From Candidatus Methanosuratincola sp. (lineage in GTDB: Archaea; Thermoproteota; Methanomethylicia; Methanomethylicales; Methanomethylicaceae), in NCBI GenBank assembly GCA_014361455.1, contig JACIVP010000001.1:62001-126000 (forward strand): 64,000 bases of DNA, read 5' to 3'. Position 1 is the first letter of the stretch. Every line of letters begins with the position of its first letter. The position numbers and the translations under genes were made by a program. This document shows positions 1-64,000 of this stretch, one piece after another. The notes under the pieces were generated by a model. That model did no database searches, was not told the origin of the DNA, and worked only from the letters and a program-made list of their open reading frames with translations.

Positions 1-1227
1 CAGTAGCCCCTCCGCGGTTGCCATCATCACTGCGTCCCCGCCTATCCTCATGATCCCATCCCTCGTGCACTTGAGATACTCTCTCGATCTGAGGAAGTCC
101 CTGACCGAGAGTGGTGAGGCTCTCCTTGCCCAGCCCATCGTCGGGAGGACGTGGTTAGTCCCTGCCGTGTAGTCGCCGAGCGGGACCGGCGTGTACTCGC
201 CGATGAAAACAGCCCCTGCGTTCCTGACTAACCGAAAGATCTCCTCAGCCCCACTGCCTACAAGTTCCAGGTGCTCTGGGGCGACGTCGTTTATTACCTT
301 GGCACCCTCCTCGCGATCCCCCACGACTACTGCGACCGCCTGGGCGATGCTCTTCTCAAGGATCTCCCTTCTCGGCGACCATGCAGCCATCTTCTCAACC
401 GCCCTAGAAACCTCATTTGCGAGAGCCCCGTCCGTGGTCACTAGGAATGCCTTGGACATGGGGTCGTGTTCACACTGTGCCAAGATGTCGTAGGCAAGCC
501 ATTCCGGTATTTCGAACCCCTCTGTATAGATCAGGAGCTCGCTCGGGCCGGCGGGCATGTCCACGGCAACATCCCAGGAGACGAGCATCTTCGCAACGGT
601 GACGTAGATGTTGCCAGGGCCGAATATCTTCTCGACCCTCTTTATTTTCCCCGTGCCGTATGCCATCGCCGCTATCGCCTGCGCGCCACCGACCCTGTAG
701 ACTTCATCCACCTCTGCCAGGTAAGCTGCGGCCAAAATCGCCTCAGGCACCTCACCCCCCCTCCTGGGAGGGGTAAATATTGCGCACCGGTCCACGCCCG
801 CAACCTTCGCTGGGATCGCGGTCATAAGCACCGTCGACGGGTATGCCGCCGTGCCGCCTGGGACGTAGAGCCCTACGCACTGGATCGGATCAAACTTTAT
901 CCCGGCTGATACGCCCGGGGCTATTGTGGTGGCGAACTCCAGCGGCTTCTGGAGCTCTTGGAACTTGTGGATCCTCTCTGCCGAGTTCCTCAGCGCGTTC
1001 TTCAACCCATCCGGGATCGATTTGTAGGCCCTCCTCAGATCCGACCACTCGACCCTCATCCCGTCGGGATCCAGCTTCACCTTATCAAACCTCTCTGTAT
1101 AATCAACAATCGCAGCGTCCCCCTGCTCCCTCACCCTGCTTATTATCGATGAGACATTGTCAACGATCTCCTTCGGCACCTTGGGGGGCTGCACTGGCGC
1201 GGAGTTGTACTCGCTGTACCTGATCAC
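1..1227 (-). CDS. hisD: Histidinol dehydrogenase, 3' end off window
   Basis: Catalyses the last two steps of histidine synthesis, the NAD-dependent oxidation of L-histidinol to L-histidine. The 409 visible codons carry the family signatures: GPGNIYVT, the AQCEHDP segment with Gln and His zinc ligands, the catalytic APEHLEL pair, and GDYTAGTNHVLPT. The family is about 430 residues, so only some 20 C-terminal residues are missing, including the last expected zinc-ligand His. I chose the GTG at 1227; an in-frame TTG at 1233 that overlaps the hisG stop is an alternative. It directly follows hisG on the same strand and is probably translationally coupled to it. Confidence 0.95.
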   Translation of the reverse strand, partial: MIRYSEYNSAPVQPPKVPKEIVDNVSSIISRVREQGDAAIVDYTERFDKVKLDPDGMRVEWSDLRRAYKSIPDGLKNALRNSAERIHKFQELQKPLEFATTIAPGVSAGIKFDPIQCVGLYVPGGTAAYPSTVLMTAIPAKVAGVDRCAIFTPPRRGGEVPEAILAAAYLAEVDEVYRVGGAQAIAAMAYGTGKIKRVEKIFGPGNIYVTVAKMLVSWDVAVDMPAGPSELLIYTEGFEIPEWLAYDILAQCEHDPMSKAFLVTTDGALANEVSRAVEKMAAWSPRREILEKSIAQAVAVVVGDREEGAKVINDVAPEHLELVGSGAEEIFRLVRNAGAVFIGEYTPVPLGDYTAGTNHVLPTMGWARRASPLSVRDFLRSREYLKCTRDGIMRIGGDAVMMATAEGLL

Positions 1228-1229
1228 TC

Positions 1230-1880
1230 TCAAGGACTCACCCTCAGCCTGTTAGTTATCTCTTCGACCTTATCATACTTTGTCTTGTACGATATCTTAT
1301 TGCAGATGAGTCTTGCCGAGGAGCTCATGACCTTCCCGATAGCAGAAAGCCTGTTCTTCTCAAGTGTCGCCCCTGTGCTCGAGATGTCAACGATCGCGGT
1401 TGCTAGCCCGAGCCTGGGGGCTATCTCCACAGCACCCCTGAGCGTTATCGTCTCAACCAAGACCCCAAGCTCGTCGAAATACGCCTTTGTGACGTTCGGG
1501 AATTCGGTGGCAACCTTGGACCCGTGCGGGATCTCCGACGGGCTTCTTATCCCGCTGTCCTTATCGACCGCGACGACGAGGTTGCAACAGCCGAACCCCA
1601 GATCGGCGAGCTCATAGACCTCAAGCCCGGTCTCAGCCACGATGTCTCTTCCGGTTATGCCCAGGTCTGCGATCCCGTAGTATACATACACTGGGATATC
1701 CGCGGCCCTGACCGAGAGCAGATCGATCCCTGGGTTGGAAGTCTTCGAGAGGTAGGACCTGTCATCGCCTGTCACACTTACCCCGGCAGACTTGAGTAGG
1801 TTCAGCGCCGGCTCCCTCATCCTGCCCTTGTTCGGGAGCGCGAGTATGATCCTCTCCTGGCGGTCAGGGTCAGGGCTCAT
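1230..1880 (-). CDS. hisG: ATP phosphoribosyltransferase, short form
   Basis: First committed step of histidine synthesis: ATP plus PRPP gives phosphoribosyl-ATP. The 216-residue product starts with the family pattern ILALPNKGRM and carries the DLGITGRDIV segment and a PRPP-loop-like SSTGATLEKNRL region. It lacks the C-terminal regulatory domain of long HisG, so it is the short form that needs HisZ as partner, and hisZ is the gene immediately upstream. The ATG at 1880 fits better than the in-frame ATG at 1919, which would add a basic tail and lie deep inside hisZ. Its start overlaps the hisZ end by 11 bases, so translational coupling is likely. Confidence 0.93.
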   Translation of the reverse strand: MSPDPDRQERIILALPNKGRMREPALNLLKSAGVSVTGDDRSYLSKTSNPGIDLLSVRAADIPVYVYYGIADLGITGRDIVAETGLEVYELADLGFGCCNLVVAVDKDSGIRSPSEIPHGSKVATEFPNVTKAYFDELGVLVETITLRGAVEIAPRLGLATAIVDISSTGATLEKNRLSAIGKVMSSSARLICNKISYKTKYDKVEEITNRLRVSP

Positions 1881-3022
1881 ACTCCTCACCACTCTCGATC
1901 TTGACTGCCTTTTCACCAACCAGTATGCCGCTCCGCTCTCCCTTGTAGGCGTCCAAGGTGCAGCACTTCCCCGACCCCCTCAGGCGCCGGGCTAGCTCGA
2001 TCCCCTTGTCCCTGAATCCGTCTTGGTAGTACACCTTTAGCGTCTCGTTGCTGTTTCCCTGAGGTCCGCCTAGCGCCCTTACGCAGAGGTCTATGCTCAG
2101 GGCAAAGCCTGTTGCAGTCGTGTTGATACCAAAGTCCTTCATCATCGCGTCGTACCTGCCGCCACCGCCGATCGGGAGCCCTATCCCCCACGTGAAGATC
2201 TCGAAGACCAGATCGTTGTAGTATGCCATCTCCCTGATCGTGCTCAGGTCGACAAAGACACTCGAGGCACACCCGTAAGCATCGAGTGCACGGTAGAGAT
2301 CCCTGAAGTACTCGTACTCATCTTCTAGGCATCCTGCCTTATCTGCGATTGCTCTGATCATCTCAGCCTTCCCCCTCTTGGTCATCAGCAGGGTGAAGGT
2401 CTCGATGGCGTTCCTGTCGCCGGTCACCTTCCTTAGGTCATCGATCGACTTTGAGCCTATCGCACCCGTCAGCCTCTTGTAGTCATTTATCTTGAACCTG
2501 TCCATCAGCTTTCTGATCACGCTCATGCTGCCAAGGTCGACACTTGCCCTGATTCCCACCGAATTGAGCATCTCGAGGGACAGTGCCACAGCCTCAGCGT
2601 CGGCGCTTACCCGATCCCCGCCTACCCGCTCCGCGCCCGCCTGCCAGTACTCCCTCAGGGAGAGGTTCCTGGACTCAAGATACCTGATGCAGTTGGTTAT
2701 GTAGCAGAGCCTGCCCTCGTCCTTCGCCTTTGATGCCAGCATCCTGGCGATCTGGGTCGTCACCTCCCCCCTAAGTGAGAGTAGCTTCCCGTCATAGTCC
2801 TGTACCTTGAATACGGAGTCCGTAAACCCCTCGCCCGCGCCACCGCGTATGATGTCGAAGTAATCAAGCGTGGAGGTTCGGACTTCCTTGTAACCCCACT
2901 TCTTGAGGACTTCCCGGAACCTGCCTTCGACTAAAAGATAAAGTTTAACTTCTTCAGGTCCTAGGTCCCTGAAGCCCCTGGGCGTCTGGAGCCTTGTGAA
3001 CTAAATTCCTCCTTTCCATCAT
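1870..3022 (-). CDS. hisZ: ATP phosphoribosyltransferase regulatory subunit HisZ, apparent frameshift at the 5' end
   Basis: HisRS-like paralogue that completes short-form HisG. It shows class II synthetase-type motifs, TPRGFRD near the N-terminus, LRGEVTTQIARM and GGGGRYDAMMKDFG. The catalytic LDYYTG block of true HisRS is replaced by AYYNDLVF, and the ~375-residue length suits HisZ rather than a ~420-residue HisRS. The open frame begins at 3000, right after a TAG, and has no ATG, GTG or TTG until 2763, which lies after the conserved N-terminal motif. ATG codons at 3019 and 3022 sit in another frame. A single-base deletion near 2998-3003 would join MERRN directly to FTRLQTPRGFRD. Either the read has an error or the gene is damaged. 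Confidence 0.85.
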
Positions 3023-3075
3023 GCTCCCCTGAAGTCTGAAGGCTCTTTCGTTATTTAACTCTGTCGGCGGGAAAC

Positions 3076-3095
3076 CCTTGCCCTCCATGGTAAGG
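3076..3095. repeat. IS605-type right-end-like hairpin (orphan)
   Basis: A 7-bp stem (CCTTGCC/GGTAAGG, one G-T pair) around a 6-base loop, preceded by GGGAAA and followed by TAGCTCAT. The layout and partly the sequence match the hairpin at 47000-47019. No transposase gene is next to it, so it would be a solo scar. Confidence 0.45.
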
Positions 3096-3829
3096 TAGCT
3101 CATGCTTTCCCCACTCCGTTCTTTTTCGGGTACTTCAGGTTCCTGCTTGTCTGCCAGGCTCGATCCTATTGAGGGTTGCAGAGGCATGCATCAGGCTTAC
3201 CGTCAGTTATGGGTTGCCAGCTGCATATAGGCACGTTGGGGTGAACTCTCCCTGCGTCCAAAAGATGAGTGGCTGAAGAAAAAAGATATGGCGTTTTGCT
3301 TCTTTCTCTTCATTATCCCCAGCCTGAACGAAGGGTAAGGACTCCCCGCTGGCAAAGTTTAAAATGTTCATCGGGAGTAGGTTTGGGTGCGTTCATGCGG
3401 TCTGGAGCCAGAATCCTCGCTGAGCCTGCTGCAGACACATGCATGGCGACTTGCGGCATGGCACTCGGGCTTCGGTCACTATGAGCTCTGGTCGGGTAGC
3501 CCAGCAAGAGCGGTCATTGTGCAGACTTGGGAAGGTCGGCATAGCAATGCTGCTGAGCCCAACCCGCGCATTTTCAGTAACATGGTTGGGTTGGTATCCA
3601 TCGGGATTGGGGCTTTTGCCGATCCCTGCGGATGCTCGATGACCATCTCTGAGACGTCCAAGATGCATTTTCAAAGTGCCCCTTTGCCCGCCTGGGCATT
3701 TCTGAGGCGTTTTATGACGCGGTCAAAAATTTCCAGCAGGTGCCGCTTGCAGTTTATTTACCGAAATGAAAGTGTGACATGTGCATTCGCGCATTTATCA
3801 ATTTTTTTAAATATTTCACTCTATAAAAC

Positions 3830-3838
3830 CTTATAAAC
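3830..3838 (+). promoter_or_regulatory. TATA-like box upstream of nrdD
   Basis: CTTATAAAC lies about 65 bases before the GTG start, in a local AT-rich patch. Transcription would start near 3860 and leave a ~40-base leader with a GGGGGG tract just before the start codon. A second TATAAAA at 3822-3828 is possible. Confidence 0.45.
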
Positions 3839-3902
3839 CCTGATCCGATAGGAATAAAATAGCAGGAAATAATAGAATGAGATTCATATCGGGGGGCTGG
3901 TT

Positions 3903-6900
3903 GTGACAGAATTAATTATGAACGGGAAGCTCCCTCCGCCTGTGAGGCGGAGTGACGGAGTGATAGTGCCATTCAATAAGGAGTTGATAGTAAGGAGCCT
4001 GCTCAGGGAAACCAGGCTCGTCGAGGAGCTTTACAACGAGCGCCCACTCACGGAGGAGGAGGCTAGAACAATAGCTGAAGAGGTGCAGGATGAGATACTC
4101 GGGATGCGCCTCAAGATGCTCAGCGGTCCCCTGATACGGGAGATAGTCAACGTGAAGCTCCTCGAGCATGGCTTCACGCAGCACAGGAACGTCTACACCA
4201 GGGTTGGGATGCCGCTGTATGAGGTTTACAAGATAGACAACTCGGACGGGTACGAGTCCAGGGAGAACGCCAACCTCCAGCCCAATCCAGAGACATTCCA
4301 CAAGAAGAAGGCGGACTTCCTGAGCAAGGAGTCCTACCTGCTCATGATCCCGTCGCACATAGCCGATGCGCATTTGCGGGGAGATATCCACATCCACGAC
4401 CTTGAGTACTGGGGCACGCGGCCGTTCTGCATCGACGGCAGCACACTTATCCCTGCCGTCTGGGGCGATCGGCACCAGATGATCCGACCGGATGAGATGG
4501 ACTTTTCGGATGACGCTTATCTCCCCAGGGATCTCAAAGTCCTCACCCCAAAAGGATATAGGAGTGTCCTGAAAGTGACACGGCGCCGGATCGGCGCGGA
4601 CCAGCTCTTAAAGATCCAGACCAGCTCCGGAAAAAGCATAAAAGTGACTGGAGAGCATCGTATCCCCATTCAGGGCGACGACGGCGTAAAGATCGTCCGT
4701 GCGGACAGCATCAGTGAAGGGGATGTGCTCATGCCCTTGGGAGAAGATCCCAGTCTGCGCGGAAAACCGATTCATTCCTTGAATCTTCTCCAGGAACTGA
4801 TAACGCGGGTGCCTGTGGAACTGCTCGAAAAGGTCTATGTAAGGGGTGCAGGTAAAATCTTTGCACGCCTGCATGCTGAGGGCAGAAGCTATGCCGCAAT
4901 CTCCCGGGAACTCGGAGTTGCGCACCACAAGCACTGGTATGCCCGAGGAATCATGCCGATCCGTATATTCCACGACCTTTGCAGGCGATTCGATATCAGC
5001 GATCTCCAGGGCGTACGCCTTGGTGTGGCTGGGAGCGAAGAAGACCTCCCGATAGATCTTCCATTGACGGAGCCGCTTATGCGGCTCCTCGGCTACTTTG
5101 TTTCCGAAGGAAACTACAGCGTTGACCAAGAAAGAGGCTACAATCTCGCCATCACCGAGAACCACCAGTCCGGCGTGGTGATTGCCGATGCACATTCGGC
5201 ATTGAACTGTTATGCCACCCGTTCCGGTGGCGGCTGGGTCAAAAACGGAATGCGCTGGGTCCCGGCAACCAGCAACCGGGCGATGCAGGTCCATTTCGGA
5301 GGAAAACTCGCCTGGCTCCTCTTCCGATACGTCTTTGGGATCACTGAAAACTCAGGAGACAGACATCTTCCTTGGATTGTATGGCACCTTGACGACGACC
5401 TTCTGAGAGAGTTCCTCTCCGCGCTTTTCACCGGTGGCGGCTCGGTCTATTGCCAGCCAGACAAGTCGGATTGCGTCGTGGACTATGCCACGTCCTCCGA
5501 GAGTCTCCGCCAGGAACTGTCGATCCTGCTCACTTCACTCGGAATGAGTCCATATATTCAGGAGCTGCATTCCGGGGAAGATCTGACCGTCCTCTATCAC
5601 ATCCGGCTGAGTGGGGCGGCCAACATAAGGGCGTTCTCCCGCTATGTGCATTTCAATGACGGGCGCCAGGTTCACATCGGCTCATTCCTCTCCAGTGTGC
5701 AGGAGATCCGGAACGATCCATCCCCTGAGAGGGTGACCAATATTTCCGTTGTCGGATCCGCCGATCCTTATGTCTACGACATTTTCCTGGATGGAGACGG
5801 TTCAGAGGAGAGTCATGCTTTTTATGCATCTGACGGGATCCTCATCCACAACTGCCAGGACTGGGACCTGAGGTACTTCTTCCACTATGGCCTGATGCCG
5901 GACGGTACAGGAACACACACCTCTGTCGCCGGGCCAGCAAAACACGCGGAGGTCGCAATCCTCCATGCTGCCAAGGTGCTCGGCGCGGCACAGACGAACT
6001 TCGCCGGTGGCCAGGGGTTCTTCAACTTTACTGTCTTCATGGCCCCGTACCTGAAGGGCTTTGACTCGAAGAAGCTCCACCAGACGGCGCAGATGTTCCT
6101 TTACGAGATGACCCAGCTCTACGTGGCGCGCGGGGGGCAGCCTGTCTTCTCGTCGATACAGATCGAGTCAGGTGTCCCCAAGGTCTGGCAGGACGCCCCA
6201 GTCGTTTCGCATGGCAAGAAGTGGTCCGACCTAAGGTACGGTGACCTTGAGGACACGGTCCACGCATTCGCCGTGGCGCTCCTAGAAGAGTACCTAAAGG
6301 GCGATGCGATGGGCAAGATGTTCAATTTCCCGAAGCCCGAGGTTGTCCAGAGGGTACGGTACTGGAACGACAAGGAGTTCGAGGACGTTATGCTTAAGGC
6401 AGCCGAGCTCTCCGCGAAGTTTGGGTCCACCTACTACGACAACATGATCCCAGCCTACAGGGGAGGGGAGGATGGCGTCTCGTGCTTCCAGTGCTGCGCC
6501 TATTCCTTCTCGGAGGACGGCAAGTCCGAGAACTTCCAGAAGAAGGTAATGTTCGAAGATGGAGCACACTTCTCCATGGGAGGGATGCAGGTGATCACCG
6601 TAAACCTCCCGAGGGTCGCCTACAAGTCTGGCAGGGACGATACGAAGCTCATAGAGGTCCTGAAATCCACCATGGACGTGGCAAAGGATGCCCTCATGCT
6701 CAAGAAGGAGACGATAAAGAGACAGTTTGAGAGGGGGCTAATCCCCTTCGCCTCCCAGCGCCCTCGCGGCGCGCCTCCGGCGGTCGACATAGACAACCTC
6801 TCACTCACGATCGGGTTCGTCGGGATGAACGAGCTGGTGGAGCACATGACTGAGTACGAGATCCACGAGGATCCGTCAGCTCAGAAGCTTGCCCTGAAGG

Positions 6901-7499
6901 TCTTGATCGAGATGGACAAGATAAGGAAGTCCTATAGCGAGGAGACCGGAGAGAAGTTTTCCATCGCGAGGACGCCTGCCGAGTCCGCAGCCCAACGCTT
7001 CGCGGTTGCGGATCTGATACACTACCCCAAGTTCGCAAGGGAGCTCGTCAAGGGCGACCTCGAGAATGCCATCTCGATGCTGAACGAAACGAAGGACATC
7101 CCAGTCTATTACTCCAACGGGGCTCATGTGAACGTATCTGCGCAGATCCCCTTGGACCAGCGCCTCCAGATCGAGCAGAGGTTCTTCCCGATACTCAAGG
7201 GAGGAGACATCTTCCATGTCTGGCTAGGCGAGGCGAACCCAGACCCCGAGGCACTGATGAAGCTCAACATGAGGCTCGCGAGGGAGTCGTGGGTCGGGTA
7301 CTGGTCCCACACCAAGGACATAACGGTATGCCGGGACTGCGGCTACGTCGGCGGTGGGCTGAATTCGAGTTGCCCGACCTGCGGGAGCGTCTCGGTGAAG
7401 AACTACTCCAGGATCACTGGGTACTACCAAGACGTGAGCTCCTGGAATGCTGCCAAAAGGCAGGAGCTCAAGGAAAGGTACAGGGTCAGGCTCTCATGA
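3903..7499 (+). CDS. nrdD: Anaerobic (class III) ribonucleoside-triphosphate reductase with intein
   Basis: Glycyl-radical enzyme that reduces ribonucleotides to deoxyribonucleotides without oxygen. The host protein is about 723 residues after removal of the intein at residues 176-650. An N-terminal ATP-cone covers about residues 13-105. The catalytic barrel includes the GTRPF-CQDWDLRYFFHYG site that the intein interrupts. Near the C-terminus are two CxxC pairs (CRDCG, CPTCG) for zinc, then RITGY, the glycyl-radical site near residue 1170. The start is GTG at 3903 after a G-rich tract. The stop overlaps the start of nrdG, so enzyme and activase are co-expressed. Extein arginines are mainly AGG, as in neighbouring genes. 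Confidence 0.96.
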   Translation: MTELIMNGKLPPPVRRSDGVIVPFNKELIVRSLLRETRLVEELYNERPLTEEEARTIAEEVQDEILGMRLKMLSGPLIREIVNVKLLEHGFTQHRNVYTRVGMPLYEVYKIDNSDGYESRENANLQPNPETFHKKKADFLSKESYLLMIPSHIADAHLRGDIHIHDLEYWGTRPFCIDGSTLIPAVWGDRHQMIRPDEMDFSDDAYLPRDLKVLTPKGYRSVLKVTRRRIGADQLLKIQTSSGKSIKVTGEHRIPIQGDDGVKIVRADSISEGDVLMPLGEDPSLRGKPIHSLNLLQELITRVPVELLEKVYVRGAGKIFARLHAEGRSYAAISRELGVAHHKHWYARGIMPIRIFHDLCRRFDISDLQGVRLGVAGSEEDLPIDLPLTEPLMRLLGYFVSEGNYSVDQERGYNLAITENHQSGVVIADAHSALNCYATRSGGGWVKNGMRWVPATSNRAMQVHFGGKLAWLLFRYVFGITENSGDRHLPWIVWHLDDDLLREFLSALFTGGGSVYCQPDKSDCVVDYATSSESLRQELSILLTSLGMSPYIQELHSGEDLTVLYHIRLSGAANIRAFSRYVHFNDGRQVHIGSFLSSVQEIRNDPSPERVTNISVVGSADPYVYDIFLDGDGSEESHAFYASDGILIHNCQDWDLRYFFHYGLMPDGTGTHTSVAGPAKHAEVAILHAAKVLGAAQTNFAGGQGFFNFTVFMAPYLKGFDSKKLHQTAQMFLYEMTQLYVARGGQPVFSSIQIESGVPKVWQDAPVVSHGKKWSDLRYGDLEDTVHAFAVALLEEYLKGDAMGKMFNFPKPEVVQRVRYWNDKEFEDVMLKAAELSAKFGSTYYDNMIPAYRGGEDGVSCFQCCAYSFSEDGKSENFQKKVMFEDGAHFSMGGMQVITVNLPRVAYKSGRDDTKLIEVLKSTMDVAKDALMLKKETIKRQFERGLIPFASQRPRGAPPAVDIDNLSLTIGFVGMNELVEHMTEYEIHEDPSAQKLALKVLIEMDKIRKSYSEETGEKFSIARTPAESAAQRFAVADLIHYPKFARELVKGDLENAISMLNETKDIPVYYSNGAHVNVSAQIPLDQRLQIEQRFFPILKGGDIFHVWLGEANPDPEALMKLNMRLARESWVGYWSHTKDITVCRDCGYVGGGLNSSCPTCGSVSVKNYSRITGYYQDVSSWNAAKRQELKERYRVRLS
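4428..5852 (+). other. Intein (475 aa) in NrdD with LAGLIDADG-type endonuclease domain
   Basis: In-frame protein-splicing element. The first residue is Cys176, following GTRPF. Block B is TGEHRIPI. The C-terminal block is YASDGILIHN and ends in His-Asn. The next extein residue is Cys651, as needed for class 1 splicing. Two LAGLIDADG-like helices are visible: LLGYFVSEG, which keeps an acidic residue, and LFTGGGSV, where Gly stands at the position usually occupied by Asp. The nuclease may therefore be inactive although splicing residues are intact. CGN arginine codons (CGG, CGC, CGT) are common inside the insert, unlike the AGG-rich extein, which suggests acquisition from another lineage. Confidence 0.93.
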
Positions 7500-8338
7500 G
7501 CAATGGCAGCAGCAACCGTGAGAACAGCCAAGGGGAGGGGGGGATGGAAGCGGTCTACGCCCCAGAGGTGGTGCCCCTTTCCCTATGCGACTACCCTGGG
7601 GAGCCTGCAATCGTGATCTTCTTCTCAGGTTGCAACTACAGGTGCGGTTATTGCCAAAACTGGAGGATAAGAGACCAGAAGCAGGCCAACCTAACCGATC
7701 TGGCCCGCCTAGAGAGGTTCCTCGAGGGCGGAAAGCTGGTCACTGCGTGCAAGGTGACGGGCGGTGAGCCGCTTCTCCAGCTTGGGGCCCTGACCAGGAT
7801 AGCTAAGAAAGCAAAGTCGCTGGGCTACAAGTTCGGGATCGACACGAACGGGGCATTCCCAGATAGACTCTCGGTGCTACTGCCGATGCTCGACCTGGTC
7901 TCGATCGATGTCAAGACTGCCCTCGACGACGTTGAGTACAGGAAGGTGACTGGTGTCGAGAACCCTGTCGTGAGCAGGGTGGTTGAATCGATAAAGATCT
8001 CGCTCGCCTCGAGGGCGTTCGTGGACCTTCGAATGGTCGTTATCCCAGGCATCAATGACAACCCTGAGGTGATCCGATCGATAAGCAGGGACCTAATTGG
8101 GATGGGCTATGTCGAGAAGGCATCGGCAGGCAGTGCCAGCTTCACATTGGTCGAGTTCGTCCCAGAGAACTCAAGCGGGGAGTACCGTGGGTTGCAGAAC
8201 CCATCCGTCGGCGATCTAGTTAGGCTTGCAAGGATGATGTCACTCCGGAATGTGCGGGTCTCGCATCGCGCACTCGGCTACTGCGTAAGTCTAGATCGAG
8301 TCCATCCTGATCATGGGCATGGGGACCCCTCTGACTGA
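7496..8338 (+). CDS. nrdG: Anaerobic ribonucleotide reductase activating protein (radical SAM)
   Basis: Radical-SAM activase expected to form the glycyl radical on NrdD using S-adenosylmethionine. The FSGCNYRCGYCQNW stretch carries the CxxxCxxC iron-sulfur motif, followed by a TGGEPLLQ segment and a partial barrel. The ATG at 7496 overlaps the nrdD stop (ATGA) and gives 280 residues. A second ATG at 7544, right after a G-rich tract, would give 264 residues and begins closer to the conserved region. Adjacency to nrdD supports this role over other pyruvate-formate-lyase-activase relatives. Confidence 0.9.
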   Translation: MSNGSSNRENSQGEGGMEAVYAPEVVPLSLCDYPGEPAIVIFFSGCNYRCGYCQNWRIRDQKQANLTDLARLERFLEGGKLVTACKVTGGEPLLQLGALTRIAKKAKSLGYKFGIDTNGAFPDRLSVLLPMLDLVSIDVKTALDDVEYRKVTGVENPVVSRVVESIKISLASRAFVDLRMVVIPGINDNPEVIRSISRDLIGMGYVEKASAGSASFTLVEFVPENSSGEYRGLQNPSVGDLVRLARMMSLRNVRVSHRALGYCVSLDRVHPDHGHGDPSD

Positions 8339-8342
8339 TTTG

Positions 8343-8383
8343 TTTAATTTTAATTAAAAATATAAAAATAAATTAAAATTAAA
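8343..8383. terminator. AT-rich bidirectional terminator
   Basis: A perfect 13-bp inverted repeat, TTTAATTTTAATT at 8343-8355 and its complement at 8371-8383, lies between the convergent ends of nrdG and the beta-propeller gene. The U-rich transcripts on both strands suit archaeal termination. Confidence 0.6.
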
Positions 8384-8393
8384 AATGGGTGCC

Positions 8394-10154
8394 TCAAATG
8401 AGGACAATTGTCTTTATCAGATCAAGCGTCCCGAAGTCGCTTATCCACACTTGGTCGTTAGAGACTGTGTAGATGGCATCCTCGATGTATAGGATCCGCC
8501 TGATCGTGAGGTTCCAGCCCTCGATTCCGGACTGGTGAACTATGGTGCCCCGGAGGACAACCCCCTCATTGGTGCTCACATTGAAGACGAATGCGCCCTG
8601 GTTCCAGGCCCCACCCTGCTCCGTCCATCCGACTGGGATCGCGAGGATCTGCCTTCCCGCGTCAAAGAGGAACGCCTTGGGATCGTAAAGCGCCTCCGAG
8701 TCCGAATAGGCATACTCGAGCCAGAACTTCGCAACCTCCTTCGGAGCGCCCACGTCCTCCACATTGAACAGTGAGAGCTTCAGGTTGTTCTCTTCCTTCC
8801 CCAACCCGATCATGTGATCCTTGTCGATCGGGTGTAGGTAGCTGGAGTACCCTGGGATCTTGAGGTATCCAAGCACTGAAGGTCTGGTGGGGTCGCTCAG
8901 GTCAATCACGAAGAACGGGTCGACCTGCCTAAAGGTGACTAGGTAGCACCTGTCGCCCATAAACCTCGCCGAATAGATCCTCTCACCTGGAGCTACGTCC
9001 TCGAGCGATCCAACGATCTCCATCTCCATGTTCAGCACATAGACCGCGTTCTCGCTCCCGTTCGAGGTCCACTCGGTCGTGGCTACCCTGAAGTAGCCAT
9101 TGTATTCATCCATGCTGTACTGGTTCAGGATCTGCCCAGGAACCTTACCGTTCGCCTCAAGCGCAATCTTTCCGTCATCAAGGCCCAGCCTGTACACGGT
9201 AGTCTCTTCCCTCCAGTCATCAGCGCTCGTGCTGGGGGGGAAGATCATTATCCTCACCGGATAGGACCTGTGCGCGACGAGGTACATATTCTCAGTCGAG
9301 ACGTACATCGTGGAGGAGGCGCCGGCCAAGAATGTCTCGTCCGATGGCGGGGTGCTCTCGTCGGCAATGTTCAAGGAGATCACAGTTATGAAGTAGTAGT
9401 ATGTCTCCTCCGACTCGATGTAGTAGACTTCATGAGGCGCTATCTCCTTGGTAATGTTACCGTACTCATACGATGGGAGCTCGATCTTATAGTCCTCTCC
9501 CTCATAGTCGTAGACGTACGGATGCTTCTGCGAGACTATGTATACATAGTCGCCTATCATCCTCGAGCCGCTGACTGTGCCGTTCGTGACAAGTTCCCTC
9601 ACGAGTTCGGGAGAGGATCTGTCTGTGATGTCATATACCTTGACGAAAGAGTTCGCTATCGAGATCGGGTATCTCTTCAGGAGACCCGCCACTGAGTAAC
9701 CGTTTCCGATTACTACAAGCCTGTCCCCGTTTATGTAGAGGGCGACCGAATAGCTGTTGTTTATAGTGATCTTGGAGACAATTTCAGCCTCCTCGGGCGG
9801 GTAGGTCCTCATGATGTAGACCGTGTCCCCTGATGCAATGTAGATGTAATTCCCGTCGCTCTTCACGATGTCGGCCTCGTCTACCCCAGCGACCTGGATG
9901 TTTGTCGTCAAATAGTCATTTGCTCCGACCTCGGCGGTGTTCACTTTTAATCTCGGCATGTCCGTGCCGTAATAGAAAATTGATCCTGTCCCAGAGGCGC
10001 CTTTCAGGTAGCTCTCGATCTCACCCATGCTGGAGAACCGCTTCAGGTCAGAGTTATGGGACTGGCTCGTCACATAAGCGGCAGCCGCAAACACAATTAG
10101 GATCAGAGGCACCGCGAGAATTACGTATTTTCTGTAGTCCTTGAGCTCCTTCAT
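8394..10154 (-). CDS. Membrane-anchored extracellular beta-propeller domain protein
   Basis: 586 residues. An N-terminal hydrophobic segment (about residues 9-29, VILAVPLILIVFAAAAYV) anchors or exports the protein. The rest is a repetitive beta-rich body. Recurrent patterns such as VAGVDEADIVKSDGNYIYIA, VYDITDR, MIGDYVYIVS and FVIDLSDPTRPSVLGYLKIPG match the secreted beta-propeller family distantly related to WD40 (Pfam Beta_propel, from memory). The function of this family is not established; it is probably exposed on the cell surface and may bind proteins or sugars. It is transcribed alone, divergently from the pilin gene of locus A, and a shared control region at 10155-10280 is possible. 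Confidence 0.82.
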   Translation of the reverse strand: MKELKDYRKYVILAVPLILIVFAAAAYVTSQSHNSDLKRFSSMGEIESYLKGASGTGSIFYYGTDMPRLKVNTAEVGANDYLTTNIQVAGVDEADIVKSDGNYIYIASGDTVYIMRTYPPEEAEIVSKITINNSYSVALYINGDRLVVIGNGYSVAGLLKRYPISIANSFVKVYDITDRSSPELVRELVTNGTVSGSRMIGDYVYIVSQKHPYVYDYEGEDYKIELPSYEYGNITKEIAPHEVYYIESEETYYYFITVISLNIADESTPPSDETFLAGASSTMYVSTENMYLVAHRSYPVRIMIFPPSTSADDWREETTVYRLGLDDGKIALEANGKVPGQILNQYSMDEYNGYFRVATTEWTSNGSENAVYVLNMEMEIVGSLEDVAPGERIYSARFMGDRCYLVTFRQVDPFFVIDLSDPTRPSVLGYLKIPGYSSYLHPIDKDHMIGLGKEENNLKLSLFNVEDVGAPKEVAKFWLEYAYSDSEALYDPKAFLFDAGRQILAIPVGWTEQGGAWNQGAFVFNVSTNEGVVLRGTIVHQSGIEGWNLTIRRILYIEDAIYTVSNDQVWISDFGTLDLIKTIVLI

Positions 10155-10250
10155 AACCTTTACCTAAGATGGTATTATCACCTTTTTATTTTATGCTATT
10201 GATCTGAACGCCCAATTCTATAGATTAGAACGCCCCAAAAGGTGCAGGCT

Positions 10251-10258
10251 TTTTATAA
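10251..10258 (+). promoter_or_regulatory. TATA box of pilus locus A
   Basis: TTTTATAA lies about 27 bases before the ATG at 10281, so the transcript is leaderless or nearly so, although GAGG also precedes the ATG. This supports 10281 over the upstream in-frame start at 10242. Confidence 0.6.
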
Positions 10259-10280
10259 CGCCCAGGTCTTACGAGGAAAA

Positions 10281-10691
10281 ATGTCCACACCCAAGAAGAG
10301 AAGCAAGAGAGGGGAGATATCGACACCGATAATCACTATTCTGATAACCGTGGCCGCTCTGGCTGTGACAGGCATTGTAGTCAGTTGGATGTTCTCGACC
10401 GGAGCCGCGGCTGCGAACCAGAGCGTCCTGATGATAGTCGGATCCCCTGTCGTCCAGAACGATTCGCTATACCTGACAGTCAGGAACATAGGGAATGCAA
10501 ATGCGAACATCAGCTCCTGCATACTTGGTGACAAGACTGGAACAGTCAATGGTGGCACTGTTATCGAGGCTGGGCAAAGCAGGGTTCTCAACATCACTTT
10601 CAGCAGTGCTACCTTCGAATCCGGGACAATACTGCGGGGATCCTTGAACACCGACCAGGGCATCCTGCCTTTCAGCGCATTCGTCAATTAA
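10281..10691 (+). CDS. Type IV pilin-like protein (locus A)
   Basis: 136-residue secreted protein with an archaeal class III signal peptide: a basic N-terminus (KKRSKRG), then EISTPIITILITVAALAVTG, as expected for cleavage by a prepilin peptidase after Gly. The C-terminal ~90 residues form a beta-rich domain (SLYLTVRNIGNANANISSC onward) typical of archaeal pilins and archaellin-like proteins. The gene is directly followed by a secretion ATPase and a membrane platform protein, so it is the probable major subunit of a type IV pilus-like filament. Confidence 0.82.
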   Translation: MSTPKKRSKRGEISTPIITILITVAALAVTGIVVSWMFSTGAAAANQSVLMIVGSPVVQNDSLYLTVRNIGNANANISSCILGDKTGTVNGGTVIEAGQSRVLNITFSSATFESGTILRGSLNTDQGILPFSAFVN

Positions 10692-10729
10692 CCCCCTTCT
10701 TTCTCATTTTATTTGAAAGGGGTGTCTGA

Positions 10730-12421
10730 TTGCGCTTGACCTTCCTAATAAAGGAAAAGGGCGGGATCGATTCGAGGATCTATGAGCGCCTTGAGGGAGA
10801 GGTCTTTGAAGGGCTCGAGAGGCGTCATAGACCCTCGAAGTCAAGGTTCGACCTACCAGCATTCAACATCAAGACTTCCTACGTGCGTCTCTCGAACCAC
10901 GAGATCATCGAGAGTTACCCTGTCGGGCTAGCCACAGTCTACATAACGAAGGAGATGGAGTATCTGATAAACGACCCGCCCCTCACCCCGGAGGAGCACA
11001 CGAAGCTGGGGGAGATCGCTTCAAGGCTCCTATTCATCATGCCAGCATCGGCCGTCGGAGACGAGCGGCAGTTCGACGAGTACCTGAAGAGGGCTGGGCT
11101 TAGTGACCCCCGATTCAAGTACTTCATTAAGAGGGAGATAGTCGGCTACGGTCCCCTGGATCCGATGGTATCTGACCAGAAGATCGAGGACATTGTCGTT
11201 GCCTCATCCAGCAACCCTGTCTCATGCAGCCACTCCGACTACGGGACCATGCCGAGCAATGTCCGGTTCAGGTCCGAGGAGATCGACCGGTACGTCGAGA
11301 AGCTAGTCCACCTCTCCGGGAAGTCGGTCTCGCTCTACAAGCCGATCCTCAGCATAAGGCTCCCGGACGGTTCAAGGCTCTCAGCATCGTACAAGAAGGA
11401 GGTCTCGGTAGAGGGGTCGAGCTTCATCATACGCAAGTTCCCAGAGAAGCCCTGGTCGATCACCTCCCTGATGCTCATGAACACCCTCTCCCCTGAGATA
11501 GCTGCTTGGCTGATGATGCTCGAGGAGCACCGCAAGGCATTCCTCGTCTGCGGTTCAATGGGGACGGGCAAGACCTCAACGATTAATGCCCTCTGCAACC
11601 TCCTCCCCGAGAGGGCTGTTATAGTTACCATAGAAGACACCCCTGAACTCCGGCTGGCCCACCCGAACAGGTTTTCGATGGTCGTCAGGGAGTCTGCCAC
11701 CTTGGACGAGCGCGGTGAGATAGGGATGTTCGCGCTGGTCAAGGAGGCTCTCAGGATGTCCGCAGACTACATCATCGTCGGGGAGGTGAGGGGCGAGGAG
11801 GGGAGAATATGGGCGCAGGCAATAATGACTGGACACGGCGGCATAACTTCGCTCCACGCCGAGAGCCCCTCTTCAGCCCTCGAGCGCCTCCTGTCCCAGC
11901 CAATCTCCGTTGACAAGGGAGCCCTAAAGTCCCTCGCTGGGATCCTCTTCCTAGGCAAGTCTTCTTATTTCGCTGAGGGTCGACCTAGGCAGCGGAGGCG
12001 TGTCCTTAATTACTATGACCTAAACCCCGACCTGACGCTCACCCCGTTCTTCTCATACTCCGGCGAAGAGGACGCATTCGGCCACAGCGAGTCAAGGATC
12101 GTCTCCTCAAACTCTGCGAGGAGGATAATGCAGGAGACCGGCTTCTCTGAGAAAGTCTTTCTTGATAAGTATCGCAAGCGGGTGGCGTTTCTCACCAAGC
12201 TACTCCAGATCGCGAGAGTGAGGCCCGAATACAGAGAGTACCTCATCGTGGCGAAGGCAGTCTGGCTCTTCCAGTCTTCTCCAGACGACTTTGACCCCGA
12301 GGAGCTGATATACTCCGGGGGCTCGTTCAGGGTTGGGCCGGAGGGGCTGTCCGGTGATCTGAACAAAGAAGGAATTGGCAGGGAAGTACACAGAGGCACC
12401 AAAGGTGCTCGGGGCGGGTGA
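10730..12421 (+). CDS. Type II/IV secretion-system ATPase (TadA/FlaI-like, locus A)
   Basis: Hexameric motor ATPase that would power pilin assembly at the membrane. The 563 residues comprise an N-terminal domain of ~260 residues and a VirB11/GspE-type core with Walker A CGSMGTGKTST near residue 275, a TIEDTPELRL acidic box, Walker B SADYIIVGEVRGEE near 345 and the His box GHGGITSLHAE. The TTG start at 10730 follows GGGGTG at a good distance. The next gene starts 7 bases after its stop. There is no integral membrane segment, consistent with a cytoplasmic motor. Confidence 0.9.
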   Translation: MRLTFLIKEKGGIDSRIYERLEGEVFEGLERRHRPSKSRFDLPAFNIKTSYVRLSNHEIIESYPVGLATVYITKEMEYLINDPPLTPEEHTKLGEIASRLLFIMPASAVGDERQFDEYLKRAGLSDPRFKYFIKREIVGYGPLDPMVSDQKIEDIVVASSSNPVSCSHSDYGTMPSNVRFRSEEIDRYVEKLVHLSGKSVSLYKPILSIRLPDGSRLSASYKKEVSVEGSSFIIRKFPEKPWSITSLMLMNTLSPEIAAWLMMLEEHRKAFLVCGSMGTGKTSTINALCNLLPERAVIVTIEDTPELRLAHPNRFSMVVRESATLDERGEIGMFALVKEALRMSADYIIVGEVRGEEGRIWAQAIMTGHGGITSLHAESPSSALERLLSQPISVDKGALKSLAGILFLGKSSYFAEGRPRQRRRVLNYYDLNPDLTLTPFFSYSGEEDAFGHSESRIVSSNSARRIMQETGFSEKVFLDKYRKRVAFLTKLLQIARVRPEYREYLIVAKAVWLFQSSPDDFDPEELIYSGGSFRVGPEGLSGDLNKEGIGREVHRGTKGARGG

Positions 12422-12427
12422 CGACCC

Positions 12428-14167
12428 TTGACGCCTAGAGGTGGCTTTTGTAGGCTGCTGGAAGCGCTCTCTGAATCGATCGCCCGCCGGATCTGCCTGC
12501 GCCTCTACCAGGGAGATCTCGGCGAATCGCCCAACTCTTATGCAAGGAAGATCGCCCTCGCGATCCTCGCCTCATTAGTCCTCTCTTTAATCCCGGTGGT
12601 ACTCCTGGCGATCCGGTCAATCAGCCTCGCCGCTTATGGGCCCAATCTGGTTTGGGATGCGGAGGGGGCAGTGGTGGCAGTGGTAGTAGCAGCGGCCGTC
12701 TCGTCCTGGACATTCACTGCATACCTCTTCATGAGGCTCGTCCTGTCAGCGCGGAAGAGGAAGAGCGCATGTGAGAGGGAGCTGCCTTTCCTGACCGCCT
12801 TTCTAGCAATCGCCGCAGCCTCGGGGATGCCGGTTCAGGTGGCGCTTGAGAGGCTCAGGCGATCGGCCTTCCTCATAGGATTCAGGAAGGAGGCCCAACG
12901 GATTGAGAAGGTGAGGAGACTCTACGCCGTCCACCCTTACGATGCCATGCTCTTCGAGGCAAGGCACCACCCCTCCGAGCGGGTCAGAGACCTCTATTTC
13001 TCGGTTGTTGCAGCACAGAGGCAGGGGGACGCTGTCCCCTCTCTGCTCAGGGACGAGCTGATGAAAGTATTCTCACACCTCCAGGGGGCGATAAAGACCC
13101 TCTCGGACAAGTTCTCCATGATCGCCTCAGCCGAGATGATCGTATTCATACTGGTCCCGATGGGGGTGCTCACGCTCGGGACTATCTTCAGTTCAGTGGT
13201 ATCGCTGCTGGCGCTTGCGGTCGCTTGCATCGTGCTCCCGAGCCTGATCGCCGTCCTCCTCAGCATCATGATCGACTCGTCGATTCCGAAGGAGCTGACA
13301 ACCCCTGTCCCACTGAAGGGGCTCTCGATCGCCCTCGCAGCGTTCCCCTTGGCAGCCGCCCTTTACGCGATGCTCTGGGGAGCCGGAGTCCATGTCCCTG
13401 CTTACCTGGTCTTTGGCGCAGTCCTGCTCTTCTTTCTTGCAGCTGCCTCGGCGTACTACCTCCCCGTGCGGAGGGAGGTCAGCCAGATCATTGCAGCCCT
13501 CCCTGCCTTCACGAGGCTGGTAGCTGAGGAGGTCAAGAAGGGTAGCTCGCCTGGCATGTCGATAATCCAGTTCTCCGAGGCGAGGACTTTCAACAACCAC
13601 TTTGACAGGTTTCTGCACCGGGTATCCGCGTTCCTCAAGATAGGGGTGCCCATCTCGGAGGTCGCAAGCGCCATCCGCGCGCCTTGGGCGGTTAAGGCGA
13701 CCTTCGAGCTTATTGATGAGTCGGAGAGGATGGGATCCGAGCCGAAGAGCCTCGACCACCTCTCTGAGCTGATCTCTAACCTGACGCTCTGTATGAAGTC
13801 CCTCTCGTCCCAGACCCGGCTCTTCACGGCTGTGAGCTACATGAATACGCTTGTGCTGACGTTTACGGCGGTGATCGTGGTCGATGTCGTCGGGAGTCTC
13901 TTTGTCGGGGCACTCGGGAGTGTCAGCGTAGGCATGCCGTTTGGCCTCTCCTTCATGACGGGATCCCAGTACGAGGCTGCCTCTGCTCTCGCATACCTTG
14001 CGGTGATATACGACTCCTTCCTCCTTGGGATCCTTGGCGGGAAGCTAAGCAGGGGGGGATCTTTGGCTGACGGCTTGCTGCCCGCTGCGGTCTGCGTCGC
14101 TCTATCCATTTCCGGTTTCCTGGTCTTCAGGGAACTCGGGCTGGCAAGAATCCTATTTGGCGTTTGA
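12428..14167 (+). CDS. Pilus assembly membrane platform protein, two fused TadC/FlaJ-type domains (locus A)
   Basis: 579-residue polytopic membrane protein that pairs with the preceding ATPase as the platform for filament assembly. It has hydrophobic segments near residues 35-60 and 75-105, a soluble helical block, a hydrophobic cluster at about 235-285, another set at 300-340, a second soluble block and a C-terminal cluster. The repeated pattern (soluble helices with FSEARTFNNHF-like motifs followed by paired TM segments) indicates two T2SF-type halves in one chain. In locus B (58348-59954) the same halves appear as two genes. Start TTG at 12428. Confidence 0.85.
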   Translation: MTPRGGFCRLLEALSESIARRICLRLYQGDLGESPNSYARKIALAILASLVLSLIPVVLLAIRSISLAAYGPNLVWDAEGAVVAVVVAAAVSSWTFTAYLFMRLVLSARKRKSACERELPFLTAFLAIAAASGMPVQVALERLRRSAFLIGFRKEAQRIEKVRRLYAVHPYDAMLFEARHHPSERVRDLYFSVVAAQRQGDAVPSLLRDELMKVFSHLQGAIKTLSDKFSMIASAEMIVFILVPMGVLTLGTIFSSVVSLLALAVACIVLPSLIAVLLSIMIDSSIPKELTTPVPLKGLSIALAAFPLAAALYAMLWGAGVHVPAYLVFGAVLLFFLAAASAYYLPVRREVSQIIAALPAFTRLVAEEVKKGSSPGMSIIQFSEARTFNNHFDRFLHRVSAFLKIGVPISEVASAIRAPWAVKATFELIDESERMGSEPKSLDHLSELISNLTLCMKSLSSQTRLFTAVSYMNTLVLTFTAVIVVDVVGSLFVGALGSVSVGMPFGLSFMTGSQYEAASALAYLAVIYDSFLLGILGGKLSRGGSLADGLLPAAVCVALSISGFLVFRELGLARILFGV

Positions 14168-14214
14168 GAAACACGCGTTACTGATCCACTGCGTTGATCT
14201 CTTCGACCCACCGG

Positions 14215-14478
14215 TCAGATCGCAGAAATGACCATGCTCACCACGAGGAGGGCCCAGCCTAGGAGGATCACTATCCCCAGTATCTTCTTACCCGCGCTCA
14301 CAACGACAAGCAATATGTAGATCGCGGTGAGCGAGATGAGGAAGGCTATTGTATTCGCAAAACCGTCCACGAGTTCTGGGCTGACCTTGAAGAGCGTCAT
14401 GTTCAGTATGCTCTCGATAGCCCACTTGAGCCCATTGTATGCAAGCCCTATGAGGTTGATCATCCATCCGAACTCCAT
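14215..14478 (-). CDS. Small two-TM membrane protein, unknown function
   Basis: 87 residues: an amphipathic N-terminal part, then two clear membrane helices (FANTIAFLISLTAIYILL and ILGIVILLGWALLVVSMVI) separated by a short basic loop SAGKK. I do not recognise the family. Size and topology recall VirB2/TrbC-type or CedA1-like small membrane subunits, but that is topology only. It is convergent with pilus locus A, with 47 bases between the stops, and has its own promoter (TATATG near 14513-14520). An inverted repeat lies between promoter and start. Confidence 0.6.
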   Translation of the reverse strand: MEFGWMINLIGLAYNGLKWAIESILNMTLFKVSPELVDGFANTIAFLISLTAIYILLVVVSAGKKILGIVILLGWALLVVSMVISAI

Positions 14479-14479
14479 C

Positions 14480-14508
14480 TTGTCTCACTCTATAGAAATG
14501 CGAGACAA
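14480..14508. promoter_or_regulatory. Possible operator, inverted repeat
   Basis: TTGTCTC at 14480-14486 and its exact complement GAGACAA at 14502-14508, spaced by 15 bases, lie between the TATA-like box and the start of the small membrane protein gene. The position suits a repressor site, but no regulator is assigned. Confidence 0.3.
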
Positions 14509-14582
14509 TATAGCATATAAGGCTGCTGGCGTTTTGCTGTTTCAGCGTGGCATTCACCAGCGTGTGCACCGCCTCCAACTGG

Positions 14583-15095
14583 TCAGAAGGTCAGATCCCT
14601 GCCCTTTTCCCGCCTCACCTTCGCCCTCATCTCGCTGAACCATGGCGGAAATCTGACTTCTTCCCCTTGATCCATGGGGACGTACGGCTTCAAGTCGATC
14701 ACAGGGGTCCCATCGAAGAGGTCAAGCCCATCGACCTCAAGCACATTGCCTCTCCTCCTCATCAGCCTCACCACGCTCAGTGCAACCGGGTTCGGCCTGT
14801 GCGGCGATCTCGTGTTGAATACCCCTACCGGAAGCACTGCATTCGGGTCCTCAGCGTACTTGACGATCCACCTCGGTCTTACCTTCAGAACCTTCCTGTT
14901 TTCGACCGTTACCTTGTCCAAGTAGGCAACTATGACGATATGCGAGAAGCCCTCAAGTCCCTCGAGCCCATCGGAGTACTCCTCGAATACCTCAATCTCC
15001 CCCGGTACCCCATCGAAGCTTTCTTTCACCTCTGCATCAGTGTGCAGCGTCCTGATCCTCCCAATCGGCCTGATCACGATTTCATTCTCCCGCAT
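14583..15095 (-). CDS. tRNA (N6-threonylcarbamoyl-A37) methyltransferase-like protein, TrmO/TsaA family
   Basis: 170 residues matching the TsaA/TrmO (UPF0066) beta-barrel SAM-dependent methyltransferase family, which methylates t6A37 in certain tRNAs. Landmarks are IGRIRT near the start, GLEGLEGFSHIVIVAYL, and the diagnostic block VFNTRSPHRPNPVALSVVRL, followed by VDGLDLFDGTPVIDLKPYVP. The length is normal for archaeal members. It is followed by the thioredoxin-like gene upstream on the same strand with a ~75-base gap, and the two may be separate units. Confidence 0.9.
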   Translation of the reverse strand: MRENEIVIRPIGRIRTLHTDAEVKESFDGVPGEIEVFEEYSDGLEGLEGFSHIVIVAYLDKVTVENRKVLKVRPRWIVKYAEDPNAVLPVGVFNTRSPHRPNPVALSVVRLMRRRGNVLEVDGLDLFDGTPVIDLKPYVPMDQGEEVRFPPWFSEMRAKVRREKGRDLTF

Positions 15096-15170
15096 CCAAG
15101 CAAGCCCTCCTCAACTCACCCGCGCAAGCAAGGTCTCTTGTCCGCCTCGCATACATGCCAATCCGGGTGC

Positions 15171-15491
15171 CTAGATCCTTCGATATTCATTCAGCATTCC
15201 CGCTCCCCTTTTCAGGAACTCAAGGAACTCGTCGCCGACCTTCCCTTGATACCTCTTCCCTGAGACGAAGATCGCAGGGGTCGATTCAACGCCTCTCCTC
15301 TCAGCCTCCAGGTACCCTTCCTTCGTCTCCACATCATACTTTATGAGCCGGATCACCTCATGGCCAGAGTTTAGCTCTCCCACCGTCGAAGATATTATCT
15401 TGTCAGCAGCCTGGCAGGCGGCACAGTTTTCGGTCTTGAAGAGGATGACTTCTATCGGCAGATCCTCTTGTTCATGTATTTGACCTGTCAT
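15171..15491 (-). CDS. Thioredoxin-fold protein (CxxC)
   Basis: 106 residues. EVILFKTENCAACQAAD carries a CAAC redox motif at the start of the first helix, and VESTPAIFVSGKRYQG contains the cis-proline segment typical of thioredoxin and glutaredoxin folds. No signal peptide is seen, so a cytoplasmic role in disulfide reduction or redox signalling is likely. The exact partner is unknown. Confidence 0.85.
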   Translation of the reverse strand: MTGQIHEQEDLPIEVILFKTENCAACQAADKIISSTVGELNSGHEVIRLIKYDVETKEGYLEAERRGVESTPAIFVSGKRYQGKVGDEFLEFLKRGAGMLNEYRRI

Positions 15492-15559
15492 GGGCAGTCC
15501 ACTTATTGAAATATAAGTAAAGATATATGTCTTGTTTCCATTAGTGCGTTTCGGTATCT

Positions 15560-16066
15560 ATGGATGGGAAGGAACATTTTTCTTACAAGGCCATTTGCCC
15601 CGGATGTGGCGAGGCAGCGCTCAGCGTCGAGGAGCTCTACGACGAGATCCCGGGGCTGGGGAGAGCGGTCCTAGTCTCAATGCGCTGCGCAAAGTGTGGT
15701 ATGGCTGCCTACCATGAGATCCCGTTGGAGAACCGGGGGATAAGGAAGGTCGAGTTCCGGGTCTCGGAGGAGAAACACCTCACCGCAAGGGTGATACGGT
15801 CCCCGACTGGAATGATCCGGATACCCGAGCTGGGGCTCGAGCTGAGCCCCGGATCCAGGCCAGTCGGCTTCGTCACGAACGTCGAAGGCGTCCTCCAGCG
15901 CTTCCTCGATGTGGCGGAGCAGCTGGCAGGAACTGCGGAGGGACCAGAGAAGGAGGGGGCTGAAATGGCGATCAGGAGGATAAGATCCGCGATCAGCGGG
16001 GCACTCCCATTCACCATAATAATCGAGGACGATCTCGGGAACAGTGCAATAATACCGCCTGATTGA
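15560..16066 (+). CDS. ZPR1-type zinc-finger protein
   Basis: 168 residues, a single ZPR1 module. A four-Cys zinc finger (CPGCG and CAKCG, residues about 13-55) is followed by the conserved beta domain with TARVIRSPTGMIRIPELGLEL and NVEGVLQRF. Eukaryotic ZPR1 acts with elongation factor eEF1A; the archaeal single-copy form is poorly characterised, so a role around translation factors is inference. It has its own start (ATG 15560) divergent from the thioredoxin-like gene. Confidence 0.88.
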   Translation: MDGKEHFSYKAICPGCGEAALSVEELYDEIPGLGRAVLVSMRCAKCGMAAYHEIPLENRGIRKVEFRVSEEKHLTARVIRSPTGMIRIPELGLELSPGSRPVGFVTNVEGVLQRFLDVAEQLAGTAEGPEKEGAEMAIRRIRSAISGALPFTIIIEDDLGNSAIIPPD

Positions 16067-16070
16067 CTTC

Positions 16071-17204
16071 TCAGGCAATCGCCAGCGCCTCTTCGAGATC
16101 CGAGATCAGATCCTCTGTATCCTCGAGCCCGACGGATAGCCTCACAAGCCCGTCGGTGATCCCGAGCTCTCGCCTCTCCTCTGGACTGATGTTCTTGTGC
16201 GACGAAGATGCCGGATGGGTGATGAGCGTCTCCGCACCGCCGAGGCTTGGAGCAGTCTTGATCAGTCTGAGCCCGCCGAGGAACTTAATGACAGACTCCC
16301 CGACTCCGAGCTCGAACGAGACTACCCCGCCGAACCCCTTCATCAGTTCCTTCGCCATCTCGTGGCAGGGGCTAGACTCGAGTCCTGGGTAGTGGACCGT
16401 ATTTACCCTCCTATGCTGCTCAAGATACTCTGCTATCTCCTGTGCCTTCTTGTTCTGCTCTTCAACCCTGAGCTTCAGCGTCTTCAGCCCTCTGATCACC
16501 AGGAAGGCAGCAAATGGATCTAGGCTCCCACCGAGGTTCCTCCGCCACTCCCAGGCATCGTTGATGCCTTCCCGCGGCCCGATCAGAACCCCTGCAATGG
16601 CGTCGTTGTGGCCGCCTAGGTACTTTGTCGCACTGTGTATCACATACTCTGCGCCCACCTCGAGAGGCCTGAAGTTTATGGGTGTGGCAAATGTGTTGTC
16701 GACGGCGAGGGTTGCTCCCTTTCTGCGGCATGCCTCAGCGATCCCCTTTATGTCCGGGACGTTCAAAGTGGGGTTGGTTATCGACTCGACGAAGACGATT
16801 CTTGTACTGCTGTCGATCTCTCCCTCGAGCTCATCATTCAAAACGCACTTCACCTTTAGACCGAACTTCTCCAGCGACCTCATGAGAATGAGGGTCGCGC
16901 CGTAAACCTCCTTCGAGGTTACGATCGTGTCGCCTTGGCGGGTTCGGCTCAGGAGAAGGGTCGATATGGCTGCCATCCCTGAGGAGAATGCCAAGCAATC
17001 TTCCCCTCCTTCGAGAGCAGTCATCTTCTTCTCAAGCTCGTTCACGGTAGGGTTGTCCTCCCGGCTGTACTTAAGATCCCTCCCCCTGATCTGCCTCCCG
17101 TTGGGATGCTTGAATATGGCTGTCTGGTAAATGGGTGCGATTATGTCGTCCCCTTCCTGATCCCCGCCATGTATGGCAGTAGTGCCGAGCCCCTTCTTAA
17201 TCAT
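16071..17204 (-). CDS. PLP-dependent trans-sulfuration enzyme (cystathionine gamma-synthase / gamma-lyase family)
   Basis: 377 residues of the Cys/Met-metabolism PLP family. Visible are YSREDNPTVNELEKKMTALEG, the LAFSSGMAAIS cofactor-binding region, the VDNTFATP Asp motif and SATKYLGGHND, whose Lys forms the Schiff base with PLP. The C-terminal SLGGAETLITHPASSSH segment is typical of cystathionine gamma-synthase, gamma-lyase and O-acyl-homoserine sulfhydrylase alike, so substrate cannot be fixed from sequence. It is convergent with the ZPR1-like gene, with only 4 bases between stops. An AT-rich region at 17205-17270 holds its promoter. Confidence 0.88.
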   Translation of the reverse strand: MIKKGLGTTAIHGGDQEGDDIIAPIYQTAIFKHPNGRQIRGRDLKYSREDNPTVNELEKKMTALEGGEDCLAFSSGMAAISTLLLSRTRQGDTIVTSKEVYGATLILMRSLEKFGLKVKCVLNDELEGEIDSSTRIVFVESITNPTLNVPDIKGIAEACRRKGATLAVDNTFATPINFRPLEVGAEYVIHSATKYLGGHNDAIAGVLIGPREGINDAWEWRRNLGGSLDPFAAFLVIRGLKTLKLRVEEQNKKAQEIAEYLEQHRRVNTVHYPGLESSPCHEMAKELMKGFGGVVSFELGVGESVIKFLGGLRLIKTAPSLGGAETLITHPASSSHKNISPEERRELGITDGLVRLSVGLEDTEDLISDLEEALAIA

Positions 17205-17382
17205 GCTGAAGACCCCAATAAATAATACTTATTTTATATTTTAACCTATCTATATATTATCTCAGGTAATAATGCGTGGAAGGGCGTCTTGCTTGCTGCG
17301 ATACGGGATCAAAAGGGGAGTGCGAAGAAGCCTGCCGGTGGTGTTAAAAAGCAGGCAATCCGATTTCCAGCTGGAGTCGCAT

Positions 17383-17847
17383 ATGATCACGCTCTTCTTT
17401 GATGGTCTGTGCATGCCAAAGAACCCCGGCGGGGTGGCCACCTATGGATATGTCATCTACTCCGATGGCAAGAAGCTGAAGGAAGGGTGGGGCTTTGTCG
17501 GGGCTGGCATGTTCGGAGACGATGTGACCAACAATGTGGCAGAGTACTTTGCCATAATAAAGGGACTGGAATCTGCCCTCTCGATGGGGTACCCTGATGC
17601 GATCCTGATCAAGGGGGACAGCCGGCTTGTGATCGAGCAGCTCTCCGGAAGGTATGCGGTCAGGTCCCCACGCCTCAATGAGCTGCACAGGCGTGCAAAA
17701 GAGCTCCTTGGCATGTTCAAGAGCGTCAGCCTCGAGTGGGTTCCGAGGGGAGAGAACTCTGAAGCAGATGCACTAAGCCGACGCGCATTCAATGAGTTTG
17801 TCAGGAAGCACCGAGTGGAGTATGAAAACTTCTATTCGAGGAGATGA
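17383..17847 (+). CDS. rnhA: Ribonuclease HI
   Basis: 154-residue RNase H fold enzyme that degrades the RNA strand of RNA-DNA hybrids. The catalytic carboxylates are visible: Asp in LFFDGLC, Glu in NNVAEYFAI, Asp in IKGDSRLV and Asp in SEADALSRRA. I chose the ATG at 17383 because MITLFFDG begins exactly at strand 1 of the fold and GGAG precedes it at 7 bases. The in-frame ATG at 17272 would add a 37-residue basic tail unlike the family. Confidence 0.88.
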   Translation: MITLFFDGLCMPKNPGGVATYGYVIYSDGKKLKEGWGFVGAGMFGDDVTNNVAEYFAIIKGLESALSMGYPDAILIKGDSRLVIEQLSGRYAVRSPRLNELHRRAKELLGMFKSVSLEWVPRGENSEADALSRRAFNEFVRKHRVEYENFYSRR

Positions 17848-17879
17848 TGCGGTTGGAAGCAACTAACTTAAGCCCAACC

Positions 17880-17888
17880 TTTTTAAAC
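17880..17888 (+). promoter_or_regulatory. TATA box for FAH-family gene
   Basis: TTTTTAAAC lies about 33 bases before the ATG at 17918, giving a near-leaderless transcript for the two-gene unit that follows. Confidence 0.5.
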
Positions 17889-17917
17889 CCCTGTTCGAGA
17901 CTCAAAACTTACAGGTG

Positions 17918-18826
17918 ATGCGCTTGAAGTTTGCAACGTTCGAGTATGGTTCTCGAATGCTTTCGGGCGTGGTAAATGGTGATTGCATTATCAGGCTTGG
18001 GGCCATTCCATCATTGAAAGGCGGACTTGAAGGGGACGAACCTGCTCTGCTCTCGCTGATCGGGGCTGCAGATGACAGGGTGCTGCAGCTCTTGAGGGAG
18101 GATGTTGAGCAGCTCGCCCCCTCTGAGGTTTCAGAGAAGGTAAGGAGTGGGGATGCCTTCAGGCTGTGTGATATCAGGCTGAGGGCACCTATCCCCCGCC
18201 CGCCATCCGTCTTCTGCCTCGGCTTTAACTTTAGGTCTCATGCCCCTGAGCTCAAGAGGCCTGTCCCTGAGGTCCCGGTGGTTTTCATGAAGCCGTCCAG
18301 ATCGGTCGTAGGCCCTGATGATGATATAGTCCTCCCAAAGGTCTCCTCGAGGGTCGACTACGAAGTCGAGCTATGCGTCGTGATCGGCAAGGGCGGCCGC
18401 TACATCCCTCGGGAGGGTGCATATTCAAGAATTTTTGGCTACACGGTGCTGAACGACATAACTGCGAGGGACATCCAGCAGAAAGACTTTTCTCTAGCGC
18501 GTCCTTGGCTGAGATCCAAGGGATTTGACACATTCGCTCCCACCGGGCCCTTCTTGGTAACTGGGGACGAGGCAGGTGATCCAATGTCCCTATCCCTCTC
18601 CCTGAGCGTGAACCGAGAGGTCAGGCAGAGATCGAGGACGAGTGAGATGATCTTCGACGTTCCCACAGTCGTCGAGTACATCTCATCTTTTACGACACTT
18701 GAGCCCGGCGCGCTCATAGCGATGGGAACGCCAGAGAAGATCGGGCAGCTCCACGACGGAGATGTGGTCGAGGCAACCGTCGAACGGATAGGGACGCTGC
18801 GGAACAGGGCAGTCTTGGAGAGGTAA
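17918..18826 (+). CDS. Fumarylacetoacetate hydrolase (FAH)-family protein
   Basis: 302 residues. The N-terminal ~80 residues form a small domain; the catalytic FAH fold follows with PPSVFCLGFNFRSHA, the metal-binding DYEVELCVVIG (Glu ligands) and IFGYTVLNDITARDIQ, and KGFDTFAPTGPF. The family hydrolyses or hydrates 2-oxo acids such as fumarylpyruvate or 2-keto-4-pentenoates, and also includes oxaloacetate decarboxylases and tautomerases, so the substrate is open. A GTG at 17915 is an alternative start one codon upstream. Only 2 bases separate its stop from the next long open frame, so it is probably co-transcribed with the reductase gene. Confidence 0.87.
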   Translation: MRLKFATFEYGSRMLSGVVNGDCIIRLGAIPSLKGGLEGDEPALLSLIGAADDRVLQLLREDVEQLAPSEVSEKVRSGDAFRLCDIRLRAPIPRPPSVFCLGFNFRSHAPELKRPVPEVPVVFMKPSRSVVGPDDDIVLPKVSSRVDYEVELCVVIGKGGRYIPREGAYSRIFGYTVLNDITARDIQQKDFSLARPWLRSKGFDTFAPTGPFLVTGDEAGDPMSLSLSLSVNREVRQRSRTSEMIFDVPTVVEYISSFTTLEPGALIAMGTPEKIGQLHDGDVVEATVERIGTLRNRAVLER

Positions 18827-18876
18827 CCGTGGATTTTTATATGAAAGCAGGCTTATTGTCTGGGGGGTTCAAGGAA

Positions 18877-20040
18877 ATGGAATATGATGCCATTGTCGTT
18901 GGCGCTGGACCAGCTGGCTTGATGGCCGCGAGAAAGATTGCGGCTAAGGGGTTCTCGGTCTTGGTCCTCGAGAAAGAGAAGGACCTTGGGACCAGGGCCT
19001 GTGCCGAGGCCGTCTCGGCTTCTGCATTCGAGACAGCAGAGATCCCACCGTCACCGCCACTCATATCCAATAATATAAGCGGGGCATACGTCTTCCCGCC
19101 CGATGAGACGAAAGGGGTAAAGATATCTGGAGGGAGCTACCGGGGTTACATACTCAACAAGCAGCAGTTCCTCTACGCCTTGGCCAGCCGGGCAGTGTCT
19201 GCGGGGTCTGACCTTTGGATGCGCTGCGAGGTCAAGGGAGTGAAGATGGAAGGCGGGGTTGCCAGGAGCCTAGTCTACTTCAAAAAGGGGGAGAGCAAGG
19301 AGATCACGTTCAAGTATCTGGTGGGTGCGGATGGTGTTGGATCCGTGGTGGCAAGGTCCTGCGGCTTCGACCTATCTGGGTTCGAGATCATACCGACGAT
19401 CCAGTACGTGATGGTCAACTGCGGGGTTCCCGAGAATGACCTGATCCGGATCTATATGGGCAAAGAGGTGGCGCCGCTCGGATATGTTTGGATATTCGCA
19501 AAGAACGAGTATATTGCGAATGTTGGGATAGGCGTGAGAGGGGCACCAGCGAAGCCTTACCTGGACAAGTTTATCGCATCCCACCCGGAGGTATTTGAAA
19601 AAGCAAAAGTCGTGAAAGAGGGGGGAGGCGGCGTACCAGTAAGCGGGCAGGTCAGAGAGATCGTGAAAGGTAATGTTGCCCTATGCGGGGATGCAGCCGG
19701 GCAGGTGATCCCCATCACTGGTGGAGGGATAAGGACCAGCATGGAAGCCGGTAGTATCGCCGGAGACTGCATTGCGGATGCCCTAGAGGCTGGGGAAATC
19801 AGCACGCTCAAAAGATACACAACGGCATACGGCGAGTACTGGGGGACAAGGATAAGCAGGAGCCTCAAGGTGCTCAGGGTACTGGAAAAGCTCAGCGACG
19901 ACGACCTCAACCTACTCGGCTCCATTATGAGCGGCGACGACATCGTTGATCTCGCAAACGGGCTCGATGTGAAGAGGGTCGTCGAAAAATTATCGAGGCA
20001 CCCCGTCCTCGCTATGAGGATGGCGTCAAAATTGCTCTAA
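18877..20040 (+). CDS. Geranylgeranyl reductase-family FAD enzyme
   Basis: Flavoprotein of the family that saturates the isoprenoid chains of archaeal membrane lipids (digeranylgeranylglycerophospholipid reductase) or related substrates. 387 residues: a Rossmann FAD motif VVGAGPAGLMAARKIA at the N-terminus, LGTRACAEAVS, the conserved LVGADGVGS motif, and a GDAAGQVIPITGGGIRTSMEAG FAD block. I place the start at the ATG 18877. Upstream in-frame GTG (18829) and ATG (18841) would put a TATA-like TTTTATAT inside the coding region. Archaea often carry several paralogues, so the role in lipid saturation is likely but not certain. Confidence 0.88.
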   Translation: MEYDAIVVGAGPAGLMAARKIAAKGFSVLVLEKEKDLGTRACAEAVSASAFETAEIPPSPPLISNNISGAYVFPPDETKGVKISGGSYRGYILNKQQFLYALASRAVSAGSDLWMRCEVKGVKMEGGVARSLVYFKKGESKEITFKYLVGADGVGSVVARSCGFDLSGFEIIPTIQYVMVNCGVPENDLIRIYMGKEVAPLGYVWIFAKNEYIANVGIGVRGAPAKPYLDKFIASHPEVFEKAKVVKEGGGGVPVSGQVREIVKGNVALCGDAAGQVIPITGGGIRTSMEAGSIAGDCIADALEAGEISTLKRYTTAYGEYWGTRISRSLKVLRVLEKLSDDDLNLLGSIMSGDDIVDLANGLDVKRVVEKLSRHPVLAMRMASKLL

Positions 20041-20133
20041 AATTTTTTTCTGTTAAACAGCTTTCAGTCTTGTTCTTGGAAAGTCTAATTAACATGTTGT
20101 GTTGAATCCTTCATTTTGTGGGAATGGGATACA

Positions 20134-21274
20134 ATGAAGAGCTGGCGCCTGATCTATCTTACGCTAGCGTTTGCCGCCTTCGTCCTATTGATCTCCTGGT
20201 TCTTGGCATTCCCGATAAAGACTCCGTTCAACTACAACGACATCTTTGTCGAGAGTTCCATCCTTGCCCTCATCATAGCAGGCAACTACTTCATACATGT
20301 CCTTATGAACCCCCAACTGAAGCTCGGGTGGGCGATCCTCACACTTGGGTTCCTTGTCGACATCTTTGACGAATTCACAAAGGAACCGAGATAGTCAACA
20401 CATTTGCGGAGGGCTGCTGAAGATTGTGGTCTTGGGCTGATCCTCTTCGGATTGGTGAGCATGTTCCTGAAAATCAACGGAGATCTCTTCGGCAAAAAGC
20501 ACATGGGGATGCTCAAGTCAAAGAGTGCACAGTTTGAAGAGGTGTTTGGGACCGAGCATTCCAAGCTTGAGGAAGTCAAGCGACTTGCGACGATAGGCCA
20601 GGTCGCCTCAATGGCGGGTCACGACCTGCGCAACCCGCTCCAGACGATGGTGTATGCTATCTACAACGCTGAGGAGGAGATCAAAAACCTGCCTGAGGAG
20701 ACGAAGGAGGTGCTCGAGGATCGCGGCTTCATAGACTTCTTCGAGAAGCTGAAAAAGCAACTCAACTACATGAACAAGATAGTGACAGACCTCCAAGACT
20801 ACGCAACGATGACAAAGCTCGAGCTCTACGAGACGGATCTGCAGAGGCTCATAAAGGATACTCTGGAGTCAGTGGGCAGGCCAGAGAATGTCACAGTGAA
20901 GGTCGAGGTCGATCCAACGATTGGCCCAATAAGGGTGGACCCGCAGCTGATGAAGAGGGTCTTTCTTTGTCAACCTGGTATCAAACGCCTTCCAGGCGAT
21001 GCCAAGAGGTGGATCTCTCGATATCACGCTCCGGAGGGAGAATGACCATGTTCAGATCACATTCAGCGACACAGGGGTCGGCATATCCCCAGAAAACATG
21101 AAAAACATCTTCAACCCGTTCTTCACCACAAAGTCAAAAGGGATGGGGCTGGGCCTCGCGATATGCAAGAGGATAATCGAGAGCCACCATGGGACGATAA
21201 GCGTGCAGAGCGAGTTGGGCAAGGGAACCAGTTTCGCCATCCGGATCCCCTACAGGCAGAACGGCGCCTTGTAA
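20134..21274 (+). pseudogene. Membrane sensor histidine kinase, interrupted by a TAG and a frameshift
   Basis: The reading frames together describe one kinase. Three membrane helices end in DEFTKEPR, then an in-frame TAG at 20392-20394. The same frame continues with a fourth helix (CGLGLILFGLVSMFL) and the HisKA region with the H-box GHDLRNPLQT. At about 20970 the frame shifts by one base: RVDPQLMKRVF should continue as FVNLVSNAFQAMPRGG, which is in the next frame and includes the N-box, then DTGVGI and GMGLGLAICKRII (G boxes). A TGG-to-TAG change and one extra base in GTCTTTCTTTG would explain both defects. Alternatives are read errors, or pyrrolysine at the TAG for the first defect only. 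Confidence 0.82.
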
Positions 21275-21324
21275 AATCTTATTAACCAACGCGACCTAAA
21301 ATTCATTTAAAGGTCAGTGTTCCG

Positions 21325-21744
21325 ATGAGCGCAGATGAGATGATCACACGGGGAAGGATCCATCTGGAGCTTGGCAAGAATGAGGATGCGATTGTCTATT
21401 TTGACTTGGCCCTCGAGTTGGACCCCGAAAACGCTATCGCCTGGGCCGGCAAGGGTATTGCATTTGTAAACCTGGGCATGTATGATGAGGCACTGGAGTG
21501 TTTTGACAAGGCTATCTCTCTCGATGCCGAGCTCGCCTTCGCCTGGGAGGGGAAAGGCATTGCACTAATGATGAAGGGGCAGGTCGAGGAATCGATACCC
21601 TTCTTTGAGATGGCGCTGAAGATTGAGCCCAGGTTCGCCAGGGCTGCCCATAACATGGCTGTAGCGCTCGACAAACTGGGCAGGAAAGAGGAGAGCGAGA
21701 AGTACCGTGCCTTATACAATTCCATCAGTCCGGGGCATGAGTAG
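21325..21744 (+). CDS. Tetratricopeptide (TPR) repeat protein
   Basis: 139 residues made of about three and a half TPR units. The repeats show the typical spacing: AIVYFDLALELDPENAIAWAGKG, ALECFDKAISLDAELAFAW and SIPFFEMALKIEPRFARAAHNMA. No signal peptide or other domain is present. TPR proteins scaffold protein-protein contacts and a specific partner cannot be read from the sequence. It lies just after the broken histidine kinase but has its own AT-rich promoter region at 21280-21320. Confidence 0.85.
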   Translation: MSADEMITRGRIHLELGKNEDAIVYFDLALELDPENAIAWAGKGIAFVNLGMYDEALECFDKAISLDAELAFAWEGKGIALMMKGQVEESIPFFEMALKIEPRFARAAHNMAVALDKLGRKEESEKYRALYNSISPGHE

Positions 21745-22064
21745 CCTCAAGGCATACAAGCAAATGGCGTTCCCACTGCAGTGCTGTCTTGGTCTGGAAC
21801 AGATGCTAGACCGCCAACTATTCCCTCTTGTTCAGATGCAAAAATGCTGGCACGCCGTCAACTCTGACCGAAAGGTTTCGCTGACAATCGCCGTGAAACC
21901 CCTCTTTGGGCGGATGCATATCTATCTCTAACGGGCGTACACTGTACCAATCCCGAGTCCATGTAGGCGGGCTCATGCGCAATATGCGGTTGGTAGCCAT
22001 GTTCGGTCAGTGAACCACGTGATACCAACCTGCGGAAAGCCAACGGGCTTCAGCCGTGGGCAGA
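21745..22064. other. Intergenic stretch with a transposon-end-like scar
   Basis: 320 bases without a supported gene. Short open frames here have no domain or start signal. The segment at 22034-22063 (GAAAGCCAACGGGC, TTCA, GCCGTGGGCAG) has the layout of IS200/IS605 right ends, with an imperfect hairpin. The rest is featureless to me. Confidence 0.4.
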
Positions 22065-22490
22065 TTACTCTCCAATGATTTGGATCACGATCTTCCTGCT
22101 CGATCTGGGCCCGTCGAGCTCGAGGAAGAATATGCTCTGCCAAGTCCCAAGGGTCACTCTGCCGCCAACGACCGGCATGGTTACTGAAGGGCCGAGATAG
22201 GCCCCTGCTAAGTGCGCGTCAGCGTTGTCGTCTATCCTGTTGTGGGACCAGCCCACGTCTTCTGGGAAGTCCTCGCCTGTCTTCCTGAGTATGTCTGATT
22301 TGAGCCCCTCCTCGTCCTCATTGACTACGATTGCACTCGTAGAGTGGGTCGTGAAGACGACGCAGATGCCGCTGCATATCCTGCTCTCGGTCACAGCATC
22401 TTGGACTCTTCTGGTGATGTTTATGATCTCCCTTCTCCTTCCCGTGTCTAAGATCAGGTGCTTGGTGAAAGTCTTCAGTTCTGACACCAA
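22065..22490 (-). CDS. YjbQ-family protein (UPF0047)
   Basis: 141 residues of the YjbQ family, a small trimeric beta protein with a proposed thiamine-phosphate-synthase side activity and unclear main role. Conserved blocks are visible: VFTTHSTSAIVVNEDE, the NADAHLAGAYLGPS region with the invariant histidine, and the C-terminal LGTWQSIFFLELDGPR. The length is typical. It is followed after 56 bases by the creatininase-family gene on the same strand. Confidence 0.9.
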   Translation of the reverse strand: MVSELKTFTKHLILDTGRRREIINITRRVQDAVTESRICSGICVVFTTHSTSAIVVNEDEEGLKSDILRKTGEDFPEDVGWSHNRIDDNADAHLAGAYLGPSVTMPVVGGRVTLGTWQSIFFLELDGPRSSRKIVIQIIGE

Positions 22491-22545
22491 GAATAATTGG
22501 TAGAAGGAGGCGTAAAAAAGTTGAGGATCTTGCCTTCGGTTCGGT

Positions 22546-23268
22546 TCAGATCCCCAGCTCCCTGCGGAGGTCTGCGATGATTCTGGTCAGATCCTCGACT
22601 GCGGCTGAGATCAACTCTTTCCCCTTCTCCTTCGTCGCCTTCTTAGCATCGCCGGTGAGGGCAACCTCGTAGATCTTTTCGTCCACCTTCTTCGAATAGA
22701 CCTTCATCTTCGGGTATGTCACCTCATTCCTCCCCGCAAGGTATATGTTGACCTTCTCCTCGGCAACCGCCAGCATTGCGCTCGTCTCGTCCTCGCCTGC
22801 ATGGCCTGGTGAGGAGAAAAGTTCTTTTTTACTGGTCCCGAGATCTTTCCACCAGTCGATCACTGCGACCGAGAGCCCTGTTTTGCTTGTGGCCCGCCTC
22901 GCCGCCATCTGTATCTGGGCAGAGTTTCCCCCGTGCCCGTTCAGGATAATGACGAGCTCTATCCCGTTGCGCCAAGCCTCCTCCAGGACACATTCGATGT
23001 ACCTGAAGAGAACTTCAGGGTCTATGTCGAAGGTGCCTGGGAAGCAACGCATTGCGTGGCAGGAACCGTAATATATCGTCGGCAGGACGACCGCCCCGCT
23101 CAGTTCTGCGGACTTATACGCGATGTGCTCGGGCAGCTCGCTGTCTGTGCCAAGAGGGAGGTGGTCGCCATGCCTCTCTATGCTTCCGACCGGGAGGATC
23201 GCGACAGCCTTCTCTGCCTTCTCAAAGTCAAAACCATTCATGTCCTTAAGGATTACGATCGGGAACAC
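22546..23268 (-). CDS. Creatininase-family amidohydrolase
   Basis: 240 residues with the metal-binding set of this family: GSIERHGDHLPLGTD, ILNGHGGN and HAGEDETSAML. Known members include creatininase, the archaeal formamide hydrolase ArfB of riboflavin/F420 synthesis, and mycofactocin proteins. The archaeal context makes an ArfB-like role plausible, but nothing in the neighbourhood (YjbQ gene, GTPase gene) confirms it. A TATATAAA-like box at 23290-23300 lies upstream of the start. Confidence 0.88.
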   Translation of the reverse strand: MFPIVILKDMNGFDFEKAEKAVAILPVGSIERHGDHLPLGTDSELPEHIAYKSAELSGAVVLPTIYYGSCHAMRCFPGTFDIDPEVLFRYIECVLEEAWRNGIELVIILNGHGGNSAQIQMAARRATSKTGLSVAVIDWWKDLGTSKKELFSSPGHAGEDETSAMLAVAEEKVNIYLAGRNEVTYPKMKVYSKKVDEKIYEVALTGDAKKATKEKGKELISAAVEDLTRIIADLRRELGI

Positions 23269-23394
23269 CCTCTGCGATAGCTCTGCATGCGGATATATAA
23301 AAAGAACATCGAAAAAATGACATGCCGTTCGCCTTCCGCATTTGAGGTGCGCAAGGTAATATATCAGTGGATGCCAGTTATTAATTGAGGATTT

Positions 23395-24612
23395 ATGGTG
23401 AGGGTTGGCATCATAGGGAAGACAAACACAGGCAAGACGACACTCTTCAACGCAATCACCATGATGAACGCGGAGGTATCGAACTACCCCTTCACGACAA
23501 AGGATCCGAACGTGGGGATCGGCTACTTCAAGGCCCCATGCATGTGCAAGGAGCTGAGCGTGAAGGACAACCCGCAGAACTCCATATGTATAGACGGCTG
23601 GCGCTTCATTCCTGTCGAGGTCATAGACCTACCCGGCCTGATAAAGGGTGCATCCGAGGGTCTCGGACTGGGCACGCGCTTTCTCACTGTTGCGGCACAG
23701 GCAGACGTGATCCTTCACGTCGTCGACGCGTCTGGCAGCATCAATGCAAGGGGGGAGATCTGCGAGCCAGGGATGGGGTCTCCCTTGGCTGACTACTACG
23801 ACATCGAAGAAGAGCTGATAAAGTGGTACACGAAGAACCTCATAGAAAATGCCGACAAGGTCAGGAGGGCGCTCCAGAACAAGGCGGTTACGTTGCATTC
23901 AGCGCTTTACGAGATACTCTCTGGGATAAAGGTAACTTACCCCCAGATAAAAGAGGCCCTCGCCAAGACCAAGCTTGATAACGTGTCATTTGAGGACTGG
24001 GAGGAGGAAGAGTTCAGGGCATTCTCTACTGAGATAAGGTACCTCTCAAAGCCGACTCTGGTAGTCGCTAACAAGATGGACATGCCCGTGGCAGAGAAGA
24101 ACCTGAGAGGGCTAGCGGAGACCTTCGGGAAGAGCTTTGTGATTCCGGTGTCTGCAGAGGTCGAGCTCCTCCTGAGGAGGGCTGAGAAGGCTGGGGCGAT
24201 CTCCTACACGCCGGGCGACGAAAAGTTCACGGTCAGGGACGCGAGCAAGCTCACCCCCAGGCAGAAGTGGGCTCTCGAGTACGTGCAGTCGAGGGTATTC
24301 GACAAGTGGCTCCGGACCGGGGTTGACCTTGCGCTCACGACTGCGGTGCTTAAGCTGTTGAGGATGAACGTCGTTTACCCAGTAGAGGACGCGAAGAAGT
24401 ACTCTGACAGGAAGGGAAATGTGTTGCCTGACGTCTACCTGATGCCGCAGGGTTCCACCCCGAGGGACCTTGCCAGGCAGATCCACTCTGATCTCTATGA
24501 AAACTTCTTGTATGCCATTGACTCAGTGAGCGGCCTCAGGCTCCCTAACGACTATGAGCTCCGTGACCGTGATGTAATCACGATAGTCACAACGCGGAAG
24601 AGGAGGGCCTGA
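23395..24612 (+). CDS. YchF/Obg-like GTPase with TGS domain
   Basis: 405 residues. The N-terminal G domain has the P-loop GKTNTGKTTLF (residues 8-18), switch I FTTKDPNVG, the DLPGLIKGASEG G3 region and the NKMD G4 motif. An inserted helical region follows G3 and a TGS domain occupies about the last 80 residues (DVYLMPQGSTPRDLARQIH). This is the archaeal branch of OLA1/YchF-like ribosome-associated GTPases. The start is ATG at 23395 after an AT-rich promoter zone. It is monocistronic. Confidence 0.92.
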   Translation: MVRVGIIGKTNTGKTTLFNAITMMNAEVSNYPFTTKDPNVGIGYFKAPCMCKELSVKDNPQNSICIDGWRFIPVEVIDLPGLIKGASEGLGLGTRFLTVAAQADVILHVVDASGSINARGEICEPGMGSPLADYYDIEEELIKWYTKNLIENADKVRRALQNKAVTLHSALYEILSGIKVTYPQIKEALAKTKLDNVSFEDWEEEEFRAFSTEIRYLSKPTLVVANKMDMPVAEKNLRGLAETFGKSFVIPVSAEVELLLRRAEKAGAISYTPGDEKFTVRDASKLTPRQKWALEYVQSRVFDKWLRTGVDLALTTAVLKLLRMNVVYPVEDAKKYSDRKGNVLPDVYLMPQGSTPRDLARQIHSDLYENFLYAIDSVSGLRLPNDYELRDRDVITIVTTRKRRA

Positions 24613-25032
24613 ATCCAACTTTTTATGATTTCAGCAAGGACCACCGAACCCATTTGGTGGACGGAATCATTAGCATTAATTAAACATGCCGTTGAGTGTG
24701 CCCGAGTGTGGCGCTGACTGGCGGTCTAAGCGGGAAATATGGGATCGACTCGAAGAAAAAAGAACTAGGCAATGCTCTATCTAGCCTTCCATGAAAGTCG
24801 ACAGAACTGTTCCACTTGCTTTACTCTTACGTAGTTAACAGTCAGCAGGCTCTTTGATGCTACAAAAAGTATGAAGCAAAAGTACCCCTTAGTCTGATGG
24901 GGATGATCGATTACAAGCCTTTCTCTTCCCTGAAGATCCCTGTATATGGCGTCATAGACGGGATAAGCACCAGTTAAGCCCATATGGAGTTTCTAGACGT
25001 AAATTGTGGGCAGCCTTGCTGTAATTGATCAT
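24613..25032. other. Gene-free stretch left of the IS605 element
   Basis: 420 bases with no convincing gene. The minus-strand open frame at 24777-24983 shows no domain. The region lies downstream of the tnpA remnant and probably contains the decayed 3' part of tnpA and the left end of the element, though I cannot place either. Confidence 0.35.
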
Positions 25033-25245
25033 TTATATAAAGAGATGGATATGACCTGGCATAACTTTCAGCTCTACTCTGCTCTACTTTACTCTAATAT
25101 CTCCCATCCTTCCGTTGCCGCTATTCTCGGTAGCTGCTTCTAAAACTCCTTTGCCTCACCCACTAACTAATATCTCCTTTCTGTATCTCGGGCACCACAC
25201 AACGTGGTAGTTGATGTTGTAAACCGTCGAGCTTCTTTTACCCAT
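25033..25245 (-). pseudogene. tnpA: IS200/IS605 transposase TnpA, degraded
   Basis: From the ATG at 25245 the frame reads MGKRSSTVYNINYHVVWCPR then YRKEILVSG and stops, which is the classic N-terminus of the Y1 HUH transposase. Further down, in another frame, LKVMPGHIHLFI matches the HUH block (His-hydrophobic-His; normally PDHVHL). Multiple stops and shifts separate the two, and the catalytic-tyrosine region is not recognisable. It is divergent from tnpB, the arrangement of IS605-type elements. Confidence 0.82.
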
Positions 25246-25300
25246 ACTATTAACCTTAATGTATTTAAATAAATAAGTTCGATATAATAATAAGAAGAAA

Positions 25301-26411
25301 ATGCAACGCACCTATCGCTTTCGGATATACATACCCGTCGGATGAGCAGGAAGGAGAACTGAGGCGGTGGCTCGATACCTGCCGACATCTCTACAACAGC
25401 TCGTTAGCAGAGCATAAGGAATCATATGAGCGTAACAAGATCACTATCAATTACTACGACCAGGCGAACGCACTGAAAGAAGCGAAGAAGACCGACGAGA
25501 GGCTAAAGGCTGTCCATTCGCAGGTACTCCAAGATGTACTCAGGAGGCTCGATAAAGCTTTTCTGAGCTTCTTTAAGCGTGTGAAAAACGGAGATAAGAA
25601 GCCGTGCTATCCACGGTTCAAATCGTGGGACAGGTTCAACTCATTTACGTTCCCGCAAAGCGGCTACAGGGTAGAGGGTAGCAGGTTAGTGCTATCGGGG
25701 GTCGGTTCAATCAAGCTGAAGATGCATCGAGAGATACCGGCGGGCGCCAGGATAAAAACCTGCGCGATAAAGCGAGACGCCGACCAGTGGTATGTTACCT
25801 TCGTAGTAGCCTTGCCAGATAAGGTCGTACCGCCAGTTGATGGGATTAGAACCGCTGTGGGCATCGATCTCGGTGTGGATAAGGTGGCAACATTGAGCAC
25901 GGGCGATACAGTAGGGAACCCCAAGTGGCTGAGGTCGAGCGAGAAGAAGCTGGCGAAAGAGCAGCGTGAGCTTTCGAGAAGAAGGAGGGTAGGCGAGAAT
26001 AGAAAGAGACAGCGTATAGCGGTAGCGAACGTGCACAGGAAGATAAGGAACCAGCGAAAGGATTTTTACCACAAGCTCAGTCGCGAGCTGGTTAAGGGCT
26101 ACGACCTGATAGTGTTCGAGGACTTGAAAGTGAAGAAGATGGTGAAGAACCCGTATCTGGCAAAATCGATTTCGGATGCCGGCTGGAATCAATTGGTGAG
26201 CTTCACAATCTACAAAGCGGAAGAAGCTGGTAAGCATGTGGGGCTAATCAATCCAAACGGCACTTCACAGATTTGTAGCGGCTGCGGTATGGAGGTGAGG
26301 AAATCGCTCGCAGTGAGGATGCATAGGTGTCCAAACTGCGGCTTGGAAATAGACAGGGACCTGAATGCAGCAATAAATAAAATATCCTCAAAAGAGGAGT
26401 GGTCACCGTAG
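25301..26411 (+). pseudogene. tnpB: TnpB RNA-guided nuclease of IS605 family, N-terminal frameshift
   Basis: The ATG at 25301 gives MQRTYRFRIY, the usual TnpB start. A tandem ATAC duplication (25327-25334) then shifts the frame. Removing 4 bases restores YPSDEQ and the frame stays open to 26411. Downstream everything expected is present: GIDLGVDKVATL with the first RuvC Asp, VFEDLKVKKM with Glu, the zinc finger CSGCG...CPNCG, and DRDLNAAINK with the last Asp. The catalytic D-E-D set is complete, so the protein was active until recently. It may still be made as an N-truncated product from the GTG at 25581, which would lack the start of the recognition lobe. Confidence 0.85.
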
Positions 26412-26490
26412 GAACTACGGGCAGAGCCTGCATGAGTTACCTCACTGGAGGAGCGATGAAGCAGGAAGCCACTCAACTTGTTGGGTGGTA
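26340..26490 (+). ncRNA. Putative omega RNA (reRNA) at the tnpB 3' end
   Basis: In IS200/IS605 elements the guide RNA overlaps the 3' end of tnpB and runs to the right end. Here this interval covers the last codons of tnpB and ends in a 9-bp hairpin followed by AGTTCAC. The boundaries are inferred from the family and not from any transcript signal. Confidence 0.4.
26469..26488 (+). repeat. IS605 right-end hairpin
   Basis: CCACTCAAC, a TT loop, then GTTGGGTGG: nine pairs including one T-G. It is preceded by GAAGCAGGAAG and followed by TAGTTCAC. It marks the right end of the element whose tnpB ends at 26411. The same stem, with a G-T to A-T change, occurs at 43308-43327. Confidence 0.7.
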
Positions 26491-26539
26491 GTTCACATAC
26501 ACACTTACTTGCATAGCTTTACATCCGCATCTGAATCCA

Positions 26540-29158
26540 CTATATCACCAGGCGCCCCTTTAAAACGATGCCCGATGAGGGATCCACTATCTGCAACTGG
26601 ATCCAGTCTCCCTCCTCTGGCCCAACGACCAGTGCCTCATATTGGTTTTGGGAAAGTTGCTCAATCGGCAGCTGGATCCCCCCAGAATAAAGTTTCGGGG
26701 GCATGCATCGGCTCGGCAGCCCGTTCTCATACGACCTGAATTCGAAAATGATCCTGATCTTTATGCCTGTCGGTGCAATCTCATATAACTCTGTTGAGAG
26801 AACCTTTGCTTCAACCCGGTAGGTGTAGGAAGACGTGTCTACCTCAAAGAATGCCGTGTCGGTGCATGCTCCATAGTGGTTGATGTGCATGATCCTCTCG
26901 AGGGCATAATTACCGCCTGGTTGCAGCGATGCGGGGATCCTGGCTGTCGGAGGGAGCACATTGATAGTGCATGCCCCGCATGGGATGGGGTATATCATTG
27001 TCTCGCCAGAGGACCCTGCCCAGTAAGTGGCGTTCACAGTGCCGTTTGTAACCAATACCCGCCATCCTAGCTGGAGCCCGGATACCACCACGCCGTCCCA
27101 TTCGCCACCGGTTGTTTTATTGAATACATAGGTGTCTTGGGCTCTCTCAAAGGTCAGCGAATCGCCGGCGGTCAGGTTGCCTATAAATGATGCCAGTGCG
27201 CGGGTGTATGCTCTCTCCGTCACCACTACCGTTCCGGTGAATGGTTGGGGCACTTGCGCTGGGGAGATAGTGATCCCAGTCGAACCCGACGGAACAGTGG
27301 TGTTATAGGCAACGGATCCGTTGCTGTAGAAAATGGTTACGCCATCCCCATCTGCCAAACCCCTAATGATCATGCCGCCAGCGGACTCGCTGGACGAGGC
27401 TTCAAGCAGTGCGATCCCAGACGAGGTTCTGGTGAATGTGAGGGTGGTGTTGGGATGGAATGTTCCCGCCTTCACGCTTCTAAGATCCAAACTTGCGCAG
27501 AGCGCCCCGCTGATGTTCTCCACCGGAAGGTTTGTGCGAACATAGTCCCAAGCCAGGTCGATGCTTTGGTAGTAGTCGAAGGCTTGGTTGAGCAGTATGC
27601 CCCCTATCTCCGAGTCCGTGCCTTCAAACTGGCAGTCTATCCCTAGCTGGGTGCTCCTCAAATACCAAGTCGTACCCACTCGGGAGATGTTAAAGTCAAT
27701 CGCAGTGCACCACGCCCCGACCAACTTGCTATAGGTTACTGCTCCAGGGTATACCCCGTAGTATCTTCTCAGCTCCATAGTGGAAGAGATGTAAGCGTAG
27801 AGCACATCGATGTACGCCACGACCCTTCCCAAGCCGTCCGTGACCGCCAGCCCTATGTAGTTTCTTCCAGCCGGGCCACTGGCGACATCAACATAAGTAG
27901 CCACGTAGAAGTCCCCCTCGTGGAGAGTAGGCAGGCGGTAGTAGGCCCCCGTGAAGCCCTGGGCGTTCGCCATCAGCCCCACGCCCCCCAGTCCCCCTCT
28001 GCTATGGGTCGCCGTCCTGAGCTTCCCGTCAGAGACAGAGAAGGCGGTGAGTTTGCTGTCGAGGTTCACCCACGCCCCCGTCGTCCCCTCTGAAAATTCG
28101 CCGTTGAAGACGGGCGCCGCGATGCTGATTCCGCCGCCGTTCTGCACCTGGAATGGCGCATCCGTTGCGCCACTAGACCATACCCATGCCCACTCTCCGC
28201 AGGGGAGGCCGACGACTGCAGCAGCCTGACCAAGCTCCTGCAGGGGGGCGGCTCCGATCTCATTGATTCTGACCGAGTACTCCCTGTCGTAGTTTGCGTA
28301 GGCTGGCTCATTGATGAAGAAGCTGACCGCTATGTACTTCACCGGGGTGTAGGCAATGAATGCCAGCTTCTGGGTGCCGTTCTGATAAAGGGCAGCCTGC
28401 TGGCCGTACCCGATGGTGACCAGCGAGAAAGCAAACGTCTTCCCGCTGCCTACTGGCGACAGCGGCACCGGGGATCCGCCATATGCTGTCGCATTGCCAT
28501 TAAGGGCATTCGTGTGGTTGAACCTCATGACCAGCACCGGCACCATGTTGGCATCGAGCGCGGTGATTGTGAGGTAGAGCGGGGGCGATCCCGAGTGCCA
28601 CCATGTTCTCGAGAACGACAGAACCATGGTGAGGTTGTAAGCGCTGAGCCACCCCCCCTCCCCCTCCCCCTCCGGATCCAGCTCTTTCGTCAGGGTGCAA
28701 TTGTATGCCTGCTTCGTCCTCGTAGTGTAGAAGTTGTGCCACTCAAGGCGCCCGCCCGTTACGTTGAGCCACATCGCTGCGGACGACGGCGCATTGCCCT
28801 CAAACTGGTATCCGTTCGCGGACGCCCACTGCGCGACTGGCACGCCCTGCGGCGGGGAGTCGAAAGACTCCCCCCAGCCGTCCTTTTGCGGGATCTGCAT
28901 TAGTGAATAAGTTAGGTCTGTTCCACCGCCCCCCGCCTCGCTTCCGCTGTTCGGCGCTAGAACGACGTCCTCCCCGCTGCGGTATGTCACATAGTAGCTC
29001 CCGGCGCCAACGAGCGGTTGCATGAACGTGGATGATGGTGCGATCAACATGATCAACATAAGCGCAGATATCCGGCCCCAGATGCGCTTCACCATTATCT
29101 TTACCCGCAAATTGGTCCAATCCCTTCCCTTCAATAGCATATTCCTGACCCCACTCAT
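26540..29158 (-). CDS. Large secreted surface protein, last gene of the surface operon
   Basis: 872 residues. A basic N-terminus and hydrophobic stretch (about 26-45, ISALMLIMLIAPS) look like a signal peptide; an ATG 21 codons downstream is an alternative start that places it at the N-terminus. The body is beta-rich with many Asn-x-Ser/Thr sites and repeated Trp/Tyr-rich strands. Two regions (about 60-290 and 320-570) have the look of lectin-like (concanavalin-type) jelly rolls with patterns such as FYTTRTKQAYN and FYVATYVDVASGPAG, which is a weak call. There is no clear C-terminal anchor. Its start overlaps the preceding pilin-like gene by 4 bases, so it is probably a filament-tip or cell-surface component. 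Confidence 0.7.
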   Translation of the reverse strand: MSGVRNMLLKGRDWTNLRVKIMVKRIWGRISALMLIMLIAPSSTFMQPLVGAGSYYVTYRSGEDVVLAPNSGSEAGGGGTDLTYSLMQIPQKDGWGESFDSPPQGVPVAQWASANGYQFEGNAPSSAAMWLNVTGGRLEWHNFYTTRTKQAYNCTLTKELDPEGEGEGGWLSAYNLTMVLSFSRTWWHSGSPPLYLTITALDANMVPVLVMRFNHTNALNGNATAYGGSPVPLSPVGSGKTFAFSLVTIGYGQQAALYQNGTQKLAFIAYTPVKYIAVSFFINEPAYANYDREYSVRINEIGAAPLQELGQAAAVVGLPCGEWAWVWSSGATDAPFQVQNGGGISIAAPVFNGEFSEGTTGAWVNLDSKLTAFSVSDGKLRTATHSRGGLGGVGLMANAQGFTGAYYRLPTLHEGDFYVATYVDVASGPAGRNYIGLAVTDGLGRVVAYIDVLYAYISSTMELRRYYGVYPGAVTYSKLVGAWCTAIDFNISRVGTTWYLRSTQLGIDCQFEGTDSEIGGILLNQAFDYYQSIDLAWDYVRTNLPVENISGALCASLDLRSVKAGTFHPNTTLTFTRTSSGIALLEASSSESAGGMIIRGLADGDGVTIFYSNGSVAYNTTVPSGSTGITISPAQVPQPFTGTVVVTERAYTRALASFIGNLTAGDSLTFERAQDTYVFNKTTGGEWDGVVVSGLQLGWRVLVTNGTVNATYWAGSSGETMIYPIPCGACTINVLPPTARIPASLQPGGNYALERIMHINHYGACTDTAFFEVDTSSYTYRVEAKVLSTELYEIAPTGIKIRIIFEFRSYENGLPSRCMPPKLYSGGIQLPIEQLSQNQYEALVVGPEEGDWIQLQIVDPSSGIVLKGRLVI

Positions 29159-30093
29159 CCATCATAGTGGCATAGGAAGGCGTCGCCTCCGCCGATGTCA
29201 GTCTTCAGCCAGACTGTCGCTTCAAGCACCCGTACGCTCCCCATGACAGGCAACCCAGTCACGTAGACGGCCACCTCAGGCAGTGCGGAGATAGCCGCCG
29301 CATCCGCAGGTGACTTTATTCCAGATCCTTTCACTGCCCCCATTGAATCTTCGACAATGACAAGCGCGAGTGGAGGGACATTTCTCACCCTTATGTAGGG
29401 GAATCCCGAAGGGCTATTCCATGAATCTGCATTAATTGTAGGCGTCTCTGACGAGACAGTGTAGTAGTACGCGCCGCTGACCTGACTGCTGCCTGCCTGC
29501 GGATAGCGCCACGAGAATGAATCCTGAGAATAAATTATCAGGTAGGATCCGTTGAAAGCATGCTTGATCTCGATCTGGAGCGGCACGCCGGTCTGTGCTG
29601 GACCAACTAATTCGACCTCCCCGAAAGGATCCGCAATCGCTGCGTAGGCACCAGCGGGGGCCCCGTCCACAGAGACTATTCCGGGTCCGCCCGATCCCTT
29701 TCCAATCCTGTAGACCCCAATTTCAGGGCTTTCCTGAACCCCAGAATAACCTGTTCCGTTGGGCTGTAGAGCGGACCTATCAAGATCCGGCACTATGGCC
29801 TTACTGAGGAAATCGTTTATGTACGCCTCTGCATCCAAGGGGTTGCCCGTCCTGGACGAATAGGCCCCAGCATTCTTAAGCAGACTTTTGGTAATCTGTA
29901 GGATCGCGGAATCCGAGTTCAGCCCTGCCCTCGTTCCAGGCCATGCCATGCTTGCAATGAGAATGCCTGTTGAGACCAGGATCAGCGTCATTGCTAATGC
30001 GGTCGCAGTAAGCGCGAAGCCACAGTCCCTCTTTCCTGAATCTAGGACCTTCACACGCCGCCTTCTGCGAATCTCTTCCCTCATCGAACCCAC
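29155..30093 (-). CDS. Pilin-like secreted protein (312 aa)
   Basis: A strongly basic N-terminus (REEIRRRRRVK) precedes GFALTATALAMTLILVSTGILIASMAW, a single hydrophobic helix of the type that anchors type IV pilins and TadE-like pseudopilins. A ~270-residue extracellular beta-rich part follows. The family is not recognised beyond this architecture. It lies in the nine-gene surface operon and overlaps the start of the 872-residue gene by 4 bases (ATGA), which suggests they are translated together. Confidence 0.68.
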   Translation of the reverse strand: MGSMREEIRRRRRVKVLDSGKRDCGFALTATALAMTLILVSTGILIASMAWPGTRAGLNSDSAILQITKSLLKNAGAYSSRTGNPLDAEAYINDFLSKAIVPDLDRSALQPNGTGYSGVQESPEIGVYRIGKGSGGPGIVSVDGAPAGAYAAIADPFGEVELVGPAQTGVPLQIEIKHAFNGSYLIIYSQDSFSWRYPQAGSSQVSGAYYYTVSSETPTINADSWNSPSGFPYIRVRNVPPLALVIVEDSMGAVKGSGIKSPADAAAISALPEVAVYVTGLPVMGSVRVLEATVWLKTDIGGGDAFLCHYDG

Positions 30094-30126
30094 CTTTTTG
30101 ACATTCTGGAAGAAGGGAGCATCGGA

Positions 30127-30618
30127 TCACCTGCTTACCTCGAAACTGATCCCATCGTTGGTCCTAAGTACCACAAGCAGGAGGTTGCCTGCCGGCATCG
30201 TCAAATTGTTCATCGATATGCCGTATTCAATCGTCGTGCAAGTCTGGTTGGAAGACACCGATCTGATTATTGAGGCAGGATCCTGCAGTCTTAGCCCCTC
30301 TTGGACTATGCCGATGTCAGTGCCGAACGGGAAGATTAACAGCGAGCAGCCATTGCAGCTCATGACCCCGATCTGAGATCCTGCCCGGCGCACGAGGTGT
30401 GTTATGCTACTGCCCGGCTCGGAGAGGTAGGCTCTCTGGATCAGGAAGTTGAATGACTTGATGGTCTCCCAGTCCGCGCCCACGTCCGTATTCAAGATGT
30501 TCGGGATTCCTGCCTCCGCAGCCACGGTAGCCGTAACCAAGAGGGTTGCAAAAGTGGTCAATATCAAGTTCACCGGGCGGGCGATGCCTGATGCCGCCCT
30601 GCCCCTCTGTGTCTCCAT
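30127..30618 (-). CDS. Pilin-like secreted protein (163 aa)
   Basis: From the ATG at 30618: METQRGRAASG, then a hydrophobic helix PVNLILTTFATLLVTATVAAEAG and a small extracellular domain with a CNGC pair. An open frame extends upstream to 30879, but the extension is low-complexity, Ser/Arg-rich and overlaps the neighbouring gene, so I reject it. The 230-base gap upstream (30619-30848) is the largest in the operon. It is one of at least six single-TM pilin-like genes in a row. Confidence 0.6.
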   Translation of the reverse strand: METQRGRAASGIARPVNLILTTFATLLVTATVAAEAGIPNILNTDVGADWETIKSFNFLIQRAYLSEPGSSITHLVRRAGSQIGVMSCNGCSLLIFPFGTDIGIVQEGLRLQDPASIIRSVSSNQTCTTIEYGISMNNLTMPAGNLLLVVLRTNDGISFEVSR

Positions 30619-30848
30619 CGTCAAGCCGCCTTCCTTGGTTAATTGGCAAGGATAAATAACCGAGTGCGGATGATCGAGCCTTTTCCCGGCGTTCGTGTTG
30701 CATTTTCCTGAATCTGCAGGACTGGTAGACCTGGAAGACGAGGCACTTTTCTGACGGCTCATAGGCCTCTTCCCATTCATGGCGGTCTGCAGGACCGATC
30801 GACCTATGACCCTGTAACGCTCTGCCATCGTGTTATGTTGGTGGCTCG

Positions 30849-31271
30849 TCACCTTGATATTGCAAGAGTCACAAAGCACGGATCAGGGTTATGCGCAGAT
30901 GAGACAGGGTAAGGATAGGATGCTGCCGCACTTTTCCAATCAAAGCCTATAGATGAAAAGGACCACTGCAGCTCTCCACCAGGAGAATGCACGTAGATGC
31001 AGTACTCAAATCCATCTGGAAGAAGCTCTTCGATTGCCTTGCCAATTGCCATCGAGTCCCCCTCATGGATGGCTTGGGCGAGAGCGCCATTCGAATCCAA
31101 AAAAGTAAGAACACACGTCGCATATTGCCCGGCACCCCGTTCGTGATCTAGTGGTGCAGGGGCTGCCAACGTGCAATACGCAGCAAGACCTGCCATGATT
31201 ATCACGCAAGCAACCACACAGTCGAAGATCAGCGCAACTCCTTCAGACTGCCCGACTCTCCAAAATCCCAA
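30849..31271 (-). CDS. Pilin-like secreted protein (140 aa)
   Basis: Short cytoplasmic start GFWRVGQSEG followed by VALIFDCVVACVIIMAGLAAYCTL, a single N-terminal helix. The GQSEG-VALIFD layout resembles TadE/TadG-type pseudopilins. The remaining ~100 residues form an unassigned extracellular domain containing four Cys. Confidence 0.62.
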   Translation of the reverse strand: MGFWRVGQSEGVALIFDCVVACVIIMAGLAAYCTLAAPAPLDHERGAGQYATCVLTFLDSNGALAQAIHEGDSMAIGKAIEELLPDGFEYCIYVHSPGGELQWSFSSIGFDWKSAAASYPYPVSSAHNPDPCFVTLAISR

Positions 31272-31310
31272 TTTTTGTTGTAACTTTGCTGCCCCCTCAC
31301 ATGGCCCAGA

Positions 31311-31748
31311 TCAAATCGGTCGACCAACCCACATGGCATACACTTCGATTCTCAAAAAAGACCCGTCGTCCAGGATGATGCCCTTCACATATCTCACAGC
31401 GAGGCTATCTAGCCTCACTGAGACCGGATCTTGCTTTGCCCAGACTTTTTCGATCCTGCCTGACTGATCTGGGCTGTAGCATGTTGCCTTTATCGCTAAC
31501 TTGGCCCCCCCTGTGGGCGTGAGATACTGGTCTGGATCCGACAACGGCTCCCATGAGAGCCATCTCTCTGAGGAGTTCCCGTTTTGTGAAACCAGTTCTG
31601 ATGCCACGATACACGCGATCGCCTCCAAAGATGAATCGGACATCCCGTTCATCGACGATGCGTAGGTGGCAGCTGCAGTGAGCTGGAATGCGGAGAATGC
31701 GGTTGCAAATATTGCGAAAGCGATTGCCCCCTCAAATGCCTGATCCAT
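31311..31748 (-). CDS. Pilin-like secreted protein (145 aa)
   Basis: MDQAFEGAIAFAIFATAFSAFQLTAAATYASS: a very short N-terminus with a Glu-Gly pair just before the hydrophobic helix, the pattern of TadE-like pseudopilins. The C-terminal part is beta-rich and ends with YAMWVGRPI. It is in line with the neighbouring pilin-like genes, with a 39-base gap to the next one. Confidence 0.62.
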   Translation of the reverse strand: MDQAFEGAIAFAIFATAFSAFQLTAAATYASSMNGMSDSSLEAIACIVASELVSQNGNSSERWLSWEPLSDPDQYLTPTGGAKLAIKATCYSPDQSGRIEKVWAKQDPVSVRLDSLAVRYVKGIILDDGSFLRIEVYAMWVGRPI

Positions 31749-31814
31749 GGCCTACCCTCCCAGTATCGCCCTCACAATATGTGTGCTTTTTAAATCCCAG
31801 TGGCTCAGGCGCCT

Positions 31815-32219
31815 TCAAGAGATTGCCGTCGTCCCATTTGGGAAACCAGTAATCGTGAAAGACGAAGATCTGATCCTCGAGGGCTGGATGCTTACCGTGC
31901 CTGCCAATGATGCTGAGGCATTAAGCCACAACCCTTTGAAGGAAGATGCCACCGTGATGGTGTCCCCTGATGCCTCCACCAGTACCTCTTCTTTGAAGAT
32001 GACGGTTATCTCCGCCGCCATCCCGCTATGGGCAGCCTCCCCGGCTGCCTCGGCAACCCCTGCTGCCATCTCGAAGGCCATTCCCTGTACGGCATTATTG
32101 GCCATGACCGTGGTCGCATCCATCCAGAAGGCTGCTGACGCGCTCACAAACGCGGCTCCCGCGGCAAATAAGGATGCAACCAGGAGTATGGTCGTGAAGG
32201 CTCTGTCCACCCCGCTCAC
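31815..32219 (-). CDS. Pilin-like secreted protein (134 aa)
   Basis: The start is taken as GTG at 32219, overlapping the upstream stop by four bases (GTGA). It reads VSGVDRAFTTILLVASLFAAGAAFVSASAAFW, one N-terminal hydrophobic helix, then an alanine-rich stretch and a small beta domain. An upstream ATG at 32249 would add ten residues inside the preceding gene and is less likely. Confidence 0.6.
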   Translation of the reverse strand: MSGVDRAFTTILLVASLFAAGAAFVSASAAFWMDATTVMANNAVQGMAFEMAAGVAEAAGEAAHSGMAAEITVIFKEEVLVEASGDTITVASSFKGLWLNASASLAGTVSIQPSRIRSSSFTITGFPNGTTAIS

Positions 32220-32947
32220 CTCAGCCTGACCGGCTCGAAGCAGATGCATCCGATCTCAACAGACACCTTGTCCCCTGCGCAGACAGGGAAGCTGAGAGCT
32301 CTTACCCCGTCCACGAGGATCTCGACAACACTGGGGACACTTGCATACCTGCAGTACTCCACGCCTTTCCAACCGCTCTTGAGCAGCAGAAGGTCAAAGG
32401 TCCCGGATGCAGAAAATTCCCCGTCGATCGCGCCTAGTAGAATCCTCACTGAGTGTACCGTGACGTTGAGATCGCTTGCGGAGCAGGCGTATGCAATGGT
32501 TGGGACAGGTACTATGAATGCAGCCTGCTCGCCAACGTGCACCCCGTTCAGGATCCTGATACAGCTGCCTACGCCTGAAGAATCAGAATGCTGCCAGTCG
32601 CTCGAAACCGAGAAGTTCTCAGCAGGCGCATCGGCTACTACGCTGCCAATTATGCACAGCGCGTGCTTCTCAAGCAGAACGCTCTGTGCTCCACCAGGAA
32701 GGCCGAGCGTCACGTTGTAAGGCTCAAGTTCCACATCGGTCATTAACGATCCTCCGGTCGAAAACCCGAAGATAGTCCCGGTCTCGTTTTTTGAAATTAC
32801 TAGACTGATCTCGGCTGCTTTCGTCTGGATCGTGACCTCAGCGGATCTTGGCTGCTGCACGGAGAAGTAATAGCCTCCAATGGCTAATCCCGAGATGATT
32901 GCAACCATCGCAGCGGAGAGGATCACCATGCTTATAGCTTCATGCAA
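32216..32947 (-). CDS. Pilin-like secreted protein (243 aa)
   Basis: MHEAISMVILSAAMVAIISGLAIGGYYF is a short start and one hydrophobic helix, as in type IV pilin-like proteins of archaea. About 215 extracellular residues follow, with several Cys (LCIIG, SCIRI, YACSAS, EYCRYA, PVCAGD, GCICF) that could form disulfides. No named domain is recognised. It is coupled to the next gene by a 4-base overlap. Confidence 0.62.
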   Translation of the reverse strand: MHEAISMVILSAAMVAIISGLAIGGYYFSVQQPRSAEVTIQTKAAEISLVISKNETGTIFGFSTGGSLMTDVELEPYNVTLGLPGGAQSVLLEKHALCIIGSVVADAPAENFSVSSDWQHSDSSGVGSCIRILNGVHVGEQAAFIVPVPTIAYACSASDLNVTVHSVRILLGAIDGEFSASGTFDLLLLKSGWKGVEYCRYASVPSVVEILVDGVRALSFPVCAGDKVSVEIGCICFEPVRLR

Positions 32948-32999
32948 TCTACCACCCCATTTTCTTTCAATTCCGTGCCAATCATCTGACCACGATCGC

Positions 33000-35864
33000 C
33001 TAAACCCCGCCGAGTATGAGGATCCTGCCCTCCCTTATGGGGTTATAAAGTATCAATGAAGTGTGCCCAGGGACTAGCTGCAACCATAGTCCGTCCGCCC
33101 CCCCTCCCCCGGCTCTTTCATTTAGCGCAACATAGGTTGCGAGGGCGACTGCGATCTCTGCCCCGATCTTCGTCTCGGGGATCTCCAGGGACCCGTCCAC
33201 GGGGATGTATCCGAACCCCGTGCCAGATGCCGTCATCTCGATGCAGGTGCCGTCCCCTTCTCTTACCAGTCTTGCCCACGATGTAGGACCATAGTACCCG
33301 AGTAGCCCACGAGTCCCGTTGAAGGGTTGTGTGTAATCGCCACAGTATAGTACGAGATGCACCCCTGGCACGCCTGTGAGGCTCTCCCTCTCCCCCCAGT
33401 CCACCACCTCGACCACGATACAGGTCGAGTTGGAGTGATACACCACCGGTGCAAGTACTGTGTATGTAATCCTGTTAGCCGGCAGCCAGGTCGCCCTGAA
33501 GACAGTCCCGTCCCAAAGCGAAGACCATATTGGAACTTCGACTAGGGATCTGAGCGTCGATGCGTTCATCTCCTCATACGGGACGTACAGCGCCGAGACC
33601 CCGTAGACATCGCATGGGGTTGAGAGTCTGCTCGCGTTCAGCGTGCCGCCTGCGAGCGCGCTGTATGCGCCTTCAAGCGAAGCCATGTAGTACCCGCTCC
33701 TGCCTGTGACCGGGCAGCCGTCGGTGGCATATATGAATCTGAATGTTGCTGAGACGCCGGTCAGGTTATAGTCAAACTCCGCCGTCACGTTTACCGAATC
33801 GATTGACCAGGTGCTGTTGTACGCGTAGCTTTTCGTGCTTGCGCTCACGCTGGCGTAAGCGTAGTGCTGCGACCCTACTGGAGCGCTTCTGTTCGTCGAG
33901 CAGAATGTGCCGGAAAGGCTCCCGAATGCTGTCGAGAACCTGCCTGAGGCGTCTGTCATTATGGTCTGCGTGAAGTTGTAAACGGTCTGCTTGAACGTTC
34001 CCGTCGACGGATCGTACCATATCGCCCCGGACGGGTCGAGCCACGCCGTCACGGTCACCTGGGTATTCGGGAAGCCCGGCACATTTCCGGTCACGTTCAC
34101 CCCGAAGTTCTCGTAGGCTACAGCCCTGTCCAGCGCCGTCCCGTCCACAATGTTGCAGGGGAGCACGGTGACCGACCCGTTGCTGATTGGCGGCTGCGGT
34201 TGCTGCGCCTCGAACACCGCGGCTGCGGACTTGTCCGAGTCCATTGTGACATGCACCGTGCTGCTAGTGTACCTCACCCCGTTGACGGTCCACTTCTGGA
34301 AAGTGTACCCTGAATAGGGCGTGGCGCTGAGCGTCACAGTCGTTCCAGATGGTTTCTGGTAAACCCCTGGCGGTGGGCTGGTACTCCCTCCCATCGCAGG
34401 CTGAACAGTGAGGTAGTAGTAGGTTGCTGGGGGCGGCGCCTCCGTTATTGTGATGGTGATCTCTACATCCCTGGTCAACCCACCGATCGATGTGCCGATG
34501 ATCCTTAGTGTGTGTACCCCAGTCAGGGTGCTTGAGCCTGTGTAGACCTGGACGGAAAAGGTCGACGTCGGGACTACCGTGCTAGGGACAATGGCGACCG
34601 AGGTGTAAAGTGGCACGTCGCCTTCCCAAATGTAATTTAAGTAAACCTGCTCTGGTTTTCCAGACAGAAGGCTGAGTAGGACTGAGGCGTTCCCGCCTCT
34701 GCCCCTCTGCAGAGTTATATCCTCCTGCTTCGTCAGGTTAAAATCGAACTCTTCACTCTGCACTGCCTCGAAGACAGGAGTCAGTACGTGGTTCACATCT
34801 GTAGCGATCAATATCGGGTTGGATAGGGAAATCCCCCCGTCAAGCACCCAGTGAGAGAAGCTATGCCCTGAGGACGGGAAAGCCTGTACAGAGACCTCTC
34901 TGATCGAGCTGAATGTGTAGTTTCCTGGGGGTGGGTTGGTCGATCCTCCCAATGATGGGTTGATTGTGAGGTAAGACTTGACGACCACACTGAGGCTCTT
35001 CGAATCCATGATCCCCAGAGAATCATAGACCGTGCAGGTGACCGTGTAAGTCCCGGGGGAGGCGTATGCTTTCGATGGGCTCTGGCTAGAGGAGCTGTTG
35101 CCGTCGCCAAAGTCCCAGTAAAAAGTATATGGGGGCACGCCGTCCTTTGCAGAGGCAAAGAACTGAATTTCGTCTCCCACCTGGGTCTCATTTTTGGCAG
35201 CATATATGCTGATCTCAGTCCAATAGAATGTCAAATCCATCGACGCGATCGTAGCCACCACCTCGACCTTCGCGTGGTCGGTGATGTATTCGTTGTTCCA
35301 GTAGGAATAGCTGGCTGCTGCCCAAACAGATGGTCCCAGCAACGTGTAGCCTGTCGTTCCGCCCGAAAACCTGCTTGCGCCGAGTAACATGGTGCCGCTC
35401 GTTGGTCCTGCCCCGTAAAGCGCGTCCCCCATGCCCATAGGTGGGCAGGCGAGCCCCTGCCCGTCCTCAGGATCATGAAGGATCGTCGCTGACAATGAGT
35501 AACCCTGCGCTTCCCAGGTGAGATAGGAGATCGCCCTATGAACTGAAGAGGAATACGAGAGCCATCCGGAGACATTGACATTTGGCCACCCAGTACCCCC
35601 GGTCGGAACGCATGCAAAAGCTTGCAGCTTGAATCCTTTCTGGATTGAGTTTGCCTGGTAGACCAGGATGGGCTGCTCAAACCCGAGCCGAGAGCCCTCA
35701 TCGTTTGGGAACACTGGTCCTGCCTGCCAGCTAAAGCTCAGATCCTCAGGCGCCAGGCTGATGCTATCTGAGTACGCGCCCACTGGCTGTGGGCAGAGTG
35801 CTAGTGAGGCTGCCAGTAGCACAAACATCCAAAAAACTCTATTCATATCGATATCCAACACCAT
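33000..35864 (-). CDS. Large secreted protein with PKD and InlB-B-like repeats
   Basis: About 954 residues. A signal peptide (MNRVFWMFVLLAASLALCPQ region) is followed by an unassigned beta domain. A PKD domain at about 225-300 has the hallmark FYWDFGDGNS and ASPGTYTVTCTV. Two copies of the extracellular repeat with a GGSTxPPPG start and a final VF-EA (about 305-375 and 490-560) resemble InlB-B/Flg_new-type repeats. A long Ser/Thr/Tyr-rich region completes it. No C-terminal anchor is seen. ATG 35864, GTG 35861, TTG 35858 and ATG 35846 are all possible starts; GGAGG lies just upstream. It is probably the large adhesive or structural component of this surface operon. Confidence 0.75.
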   Translation of the reverse strand: MVLDIDMNRVFWMFVLLAASLALCPQPVGAYSDSISLAPEDLSFSWQAGPVFPNDEGSRLGFEQPILVYQANSIQKGFKLQAFACVPTGGTGWPNVNVSGWLSYSSSVHRAISYLTWEAQGYSLSATILHDPEDGQGLACPPMGMGDALYGAGPTSGTMLLGASRFSGGTTGYTLLGPSVWAAASYSYWNNEYITDHAKVEVVATIASMDLTFYWTEISIYAAKNETQVGDEIQFFASAKDGVPPYTFYWDFGDGNSSSSQSPSKAYASPGTYTVTCTVYDSLGIMDSKSLSVVVKSYLTINPSLGGSTNPPPGNYTFSSIREVSVQAFPSSGHSFSHWVLDGGISLSNPILIATDVNHVLTPVFEAVQSEEFDFNLTKQEDITLQRGRGGNASVLLSLLSGKPEQVYLNYIWEGDVPLYTSVAIVPSTVVPTSTFSVQVYTGSSTLTGVHTLRIIGTSIGGLTRDVEITITITEAPPPATYYYLTVQPAMGGSTSPPPGVYQKPSGTTVTLSATPYSGYTFQKWTVNGVRYTSSTVHVTMDSDKSAAAVFEAQQPQPPISNGSVTVLPCNIVDGTALDRAVAYENFGVNVTGNVPGFPNTQVTVTAWLDPSGAIWYDPSTGTFKQTVYNFTQTIMTDASGRFSTAFGSLSGTFCSTNRSAPVGSQHYAYASVSASTKSYAYNSTWSIDSVNVTAEFDYNLTGVSATFRFIYATDGCPVTGRSGYYMASLEGAYSALAGGTLNASRLSTPCDVYGVSALYVPYEEMNASTLRSLVEVPIWSSLWDGTVFRATWLPANRITYTVLAPVVYHSNSTCIVVEVVDWGERESLTGVPGVHLVLYCGDYTQPFNGTRGLLGYYGPTSWARLVREGDGTCIEMTASGTGFGYIPVDGSLEIPETKIGAEIAVALATYVALNERAGGGGADGLWLQLVPGHTSLILYNPIREGRILILGGV

Positions 35865-35871
35865 TCCCTCC

Positions 35872-36678
35872 TCAAGGCGAACCGAAGTCTTGGGCAAACT
35901 GGGAGGTGAAAACTGGTCTACACCAGAATATGAACGGAATTCTTGCCTCCACAGTGAGCTCTACCAGGTGCTCCCCTCCGAGCCCCGTCACATCCACTCC
36001 TGGGCCGCTCACAGGAACTTCTATTCCGTCGATGGTGCATCTGACAACTGAGACCTGGATCCATCCGCTTCCCCACCAATCGAAATGGACTACCAGTAGT
36101 TTTGAGGGTTCCGTATAGAGCAGATACCTGTCGCTTATGGGGACTATCCCGACAACGACCGCGTCTGACGGCGGGCAATTCTTGCCTGTGCTGGAAAGCA
36201 TAAGATAGTATGCGTCAATAAAGTCGCCTACATCCAGAGCTAGCTCGTAAACCTCACCGTAGGGGACTTTCTCCAATTCGCTCCAGTGCGCAGCCGAGCA
36301 GGTCTCGTAGACCGCATCAACGAATCTAGTGCTGGTCACTCTGGGTGGCTCGTCCGAAGGGTATACGCAGTTCCTCAGGAAGTGCGTGGAGTTGTCAGGC
36401 AGCCTGACTATCAGGGTCGTCACTGGACCGATCGAGCTCCTGACCCCGGAAACGCTTACCCGCAAGGCAGCAAAATTCAAAGCCCTCTCGAAGAATATGC
36501 CCCAGGGAGCCGGCTCGTACCTACACTCAAGCGACTCTGCCCCAACACACACGACCTCATGTTCAGGCTTCACCATGGCCGACAGTAAAGCAGGAAATGA
36601 AAGCCACGTAACGATGACGAGGCCCCCTGTAACAGCCAAAGCAAGCAAGGCTACACTTCGCTTCCCTTCCAAGTTCAA
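35872..36678 (-). CDS. Membrane-anchored extracellular protein, first gene of the surface operon
   Basis: 268 residues. MNLEGKRSVALLALAVTGGLVIVTWLSF gives a basic N-terminus and one helix, followed by a ~230-residue beta-rich extracellular domain with Cys pairs. There is no recognised family. The start is TTG at 36678 with a TATA box about 23 bases upstream, so the transcript is probably leaderless. It overlaps or abuts the start of the PKD protein (35864) and leads the operon. Confidence 0.65.
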   Translation of the reverse strand: MNLEGKRSVALLALAVTGGLVIVTWLSFPALLSAMVKPEHEVVCVGAESLECRYEPAPWGIFFERALNFAALRVSVSGVRSSIGPVTTLIVRLPDNSTHFLRNCVYPSDEPPRVTSTRFVDAVYETCSAAHWSELEKVPYGEVYELALDVGDFIDAYYLMLSSTGKNCPPSDAVVVGIVPISDRYLLYTEPSKLLVVHFDWWGSGWIQVSVVRCTIDGIEVPVSGPGVDVTGLGGEHLVELTVEARIPFIFWCRPVFTSQFAQDFGSP

Positions 36679-36696
36679 CCCTCAAAATACTGGCAC

Positions 36697-36705
36697 CTAT
36701 ATAAC
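36697..36705 (-). promoter_or_regulatory. TATA box of the surface-protein operon
   Basis: Read on the minus strand, AGTTATATAGG lies 20-27 bases before the TTG start at 36678. It is the only clear promoter before the run of nine minus-strand genes down to 26540. Confidence 0.5.
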
Positions 36706-36842
36706 TGCGCATCCGGTCATTGCTCGCGTAGAGGAAGGCAGTTCGCGGCGGCACTCTTCTGCTGCGCCTTCCATGCAGGTTCCCCTAATTCTTCATTACG
36801 CATTCCGAATTGAATAATAGGGGGCATAACTGATTCGATAGC

Positions 36843-37928
36843 GTGAAAGGCCCCGTCCCTGCGAAATGGTGGAGGCAAGAAGGAGGCGCAGTGAGGTGCC
36901 TTCTCTGCCCCAGAGGATGCTTGATAGAGGAGGGGATGGTGGGCTTCTGTCTGGTCAGGAAGAATGTTGAAAGCCGGCTATTATCGACCAACTATGGCGC
37001 CATTTCAGTCTCTACTGTTGATAATATCGAAAAGAAGCCGATCTTTCACTTCCTTCCCGGGTCGAAGGTATACTCCGTCGGGTCATTCGGCTGCAATCTG
37101 AGATGCATATACTGCCAGAACTACCCGCTCATTGAGGGGGAGTTCGTCGACGCGCCACGTAGAGTCCTCTCCCCTCAGGAGCTTGTTTCAGAGGCGATTT
37201 CACGAGGTGCAGACGGCATTGCCTGGACTTTTAACGAGCCCGTTGTATGGTCAGAGTACGTTGTTGACACCTCGCGCCTCGCCCGCCATGAGGGCCTCTA
37301 CTGCATGCTGAACACGAACGGATACATTGCAGATCTCGCGCGCGGCGAACTCTTGGGGGCTGTGGACGCCATAAAGGTCGATGTGAAGGGATTCACAGAC
37401 CAGTTCTACGAGAAGGTATGCGGAGGGGCTCTGGCGCCTGTCCTCGAAACATGCAAGGCTGCGTCTTGGAATGGGGTTCATGTCGAGATATCCTACCCCG
37501 TGATCAGAGGGATGAACGACAGCCAAGATGAGATCGGGCACTTCTGCGAATGGGTTCGCCTCAACCTCGGTCCAGACACTCCACTCCACTTCATAATGGT
37601 GCATGGCTTCCACCGGCTCTCTGGCCATCCTGAGACCGGGCTGGAGGATCTGGAAAAAATCAGGCTCCTCGGAATCAGGTGCGGCCTCAACTTCGTTTAC
37701 CTCGGCGGAGTGCCTCGCCAGGCGCAGAATACTTACTGCCCCGACTGTGGCGAGTTGCTGATATCGAGAAGAGGCGATGAGGGCGAGCGAGTTTATTTTA
37801 GGGATCAGCAGGTCAGCAGATTCTGTCCGAGCCACTCTGATGTCAAGATCATGCTCAGCGGGCGTTCATGCCCTCGCTGCGGCAGGGAAACCGCTATCAA
37901 GATTCATCCCTGCCAAAAGCCACTATAA
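36843..37928 (+). CDS. amrS: AmmeMemoRadiSam-system radical SAM enzyme (AmrS-like)
   Basis: 361 residues. An N-terminal Cys pair (CLLCPRGC) precedes the radical-SAM motif GCNLRCIYCQNYPL (CxxxCxxC). The segments WTFNEPVVW, DVKGFTDQFY and LGGVPRQAQNTYCPDCG complete the AmrS pattern (formerly called PflX-like). A C-terminal zinc-ribbon-like part (CPDCG, CPRCG) follows. The partner proteins AmmeMemo/AMMECR1 are not in this window. The in vivo reaction of the family is not settled. The start is GTG at 36843. Confidence 0.88.
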   Translation: MKGPVPAKWWRQEGGAVRCLLCPRGCLIEEGMVGFCLVRKNVESRLLSTNYGAISVSTVDNIEKKPIFHFLPGSKVYSVGSFGCNLRCIYCQNYPLIEGEFVDAPRRVLSPQELVSEAISRGADGIAWTFNEPVVWSEYVVDTSRLARHEGLYCMLNTNGYIADLARGELLGAVDAIKVDVKGFTDQFYEKVCGGALAPVLETCKAASWNGVHVEISYPVIRGMNDSQDEIGHFCEWVRLNLGPDTPLHFIMVHGFHRLSGHPETGLEDLEKIRLLGIRCGLNFVYLGGVPRQAQNTYCPDCGELLISRRGDEGERVYFRDQQVSRFCPSHSDVKIMLSGRSCPRCGRETAIKIHPCQKPL

Positions 37929-38056
37929 TTGAAGCATGCAAGTTCTGACCGCGATACGCCCCATGTACCTCATCGGAGGGATGGCCTGCATTCCTTCCGG
38001 TCCGTCTCGCAGACGTGGGATGGGAATCTTGGTCTTCCCAGTGGGACATAGTTAAT

Positions 38057-38067
38057 TTAATATAAAG
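38057..38067 (+). promoter_or_regulatory. TATA box of tRNA-Val
   Basis: TTAATATAAAG lies about 30 bases before the tRNA 5' end, the usual archaeal spacing. Confidence 0.55.
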
Positions 38068-38091
38068 CCGTCTCAAAAATAGTCTGGCACT

Positions 38092-38169
38092 GGGCCGGTC
38101 GTCTAGTTTGGTTAGGATACTGCCCTGACACGGCAGTGGTCACCGGTTCGAGTCCGGTCCGGCCCACCA
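38092..38169 (+). tRNA. tRNA-Val (anticodon GAC), CCA encoded
   Basis: Complete cloverleaf. The acceptor stem GGGCCGG pairs with CCGGCCC, with discriminator A and an encoded CCA. The D-arm follows. The anticodon stem CTGCC/GGCAG encloses CTGACAC with anticodon GAC. The T-arm ACCGG-TTCGAGT-CCGGT is perfect. A long inverted repeat starts at the base after CCA, and an accessory region follows, so this tRNA is a likely integration site. Confidence 0.95.
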
Positions 38170-38393
38170 TAAAGATTCTTTATCATCAGATAAAGAATCT
38201 TTACCAAAAAAAAACGCGTTTTTGATTTAACCGCGAAATTGGGACGGTCCTGCTTTTGCTTGGGGGACGGTCCTAGGCTGAGGGATTTCTGGATCAGTTG
38301 CGATGGGGTCAAGCCCTGGAGCTCTGCTCTACCCATCAGCGCGTTGAAAACTTCCTCCCTCAGCGTTATTGAGCGATATCCCGGCTTCGGCAT
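38112..38393 (-). CDS. Ribbon-helix-helix-like small DNA-binding protein whose frame runs into tRNA-Val
   Basis: 93 codons. The first ~45 residues, MPKPGYRSITLREEVFNALM and onward through LTPSQLIQKSLSL, have the beta strand plus two helices of MetJ/Arc/CopG-type proteins (basic start, alternating strand YRSITLRE). The rest is Lys-rich, then reads through the inverted repeat and the antisense of the tRNA (residues ~77-93), which is unlikely to be native. I infer that the 3' end was replaced by the integration junction. It could repress genes of the integrated region. A related N-terminus occurs at 46816. Confidence 0.6.
   Translation of the reverse strand: MPKPGYRSITLREEVFNALMGRAELQGLTPSQLIQKSLSLGPSPKQKQDRPNFAVKSKTRFFLVKILYLMIKNLYGGPDRTRTGDHCRVRAVS
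38170..38203. repeat. Perfect 15-bp inverted repeat directly after tRNA-Val
   Basis: TAAAGATTCTTTATC, a 4-base ATCA loop, then the exact complement, followed by an A-rich tract. It begins at the base after the tRNA CCA. It could act as a terminator for the tRNA transcript, a recombination site or a binding site for the adjacent RHH protein. Confidence 0.8.
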
Positions 38394-38520
38394 GGCTTAG
38401 TATTTATTTTAACTATCGGTTATCCCTTGCGGTTCACTTTCGCCCATTACCCTCCGGCTATCGGGTTTCCGGAAATTTAAGCCTCCTGGGAGCGGATCAG
38501 CGTAGTGCTGGTGGTTTTCC

Positions 38521-38706
38521 GTGATTGATAAGAATCCGTCTCTTGTGGACTGCAGGGAGGAGCTCTTCAACGGCAGGGTGAGGTGCAGGTACCGCGGATG
38601 CAGGAGGTGGTGCGCGTCCTGGCTTGGGCTAGCCGTACACCTGAGGAAGGGGCACGGGGTGGCCGCCTCGGAGGCCTCGTGGTCGAACCCGGAGGCGCCA
38701 GAATGA
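38521..38706 (+). CDS. Small C2H2 zinc-finger-like protein
   Basis: 61 residues. The core CRYRGC, then WCASWLGLAVHLRKGH fits C-x4-C-x12-H-x4-H, a classic C2H2 zinc finger of the type found in archaeal viruses and plasmids. A degraded homologue (same EEL-NG and SWLGLAVH blocks) lies on the minus strand at 45990-46101. Both copies sit near a tRNA and an RHH-like reading frame. It probably binds DNA, as a small regulator of a mobile element. The GTG at 38521 is the assumed start. Confidence 0.6.
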   Translation: MIDKNPSLVDCREELFNGRVRCRYRGCRRWCASWLGLAVHLRKGHGVAASEASWSNPEAPE

Positions 38707-38743
38707 GCGCGAGGGAGTGCGAGGACGTACTGGAGCTGGGCCC

Positions 38744-38878
38744 CTGCTCAAGATAAAGGGACGCGGATTCACTTTTGTCGGGCCGACGATCTGCTATGCG
38801 TACATACAGGCAGTCGGCATGGTCAACGACCACCTGGTACGGTGCTTCAGGCATGCCGAACTCAAGGATACCAATTGA
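38744..38878 (+). pseudogene. tag: C-terminal fragment of DNA-3-methyladenine glycosylase I
   Basis: The frame reads LLKIKGRGFTFVGPTICYAY, then IQAVGMVNDHLVRCFRHAEL and stops. FVGPTICYA-QAVGMVNDH is diagnostic of the Tag family. The family is ~190 residues; only the last ~44 are here and no N-terminal part is found upstream, where the zinc-finger gene ends. It is a gene remnant. Confidence 0.85.
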
Positions 38879-38961
38879 CGCCCAGTGTCGTGGGGGCGGT
38901 CTGGCATTACAACCGGTTCCTTGAATTAGCCAATCACTCTAAATATTAAGAGATACAAGAG

Positions 38962-39385
38962 ATGGTGATTTTTTCGTACCGTGAAGAACCTTATTCTGAC
39001 ATGAAAGAGCTAGTGAAGAACGACATGATGGCGCAGAATTACGGTATGGAACTGGTAGAGTCCAAGCCTGGATCGTGCAGGGTAGTAGGGATGAAGGTAA
39101 GTAAGGATGGACATGCTCAATGCCTACGGTGCCACCCACGGGTCGGTGATCTACGCGCCCGCTGATGTGGCATTCGCAGCCACGTGCAACTCAGGCGGTG
39201 TCAAGTCTCTTGCGTTGGCAATGAACGTCAACTGCCTGAGACGGGCGCATGAGGGCGAGGTCCTGACCGCGGAAGAGTACGAAGAGAGTGCTGGTAAGAC
39301 CACTGCCGTGCGTCGGATCGAGGTCACGAATGGCGAGGGGAAGCTGGTCGCAGTGGCGGCTGGCCTGGCTTACAGGCAGGGGTAG
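38962..39385 (+). pseudogene. PaaI-type hotdog thioesterase with one-base frameshift
   Basis: The first frame (ATG 38962 or 39001) gives MKELVKNDMMAQNYGMELVE to VSKDG. The next frame gives MLNAYGATHGSVIYAPADVA and continues to the end at 39385. Joined, they form one ~130-residue PaaI-like acyl-CoA thioesterase with the HG(G/S) loop and the following Asp helix. One extra base near 39110 breaks the gene. Confidence 0.8.
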
Positions 39386-39535
39386 CCGTCGGCACCGAAG
39401 GGGCGCTTGCAACCATTCCATGTGACAAGCAATAGCGGTTTTATATGGCTTTTTTCATAATTTATGCGGACATTGTTCCGCTAAGCGTAAGTAAGTTACG
39501 AAGGGGAAGGATGGAAAGCGTATTACTTCAGCATC

Positions 39536-39688
39536 ATGGATTTTGAGAGCGAGATGAAGGATTTCGTGAGGTTCTTGGACAGCATTGATGCATCACAGGA
39601 GGCGGTTGTTGCAATAATACCCAACAGCGGCTTGTCAGGGCAACGGCATTTGTTTACGGTGGGTTTACTGGATGAAGGGCTGCGGTGA
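39536..39688 (+). CDS. Possible 50-residue protein, unknown
   Basis: ATG 39536 gives an acidic, balanced sequence (MDFESEMKDFVRFLDSIDAS and 30 more residues). GGGGAAGG lies about 30 bases upstream, too far for a normal ribosome binding site. Composition is protein-like, but there is no recognised family. It could be a fragment like its neighbours. Confidence 0.25.
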   Translation: MDFESEMKDFVRFLDSIDASQEAVVAIIPNSGLSGQRHLFTVGLLDEGLR

Positions 39689-39908
39689 TAACGAAGAAGC
39701 GCGCCAAAGGTTCCAAGGGGAGCTGCCGTCGTAAGAGGTAAAAAAAGGAGGCGCGATTCATCCATCCGCGCCTTGCGGACTCGGCATTCTCGCGGCTCAA
39801 TAAAAGCGCTAGTGATGCCCGTTCTCCTTTTGAGCATTGTACGATTATTTAAGGGGGCCCCGCATTTTGTGCAGAATTTATTCCCGCCCCTAGCTTCGGC
39901 CCCGCACT

Positions 39909-40586
39909 TTATGCACCGGTTGATCCTCGCTTCTGCTGGAGGCTTGACTTCAACTTCTGGATGCTTGACTTTAACGGACGCGCTGGCTGGAGTGGCTTTC
40001 CGCAGTTAGTGCAGAATTTTGCTCCTTCTGCCAATGTGGCCCCGCATTGACTGCAGATCTCAGGCTTGCCCTGCGCGCTAGGAGTGCTAGCTTCCTGCGG
40101 GGCAACCTTACCGGCGCCGCTCTCAAGCGGGATCGTCGCGAGGAAGCCTTGGATCTGCAGAAAGGCGAGTGCCGTAACGCGATACACGTCTTGGATGCCC
40201 CTCATGAATCTGCCCTTGGTGAGTTCGTCCGAATAGATCTGGTCTGTTATCGAGACCTGTTGTATTACGCCGTCGGATTCCTGTATGTGGAATATCGTTG
40301 GTTGGCTGTACAGGTTGTAGCTCAGATAGGCGATGAACTCCGCCCTCTTCTGCTCATCCATGTCCCTCATCGCGGCTATGAACTCTGGTTCGAGCCTCAC
40401 GCCTGAAGTGACGAACACCTTGTCTGCGCCTACCGGCTGGATGATGCTCATAGAAAAGGAGGTATTTCCAGGAACGTTGACCTTATAATGGAATGCGGCA
40501 TTGCTCTCTTTTACATTCTCCCTGAATATTCCCTCCTCCTTGCACCAGCCAAGAACGATCTCTCCAATCCTTTCTTTGCTCAACAT
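39909..40586 (-). CDS. DUF2299-like protein with C-terminal zinc ribbon
   Basis: 225 residues. The first ~150 (MLSKERIGEIVLGWCKEEGI, FHYKVNVPG, SMSIIQPVGADKV) resemble the DUF2299 fold from memory. A Pro/Ser linker and a zinc ribbon CSQCGATLAEGAKFCTNCG follow. The frame stops with GSTGA, but two bases over it continues as RINRCIKCGAEARGGNKFCT-KCGAPL, a second zinc ribbon (about 39840-39930). A double zinc ribbon is common in this type of protein, so the tail was probably lost by an indel near 39930. The neighbour at 42185 also has a double zinc ribbon. Confidence 0.65.
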   Translation of the reverse strand: MLSKERIGEIVLGWCKEEGIFRENVKESNAAFHYKVNVPGNTSFSMSIIQPVGADKVFVTSGVRLEPEFIAAMRDMDEQKRAEFIAYLSYNLYSQPTIFHIQESDGVIQQVSITDQIYSDELTKGRFMRGIQDVYRVTALAFLQIQGFLATIPLESGAGKVAPQEASTPSAQGKPEICSQCGATLAEGAKFCTNCGKPLQPARPLKSSIQKLKSSLQQKRGSTGA

Positions 40587-40609
40587 GTTTTTTCATGCCT
40601 TCAATCATT

Positions 40610-41800
40610 TTAATAATAACGCCCTTGCGCACGTACACGTGCACGCTCTCTATAGTCCTCCCTCAAATTGGTATTCAATTCAGGTGACGCCCAATCTGGA
40701 AGTATTTTTTGCCCGTCTTGAATGATCTTCATCCCTTTTTGAAGGAAGTTGGTGAATTTTCCAACAATTTTGATGCCCTTCCCTAGGATATGCCTAATGC
40801 CTGCACCAGACACGAATTGCCCCCCGGGAACCAGCTCCGCGCCCAGACCAATTAAGGATGTCCCCCACTCAAACCATGAGAGTTTTTTGCCCTCAAAAAA
40901 ATCCCGTCCAGTCAAGACCTCCTGCAAATCCCTAACATTATTCACGCCGGGAGCAAACATAGTGGCGTAGTCCAAGACAGGCATGCCTGGGTAAGTTTGG
41001 GCAAGTTGCAGGGCGCGATGCGCGCGCGCTATTGATTCAGGCACCTCTGGCTGCTGGAGGGGGGGTAATGTCCCCGGGGCGGGCGGGCTTTGCTGCCAAG
41101 GGCTCCTGTATGGGATGTAAGCATCCTCGCGACCGCGCATGCGCGTAGTCGGCGGCGCCTTAAAATCTACCTCAGGGGGTTTTTGCTGTACGCCGGGAGC
41201 AGGTGGTGCTTTTTGTGCAGGCGGAATGGTATAGGGGGGCGGGGGAGGGGGCGTGTCAGTGGGCAGTATTTGCGGCGGAGGTGACTTGACGTTGACCTTG
41301 GCGCGCTTGGCCTTGAGCACGTATACAGCTATTCCTCCTCCCGCTACCGCAAAGACGCCTACAGCGATTGCCGTCAAATCCAAGGAGGAGCCGGACATCC
41401 GCGTAGCTGTAAATATTACTTTCTCTTGGGGGGTACTTCCCCAAGGTACGCCGTATGCTGTGATCGAGTTGCCATCTGATGACATAACGAGCCTGTAAGA
41501 ATAAATAGTACCAACAGGTACGGGGTATTCTAACAGGTAGAGTTGAAGCGTATTACCTGTGGCGGTCCCTCCGTATTCTCTGCCCAGAAATTCCTCGTCC
41601 CCGTTAATCCAAACAATATAATAGTTATTGCCTTCACCTCTCTCAATTGTCATTATATAGTCTGTGCTTTGCTTCCATGCACCCGACCAATCATAACTGG
41701 ACTGCGCCCAAATAGTTTGCACCGAGAGAGACGACACTAGCGATGCGATCATGATGGCTAAGAGTATCTTGCCAATGAGCCCCTGTTTGCAGGTTTTCAT
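40610..41800 (-). CDS. Membrane protein with proline-rich linker and pre-toxin-TG-like domain
   Basis: 396 residues in four parts. A signal peptide (1-32) leads an extracellular beta domain of ~105 residues. A TM helix lies at about 138-160 and is followed by KAKRAK, which puts the rest in the cytoplasm. Then come a Pro-rich linker (PPPPPPYTIPP) and a C-terminal globular part. There, VLTGRDFFEGKKLSWFEWG and LVPGGQFVSGAG resemble the pre-toxin-TG module (TG-x-D, G-x-K-LSWxE) of polymorphic toxins. About 50 charged residues follow, too few for a known toxin domain. I propose it as a surface-anchored protein of unknown role. Confidence 0.6.
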   Translation of the reverse strand: MKTCKQGLIGKILLAIMIASLVSSLSVQTIWAQSSYDWSGAWKQSTDYIMTIERGEGNNYYIVWINGDEEFLGREYGGTATGNTLQLYLLEYPVPVGTIYSYRLVMSSDGNSITAYGVPWGSTPQEKVIFTATRMSGSSLDLTAIAVGVFAVAGGGIAVYVLKAKRAKVNVKSPPPQILPTDTPPPPPPYTIPPAQKAPPAPGVQQKPPEVDFKAPPTTRMRGREDAYIPYRSPWQQSPPAPGTLPPLQQPEVPESIARAHRALQLAQTYPGMPVLDYATMFAPGVNNVRDLQEVLTGRDFFEGKKLSWFEWGTSLIGLGAELVPGGQFVSGAGIRHILGKGIKIVGKFTNFLQKGMKIIQDGQKILPDWASPELNTNLREDYRERARVRAQGRYY

Positions 41801-42184
41801 AGTTTACTTTCACTTATCCATGACTTTGAGGGGAACTGAATTCTTGCCCAGCCTTCTTTTGGAACACTATGATTTATGTCGTATTTAAAAATAAAAGTTT
41901 TACTGTTGGCAGATGGAAGGAGGTCAGAGACGGGACATAGTTCGGAGGCAAACATGGATATGGGTTTGGTCATGATTGTGTTGACGGAGGGGTGCCCACG
42001 AGCCCTCCTGCGCGGGTGCTTGCGTAGGACTCACTTAGTTACTTTGCCCCTGCCATGCGATGGTGGGCTTTGCCAGAGAATCAAGAACCTCGCCTAGCCT
42101 GCATCGAGCCTACCCATGATATTGTTAAAAAATTGATACGTAAACATTAATCAATCTTTAAGTAGATGCTTTAACACATTAAGT
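41801..42184. other. Intergenic stretch
   Basis: 384 bases. It has AT-rich promoter sequence at both ends: near 41870-41900, and a TATA-like CTTTAAGTAG at 42154-42163, about 27 bases before the next ATG. The short open frame in the middle shows no domain. I see nothing else. Confidence 0.4.
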
Positions 42185-42760
42185 ATGAGGCTGAATGGCT
42201 TGGCGTCAATAGCGCCTGAAGAGGTCGTGATAAAGGAGACTGGAAGGTGGTCGTCAGTTACTTACGTTAAAGGAGCAATGACTAACAGCAGGGGTGCCCT
42301 CATCTTAACGAACAGGCGTCTAGTGTTTACTCCGGGCAAATGGCAACCTACTGATGCTACGATTCTCGTATTGGGAAGGCTTGTGAGCGACCCGGAGACC
42401 GTTCAGATCCCCCTAAACGCGATCACTAGAGTGGAGAAGGGCTTTGGCGAGCACATAGACGTCTACGCGGACAAGAAATATGACTTCAGGGGCATGCGTG
42501 GGGCGGGGGAGTGGGTTTCCGCCATAGAGCAGGCTAGGTCTGGGGCAGGCGCCTACGCTTCGCCTATAGTTGCTCCGAAAACCGGCGTTGCCAGCGCGGG
42601 CATCTGTAGTAGCTGTCGTCAGCCAATTAGACCACAGGACCGGTTCTGTTCGAATTGCGGCGCCGCGATTGAGGCGACGCCTAGGGCATGCCAAAGGTGT
42701 GGTGCCGAGATAGACCCCTCTATGAGGTTCTGTAGCAACTGTGGAACGCCATTGAAGTAA
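42185..42760 (+). CDS. PH/GRAM-like domain protein with two C-terminal zinc ribbons
   Basis: 191 residues. Residues ~10-110 resemble a bacterial/archaeal PH-like domain (GALILTNRRLVFTPGK is the characteristic strand pair; IPLNAITRVEKGF follows). A short linker SGAGAYASP and two zinc ribbons complete it: CSSCRQPI...FCSNCG and CQRCGAEI...FCSNCG. Likely leaderless. Such proteins may sense or tether at membranes, but the function is unknown. A 30-base piece of the linker coding region recurs at 45167-45196. Confidence 0.75.
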   Translation: MRLNGLASIAPEEVVIKETGRWSSVTYVKGAMTNSRGALILTNRRLVFTPGKWQPTDATILVLGRLVSDPETVQIPLNAITRVEKGFGEHIDVYADKKYDFRGMRGAGEWVSAIEQARSGAGAYASPIVAPKTGVASAGICSSCRQPIRPQDRFCSNCGAAIEATPRACQRCGAEIDPSMRFCSNCGTPLK

Positions 42761-42980
42761 TCAGTTCTACAAAGTTCGCCATTTCCACTACAAAAGAATG
42801 CATCATCAAGCACCATTGGGCGTCACCACTTGGCTTTTGTTTACAGTTAACGCAATTAGCAGGATTACAAATACTACACGATCATTTCAAAACTGCTTAC
42901 GCACGCCGCCGGCAGCCTCGTTGGGAGGACCGGGCGGATGGGCTTTCAGCGAGTTTCTTTATCCGCATCACGCAAGAAGA

Positions 42981-43000
42981 CCATCCTACTTGTAGGGTGG
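42981..43000 (+). repeat. IS605-type right-end hairpin (orphan)
   Basis: CCATCCTAC, TT, GTAGGGTGG: nine pairs with one T-G. Preceded by GAAGA and followed by ATGAATT. Same geometry as the hairpins at 26469, 43308 and 47000 but a different stem sequence. Confidence 0.5.
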
Positions 43001-43307
43001 ATGAATTGCGCAAAGCTTTTTAACTTTTTCCATCCATGCTTTGTTTGACGCTTCGGCGTGAGAGGTCTTTCTTTAGGCTATAAATATGCCTTTAGACGGG
43101 GTGCGTCTCGAAGAAACGAGACGTTTGTGACCGAGCCAAAGCTGACATGGTGCTGCAACTGTTCCGTTGGGCTCCTGTGGAGAAAAACGGGCTGCGACAG
43201 TTGTGGCTTGAAAGTAAGTCGGCAACCTTGCAAACTTCTGTAAGCTGTCTGTGTGTGTGTGCGAACCTGCGCCTCTGGCGACAGAGCGCGCCTCTTAGTG
43301 ATGGAAG

Positions 43308-43327
43308 CCACTCAACTCGTTGAGTGG
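43308..43327 (+). repeat. IS605-type right-end hairpin (orphan), same stem family as the tnpB element
   Basis: CCACTCAAC, TC, GTTGAGTGG: a perfect 9-bp stem preceded by GGAAG and followed by AGGAGGTCACA. The left arm is identical to the right end of the tnpB element at 26469-26477, and the right arm carries a compensating base. Confidence 0.65.
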
Positions 43328-43473
43328 AGGAGGTCACATCTCGAATTGTTGAATAAAATCTTGTTTCTAAAGTGTGGAATAGAAAATAGAGCTTAGTAGC
43401 ATACAAAGCCTTACTGAAAAAATAGAATGACTTTCTAATAAAGCTTAAATGCCGTGCCTTGAAAGCGATCAGT

Positions 43474-44625
43474 ATGGAGATTGCAGGCTATGATAGATCC
43501 AATGGTGTAGGCATAAGAAATTACGTTGCAGTCATGGTGACTGTAGGCTGTTCTGGCGATGCTGCTGAGAGGATCGTGCAACTTAATCCCAAGGCAAAAC
43601 TTCTCGTTCACACGCAAGGCTGTACCCAGACTCCTCCAGACATTGCGTTGGTTGAAAAAGTTCTTGTGAACCTAGCGTCTAATCCTAACGTCAACTCGGT
43701 GTTGCTTGTCAGTTTAGGTTGCGAAAGCGTTTCTGTCGACAGGATCGCAGATAAGATATCGGCTCTAAAGGAGGTTGGCGTTGTTGAAGTTCAAGAAAAG
43801 GGCTTGCAGTGTGCTGTCTCAAGTGGCTCAGAAATTACAAAGAGGATGTGCGAAGAGGCTGAAAAGGTTAGGCGGACTGCCATGGATTTTTCCGAGGTCA
43901 GAGTGGCGATAAAGTGCGGGGCATCGGACGCCACTTCCGGCATTGTGTCCAACCCTGTTGCCGGAAAGGCTTCCGATTTGATCGTGGGAGGTGGCGGAAC
44001 GGTGATCTTCGGCGAAACAACTGAGGTCATCGGTGCGGAGCACATTCTTGCAAAAAGGTGCGCGAGCGAAGGGGTCGCAAGAAGGCTGTATAATGCAATC
44101 GGCGAGATGGAGAAGAGGGTCATTGCGATGGGGGTGGATATGCGTGGCGGCCAACCGACTGAAGGCAACATTAAAGGCGGCATAACAACGATAGAAGAAA
44201 AGTCATTAGGGGCAATATGCAAGACGGGCTCATCTAAACTTGTTGATGTTGTGGATTATGGCGACGTCCCTTCAAAGAAAGGGCTAGTTTTCATGGATGG
44301 CCCGGGTCGTGAGATTGAGGCACTGACAGGCTTTGCCTCGGCAGGCGCCCAGCTAATCCTATTCACGACAGGTTTGGGCGCGCCACAGGGCTTCCCAATC
44401 GTCCCGGTCGTCAAGATCTCAGGCAACCCTGAGACGTGCGTCAGACTGAAAGAGCACATTGACGTAGACCTTAGCTCGGTATTCTATGGCGAAGAGAGTC
44501 TAGACGACGCTGGTCAACGGCTTTTTAAAGAGGTGGTGGATGTGGCGTCGTCTAAAAAGACCAAAGCCGAAATTTTGGGCTATGAAAAGTTCTTTAACAT
44601 ATACGTTAAAGGACCGGTGATCTAG
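43474..44625 (+). CDS. UxaA-family dehydratase, large subunit
   Basis: 383 residues of the altronate/galactarate dehydratase (UxaA/GarD) family. It reads MEIAGYDRSNGVGIRNYVAV at the start, HTQGCTQTP, SLGCESV, KCGASDATSGIVSNP, the GGTVIFGETTE iron-binding Glu region, NIKGGITTIEEKSLG and GAQLILFTTG. The metal-binding Cys and His are present. Substrate could be altronate, galactarate or 3-sulfolactate-like. The SAF subunit gene follows at once, so the enzyme is a two-subunit form. The ATG at 43474 lies ~28 bases after a TATA-like box; a TTG at 43459 is an alternative. Confidence 0.88.
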   Translation: MEIAGYDRSNGVGIRNYVAVMVTVGCSGDAAERIVQLNPKAKLLVHTQGCTQTPPDIALVEKVLVNLASNPNVNSVLLVSLGCESVSVDRIADKISALKEVGVVEVQEKGLQCAVSSGSEITKRMCEEAEKVRRTAMDFSEVRVAIKCGASDATSGIVSNPVAGKASDLIVGGGGTVIFGETTEVIGAEHILAKRCASEGVARRLYNAIGEMEKRVIAMGVDMRGGQPTEGNIKGGITTIEEKSLGAICKTGSSKLVDVVDYGDVPSKKGLVFMDGPGREIEALTGFASAGAQLILFTTGLGAPQGFPIVPVVKISGNPETCVRLKEHIDVDLSSVFYGEESLDDAGQRLFKEVVDVASSKKTKAEILGYEKFFNIYVKGPVI

Positions 44626-44940
44626 ATGGCTATAGGTAGGGCCATTATGGTTGATGAGAGCGACAATGTAGCGACTGCCTTGACCGACTTGAAAAAGGAT
44701 GCTGTGGTTGAAGCAGGAATTGGGCAGACTTCGTATAAAATTAAATTGAGGTCTGACATTACATTTGGGCACAAGTTCGCATTAAAAAGGATCCTTAAGG
44801 GAGAGCATGTGATCAAATATGGTGAAGTAATCGGGAGGGCGAGCAAGGACATAGAAGTTGGAGATCACGTTCACGTGCATAATACCGAAAGCTTGAGGGC
44901 TAGAGGAGACCTAAAGAACAGGAATGCTTGTTCTGAGTGA
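44626..44940 (+). CDS. UxaA-family dehydratase, SAF-domain small subunit
   Basis: 104 residues corresponding to the N-terminal SAF domain of UxaA or the small subunit of sulfolactate sulfo-lyase-like enzymes. The key block is DITFGHKFALKRILKGEHVI, followed by KYGEVIGRASKDIEVGDHVHVHN with the family's histidines. The start directly follows the large-subunit stop (TAG then ATG), so they are co-translated. Confidence 0.88.
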   Translation: MAIGRAIMVDESDNVATALTDLKKDAVVEAGIGQTSYKIKLRSDITFGHKFALKRILKGEHVIKYGEVIGRASKDIEVGDHVHVHNTESLRARGDLKNRNACSE

Positions 44941-45131
44941 TAGACTAGACAGAGGATCCTCGAAGACTGGCGTTTGTCGCTGAATCGCGCCCCCCTTGCC
45001 TCGATTAGCCTGATTTAAAACTTTAAAACGCATAACTTGCCACATAAATTTATTTATAGGAGGTGCCGATAAGGAGTTAACATCATCAGTGAATTCGCAG
45101 GATAGGAATAAGCATTGGTCAAAATTGATGA

Positions 45132-45227
45132 GATGTTGGAAGCCGGTAAGGCCCTGATAAAGGAGTCGGCTAGGTCTGGGGCAGGCACGTACGCTTCCTC
45201 CGCCTCCGCAAGCCGAGGTCCGTGGTA
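45132..45227 (+). pseudogene. Short fragment sharing the linker of the PH/zinc-ribbon gene
   Basis: 31 codons, MLEAGKALIKESARSGAGTY and on to a TAG just before the next gene. It contains the ARSGAGTYAS block also seen in the protein encoded at 42185 (ARSGAGAYAS), with 28 of 30 bases identical. It is probably a remnant of a related gene. Confidence 0.35.
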
Positions 45228-45229
45228 GC

Positions 45230-45826
45230 ATGGAAAGTTCCGAGCTGCGCTGGAGCACCCGCATCCCTCTCGTTAGAAATATCCTTTTGATAAGGCAGCT
45301 CAGCATGGCACTTGGAGGCGGGTTTCTGTTCGTGTTGATTTTAGGCATAATTTTAATGCCCGAGGATCGGATCCAAGTCGTAACAGGCATGGGGCCCATC
45401 CTGTTGTTGCTATTCGTGGTGATCATGGGATTATTTTTTATAGTGATGCTTGCACTCGAAAGAGCGATGAAAGGCGGCATCGACGCTGAGTTTATCATAA
45501 ATGAGAAGGGTATAGAGTATGAAGCCGGCGAGTCCTCTAAAGCCCTTAACAGAGCAGGTTTACTGGGGTCGGTGCTACTGCGTTCGCCAGTAGTGGCGGG
45601 AGGGAGCCTCATCTCCATCTCTAGGGAATCGCAGTCGATCCGGTGGAAAGATATCAAGAGCGTAACCACTTACAAAGGGCAGCACAGCATCTTGATCAGA
45701 GGTAAAGAGTTGGCTCTTCCAATAGGTGTCTTTTGCACGCCAGAGATTTTTCCGACCGCACTGGATCTTATAAAGAAATATGCGCCTGATGTGAAGATAG
45801 TGGAGAAGAGATCGTTCCAACCATGA
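45230..45826 (+). CDS. Two-TM membrane protein with PH-like C-terminal domain
   Basis: 198 residues. Two hydrophobic helices (about 26-45 and 55-78) are followed by ~110 residues in which GIEYEAGES, IRWKDIKSVTTYKGQHSILI and RGKELALPIGVFC give the strand pattern of PH-like membrane proteins. I do not recognise a specific family. It follows the fragment above by two bases. It may belong functionally with the PH/zinc-ribbon gene at 42185. Confidence 0.65.
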   Translation: MESSELRWSTRIPLVRNILLIRQLSMALGGGFLFVLILGIILMPEDRIQVVTGMGPILLLLFVVIMGLFFIVMLALERAMKGGIDAEFIINEKGIEYEAGESSKALNRAGLLGSVLLRSPVVAGGSLISISRESQSIRWKDIKSVTTYKGQHSILIRGKELALPIGVFCTPEIFPTALDLIKKYAPDVKIVEKRSFQP

Positions 45827-45860
45827 TCGTTTGGGGATAAAACTTTGGAAAAAGTTTTAA

Positions 45861-45950
45861 TGGCGCCGAGGGGGGGAATTTGAACCCACGAGTCTGTTGC
45901 CAGACAATGGCTTAGCAAGCCATCGCCCTACCAGGCTAGGCAACCCGGGC
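45861..45950 (-). tRNA. tRNA-Ser (anticodon GCU), irregular T-arm and acceptor
   Basis: Class II tRNA on the minus strand. The D-arm reads TTGCCTAGCCTGGTAGGGC. The anticodon stem ATGGC/GCCAT encloses TTGCTAA with anticodon GCU. A long variable arm (TGTCTGGCAACAGA) and a GCCA 3' end are present. However, the T-arm has 13 rather than 12 bases between the loop and the discriminator, with a C-C or T-C mismatch, and acceptor pair 4-69 is C-C. It may be a weakened gene, a pseudogene or affected by a read error in the run of seven C. Confidence 0.8.
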
Positions 45951-45989
45951 ATCAGCAAAGAGTGATTCGAACTGGTTTATTATATATTT

Positions 45990-46101
45990 TGGCTCCTAGG
46001 CGCTTCCCGTTGCGCTTGCCGAAGTGCACTGCCAGCCCGAGCCACGACGCGTACCACTTCCCACACTTTATCTTCCCGTTGGAGAGCTCCTCGCCTAGTC
46101 C
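45990..46101 (-). pseudogene. Degraded copy of the C2H2 zinc-finger gene
   Basis: The minus strand reads EELSNGKIKCGKWYASWLGL then AVHFGKRNGKR. This aligns with the protein at 38521-38706 (EELFNGRVRC...WCASWLGLAVHLRKGHG). The second Cys and last His are lost and there is no start codon. It lies 40 bases beyond the 5' end of tRNA-Ser. Confidence 0.7.
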
Positions 46102-46254
46102 TTCAGAGTAGGTTTCGAAGACATGGCGCTACCCGTCCCTTGTAGCAGGCGGGATGGTAAAAAGACTCGGGGATGGTCGTTACGGCGGGAGGTATGGGGT
46201 AAAAATAAGCAGATAACGTTTTTTCCAGCAAGCGATATAGTTTTGCCGATAGAT

Positions 46255-46719
46255 ATGCAAGCAAAGGCAGTCATGTTCGATACGAACATATTCAATAGGA
46301 TACTTGATGGCAAAATCGATATCGACTCCCTTAACAGAAATTTCTCATATTATGTGACACATATCCAGTGCGATGAGATCTGCAAAACCAAAGATTTTGT
46401 TCGTAAGGAAAGGCTCAAGGCGGTATTCAAGAAGGTGCCTCAATCTCAAGTCCCGACGGAGTCTGCTGTCATCGGTATTTCCCGGGTTGATGAGTGTAAG
46501 ATTTCAGACGGATCTTTTTATAAAGAGATACGATCGCTATTGGACAGTAAAAAGAAAGATAAAAACAACTGTAAAAACGCACTGATAGCTGAAATGCCCA
46601 TCAAAAATGGGTGTATTTTGGTCACAGATGACTGCGCCCTCAAAGAAACCGTGATTGAGTTAGGCGGCAAGGCAGTTTCCTCTGCGGAGTTCAAGAGAAT
46701 GACGAACATCGTTGAATGA
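46255..46719 (+). CDS. PIN-domain protein (probable RNase)
   Basis: 154 residues. AVMFDTNIFNRIL gives the first catalytic Asp and the Asn of PIN nucleases, HIQCDEIC the Glu, and NGCILVTDDCALKE the C-terminal Asp pair. It resembles VapC toxins, but no antitoxin-like gene is adjacent; the RHH-like reading frame at 46816 is downstream and damaged. The ATG at 46255 is chosen because the fold starts at once. An upstream ATG at 46123 would add a basic tail with no homology. Confidence 0.75.
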   Translation: MQAKAVMFDTNIFNRILDGKIDIDSLNRNFSYYVTHIQCDEICKTKDFVRKERLKAVFKKVPQSQVPTESAVIGISRVDECKISDGSFYKEIRSLLDSKKKDKNNCKNALIAEMPIKNGCILVTDDCALKETVIELGGKAVSSAEFKRMTNIVE

Positions 46720-46815
46720 ACGTAGATCGCCAATCACCATTACTACCGCGGGTGCTTAGGGAATAAACATCGATAACATCTTCTGTCCCTTTGTATATAC
46801 AGTAACCGAGCACTT

Positions 46816-46989
46816 ATGCCTAGGAAAGGCTACCGCACCCTTACCATGGCGAGCTGGACCGTGACTAACGCTGCGCTCAACGCCAGAGCGCGGAGCTTTT
46901 GGGGATGGGATGAATTGGATGGAATTGGACAGCCCTCTGCGCCTGCCGAGGGATCCTTTACTTCAACGGTGACTTGCTTGCACTGCTGA
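46816..46989 (+). pseudogene. RHH-like N-terminus joined to a TnpB-like tail
   Basis: 57 codons. MPRKGYRTLT resembles the start of the RHH-like protein at 38393 (MPKPGYRSIT). The rest, from TNAALNARARSFWGWDELD to APAEGSFTSTVTC, looks like the poorly conserved C-terminal tail of TnpB proteins. A right-end hairpin follows 10 bases after the stop. It is best read as a scar and not a working gene. Confidence 0.4.
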
Positions 46990-46999
46990 AGCAGGAAGC

Positions 47000-47019
47000 C
47001 CTTACCATTCATGGTAAGG
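47000..47019 (+). repeat. IS605-type right-end hairpin (orphan)
   Basis: CCTTACCAT, TC, ATGGTAAGG: a perfect 9-bp stem. It has the same flanks as the tnpB element (GAAGCAGGAAG before, AGTTCACAT after) but a different stem. No transposase gene is adjacent. Confidence 0.65.
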
Positions 47020-47120
47020 CAGTTCACATAATGATCCGCCTAATGTAGGCCTGCCTTGATTCAGAAATTCTTAAGTTGAGTGTCGCCAATATATGTATCT
47101 TCAGAGGGGGATCGAAAATC

Positions 47121-47849
47121 TTGGGATACGACCAATGGGCCGAAGTCTACGACATAATGTACGGGAATTACCGCGAGGACATCGACTTCTACAAAAGGGA
47201 GGCCAAGGGAGTCCAAGGCAAGGTGCTCGAGGTGGGCTGTGGGACAGGGCGGATCTACCTAGAGCTTCTCAAAGAAGGGATCGATGTCGAAGGGATCGAC
47301 ATCTCCCAAAGGATGCTGAGCCAGCTGAGGGAGAAAGCGTCCGCAATGGGGCTTCGCCCATCGGTCTCTGTCGCTGACATGCGCAATTTCGATCTCGGGC
47401 GAAGGTTCTCGCTTGTTATTGTTCCATTCAGGTCTTTCCTCTACAACATAACTACTGAGGAGCAGCTCAGCACCCTGAGCTCCTTCCACAGACACCTGGA
47501 GCCAGGCGGGAGGCTGATACTGAACTTCTTCTACCCTGATCTGGAGATGATGATGGGCATGAACAAGGAATCGGAGGAGTTGCTGGTAAGCGACGAGGGC
47601 AAGTACATCCTTCGCCAGAAATCGTACTTTATAAGCGAGCCGGATCAGATAATCGAGACGCTCGCCGTACTATACAAGGATGGGGACCTTTACTGGAAGG
47701 GGACGCAGCGCTTGGCACTTATATTCAAGCGCGAGTTCGAGCTCCTCCTCAGGATCGCTGGCTTCAAGAAATGGGCTGTCTTTGGAGGGTTTGACGGGCG
47801 GCCCCTGACCTCGTACAGGCAAGAAATGGTGTGGATGGTTGAAAAATAG
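47121..47849 (+). CDS. Class I SAM-dependent methyltransferase
   Basis: 242 residues. YDQWAEVYDIMYGNYREDID is the usual lead-in, followed by motif I VLEVGCGTGRIYLELL, the acidic DIS loop, VADMRNFDLG and LEPGGRLILNFF. The substrate is unknown and the C-terminal ~90 residues are not diagnostic. The TTG at 47121 follows GGGGGA at a fair distance. A longer TTG start at 47076 would cover the TATA-like AATATATG. Confidence 0.85.
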   Translation: MGYDQWAEVYDIMYGNYREDIDFYKREAKGVQGKVLEVGCGTGRIYLELLKEGIDVEGIDISQRMLSQLREKASAMGLRPSVSVADMRNFDLGRRFSLVIVPFRSFLYNITTEEQLSTLSSFHRHLEPGGRLILNFFYPDLEMMMGMNKESEELLVSDEGKYILRQKSYFISEPDQIIETLAVLYKDGDLYWKGTQRLALIFKREFELLLRIAGFKKWAVFGGFDGRPLTSYRQEMVWMVEK

Positions 47850-47862
47850 CCGCCTCATCTGC

Positions 47863-49116
47863 TCAGATTGAAATGTACTTGTAGGCCTCGTCGCCCTCTC
47901 CGAACGAGTACTTCACGGTCATGAACTGGGAGATCAGTTTCCTGACATCCTCACGAACCGAAGACGGGTTCTCCCTGTCTGCCGCCACCCTCTTGATCAA
48001 CTTCGCTATCTCAACCATGTCGTCCTCCTTCATGCCTAGTCTTGTCACCTCCTGTGTCCCGAGCCTCACCCCTGAGCATTCCTCCTCCGTCTTATCCGTT
48101 GGCAGCGGCGTCTTTGTTGTGATTATATTTGCCTCCTCAAGCCTCTTTGCCGTGGCGTCCCCATTATTGTTTCTGGCCCTGAATATGACTTGGTGGGAGC
48201 GTGTGAACCCGTTCTTCTCGCCCAGGACTGGGATCCCCATGTTGAAGAGCTCCTCAGCCAGCCTCCTGGCGTTACTCACGACCTGCGCGGCGTACTCCCT
48301 GCCAAATGCGAGAAACTCGGCCAACGCAACCGATAGCCCGGCGACGCGGTGCACGTGGTGGTTGTTGACCAGCTGCCATGCTGCATTGTCGATCTCCTTG
48401 GCATATCTGCCCTTGCAGAGTATTATCCCCCCCTGCGGCCCGAAGAAGGTCTTGTGAGTGCTGCCAGTCACGATCTCGGCACCCTCCCTGAGCGGATCTT
48501 GGAATGTTTTCCCTGCAATGAGCCCGAGGACATGCGCCGAGTCGTATGCCACAATAGCCCCTGTCTCGTCAGCGATCCTCCTTATCTCCTTTATGGGGTG
48601 CGGGAACAGGATCTCGCTCGCGCCGAGCAGAACGATCCTAGGCTTGATCCTCGCGATGACCTTCTCGGCTTCCCCTACGTCGATGTTCATCTCTTCCATC
48701 GAGAACGGGAGAGGAACTAGGCTCACTCCATGGATCTTGGAGCATTCCCTGAAGCTGGCGTGCCCGCCGTCTATGACGCTAAGCGCCGTAACTACATCGC
48801 CGGGGGCGGTCATCGAGTTGAACAGGACAAGATTGGCCATGGTCCCTGAAATCGGGACATAGTTGACGTGCTCGGCATCGAATACTCGCCTCGCCAGATC
48901 AGTCGTGATCCCTTCAAGCTCGTCTATGTATTTGGTTCCTGAATAAAACCTGTTGTGAAGAAAGCCGATCGCATACCGGTTACCTAAATCGGAGATGAGC
49001 ATCTCCTTGACTGCCATGCTGACCACATTCTCACTTGCGATCAGATTAAGACATGCACCTCTCCACTGTGTGTGCTCCGTGACTATATTCCTGATGGCGT
49101 CAACCTCTTTGCTCAT
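47863..49116 (-). CDS. glyA: Serine hydroxymethyltransferase
   Basis: PLP enzyme interconverting serine and glycine with a C1 carrier (tetrahydrofolate or tetrahydromethanopterin in archaea). 417 residues: LNLIASENVVS, GNRYAIGFLHNRFYSG, YVPISGTMANLVLFN, YDSAHVLGLIAG, and STHKTFFGPQGGIIL with the Schiff-base Lys. The C-terminal domain contains VRLGTQEVTRLGM. Length and motifs are complete. The ATG at 49116 is preferred over 49125. Confidence 0.95.
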   Translation of the reverse strand: MSKEVDAIRNIVTEHTQWRGACLNLIASENVVSMAVKEMLISDLGNRYAIGFLHNRFYSGTKYIDELEGITTDLARRVFDAEHVNYVPISGTMANLVLFNSMTAPGDVVTALSVIDGGHASFRECSKIHGVSLVPLPFSMEEMNIDVGEAEKVIARIKPRIVLLGASEILFPHPIKEIRRIADETGAIVAYDSAHVLGLIAGKTFQDPLREGAEIVTGSTHKTFFGPQGGIILCKGRYAKEIDNAAWQLVNNHHVHRVAGLSVALAEFLAFGREYAAQVVSNARRLAEELFNMGIPVLGEKNGFTRSHQVIFRARNNNGDATAKRLEEANIITTKTPLPTDKTEEECSGVRLGTQEVTRLGMKEDDMVEIAKLIKRVAADRENPSSVREDVRKLISQFMTVKYSFGEGDEAYKYISI

Positions 49117-49210
49117 TAACAACACCAGACTCGTGAAAATTGGACACCGGTGTTTAAAAAATGTTTGTATGTTTTTGATCGTTTTTCAATCAGGATCTCC
49201 AAACATGCCA

Positions 49211-50467
49211 TCAGAGCTTGAAGGAATCTCCGATCGATGGGGCATAAGCCTCGTGCCCCGTCTCCTCCTTGATCCTCTCGGCGAAGTCTATGCATGACTC
49301 TGCCTCGCCGTGGACGCACAGTATCTTAGGGTTCCCTTTCAGCGACTTTACTAGTTCCATTAACCCTGTCTTCCCACAGTGTGACGAGAAGTCGATCCAC
49401 TCGACCCTACACTTCACCTTCTTCATATCGCCGGGCGGTCCGTACCTGCCCTCGTCCATCAGGATCCTGCCTGGGGTACCTGGTATCTGGTACGAGACAA
49501 GTATGACAGCGTCCTTCGGTCTGTTCCTGATCCTGTCCATGTAGAATGTTGAGGCCCCGCCGGTCAACATACCTGAGGAGCTTATGATTACCCCCTCCCT
49601 GTCCACCAGCTTCTTCCTGTCCCTCTCGCCCTGCACCCATCTGACTTTAGTCATCGCTTCGCGGATCAGTTGCGGGTCCCTCAGCTCTCCCGCGCATCCG
49701 GCTATCATCTTTGTCGCGGTCCTGCTCATGCCGTCAACTGCGATATCGTACTTGAACCCATGCTTCTGGAGGATGCACAGTACCTCTTGGGATCTCCCCA
49801 CAGAGAACGCTGGAATCAGTGCCAGACCACCACCTTCCACAACCTCTGTTGTAGTCTCCACCAGCTTCCTCTCGCATTCTTCCCTCGGCATGTGATCGAC
49901 GAGAGCATAGGTGCTCTCGATGATTGCCATGTCAAGCTCAGGCAGCTCCGGTTGTGCACGGTTCAGGAGTGCCGTGTCGATCGTATTGATGTCTCCTGAG
50001 TACCATATCTTCTTCCCTTCGAGCGTGACCAGTGCGTTCACGCTACCCGGTATGTGCCCCGAGTTCTGGAACAGTACATCTGCCTCACCAATCCTGTACG
50101 TCCCCTTCTTTATACTCCTGCAGCTCTCTAGCATGGTCTTGAGCTCGAGGGCTTCAAATGGTATATAGTAGGCAGAGAGGTGCAGCAGGTCCCGGATCAG
50201 TATGTCCGTGAGCTGCTTCGTTATCTCGGCCATGTACAGGGGCGGGGTCTCGGAGATGTAGAAGAGCGGGGCCATTCCCGAGTGATCCAAGTGGGCGTGC
50301 GTTATTACGATCCCGTCAAGATCCTTCGGAGACGTCGAGAGCGGAAAGGCAGGCCTCTCCTCCTTGACGAGGACACCGTAATCTAGGATGATCTTAGTAT
50401 TCTCTCCCTTTACTTCGAAACCAGACCTCCCCACTTCCTTCCCTGCGCCAAAAACAGTTACGCTCAC
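49211..50467 (-). CDS. MBL-fold beta-CASP ribonuclease (aCPSF2-like)
   Basis: 418 residues. SVTVFGAGKEVGRSGFEV leads into the metallo-beta-lactamase motifs ITHAHLDHSG (HxHxDH), NSGHIPGSVNALVTL and YSGDINT. Beta-CASP motifs (IIESTYA, IPAFSVGRSQEVL, ISSSGMLTGGAS, IDFSSHCGKTGL, CVHGEAESC) follow. This is the short archaeal type without KH domains, probably an RNA exo- or endonuclease in maturation or decay. The start is taken as GTG 50467, where homology begins; the open frame continues upstream to 50563. Confidence 0.88.
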   Translation of the reverse strand: MSVTVFGAGKEVGRSGFEVKGENTKIILDYGVLVKEERPAFPLSTSPKDLDGIVITHAHLDHSGMAPLFYISETPPLYMAEITKQLTDILIRDLLHLSAYYIPFEALELKTMLESCRSIKKGTYRIGEADVLFQNSGHIPGSVNALVTLEGKKIWYSGDINTIDTALLNRAQPELPELDMAIIESTYALVDHMPREECERKLVETTTEVVEGGGLALIPAFSVGRSQEVLCILQKHGFKYDIAVDGMSRTATKMIAGCAGELRDPQLIREAMTKVRWVQGERDRKKLVDREGVIISSSGMLTGGASTFYMDRIRNRPKDAVILVSYQIPGTPGRILMDEGRYGPPGDMKKVKCRVEWIDFSSHCGKTGLMELVKSLKGNPKILCVHGEAESCIDFAERIKEETGHEAYAPSIGDSFKL

Positions 50468-50610
50468 CAAATTTAATTTAACCTCCGTGATAACTGTCAA
50501 AAGAACCTTTTTCTCCCTTAAAAATACTTCTGAGCCAGGGCATAACCAGTCAATATAAACCACCGCAAAGCACTCTTTATTAATGAGAACCGCTAATCGT
50601 ACTCGAGGTT

Positions 50611-51330
50611 ATGGATATGGCAATCACGTTCCACATTGGCAACTCCTCTCTGAAAGGGTGCTCTCTCATCACGGGGTTCCATGGGCTTGGTGCGACCGGT
50701 TTCATCTCGGTCAAGCACGCCGTCACCTCGCTCAATGCCGACCTGATCGGATACATCGAGACCGACAGGATCCCACCGTTTGTGTCAATGGAGGGGAAAC
50801 ATCTCTCGCTGCCGTTTGAGGTCTACAGGAAGGGCAAATTCGTGTTTGTCCTTACTAATGTGCCGCCGCACCAGAAGGAAAGGCAAAGTTTCTCCAAGGC
50901 GCTGGCAGAGTGGGCGATAAACGAAGGATTCTCGAGTTCGTACCTGATCGGTGGTCTGGACAGTCGGCTTAGGTCATCCGAAAATGACAAGATCCGCTGT
51001 ACTGCCACCAAGAAATTCAACGAAGTCGAGAGCCTCGGCATACCTCTCCTAGAGAAGGGGCTCTTCGTCGTCGGTCCGTTGGCTGTCATGCTCACCTACT
51101 TTGAGATAAACGATTTCCCGGCCATAGCACTGCTCCCCTATGCAAATCCAACGAGGCCCGATCCGATGGCCGCTTCAGTGGCCGTTGAGAACCTGAATAA
51201 GCTCACAAACCTTGCAATGGACGTGTCCCAGTTGATCACCGACGCGCAGCGTATCGAGATGGAGATACAGGAGTTCAACAAGCAGAGGCAGGACAGGGGT
51301 AAGATGGATCAGCACACGCTTTACATCTGA
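50611..51330 (+). CDS. PAC2-family protein (proteasome assembly chaperone-like)
   Basis: 239 residues of the PAC2/DUF75 family. Landmarks are LITGFHGLGATGFISVKHAV, IPPFVSMEG, the NVPPHQKERQSFSKALAEWA segment and the late LPYANPTRPDPMAASVAVENLNKL block. Archaeal members bind or assist proteasome assembly; other members act as ATP-grasp-associated factors, so function is presumptive. The last 30 residues are a charged helix. It is divergent from the beta-CASP gene. Confidence 0.85.
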   Translation: MDMAITFHIGNSSLKGCSLITGFHGLGATGFISVKHAVTSLNADLIGYIETDRIPPFVSMEGKHLSLPFEVYRKGKFVFVLTNVPPHQKERQSFSKALAEWAINEGFSSSYLIGGLDSRLRSSENDKIRCTATKKFNEVESLGIPLLEKGLFVVGPLAVMLTYFEINDFPAIALLPYANPTRPDPMAASVAVENLNKLTNLAMDVSQLITDAQRIEMEIQEFNKQRQDRGKMDQHTLYI

Positions 51331-51348
51331 TCTTCTTCGTCTGTACAT

Positions 51349-51945
51349 CTAAATCCTTCCAGGCCTAATGATTGCCTTTGCCCCCTTCCTCAGGGCAGTT
51401 AGAAGTGCGTCTATATCTTTTTCGCACTCGATCAAATTGACCACTGCCCCGACCTGCTCTTTATTGTGAGCATCGCTACCGCCTAACACGGGCACTCCTA
51501 TCGCCTTGGCGAACTCCTTCGCCTGCTGGTTCTCGTCCCTGCCGCACTTCCCGTTCACGCCCTCTATCAGATCCACCCCCAGTAGTGCGCTCTTTTCCCC
51601 GAGGGATGTCCTCCTCGAGTCGAAGGGATGTGGCGCAACAACTATTCCTCTGGATGACCTCGCCCAGTCGACAACCTCGAAGGCATCCCTGGAGACGACC
51701 TGATCTGGCACCCCGAGTACTATTATATCCCCGAGATCGGTGGTGATCTCGATCCCAGGTATTACCAGATACCCGAAAAACCCCTTTGTGTCCATTACCC
51801 TCCGGTAGCCATCGATCGTGTCGTGATCTGTTATCGCGACAGCGTTGATTCCCATGGCCTTCATCCTCTCAAGCAGCTGGCCTGGCGTCAACGAGCTGTC
51901 CGGCGAGCTGTTAGTATGCACATGTGCGTCAAGGATTATCCTCAT
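51349..51945 (-). CDS. PHP-domain phosphoesterase
   Basis: 198 residues with the PHP metal motifs: DAHVHTNSSPDSSL, ITDHDTIDGY, VVAPHPFDSRRTS and GGSDAHNKEQVGAV. The family includes phosphatases and nucleases such as the 5'-3' exonuclease YciV and histidinol phosphatase; no substrate can be chosen. The start at 51945 overlaps the end of tgtA by 17 bases, so it is the third gene of the lsm-tgtA-PHP unit. Confidence 0.87.
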   Translation of the reverse strand: MRIILDAHVHTNSSPDSSLTPGQLLERMKAMGINAVAITDHDTIDGYRRVMDTKGFFGYLVIPGIEITTDLGDIIVLGVPDQVVSRDAFEVVDWARSSRGIVVAPHPFDSRRTSLGEKSALLGVDLIEGVNGKCGRDENQQAKEFAKAIGVPVLGGSDAHNKEQVGAVVNLIECEKDIDALLTALRKGAKAIIRPGRI

Positions 51946-53455
51946 CGAGGTGCCCTCTGACATCCTCAATCGACCTGAGGGTCATTGCCCCTTCAATCAT
52001 TATTGACGATCCTGGATCGATTATGAAAACTTTCCTGTACGAATTGGCCCTGATAAACTTCCTGAGATCCCTGCTGACGTCCATCCCAGTCCCTTGGGAG
52101 CATTCGTATTGGGACAGCGGAAACGTCTCAGAGAGCTCGGAAGGAACAACCCCGAATGGTTCCCCGTAGAAGCATATGTGGAACTCTCCCTCGGGCAATA
52201 TTTTCAGGGCATCCTGATATTCCTTCGACCTGATGTAAGGTTTCTCGGGAGGGTTCTGTAGAAAAACACCTATCTCCTTGCATACAGGTCTGCTGTAGTT
52301 TTCTATTATCCTCTTGCGGTGCCTGATCACCTCGGGTCGGATCAGGGAGCGCCTGTCGTAGATGAAGATGCCCCTAGGCTCTTTTCCTATCACAGGGTCG
52401 TTCTCCTCCAGATAGTTGGTGTACTTCCCAAGCCTCTTGAATGCCTCGTACAGCTTTGGATGGGACCTGCTCCTGGTCTCCACTAGCTCCCAAAGGCTCC
52501 CCTCCCTAAGAGCCTGCCGTATTGCCCTCATCTCCGAGGATGTGACGTAGAGGTTGTGCCTGGCGAGTGCCTCCTCGCGGTTCTTTTTGGGCATATCAAG
52601 GAGATCCTTCTGGCTCAGCCTAGAGCATATCGGGCAGTTGCATGGGAGCTCACTCAGCCGGTCGAGCCTGAACGTCCCGCGGACAGTCATGTAGCGGTCG
52701 TCCTTGGCGAAGAGGGCATATGCGGCGGAATCGAAGAGATCGCAACCGAGGGCAACCCCCATCGCAAGCATCATCGGGTGTCCTGCCCCGAAGAGGTGCA
52801 GCGGTCTGTCCGGAGGGAGGTTGCGCTTGACAGTGACTATCATGTCAACCAGTGTTGGATAATCATATCCTTCCATTATCTGCACTGGGCTCCCTAGCGG
52901 GTGGGTCTGGAAGTCCATGCTGCCCATGATCCTTGCGCACTTCCTTACTAGGTCGAGGTATCTCCCTCCTTGGATCGGGCCCGCCCAGAGCATCGTCGGA
53001 TCATCTCTAAATTCAAGACTAGACCTAGCCCTCTTGATAGTCTCTTCGACAGTCTTTTCCGCCTCTGGTCTGCTCGCGAACCCTCCAGTGGGGGTATCAA
53101 GTATCACCCCTATGTCGCTCCCAATCCTCTCTTGGAACTTGACTATCTCAATGGGATCCGTCTCGACTCCGCCGTAGATCAGCAGCTGATACGCCCCAGA
53201 GTCTGTCATTATGGTTCCCTCGTAACCTGTCAGCTCATGGACGTCCGGAGCGTCGCTGCCGAAGTGCTTTAGTATGAGGTAAGAATTTGTGATGATCATA
53301 TCGTATCCGAAAAGATCCTTCAGCTCCCGTGGTGGTATACTGTTCTTGACCGGGTTTATCACGGGCATAAGGCATGGGGTCTTGACCTCGCCCCTCCTAG
53401 TCCGAAGCACGCCTGCCCTTCCGGAAAGATCTCTCTCTGAGATTTCAAAAGACAT
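51929..53455 (-). CDS. tgtA: Archaeosine tRNA-guanine transglycosylase
   Basis: Exchanges guanine-15 of archaeal tRNAs for preQ0, the first tRNA-level step to archaeosine. 508 residues. The catalytic barrel includes MTDSGAYQLLIYG, the ILDTPTGG nucleophile region, WAGPIQGGRYLDLV and LFGAGHPMMLAMGVALGCDLFDSAAY. The zinc site is CNCPICS with a following His in RHNLYV. The C-terminal part covers the C1/C2 domains; a full PUA domain seems short or absent, unlike longer archaeal TGTs. It lies between lsm and the PHP gene on one strand. Confidence 0.95.
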   Translation of the reverse strand: MSFEISERDLSGRAGVLRTRRGEVKTPCLMPVINPVKNSIPPRELKDLFGYDMIITNSYLILKHFGSDAPDVHELTGYEGTIMTDSGAYQLLIYGGVETDPIEIVKFQERIGSDIGVILDTPTGGFASRPEAEKTVEETIKRARSSLEFRDDPTMLWAGPIQGGRYLDLVRKCARIMGSMDFQTHPLGSPVQIMEGYDYPTLVDMIVTVKRNLPPDRPLHLFGAGHPMMLAMGVALGCDLFDSAAYALFAKDDRYMTVRGTFRLDRLSELPCNCPICSRLSQKDLLDMPKKNREEALARHNLYVTSSEMRAIRQALREGSLWELVETRSRSHPKLYEAFKRLGKYTNYLEENDPVIGKEPRGIFIYDRRSLIRPEVIRHRKRIIENYSRPVCKEIGVFLQNPPEKPYIRSKEYQDALKILPEGEFHICFYGEPFGVVPSELSETFPLSQYECSQGTGMDVSRDLRKFIRANSYRKVFIIDPGSSIMIEGAMTLRSIEDVRGHLDEDNP

Positions 53456-53482
53456 AAAAAATCCTTCCGATAAAAAAAGGGT

Positions 53483-53908
53483 TTAGGCGCTCTTCTGCTC
53501 AAGAACGTGCTGTTCGTATACTTTCTTTACCCTCTCCACCATCGGCCCCGTCCCTTCGACACCTTCTGGAGTCACCCTGATCCTTTCCATGACCGTGATG
53601 AACCCTGCATCCTCATAGTACTTAACCATGTTCGGGAAGAGCTTCTGGAGCCTATCCGAAAGGCCTTTCATATCGAACGGCTTCTCCTTCAGCAGGATCT
53701 CTGAGATTGCATCCCCTCTGATTATTGCACGGGCAAACTTTTCTTTGTTGACTGTTGCGTCCTCGAGACAGACGCTTAGGTTGGAGCCGTCAAATCCCAA
53801 TAGTTTCCCCTCGTAGGAGACCCCTCTTGTAGTAATGACCTTAACAGGCTTGTCCACGAAGCCGTTCAGTTCGCTGATGAATTTGCGCCCACCTACTGAA
53901 ACACTCAT
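53483..53908 (-). CDS. Sm-like protein, SmAP3 type
   Basis: 141 residues. The first ~75 form an Sm fold: FVDKPVKVITTRGVSYEGKL as Sm1, and KFARAIIRGDAISEI as an Sm2 variant. The extra C-terminal ~65 residues (LSDRLQKLFPNMVKYYEDAG and on) are the added domain of archaeal SmAP3. It probably forms a ring that binds RNA. It is the first gene of the unit with tgtA, with a TATA-rich stretch (53937-53955) upstream. Confidence 0.85.
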   Translation of the reverse strand: MSVSVGGRKFISELNGFVDKPVKVITTRGVSYEGKLLGFDGSNLSVCLEDATVNKEKFARAIIRGDAISEILLKEKPFDMKGLSDRLQKLFPNMVKYYEDAGFITVMERIRVTPEGVEGTGPMVERVKKVYEQHVLEQKSA

Positions 53909-54221
53909 TTTCGCTCACCTACCCACTTTAGATGCTTTATAAATTATAAATATAGTGCAGACCTGCAGCCCAAACGCTCTTGGATGGCCAATGTACCCTC
54001 CCAAGCCATGCCCCCCTCCACTTGAAGAGCTGTGCGTGGCGCCTACTTTCGCCCATCCCTCTTTCTCTCTGCGCCCTCCATCCGCGGTTCAGCAGAGCTG
54101 TTCCTTCCAAACTCATCTGACGCTCCTTAGACAGGAAGAAAGTTGCTGGCAAGTCTTAAAGCTCCCGAGGACGGCTGCCCCTGCAGGTTAGTCGCAAAAA
54201 ATACATTTTTGGTGGTAAAAA
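53909..54221. other. Intergenic stretch between lsm and tfb
   Basis: 313 bases. The left 45 bases hold the lsm promoter (TATAAATTATAAATATA). The remainder is GC-rich with no open frame of interest. I looked for RNase P and SRP RNA cores on both strands and found none. Confidence 0.4.
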
Positions 54222-55157
54222 ATGAACTGCGATGAATGCAAAAGCGTTCTGGTCCCTGACGGAAACGGCAGTCTAGTTTGCGTCGAATGCGGTCTCGTCC
54301 ATGCTTACCATGATGATTATGCCCAGTCCGTCGGAAGGAAGCAACGGCTGGGGAGCCTAATAACAAAGGGAACTCCATTCTTCACCGACTCTTCAGAGAT
54401 GAGGCTATCTCCGGAAATTCAAGCGAAGTACGCTCGGCTCAAAAGGCTCCAAGAGTCCGCCTACAACGGGTCATGCTTCGATCTGTTCCAATTCCATCGC
54501 GATCTAGAGTCGATCGCGAGAGAGCTCTCCCTGCCTGGAGATGCCACCGACACCGCCCTGCGTTTCTTTGACGAGCTGCTTTCCAAGTTCAGGAACCCGT
54601 ACGGGAACTACGGCATGCTAATGGCCGTCTGCTTGGCATCAGTCTTGCGAGAATTTGGGGATCGCACACCAGTATGCCTATCCGAGCTAGTCGATGCATT
54701 CAGGAGGAGAGGGTACAGATTATCGGTGAAGGTGGTAGCAAAGAATCTGAGTTTTCACTCCTCCTTCATCCCATTCAACAAGAAATTCCGGAAGCCGGAG
54801 GACTATGTGGGAAGGGTGATCGAAAAGCTGCGGGCATCTGCGTTCATACAAGTCAGGATTCGCCTCCTCGGATTCGAGCCGGAAGATTACTTTGAAAGGC
54901 TTCTGATACTGTCAAAATCGCTCCTTTCAAAACTCCCCCCGCCCCGCAGGTCGGGCAAGAACCCCTACCTCCTTGCGGCCTCTGCCGTCTTCATGGCAAA
55001 TGCGACCCTCGCAGAGTCAAGATCGGCAGAGAACATACTCACTAAATCCCAGTTTTCGAAGGACATCGGGATCGCGGAATACACGCTGCGGAGCCACCTG
55101 TCAACCGTATTCACCGGCGTCATGCCCGGATCGCAGACTGTTGCCGCCGAGGGATAG
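54222..55157 (+). CDS. Divergent transcription initiation factor B (TFB paralogue)
   Basis: 311 residues. The N-terminal zinc ribbon has CDEC and CVEC (residues 3-23), followed by a B-reader-like RLGSLITKGTPFF and two cyclin-like repeats, recognisable but weakly conserved (FHRDLESIARELSLPGDATD; NPYLLAASAVFMANATL). The clear canonical TFB match of core cyclin motifs is missing, so this is an accessory paralogue. It is read toward the pilus gene cluster B. In Sulfolobus, a TFB paralogue (TFB3) activates pilus and DNA-import genes after DNA damage; a similar control here is inference from position. Confidence 0.8.
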   Translation: MNCDECKSVLVPDGNGSLVCVECGLVHAYHDDYAQSVGRKQRLGSLITKGTPFFTDSSEMRLSPEIQAKYARLKRLQESAYNGSCFDLFQFHRDLESIARELSLPGDATDTALRFFDELLSKFRNPYGNYGMLMAVCLASVLREFGDRTPVCLSELVDAFRRRGYRLSVKVVAKNLSFHSSFIPFNKKFRKPEDYVGRVIEKLRASAFIQVRIRLLGFEPEDYFERLLILSKSLLSKLPPPRRSGKNPYLLAASAVFMANATLAESRSAENILTKSQFSKDIGIAEYTLRSHLSTVFTGVMPGSQTVAAEG

Positions 55158-55198
55158 CTATCCTCCCATCCTTTTTTTTAGCAGCATCTTGCCCAATC

Positions 55199-55642
55199 TC
55201 ATACCGCAACCCTGATGGTAAAATCAGCTTTGAATAGGGCCCCTCCATCCCAGAACTCGATGTGCAGTCCTCCGGTCACAAACCACCTCTCCTCTCCAGT
55301 GTAGCCTGAATAACGCATCTGGAACTCGTCAAGCTGTTGCCCTGTGTATTCCTCAACCGAGATATAGCCAACACTAACGACTGGGCTATTGAATTCCTTG
55401 AGCCCTGTTCCGTCATTGATGAATGCACACCACTCCTCCGCAAGAGAGCTGATCTCTTGGCGGGCATTATCCAACGTGGGGGCCTCTGCGTTTGACTTGA
55501 GGTAGCGGCAAAGGTCGAAGAGCAGGTTGTACGAGGTGAACTCGAACTCCTTGAGCAGGTCCAATGCCATCGCCTCCCTCTCCAGTTCTGCGCTTCGGGT
55601 CCCTATCGATAGCGCGGCGATCATGACTATGATTAATATCAT
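55199..55642 (-). CDS. Pilin-like protein, locus B (start uncertain)
   Basis: 147 residues from the ATG at 55642, beginning MILIIVMIAALSIGTRSAEL. In the same frame upstream the sequence reads KKKGVILTAGEA, a textbook class III signal (basic, Gly, then hydrophobic), but no ATG, GTG or TTG precedes it before the frame passes into the upstream gene. Either a rare start is used, or a small indel removed it. The soluble part is unassigned. It is the last gene of the four-gene minus-strand set of locus B. Confidence 0.6.
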   Translation of the reverse strand: MILIIVMIAALSIGTRSAELEREAMALDLLKEFEFTSYNLLFDLCRYLKSNAEAPTLDNARQEISSLAEEWCAFINDGTGLKEFNSPVVSVGYISVEEYTGQQLDEFQMRYSGYTGEERWFVTGGLHIEFWDGGALFKADFTIRVAV

Positions 55643-55662
55643 CGCCTCGCCTGCTGTAAGGA

Positions 55663-55989
55663 TTACCCCCTTCTTTTTATGTAGAATACCGTGGTGCCCC
55701 CATCCCTGCTTGATAAGAACTGTACGTAAGGAACATGGTCAGGCTCTTCTAGGCTCAGACTGATGTTCCCGACGCTTGCCTCTCCCTGCGCGAGGCACAG
55801 GTCGAGTAGACTCGTCGCATTCCCTGAGCACATCACTTGGTAGAACTCCTGCCTCAGCGCCTCCTTTTCTGCGAGATCGCGCAGGCTTTCGTCCCAGCCA
55901 CCTGTATAGACTGAGGGTATCGAGGCAAGTACAACTGCCACAATCAATGCACCCAAAGCGTCTATGATGGGCATCTCCCCCTTAGCCAC
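55663..55989 (-). CDS. Pilin-like protein, locus B (108 aa)
   Basis: From the GTG at 55989: VAKGEMPIIDALGALIVAVVLASIPSVY, a basic start, Gly, Glu and a hydrophobic helix, as in archaeal class III signals. GGAGG lies 8 bases upstream of the GTG, which decides this start over the ATG at 56025. It overlaps the upstream gene by 8 bases. A ~75-residue extracellular part follows. Confidence 0.68.
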   Translation of the reverse strand: MAKGEMPIIDALGALIVAVVLASIPSVYTGGWDESLRDLAEKEALRQEFYQVMCSGNATSLLDLCLAQGEASVGNISLSLEEPDHVPYVQFLSSRDGGTTVFYIKRRG

Positions 55990-56191
55990 GGCAAGAAACC
56001 TCCGGGTATACGTTCCCTGTAGCATTGTCGATTACATATGTCTGAGATCCGGCAGCTATCTCAAACTCTTCGTGAAGCGAATCAAGCGCCTCGATCTGGC
56101 TGTTGATGAGATCGAATGCTGCAATATTCAGCGCCAAGATAGCCAGTATCACCGGGATGGCGAGAACGAACTCCAACTCCTCGTTACCCAT
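55982..56191 (-). CDS. Small pilin-like protein, locus B (69 aa)
   Basis: MGNEELEFVLAIPVILAILALNIAAFDLI: an acidic start and one helix, with a short polar tail. The layout fits a TadE-like minor pseudopilin. It overlaps its neighbours by 8 bases on each side, so the set is tightly coupled. Confidence 0.62.
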   Translation of the reverse strand: MGNEELEFVLAIPVILAILALNIAAFDLINSQIEALDSLHEEFEIAAGSQTYVIDNATGNVYPEVSCRG

Positions 56192-56390
56192 TCTCTACAA
56201 TCCCCATTATCCTCTCGGCATTAACTTCGAATCTTCCTGTGCACGATAGCCTGTCCACGATCTCCTGAAAAATCCCCTGCTGCGGCTCCGACACCACTTT
56301 GAGAAGTTTGGTGAAAATCAAGATGCATCCTTCTCCGACTACTGAAGAGATCAGTATCCAGAGGAGGGCAACAACCCCAAAGACGACCAT
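56184..56390 (-). CDS. Small membrane protein, locus B (68 aa)
   Basis: MVVFGVVALLWILISSVVGEGCI is a signal-anchor, followed by ~40 residues with two Cys. A TATA box (CTTTTATAAT, centred near 56430) lies about 40 bases upstream, which favours ATG 56390 over the in-frame ATG 56411. It is the first gene of the minus-strand set and is divergent from the ATPase operon. Confidence 0.55.
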   Translation of the reverse strand: MVVFGVVALLWILISSVVGEGCILIFTKLLKVVSEPQQGIFQEIVDRLSCTGRFEVNAERIMGIVENG

Positions 56391-56507
56391 GCGCGAAGGC
56401 AATGCCATCACTCAGTATTACGCCGATTATAAAAGCCCGAGCCCGAATTCGCCCCCAAGGGGGGCATGCCATATAAGTCCTTGCGTATGTCGGAGGTCTG
56501 GTTTGGG

Positions 56508-56651
56508 ATGCACTGTCAGGAGACCGAGGATCTCCCCAAAAAGAGGGGCGTCGATGCAATCTCCATACTAGAGGAGCGGGTCACGATCCTCGAATACTCG
56601 ATATGCCTTGTTTCCAAGAAGGTAGAAGAAATTGAGAGAAGGTTCCCTTAA
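56508..56651 (+). CDS. Short coiled-coil protein before the locus B ATPase
   Basis: 47 residues. The C-terminal half, ISILEERVTILEYSICLVSK and on to the end, has a heptad of aliphatic residues typical of a coiled coil. A TATA-like CATATAAG at 56470-56477 suggests a start near 56500; ATG 56466 and 56487 are alternatives. It overlaps the ATPase start by 20 bases, so it is probably translated with it. The family is not recognised. Confidence 0.5.
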   Translation: MHCQETEDLPKKRGVDAISILEERVTILEYSICLVSKKVEEIERRFP

Positions 56652-58332
56652 GGTCTATAGAAACCTCAGTCCTAGGATGACCCTCTCCGAGTTCGAGAAT
56701 GCCTTAGATGATCCCCCCAGTCCAGGCTCCCTCTGCTTTTTCTCCGGGAAGAAGAATTTCCTTCTCACCTGGGATCAGTTCCTTGTGATGCAGCAGGTTT
56801 GCAGAGACCTGCGCCTTTGCCTTGACCTCCTCTCAAAGAAGGCAAAGGACTGCGCTTTCGCGAGGGGAGTTTGCTCATCAATGAACCTGGACTGGATCGC
56901 CCTCCTCGGGGAAGTCCAATCTGGGGTTCTCCATAAAAAAGGGATCAGGTGCAGAATCTGCGGGATCTGCCGCGAGCTCTCCGGGATCAGGTCTCTCACC
57001 CTCTCAGGTCACGAGCTCTCGTTTGCCTTCCGTCCTCAGCTGATCCCGTTTGGTCTAGTCTCTCTAGGGGCGCCTGAGTACTTGGTCCCGCCATACTCTG
57101 TCTACATACTAATGAGATCCGGGAGGATAGTCTACTTCCCGGTGATGTGCAGTCTTTCGGTCAGAGACAGGATCAATGTGTTCCGTCTGATCAGGAAAGT
57201 CAGGAGGCACGAGCAGAGGAACCTCAAGCCCCCCTTCTCGATAGAGCTCGGGAAAGTGATTGAAGAGAGGCGGTCTATCCTACAGGGCTTTTCCAAGCTC
57301 AGCGAGCCTGCCGAGATCTTTGCCCTATACGCGTCCGTCGGGCTTGCCGACATCCTCACCCTACTGATCGACGACAATGTCGGAGAATTTTACATAGATT
57401 CTCCGCGCTCCTTCGCCTATATCGACCACAGAGAGCTTGGGAGGTGCGAGTCATCAATCTGGGTGGGCAGGGGGGTGGTCGAGCGACTGCTTGCCTTCTC
57501 GGCTTGCAGCAACCGGAGGGCCTCAGATTACCTGCATCCTTCAATCAAGGCCTCGATAAAGACCGACGAGTTCCACGCCCGTGTATCGATAGATACCCCT
57601 CCCCTCTCCTTTGAGGGTGCATCTATCGATATCCGAAAATTCTTCAGAAATCCGACCGACATCAGCACACTGATCAGGAACAAGACGGTCACCCCAGAGG
57701 CTGTCTCGTACCTGCTCATGCGGCTGAGGGCTGGGAGTAGCTTCAGCATATATGGTGAGAGCGGCTCCGGAAAGACCACGCTCGCGATCGCGTTGGACCT
57801 CGAGACTCCGCAGCACTGGAGGAAGTACTCTGTGGAGTCAGACATCGCAGAGAACATCACTCAGCGGCATCTCGGGAAGCACCAGGTGAGGCTTCTGGCA
57901 GCAACTGGGTCTGCAGAGGCATCCAAGAGGCGGAAGGAAGTCCTGGACAGCCTGCTCCACAAGTCCCCGGACTATGTCTTCTTCGGAGAGGTCCTCTCTG
58001 AGTCCGACAGCCATGCCCTCTTCCAGATCCTGGCGTCTGGAATACGCTGCATACACACCGTGCATGCCCCGTCAGGGGAGGGGCTCTTGAGGAGGTTCGC
58101 CTACCAACACCACATCCCCTTGGTGTCCCTCTCTGACCTGGGTGTTCTTGTCCAGATGCGAAGGTTTGACACCGGAGGGAACTTCACTCGGAGGGTGGTC
58201 AGGATATCCGAGCTCGTACGCGACGACCTGCTGGTTGAGATGCCGCTCCTGAGAGACCTCTTCTTGTGGAACCCTGGATCCAGCCAGCTTGAACCGACCC
58301 CAGCATACCGGGAGATGTCGATACCCGCATAG
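56632..58332 (+). CDS. Type II/IV secretion ATPase (TadA/VirB11-like, divergent, locus B)
   Basis: 566 residues. An N-terminal ~360-residue region includes a Cys cluster (CRICGIC near 105) and an unassigned domain. The motor core has Walker A IYGESGSGKTTLAIA near 375, a SVESDIAEN acidic box, Walker B PDYVFFGEVLSES near 447 and the His box IHTVHAPSGEGLLRRF near 475. The usual GEVRGxE is altered to GEVLSES, so it is a divergent member. It is co-directional with two membrane platform genes, a pilin and a HerA-like gene. TTG 56632 or ATG 56677 may be the start. Confidence 0.85.
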   Translation: MREGSLKVYRNLSPRMTLSEFENALDDPPSPGSLCFFSGKKNFLLTWDQFLVMQQVCRDLRLCLDLLSKKAKDCAFARGVCSSMNLDWIALLGEVQSGVLHKKGIRCRICGICRELSGIRSLTLSGHELSFAFRPQLIPFGLVSLGAPEYLVPPYSVYILMRSGRIVYFPVMCSLSVRDRINVFRLIRKVRRHEQRNLKPPFSIELGKVIEERRSILQGFSKLSEPAEIFALYASVGLADILTLLIDDNVGEFYIDSPRSFAYIDHRELGRCESSIWVGRGVVERLLAFSACSNRRASDYLHPSIKASIKTDEFHARVSIDTPPLSFEGASIDIRKFFRNPTDISTLIRNKTVTPEAVSYLLMRLRAGSSFSIYGESGSGKTTLAIALDLETPQHWRKYSVESDIAENITQRHLGKHQVRLLAATGSAEASKRRKEVLDSLLHKSPDYVFFGEVLSESDSHALFQILASGIRCIHTVHAPSGEGLLRRFAYQHHIPLVSLSDLGVLVQMRRFDTGGNFTRRVVRISELVRDDLLVEMPLLRDLFLWNPGSSQLEPTPAYREMSIPA

Positions 58333-58347
58333 GAGGGGAAATCTGGC

Positions 58348-59166
58348 TTGGATATAACCGAAAAAAAGCGCAACCAGCCGTTGTCGGTTCTTCTAGCCGC
58401 GCTGTCCAGGCGATCAATCCTCCCATCCTGCGTATCAGTGCGGCTATCATCAGTTCTTGGATACAATGCTTTGGATGCGGACATGGATAAGGAAGAAGGG
58501 GTAGAGCGCCGTGGCAGTGGCATACTCATAACTGGGATCAACCTGCTCACAGTCTCGATAGTAGCCGCCCCATTGGCAACCCTATTCGGAGCAATCCCCC
58601 TTCACCTGGCAGCGGCTGCACCAGTTGCCGTGTTGGTGTTTCTAATTCTGCTGCCCAAGATCATTGGCAAGGGATCAGAGATAAGGGATCTCCTTGATGC
58701 CGCGCACTCCTTCGAGGTCTTCGCGACCGTGCTCTTCGCCACAGGAAACCTGGGGCTCGCCACGAAGCGGGCATCACAGACTCCAGGGAAAGCCTCTCAT
58801 CGGTTCAGATCAGCGCTGATTTCAATGAGAAACGGGGAGGCGCCGGATAGAGCTGTTCTCCGCTCCTTCAGCGGCGAGGGGATCTGTTTGGAGTGGGTCA
58901 AATCTGCGGTCAATGGTAGGTCGGGCGGGATCTCACCAGTCATCACAAATTGGTATGCTGAGGTACACACAAGAATCCTTAAGGCAGAAGACATGCTTTC
59001 GCTGCTGGTTGCCCTCTCGACGATCTTGCCCATAGGTCTTTCGATGGCGATGGCAGTCTGGGGGCTGCTCTCCACGCCATTGTCGGCGCTGCTGATACTT
59101 GCCTTCTCTGTGGTCATAGGGATAGTTTTCTGCTGGTTCAAAGGTCTTGAGGCGATCCTTTCATGA
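58348..59166 (+). CDS. Pilus platform membrane protein, first half (locus B)
   Basis: 272 residues. After ~55 soluble residues there is a double hydrophobic region (about 62-108), then a soluble helical block, then two C-terminal TM helices (LLVALSTILPIGLSMAMAVW; ALLILAFSVVIGIVFCW). This is one T2SF/TadC-type half. AGGAGGGG precedes the TTG start at 58348. Its stop overlaps the next gene (ATGA). Confidence 0.75.
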   Translation: MDITEKKRNQPLSVLLAALSRRSILPSCVSVRLSSVLGYNALDADMDKEEGVERRGSGILITGINLLTVSIVAAPLATLFGAIPLHLAAAAPVAVLVFLILLPKIIGKGSEIRDLLDAAHSFEVFATVLFATGNLGLATKRASQTPGKASHRFRSALISMRNGEAPDRAVLRSFSGEGICLEWVKSAVNGRSGGISPVITNWYAEVHTRILKAEDMLSLLVALSTILPIGLSMAMAVWGLLSTPLSALLILAFSVVIGIVFCWFKGLEAILS

Positions 59167-59954
59167 AGCAGTACTTACCGAACCCCTTGGCAGTCCTTGT
59201 TTCAGCACTCGTTTCAGTGCCCCTTGCATCCACCGAGGGTGCCGTTTGGGTACTGGTTTTCCTCTTGGTTCTCCTTCCCTTCGACAGGTTGATGCGTGCC
59301 CGTAGCATCTCCCGACGCAAAGGCGAAGACAGGACCTCCACCTTTCTGCTGACGTTCTCAAGGCTTCTGAGCTCGGAATCCCCGGGCGAGGCACTTGTCA
59401 CATCATTCGGAACTTCAATGCCCAATGGGGAGACCCTGAGTGACTTGCTGGTGCTCAGGGACGGGAGGTCGGTCCCATCAGTGATGCGCCGGATGTCCAA
59501 GAGAATGCCGACCGAAAGCCAGACCTTCGAGGCCATCGCAACGCTGCTCTCCTTTGACAAGGAGTCGTCCAGAGAGAGGCTAAGATCCTTCGCAAAAATG
59601 AGAGAAGAGCGCAAGAGGGTCAGACAGGATCTCGAAGTGCGACTAAAGGCAATCTCGATGCGGTTCAAGATACTCTCAATGATTTCCTCCGCCTCCCTTG
59701 CGGTCCTTGCCTTCGTCTCACCTATACTCGGATCCTTCTTTTCTGATCAGCGCCTGAACCAGGTGGCGATAGAATCCCTGATTCGGTTCGATTTCCAGGC
59801 TTTTTCCGCCTTCTATTCGCTGGTCCTCATCTCGTCATACCTCCCTACCAAGGTTCTCCCCTTCGTGGGCGGATCCGGCTCTATGCTGCGCGCCTCGGCA
59901 TCCTACCTCCTGACATACCTGCTGCTGATCATCACATTAGGCACTGCCTTTTAA
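59163..59954 (+). CDS. Pilus platform membrane protein, second half (locus B)
   Basis: 263 residues with the same plan: N-terminal TM pair (PLAVLVSALVSVPLA and VLVFLLVLLPF), a helical soluble block ending MREERKRVRQDLEVRLKA, then TM helices at about 175-200, 220-235 and the end. It corresponds to the second half of the fused protein of locus A. It is translated from the ATG overlapping the previous stop. Confidence 0.72.
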   Translation: MKQYLPNPLAVLVSALVSVPLASTEGAVWVLVFLLVLLPFDRLMRARSISRRKGEDRTSTFLLTFSRLLSSESPGEALVTSFGTSMPNGETLSDLLVLRDGRSVPSVMRRMSKRMPTESQTFEAIATLLSFDKESSRERLRSFAKMREERKRVRQDLEVRLKAISMRFKILSMISSASLAVLAFVSPILGSFFSDQRLNQVAIESLIRFDFQAFSAFYSLVLISSYLPTKVLPFVGGSGSMLRASASYLLTYLLLIITLGTAF

Positions 59955-59981
59955 AGCCCCACGATCTATGGGAAAAAGAGT

Positions 59982-60200
59982 ATGCGCAAGCCTTTTTCGA
60001 GAAAGGGGTCACCTCTGGTTGAAGAGGGGCTGCTGCTCGGGCTGTCCATAGTAACGCTCACCGTTGTCATGTCCATCGTCGTCGGTCTACTTTCGGGGGT
60101 ACAGAACACCTTCAACCTGTCCATATTTAACGGCAACGAGTTCATCGAGAGCCTGCGGAACTCAATAAACCAAGTCCTTTCATTCTTCAGGATAGGCTGA
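59982..60200 (+). CDS. Small pilin with class III signal (locus B)
   Basis: 72 residues: MRKPFSRKGSPLVEEGLLLG, then SIVTLTVVMSIVVGLLSGV. The basic KKG-like cleavage context and Glu near +5 of the mature start are typical of type IV pilins. The mature protein would be a helix with a short tail, like bacterial Flp or Tad pilins. It is placed between the platform genes and the HerA-like ATPase, so it is the likely major subunit of filament B. Confidence 0.75.
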   Translation: MRKPFSRKGSPLVEEGLLLGLSIVTLTVVMSIVVGLLSGVQNTFNLSIFNGNEFIESLRNSINQVLSFFRIG

Positions 60201-60203
60201 GAT

Positions 60204-62018
60204 ATGCCCCTCATACCCTCATTTTTTCTAGCACTTCTCCTCTTCCTATTCCTCAAGGATTACTTTGGATATGCCATGGCCGCTGCTGCATCAGTCGGAA
60301 CCATATTGCTGGCAGTCTTTGTCTCTGCATTGGCGAAACGCAACCCCTATAGGGGGGCAGTAGTCAGGCTGGGTTCATCAACCCCGGTACTCGAGTTTGG
60401 AGGCAAGACCTATGCTGCGGCTGCCCTGTCGATAAGCATTTCTCAGGACGAGTCTTTTGGCCGTTTTGAAAAAGAGCTTGCATATGAGCGCCTCTGCAGG
60501 TTCACCGAGGCTATAGGCTCTTTTGGGATCCCGACCGCATATCTCCTCTACTCTCTGCCCGGAACCAAGCCCTTCCGAGAATCTCCGACTGGGAGCCAGG
60601 CACTCCTTGTCGCTTGGCTGTGTTCTGATGACAAGAGAGATCTATCCGAGAGGACGGATATGACATTCAGGCAACTTGAGAGCATGGTAAGTCTGGTCTT
60701 TCCTAGTGCCCAAACTACGAGGCTGGACAATAAGGACCTGTCGCTGATAATTTCCTCGCCCCTTCCCTACTCGCTGGGTAAGATCGGTAGCATCGCTGAA
60801 GCCCCTTCTGAGGCAGTTCCAGCACTTGTCCCTCCACCCCCCGACCGCCAGGAGCCATCATCGCTCGTGCCTGCTATGCAGCCTCCCATAACCTCCGGGG
60901 GACCAATGATCGGCTTCGTCTACTCTATGGGGAAGAAGATCGCGCCCCTCTGCATCCCACTCGCTGACATACGGCGGCACGTCTCGATATTCGGAGCTAC
61001 TGGTAGCGGCAAGTCCACGACCGCGCTCAGCCTTGCTCTCCGGCTCTACTCGTCTGGTGCATCCGTTCTGATCTTGGACTGGCACGGAGAGCACTCCGCC
61101 GCGGTTGAGGACGCGGGTGGGCTGGTCCTAAGGCCAGGTGTCCAGGGCGGTCTCACGATAAACCCACTATCGGGCTTCGTCGGTAATGACCTTGGCTTCC
61201 AGATTGAGTTCATCACCGACATTTTTTCCCAGGTTTTCCACTTCACTCCCCCGCAGTCATACATGTTCAGAGAGGCGCTTAAGGCGGCATACAGGTCCAA
61301 GATCACACCGACGATCTCTGACTTGATAGCCGAGCTGAGTCTTTTGCCGGTGCGGTCTAGCTGGGACCATGAAACGAGGATGGCTCTTATGCGGCGCCTG
61401 AAGTCGTTCACAGAGGGCGCATGCGGTTTTGCCCTCTCCGGGTCGGACTCGATCCCCAGGGAGAAGATCTTCCAAGGCTTGGTTTCAATCGACCTGACTA
61501 ACCTCAAGGATGTCAACAACAGGACGATCTACGCAAACATACTGATGAAAATGGTCTACGACTACTGCGTCCATCGGGGGGAGCAGCCTGGCCTCAACCA
61601 CATACTCTTCATAGAGGAGGCACAGAACATATTCCAGCCTAGGCGCCCAGAAGACCCAATGACCATTGGCGAGAGGATATTGGCCGAGCTCAGAAAATTT
61701 GGGGAGGGCGTCGTCGTGATCTCACAGTTCCCCTCATCAGTCTCCCAAGACGTGGTCAAAAACACCGCCGTCAGGATCATACATGCGATCAGATCAGGCG
61801 AAGATCTGAAAATGATCGCCGCCTCCACATCAATGGACGAAAAGCAGGTCGGCGCAATCCCCCTCCTTTCTGTTGGTGAGGCAATAGTGAGCCTCCCAAG
61901 CAGATCTGGGAACTTCTTTGTAAGGGTCTCAGCCGATCCGCTAGCGGCAGCCTCAAGTAACATCAGTGCAGGAACTCGTGGAGAACCCCTTCCTTCTGGA
62001 GTAGAGCAATCCAATTGA
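60204..62018 (+). CDS. Membrane-anchored HerA/VirB4-like (DUF87) ATPase, CedB-like
   Basis: 604 residues. Two N-terminal TM helices (about 4-18 and 23-43) tether a variable domain and a Pro-rich linker (PPPPDRQEP). The DUF87/HerA motor has Walker A FGATGSGKSTTALSL near 265, DWHGEHSA, Walker B HILFIEEAQNIF near 467, SQFPSSV and RIIHAIRSGED. Membrane-tethered HerA-like ATPases include CedB, which takes part in DNA import in Sulfolobales, and VirB4 of conjugation. Its position right behind pilus genes supports a DNA-transfer or pilus-coupled role. Its 3' end overlaps the convergent kinase gene by 56 bases. Confidence 0.82.
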   Translation: MPLIPSFFLALLLFLFLKDYFGYAMAAAASVGTILLAVFVSALAKRNPYRGAVVRLGSSTPVLEFGGKTYAAAALSISISQDESFGRFEKELAYERLCRFTEAIGSFGIPTAYLLYSLPGTKPFRESPTGSQALLVAWLCSDDKRDLSERTDMTFRQLESMVSLVFPSAQTTRLDNKDLSLIISSPLPYSLGKIGSIAEAPSEAVPALVPPPPDRQEPSSLVPAMQPPITSGGPMIGFVYSMGKKIAPLCIPLADIRRHVSIFGATGSGKSTTALSLALRLYSSGASVLILDWHGEHSAAVEDAGGLVLRPGVQGGLTINPLSGFVGNDLGFQIEFITDIFSQVFHFTPPQSYMFREALKAAYRSKITPTISDLIAELSLLPVRSSWDHETRMALMRRLKSFTEGACGFALSGSDSIPREKIFQGLVSIDLTNLKDVNNRTIYANILMKMVYDYCVHRGEQPGLNHILFIEEAQNIFQPRRPEDPMTIGERILAELRKFGEGVVVISQFPSSVSQDVVKNTAVRIIHAIRSGEDLKMIAASTSMDEKQVGAIPLLSVGEAIVSLPSRSGNFFVRVSADPLAAASSNISAGTRGEPLPSGVEQSN

Positions 62019-62535
62019 CACTGCCCGGCTCATTCCCCCGCCCGGCGATTGCCTCAATGACCTTTGAAACCAGCTGCTTGACCTCGAGTCTAGTGGCGTC
62101 AACCTCTAGGACCGCCCCCTTGCCGAATGCATCGACAGCGTTGACCAAACAGGAGTCGAGGATTTCTGCCTGTACGTTCTCGTCAATCTTTGCCGGATGG
62201 TACCCCCTCTCGACCAGCCTCTGCCTCAGGACCCTGGGATCAAGTCTTATCACTACCGCCTTCTCCACGAACCTCGGGGGGACGACTTCTCCATAATGAC
62301 CCTCAACGATGCACTTTGCCCCCTCTGACTTCAGCACCTTAGCAAGTTCTCTCTTCAGCTTGGGTTCATCAATTATCATTGACCCCCTCTCTGGGTCCTC
62401 TCCGGAGACCGCTCCCACCTCCATTGCGAGCGAGTTTAGCTCAATCAGCCTGTACCCCTCCGATCTAGCAATCTCCCTTGAGACTGTCGTCTTTCCGACC
62501 CCGGGGGTTCCAGTGATCACAATGGCGTTCTTCAA
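61963..62535 (-). CDS. Adenylate kinase-like P-loop kinase (Fap7/AK6 family)
   Basis: 190 residues. The P-loop is ITGTPGVGKTTVSREIA; RLIELNSLAMEVG, MIIDEPKLKRELAKVL and VEGHYGEVVPP match the archaeal Fap7/hCINAP-like family, which acts in ribosome (18S/16S 3'-end) maturation as well as having kinase activity. The C-terminal ~25 residues overlap the end of the HerA-like gene, so the true family length (~180) fits a short tail. A TTTAAATT box lies upstream near 62570. Confidence 0.88.
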   Translation of the reverse strand: MKNAIVITGTPGVGKTTVSREIARSEGYRLIELNSLAMEVGAVSGEDPERGSMIIDEPKLKRELAKVLKSEGAKCIVEGHYGEVVPPRFVEKAVVIRLDPRVLRQRLVERGYHPAKIDENVQAEILDSCLVNAVDAFGKGAVLEVDATRLEVKQLVSKVIEAIAGRGNEPGSVNWIALLQKEGVLHEFLH

Positions 62536-62706
62536 AGCAGACTGCCCGAGTGGTCTAGTTGGACGAGAATCAATTTAAAACCTTGCCTCAAGTGGGCGGA
62601 AAGAAAATGAAATCAAATTAAACTAAAAAAGGATGCCGTAGTAAACAAACAACTATGCTGACATAAATAAGGGAAAATTAAAAAATGATGGGGGAATTTA
62701 GCCCTT

Positions 62707-64000
62707 TCAGTCTTCTTCGGCTCCGGCTTCGCCTTCGCCTGGTCTCTCGGGCGCTTTGGGGCCGCCGCTCTTGGAGGACGCGATGACATCGTCGATCCTC
62801 AGTATCATAGTGGCAGCCTCTGCGGCAGACTTGATTGCCTGGACCTTCACAGCGAGGGGCTCTACGACCCCAAGCTTGAACATGTCTCCGGTCTTCCCTT
62901 CCCTAACGTTCACTCCTGCCCAGATCTCGCCCTTGTCATGAAGCGCCCTCAGCTCTACGAGTGTGTCGATCGGGTCCATGCCTCCGTTCTCGGCTAGGGT
63001 TCTCGGGATCGCCTCGAGGCTGTCCGCAAAAGCCTCGATCGCAAGCTGCTCCCTGCCTCCTATGCTTGCGGCATAGTCCCTCAGCTGCTTCGCGGCTTCA
63101 AGCTCAGGCGCGCCTCCGCCAGCAACGATCCTGCCGTCCTTGATAACGTCCGCAACTACGCTGAGCGCATCATGGAGGGTCCTCTCAGCCTCGTCAACAA
63201 CTCTCATCAACCCTCCTCTGAGCAACACGCTGACCGCCTTGGGGTTCTTGCACCCTTCGATGAATGTCAGCTTGTCCTCACCGAACTTCTTCTCCTGCAC
63301 TATCCTAGCATCTCCTAGGTCTGCTGGGGTAAGGTCGTCCAGGTTAGTGATTATCCTAGCGCCCGTCGCCTTCGCGACCTTCTCAATGTCCGACTTCTTG
63401 ACGCGCCTCAGACCGAGTATCCCTTCCTTCGCGAGATAGTGCTGGGCTATGTCATCGACGCCCTTCTGGCAGAGGACGACGTTCGCGCCCGTGGCCTTGA
63501 TCTTGGCGACCATGTCCTTGAGGAGCTTCTCCTCCTCCTCGAGGAAGCTTTTCATCTGTGTCGGGTCGGTGATCCTGATCTCTGCGTCTAACTCAGTCTT
63601 CTCTATCTCGAGTGGCGTGTCGAGCAGGGCAATCTTTGCATTCTCCACCACCTTGGGCATCCCTGGGTGAACCACTTCCTTGTCCACGATCACACCATAG
63701 ACCAGCTGGCTCTCTGCTATGCTTCCGCCCTGTTTCTTGACTATCTGGATGTAGTCAAGGTCTGCAATGTACTTGTCGCCCCGCTTCTCTGCTACCGCCT
63801 TCACAGCCTTGACGGCCATATCTGCGAAGTAATCTTGGTTGCCCAAAGACGTCTTGCTGTTCATCGCAGTGTAGGCGATCATCTTCAGGTTCTTTTCGTC
63901 ATCAAACCCTACGGGGATCGCTATCTTAGATAGCACCTCGACTGCCTTATCTGCCGCCTTTTTGTAGCCTTGGGAGATCAGCGTTGGGTGTATGTTCTTG
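62707..64000 (-). CDS. Thermosome subunit (group II chaperonin), 5' end off window
   Basis: 431 codons of an ATP-driven protein-folding chaperonin. The visible part begins within HPTLISQGYKKAADKAVEVL and continues through the intermediate, apical and second equatorial domains: VVLCQKGVDDIAQHYLAKEG, RIVAGGGAPELEAAKQLRDY, LAENGGMDPIDTLVELRALH and MILRIDDVIAS. It ends in a Gly/Glu-rich tail. The family is ~545 residues, so about 115 N-terminal residues lie beyond the window. Confidence 0.96.
   Translation of the reverse strand, partial: KNIHPTLISQGYKKAADKAVEVLSKIAIPVGFDDEKNLKMIAYTAMNSKTSLGNQDYFADMAVKAVKAVAEKRGDKYIADLDYIQIVKKQGGSIAESQLVYGVIVDKEVVHPGMPKVVENAKIALLDTPLEIEKTELDAEIRITDPTQMKSFLEEEEKLLKDMVAKIKATGANVVLCQKGVDDIAQHYLAKEGILGLRRVKKSDIEKVAKATGARIITNLDDLTPADLGDARIVQEKKFGEDKLTFIEGCKNPKAVSVLLRGGLMRVVDEAERTLHDALSVVADVIKDGRIVAGGGAPELEAAKQLRDYAASIGGREQLAIEAFADSLEAIPRTLAENGGMDPIDTLVELRALHDKGEIWAGVNVREGKTGDMFKLGVVEPLAVKVQAIKSAAEAATMILRIDDVIASSKSGGPKAPERPGEGEAGAEED

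Follow-up and report, generated by a model that had tools for sequence, protein, structure and literature searches.

A conserved archaeal locus combining a type IV pilus, a CedD-like ATPase and a TFB paralogue: a candidate module for DNA uptake or exchange

The window analyzed here is a 64,000-nucleotide stretch of a Candidatus Methanosuratincola genome. An ORF check of positions 54222-62018 recovered every gene that the original prediction had named (Table 1). The block is flanked by LSm/TGT on one side and adenylate kinase/thermosome on the other. Its plus-strand genes overlap or are spaced by 3-27 bp. In the window, as in members of other classes, the start of the CedD-like gene overlaps the pilin stop or trails it by a few bases. 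The TATA-like element in the gap between the divergent arms could be a promoter element for both of them. For the pilin-like ORF at 55663..56025, homologues of ~108 aa suggest that the start may lie later.

Table 1. Features of the block at 54222-62018 (positions within the window)
Feature	Coordinates	Strand	Evidence
TFB paralogue, divergent, 311 aa, Zn ribbon and cyclin-like regions	54222..55157	+	profiles, tree, co-loss
Pilin-like protein, one TM, 147 aa	55199..55642	-	ORF, TM, kept in family f1
Pilin-like protein, one TM, 120 aa	55663..56025	-	ORF, conservation, TM
Small pilin-like protein, one TM, 69 aa	55982..56191	-	ORF, conservation, TM
Small pilin-like protein, one TM, 75 aa	56184..56411	-	ORF, conservation, TM
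TATA-like element TTATAAAAG, gap between divergent arms	56427..56435	.	conserved in genus alignment
Coiled-coil-type small soluble protein, 61 aa, overlaps ATPase start	56466..56651	+	ORF, conservation, TM prediction
Secretion ATPase, type IV pilus type, 566 aa, own clade	56632..58332	+	T2SSE/FlaI profiles, FlaI structures, tree
Half-platform a, TadC-like, 272 aa	58348..59166	+	hhalign
Half-platform b, TadC-like, 263 aa	59163..59954	+	hhalign; AF2 all-helical model
Type IV pilin, E5-type, 72 aa	59982..60200	+	~30-homologue alignment, synteny
CedD-like membrane-anchored HerA/VirB4-type ATPase, 604 aa	60204..62018	+	NF053655, trees, model and fold search, N-terminal TM

The locus encodes an ATPase and a pilin of the kinds expected of an archaeal type IV pilus, together with a candidate platform. 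Its VirB11/GspE-type ATPase is T2SSE/ArlI-like (T2SSE, 4e-9; NCBIfam FlaI, 1e-21; FlaI structures, 3e-19), and the 72-aa pilin carries a class III signal, with K/R-G preceding SPLVEEG and a Glu at +5 in an alignment of about 30 homologues; the host genome also encodes a prepilin peptidase. The putative platform is divided between two proteins of about four TM segments each, which matched each other in hhalign (5e-6, a single-comparison value). Half-platform a matched the N-terminal half of canonical TadC (2e-3) and half-platform b the C-terminal half (9e-5), both weak matches and single-comparison values. Neither protein had a Pfam match, hhalign against UpsF alone gave no match, and the AF2 model of half-platform b (all-helical, pLDDT 74) had no fold match in the PDB with Foldseek. 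The tree placed the pilus ATPases of this locus type in a clade of their own (100/100), separate from UpsE, AapE and ArlI.

The original prediction had described the product of the last gene as a CedB/VirB4-like ATPase. The product is a HerA/DUF87 protein with two TM helices at its N-terminus; profiles, the structural model and the fold search agree on an N-terminal TM domain followed by a C-terminal HerA/VirB4-like ATPase, which is the architecture of CedD. Such an N-terminal TM was found in 0 of 10 repair HerAs. Among all families, CedD (NF053655) scored best (E 3e-61, 207 bits, under the curated equivalog cut-off of 600 bits), followed at a distance by HerA (63 bits) and CedB (15 bits); Sulfolobales CedD homologues score 621-743 bits on the same model. 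The first tree placed the window ATPase in one clade with Sulfolobales CedD (95/84). In a larger tree the CedDs stand apart from CedB, but HerA falls inside them with weak support, and an AU test (p 0.07) neither established nor rejected CedD monophyly against HerA. HerA itself forms a separate clade in both trees (100/100), and the CedDs of pilus-bearing lineages form one clade in the larger tree (100/99). HerA-NurA identity is therefore rejected, as is CedB identity: the protein matched the CedB model at E 0.006, and none of 61 relatives had a CedB orthologue above the cut-off. In a separate CedD profile search of genome contigs, the useful locus among the matches listed belonged to a Pyrolobus MAG (L051).

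The window TFB matched the TFIIB Zn ribbon (E 0.0015) and NCBIfam TFB (8e-6), and we call it divergent because all profile scores lie below the curated cut-offs. It is full length, without the truncation typical of TFB3, and clusters with the TFBs of other pilus loci (93/78), while a clade joining these with TFB3 is weakly supported (91/51). Its chromosomal position is that of the Sulfolobales TFB3-like gene: in all five Sulfolobales loci the site contains no more of the block than CedD and a short TFB3-like gene (180-195 aa), next to the thermosome. Genes at this site were called TFB3 because of their length, gene numbers, Zn ribbon and promoter motif; the Sa. islandicus numbers are SiRe_1715 for CedD and SiRe_1717 for TFB3. 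The TFB link, originally proposed by architecture, has thus become stronger. The Sulfolobus UV motif A(N)TTTC (PMC5817253) was sought at -80 to -30 from the start codon and was absent from the window starts tested; the same search found it upstream of the S. acidocaldarius TFB3-like gene (-76) and CedD (-63). A genus alignment revealed no motif common to the TFB promoter and the divergent promoter. A(C/G)TTTC is kept in five genus members more than 100 bp upstream of the TFB start, which is outside the Sulfolobus range and was not counted.

The gene order recurs within the genus, family and order and, beyond these, in further families of the class and in additional classes of the phylum. In many families it reads TFB, pilins, ATPase, half-platforms, pilin and CedD, between LSm/TGT and kinase/thermosome. 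Five genomes of the same family lack both CedD and the pilus ATPase; in these, everything from TFB to CedD is missing from the site, and LSm abuts the kinase. The block therefore behaves as one unit of gain or loss and, given the recurring order as well, the cluster is more than chance, in line with the single-locus apparatus of the original prediction. Since the ATPase sits with CedD and the order is conserved, the opposite outcome, a HerA-NurA-type protein in an unconserved neighborhood, is not what we found.

The locus pilus ATPase is present in 35 of 200 genomes and adjoins CedD in 26 of the 35, one of these pairs being split by a contig end. Three families of the same class (f4, f6 and f9) keep the pilus and TFB at the site, with no CedD there; f4 and f6 still have a CedD, displaced from the site, that falls into the clade of the CedDs from pilus-bearing lineages. 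In Pyrobaculum the site is reduced to a short TFB, the ATPase and a membrane protein, with no CedD there, and crenarchaeal families (Desulfurococcales-type genomes) have CedD at the site without the pilus. Because either partner persists at the site without the other in several lineages, the link between pilus and CedD is not obligatory.

CedA, the VirB6-like Ced pore, was found in 29 of the 200 genomes and never together with the locus ATPase. Neither the host genome nor any genome with the locus ATPase gave a CedA match, and CedB had no match in the host genome and none above the cut-off in 61 relatives. The Sulfolobus controls were positive in both searches, and CedA, CedB and CedD of S. 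acidocaldarius all scored above their cut-offs. No DNA-conducting channel for the module was identified, the host genome having no CedA and no CedB orthologue. The pattern suggests that the partner of CedD is the locus pilus in certain lineages and CedA/CedB elsewhere, and that the pilus may take the place of the CedA/CedB conduit.

Taken together, we favor, with some confidence, a reading of 54222-62018 as a self-contained DNA uptake or exchange module, consisting of a TFB-run type IV pilus and a CedD pump. The TFB paralogue, its predicted regulator, would switch the module on by controlling two divergent arms, one for the minor pilin-like proteins and the other for the operon. The operon arm, whose last gene is CedD, would build a type IV filament with the ATPase, the two-half platform and the 72-aa pilin. 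This filament would make contact with a partner cell or with DNA, and CedD, as a membrane-anchored HerA/VirB4-type ring, would use ATP to pump DNA across the membrane. DNA is thus the putative substrate and import the presumed direction.

One alternative is an adhesion or aggregation pilus, with CedD as an ATPase that serves DNA repair or is linked to the chromosome and is its neighbor only because this region evolves slowly. It would explain why f4, f6 and f9 have kept the pilus and TFB at a site that lacks CedD, and why CedD persists there without the pilus in Desulfurococcales-type genomes; the flanking genes are themselves conserved housekeeping genes. However, the tight junction of the pilin and CedD genes, seen in other classes as well as in the window, the joint absence of CedD and the pilus ATPase from five genomes with an empty site, and the retention of the displaced f4 and f6 CedDs in the same clade make this unlikely. 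Less likely still is a DNA donation machine in which CedD pushes DNA out while the pilus makes cell contact. Thermus TdtA, a hexameric membrane-binding HerA-family ATPase, is needed only for donation (PMC5365140), and VirB4-type motors of conjugation work in export (PMC11868833), but of the relatives tested so far the nearest is Saccharolobus CedD, which is needed for DNA import and not for export (PMC11868833).

The original prediction had also invoked kinship with the damage-induced Ced/Ups programme of Sulfolobales, and the joint presence of a CedD-like ATPase, a type IV pilus and a TFB, with a TFB3-like gene at the same Sulfolobales site, speaks for it. However, the host genome has neither a CedA nor a CedB orthologue; the pilus ATPase lies outside the UpsE clade, and an Ups identity is rejected; and the absence of A(N)TTTC at -80 to -30 leaves the damage-induced programme unsupported. 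A bona fide system of this type is therefore highly improbable, and strict membership is refuted by searches for CedA and CedB whose controls worked.

The recurrence of the DNA uptake/exchange module across several archaeal classes, together with the leftovers in Sulfolobus, indicates that an apparatus of this predicted function is probably ancestral. We tentatively extend this to a fuller scenario, whose chances we place somewhat short of even: the module would be the ancestral DNA-uptake machine of much of Thermoproteota, in which the pilus captures DNA, CedD pumps it in and the TFB paralogue switches the system on. TFB3 and CedD of Sulfolobales and the Pyrobaculum pilus-TFIIB locus would be its relics, and the Sulfolobales/Desulfurococcales line would have lost the pilus, with CedD taking CedA/CedB as partners. 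If true, one ancestral unit combined a TFB regulator with a pilus and a DNA-import ATPase, which would account for the proximity of CedD and TFB3 in Sulfolobales, give an origin to the unexplained Pyrobaculum locus and open mcr-bearing archaea outside Sulfolobales to tests of DNA exchange. One mcr-bearing relative, Methanosuratincola petrocarbonis LWZ-6, is available as an isolate (PMC12244365). We found no report of CedD, TFB3 and a type IV pilus at one locus in the open-access papers searched (subscription papers and preprints were outside the scope).

Among known systems, Sulfolobales CedD (SiRe_1715; NF053655) is likewise a HerA/VirB4-type ATPase with an N-terminal membrane anchor, and its neighborhood has CedD, thermosome, TFB, LSm and TGT in common with the window. 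In contrast, the window protein scores below the curated cut-off, lies in a genome without a CedA/CedB partner and shares an operon with a type IV pilus. TFB3 (SiRe_1717, Saci_0665) is a TFB paralogue at the same chromosomal site, adjoining a Ced-type gene, but it is truncated, whereas the window TFB retains its cyclin-like regions; the tree does not join the two firmly. The type IV pilus-like clade 4D of Thermoproteales with TFIIB (Makarova et al. 2016, PMC4858521) belongs to the same ATPase clade as the window and has a TFB beside the ATPase at the same LSm-thermosome site, although it is reduced, with no pilins, a short ATPase, a one-cyclin TFB and no CedD at the site. In the Ted/Ced T4SS-like import systems a HerA/VirB4-type motor serves DNA import, but through a VirB6/VirB2-like conduit (CedA/TedA, CedA1/TedC) (PMC9905601), of which none was found in the window system. 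Thermus TdtA, too, is a DNA pump of the HerA family that associates with the membrane, and its host also uses pili for DNA uptake, but TdtA acts in DNA donation and is encoded on a mobile island (PMC5365140). The Ups pili of Sulfolobales differ in that UpsE falls in another ATPase clade, the platform is in one piece and the ups operon lies at another site; nevertheless, they are type IV pili tied to DNA exchange in their own organism, and in Methanococcus maripaludis DNA uptake needs a type IV-like pilus (PMC10133366).

The HerA-like ATPase at the end of the module matches the NCBIfam profile of CedD, the Sulfolobales DNA-import ATPase, at 207 bits (E 3e-61; cut-off 600 bits), compared with 63 bits for repair HerA and 15 bits for CedB. 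It carries N-terminal TM helices, which were found in 0 of 10 repair-type HerAs. Its AlphaFold model (pLDDT 80.6) matches the HerA fold (E 5e-20) and superimposes on VirB4 with a TM-score of 0.78 on the target (rmsd 3.8 A). In the smaller tree, a CedD clade (95/84) takes in all locus proteins but two Ignicoccus-like ones, and CedB (100/99) and HerA (100/100) fall outside it. In the larger tree, the CedDs of T4P lineages form one clade (100/99) and HerA is placed with weak support among crenarchaeal CedDs; a constraint keeping all CedDs together was not rejected (AU p 0.07). Therefore, the case for orthology to Sulfolobales CedD combines three lines of evidence: profile, architecture and chromosomal site.

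Features of the module and of other genes in the window
Feature	Position	Strand	Remark
Module	54222-62018		TFB through CedD
TFB		+	first gene
Four one-TM pilin-like ORFs		-	between TFB and operon
Inverted repeat GCCCCCAAGGGGGGC	56451-56465		divergent promoter, immediately 5' of coiled-coil ORF; partly conserved within genus
Coiled-coil ORF		+	operon gene 1, divergent from pilin-like ORFs
T4P ATPase		+	operon gene 2
Half-platform a	58348-59166	+	operon gene 3
Half-platform b	59163-59954	+	operon gene 4
72-aa pilin		+	operon gene 5
HerA-like ATPase (CedD-like)	60204-62018	+	operon gene 6
Second, conventional T4P pair	10730-14167		ArlI-like ATPase (563 aa), one-piece UpsF-like platform (579 aa; NF046075 E 1.5e-40)
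NrdD, anaerobic ribonucleotide reductase	3903-7499		1198 aa; residues 207-651 match an intein-containing model and are probably an intein

CedD (E 1e-20) and the module-type ATPase (E 1e-70) are both without a match in five genomes of the same family (G009, G012, G013, G016 and G017), which span three genera and are 90-98% complete. In these genomes LSm is followed by ~50-170 bp, adenylate kinase and, where the contig extends, thermosome. Many sampled genomes are draft assemblies in which absence may reflect incompleteness, but the empty sites are contiguous. The missing segment runs from TFB to CedD, and thus the limits originally predicted for a single locus are those of one gain/loss unit. 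McrA is encoded by the window's genome and its family, which suggests a lineage of the Methanomethylicia type. Outside the window, this genome has two McrA-type genes, at C1:253381 and C112:33308, of which one is canonical (222 bits) and the other divergent (76 bits); a divergent match of similar score occurs in G007, G014 and G017.

The loci of relatives were searched with profiles derived from the genes of the window. The complete order, flanked by LSm/TGT/PAC2 and adenylate kinase/thermosome, recurs in the genus and family to which the window belongs (f1), in its order (f2), in families f3 and f7 of the same class, and in families f14, f25 and f36 of other classes. TFB, ATPase, pilin and CedD, without detected platform genes, were found in f44 and f15. 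Same-class f4, f6 and f9 retain TFB, ATPase and pilin at the site, with platform genes recognised in f9; CedD lies elsewhere in f4 and f6 and was not located in f9. In f36, CedD takes the form of two ORFs, one of 205-208 aa and one of 314-320 aa (L105 8480-10314, L112 9732-11557), with its N-terminal region and its ATPase domain on separate ORFs. In f3 (L226 13811-15601), an XPD/Rad3-like helicase ORF, assigned by eye, lies immediately 3' of CedD.

The module-type ATPase occurs in 35 of the 200 sampled genomes of the phylum and adjoins CedD in 26 of them (one split by a contig end). CedA (NF041796), the VirB6-like pore, occurs in 29 of the 200, with all strong matches in f11, f20, f24, f27, f37 and f42, and no genome among the 200 has both (Fisher one-sided p 0.002, on counts not corrected for phylogeny). 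CedB exceeded its cut-off in 0 of 61 relatives; the Sulfolobus control was positive. CedD is found in both sets, and the simplest reading is that its partner is a T4P in one and the T4SS-like CedA/CedB in the other.

Operon neighbours overlap or lie 3-27 bp apart, and a conserved TATA-like element lies in the 54-bp gap between the two divergent arms. The TFB keeps its Zn ribbon and cyclin-like regions and scores under all curated cut-offs; its position and co-loss, together with the role of TFB3, suggest that it may direct transcription of both arms. The 72-aa pilin has a class III signal with Glu+5 (about 30 homologues), and a prepilin peptidase gene lies outside the module in this genome. 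By homology, the ATPase and half-platforms would assemble this pilin into a filament with the minor pilins; the half-platforms as pilus platform are the weakest assignment in this step. The filament may bind DNA or a partner cell; DNA uptake in Methanococcus maripaludis requires a type IV-like pilus (PMC10133366). CedD would then pump DNA inward, as suggested by its nearest tested relative, Saccharolobus CedD, on which DNA import but not export depends (PMC11868833). The main directional rival is that CedD would drive export, as with Thermus TdtA (PMC5365140).

All five Sulfolobales loci hold CedD, thermosome and a 180-195-aa TFB in the same neighbourhood, with LSm/TGT close by and no T4P genes at the site. 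The numbering of Sa. islandicus CedD (SiRe_1715; PMC11868833) and TFB3 (SiRe_1717; PMC10470591) is consistent with one gene separating them. The Pyrobaculum counterpart of this site comprises LSm, an RPB8-like gene, short TFB and ATPase genes, one membrane-protein gene and thermosome. Makarova et al. described this system, their clade 4D, as most unusual, partly for its TFIIB (PMC4858521). Its ATPase shares a 100/100 clade with the window ATPase, whereas UpsE, AapE and ArlI fall outside. The locus and Pyrobaculum TFBs group with one further T4P-linked TFB (93/78), and TFB3 joins them weakly (91/51). From its position, we hypothesize that TFB3 descended from the module's TFB.
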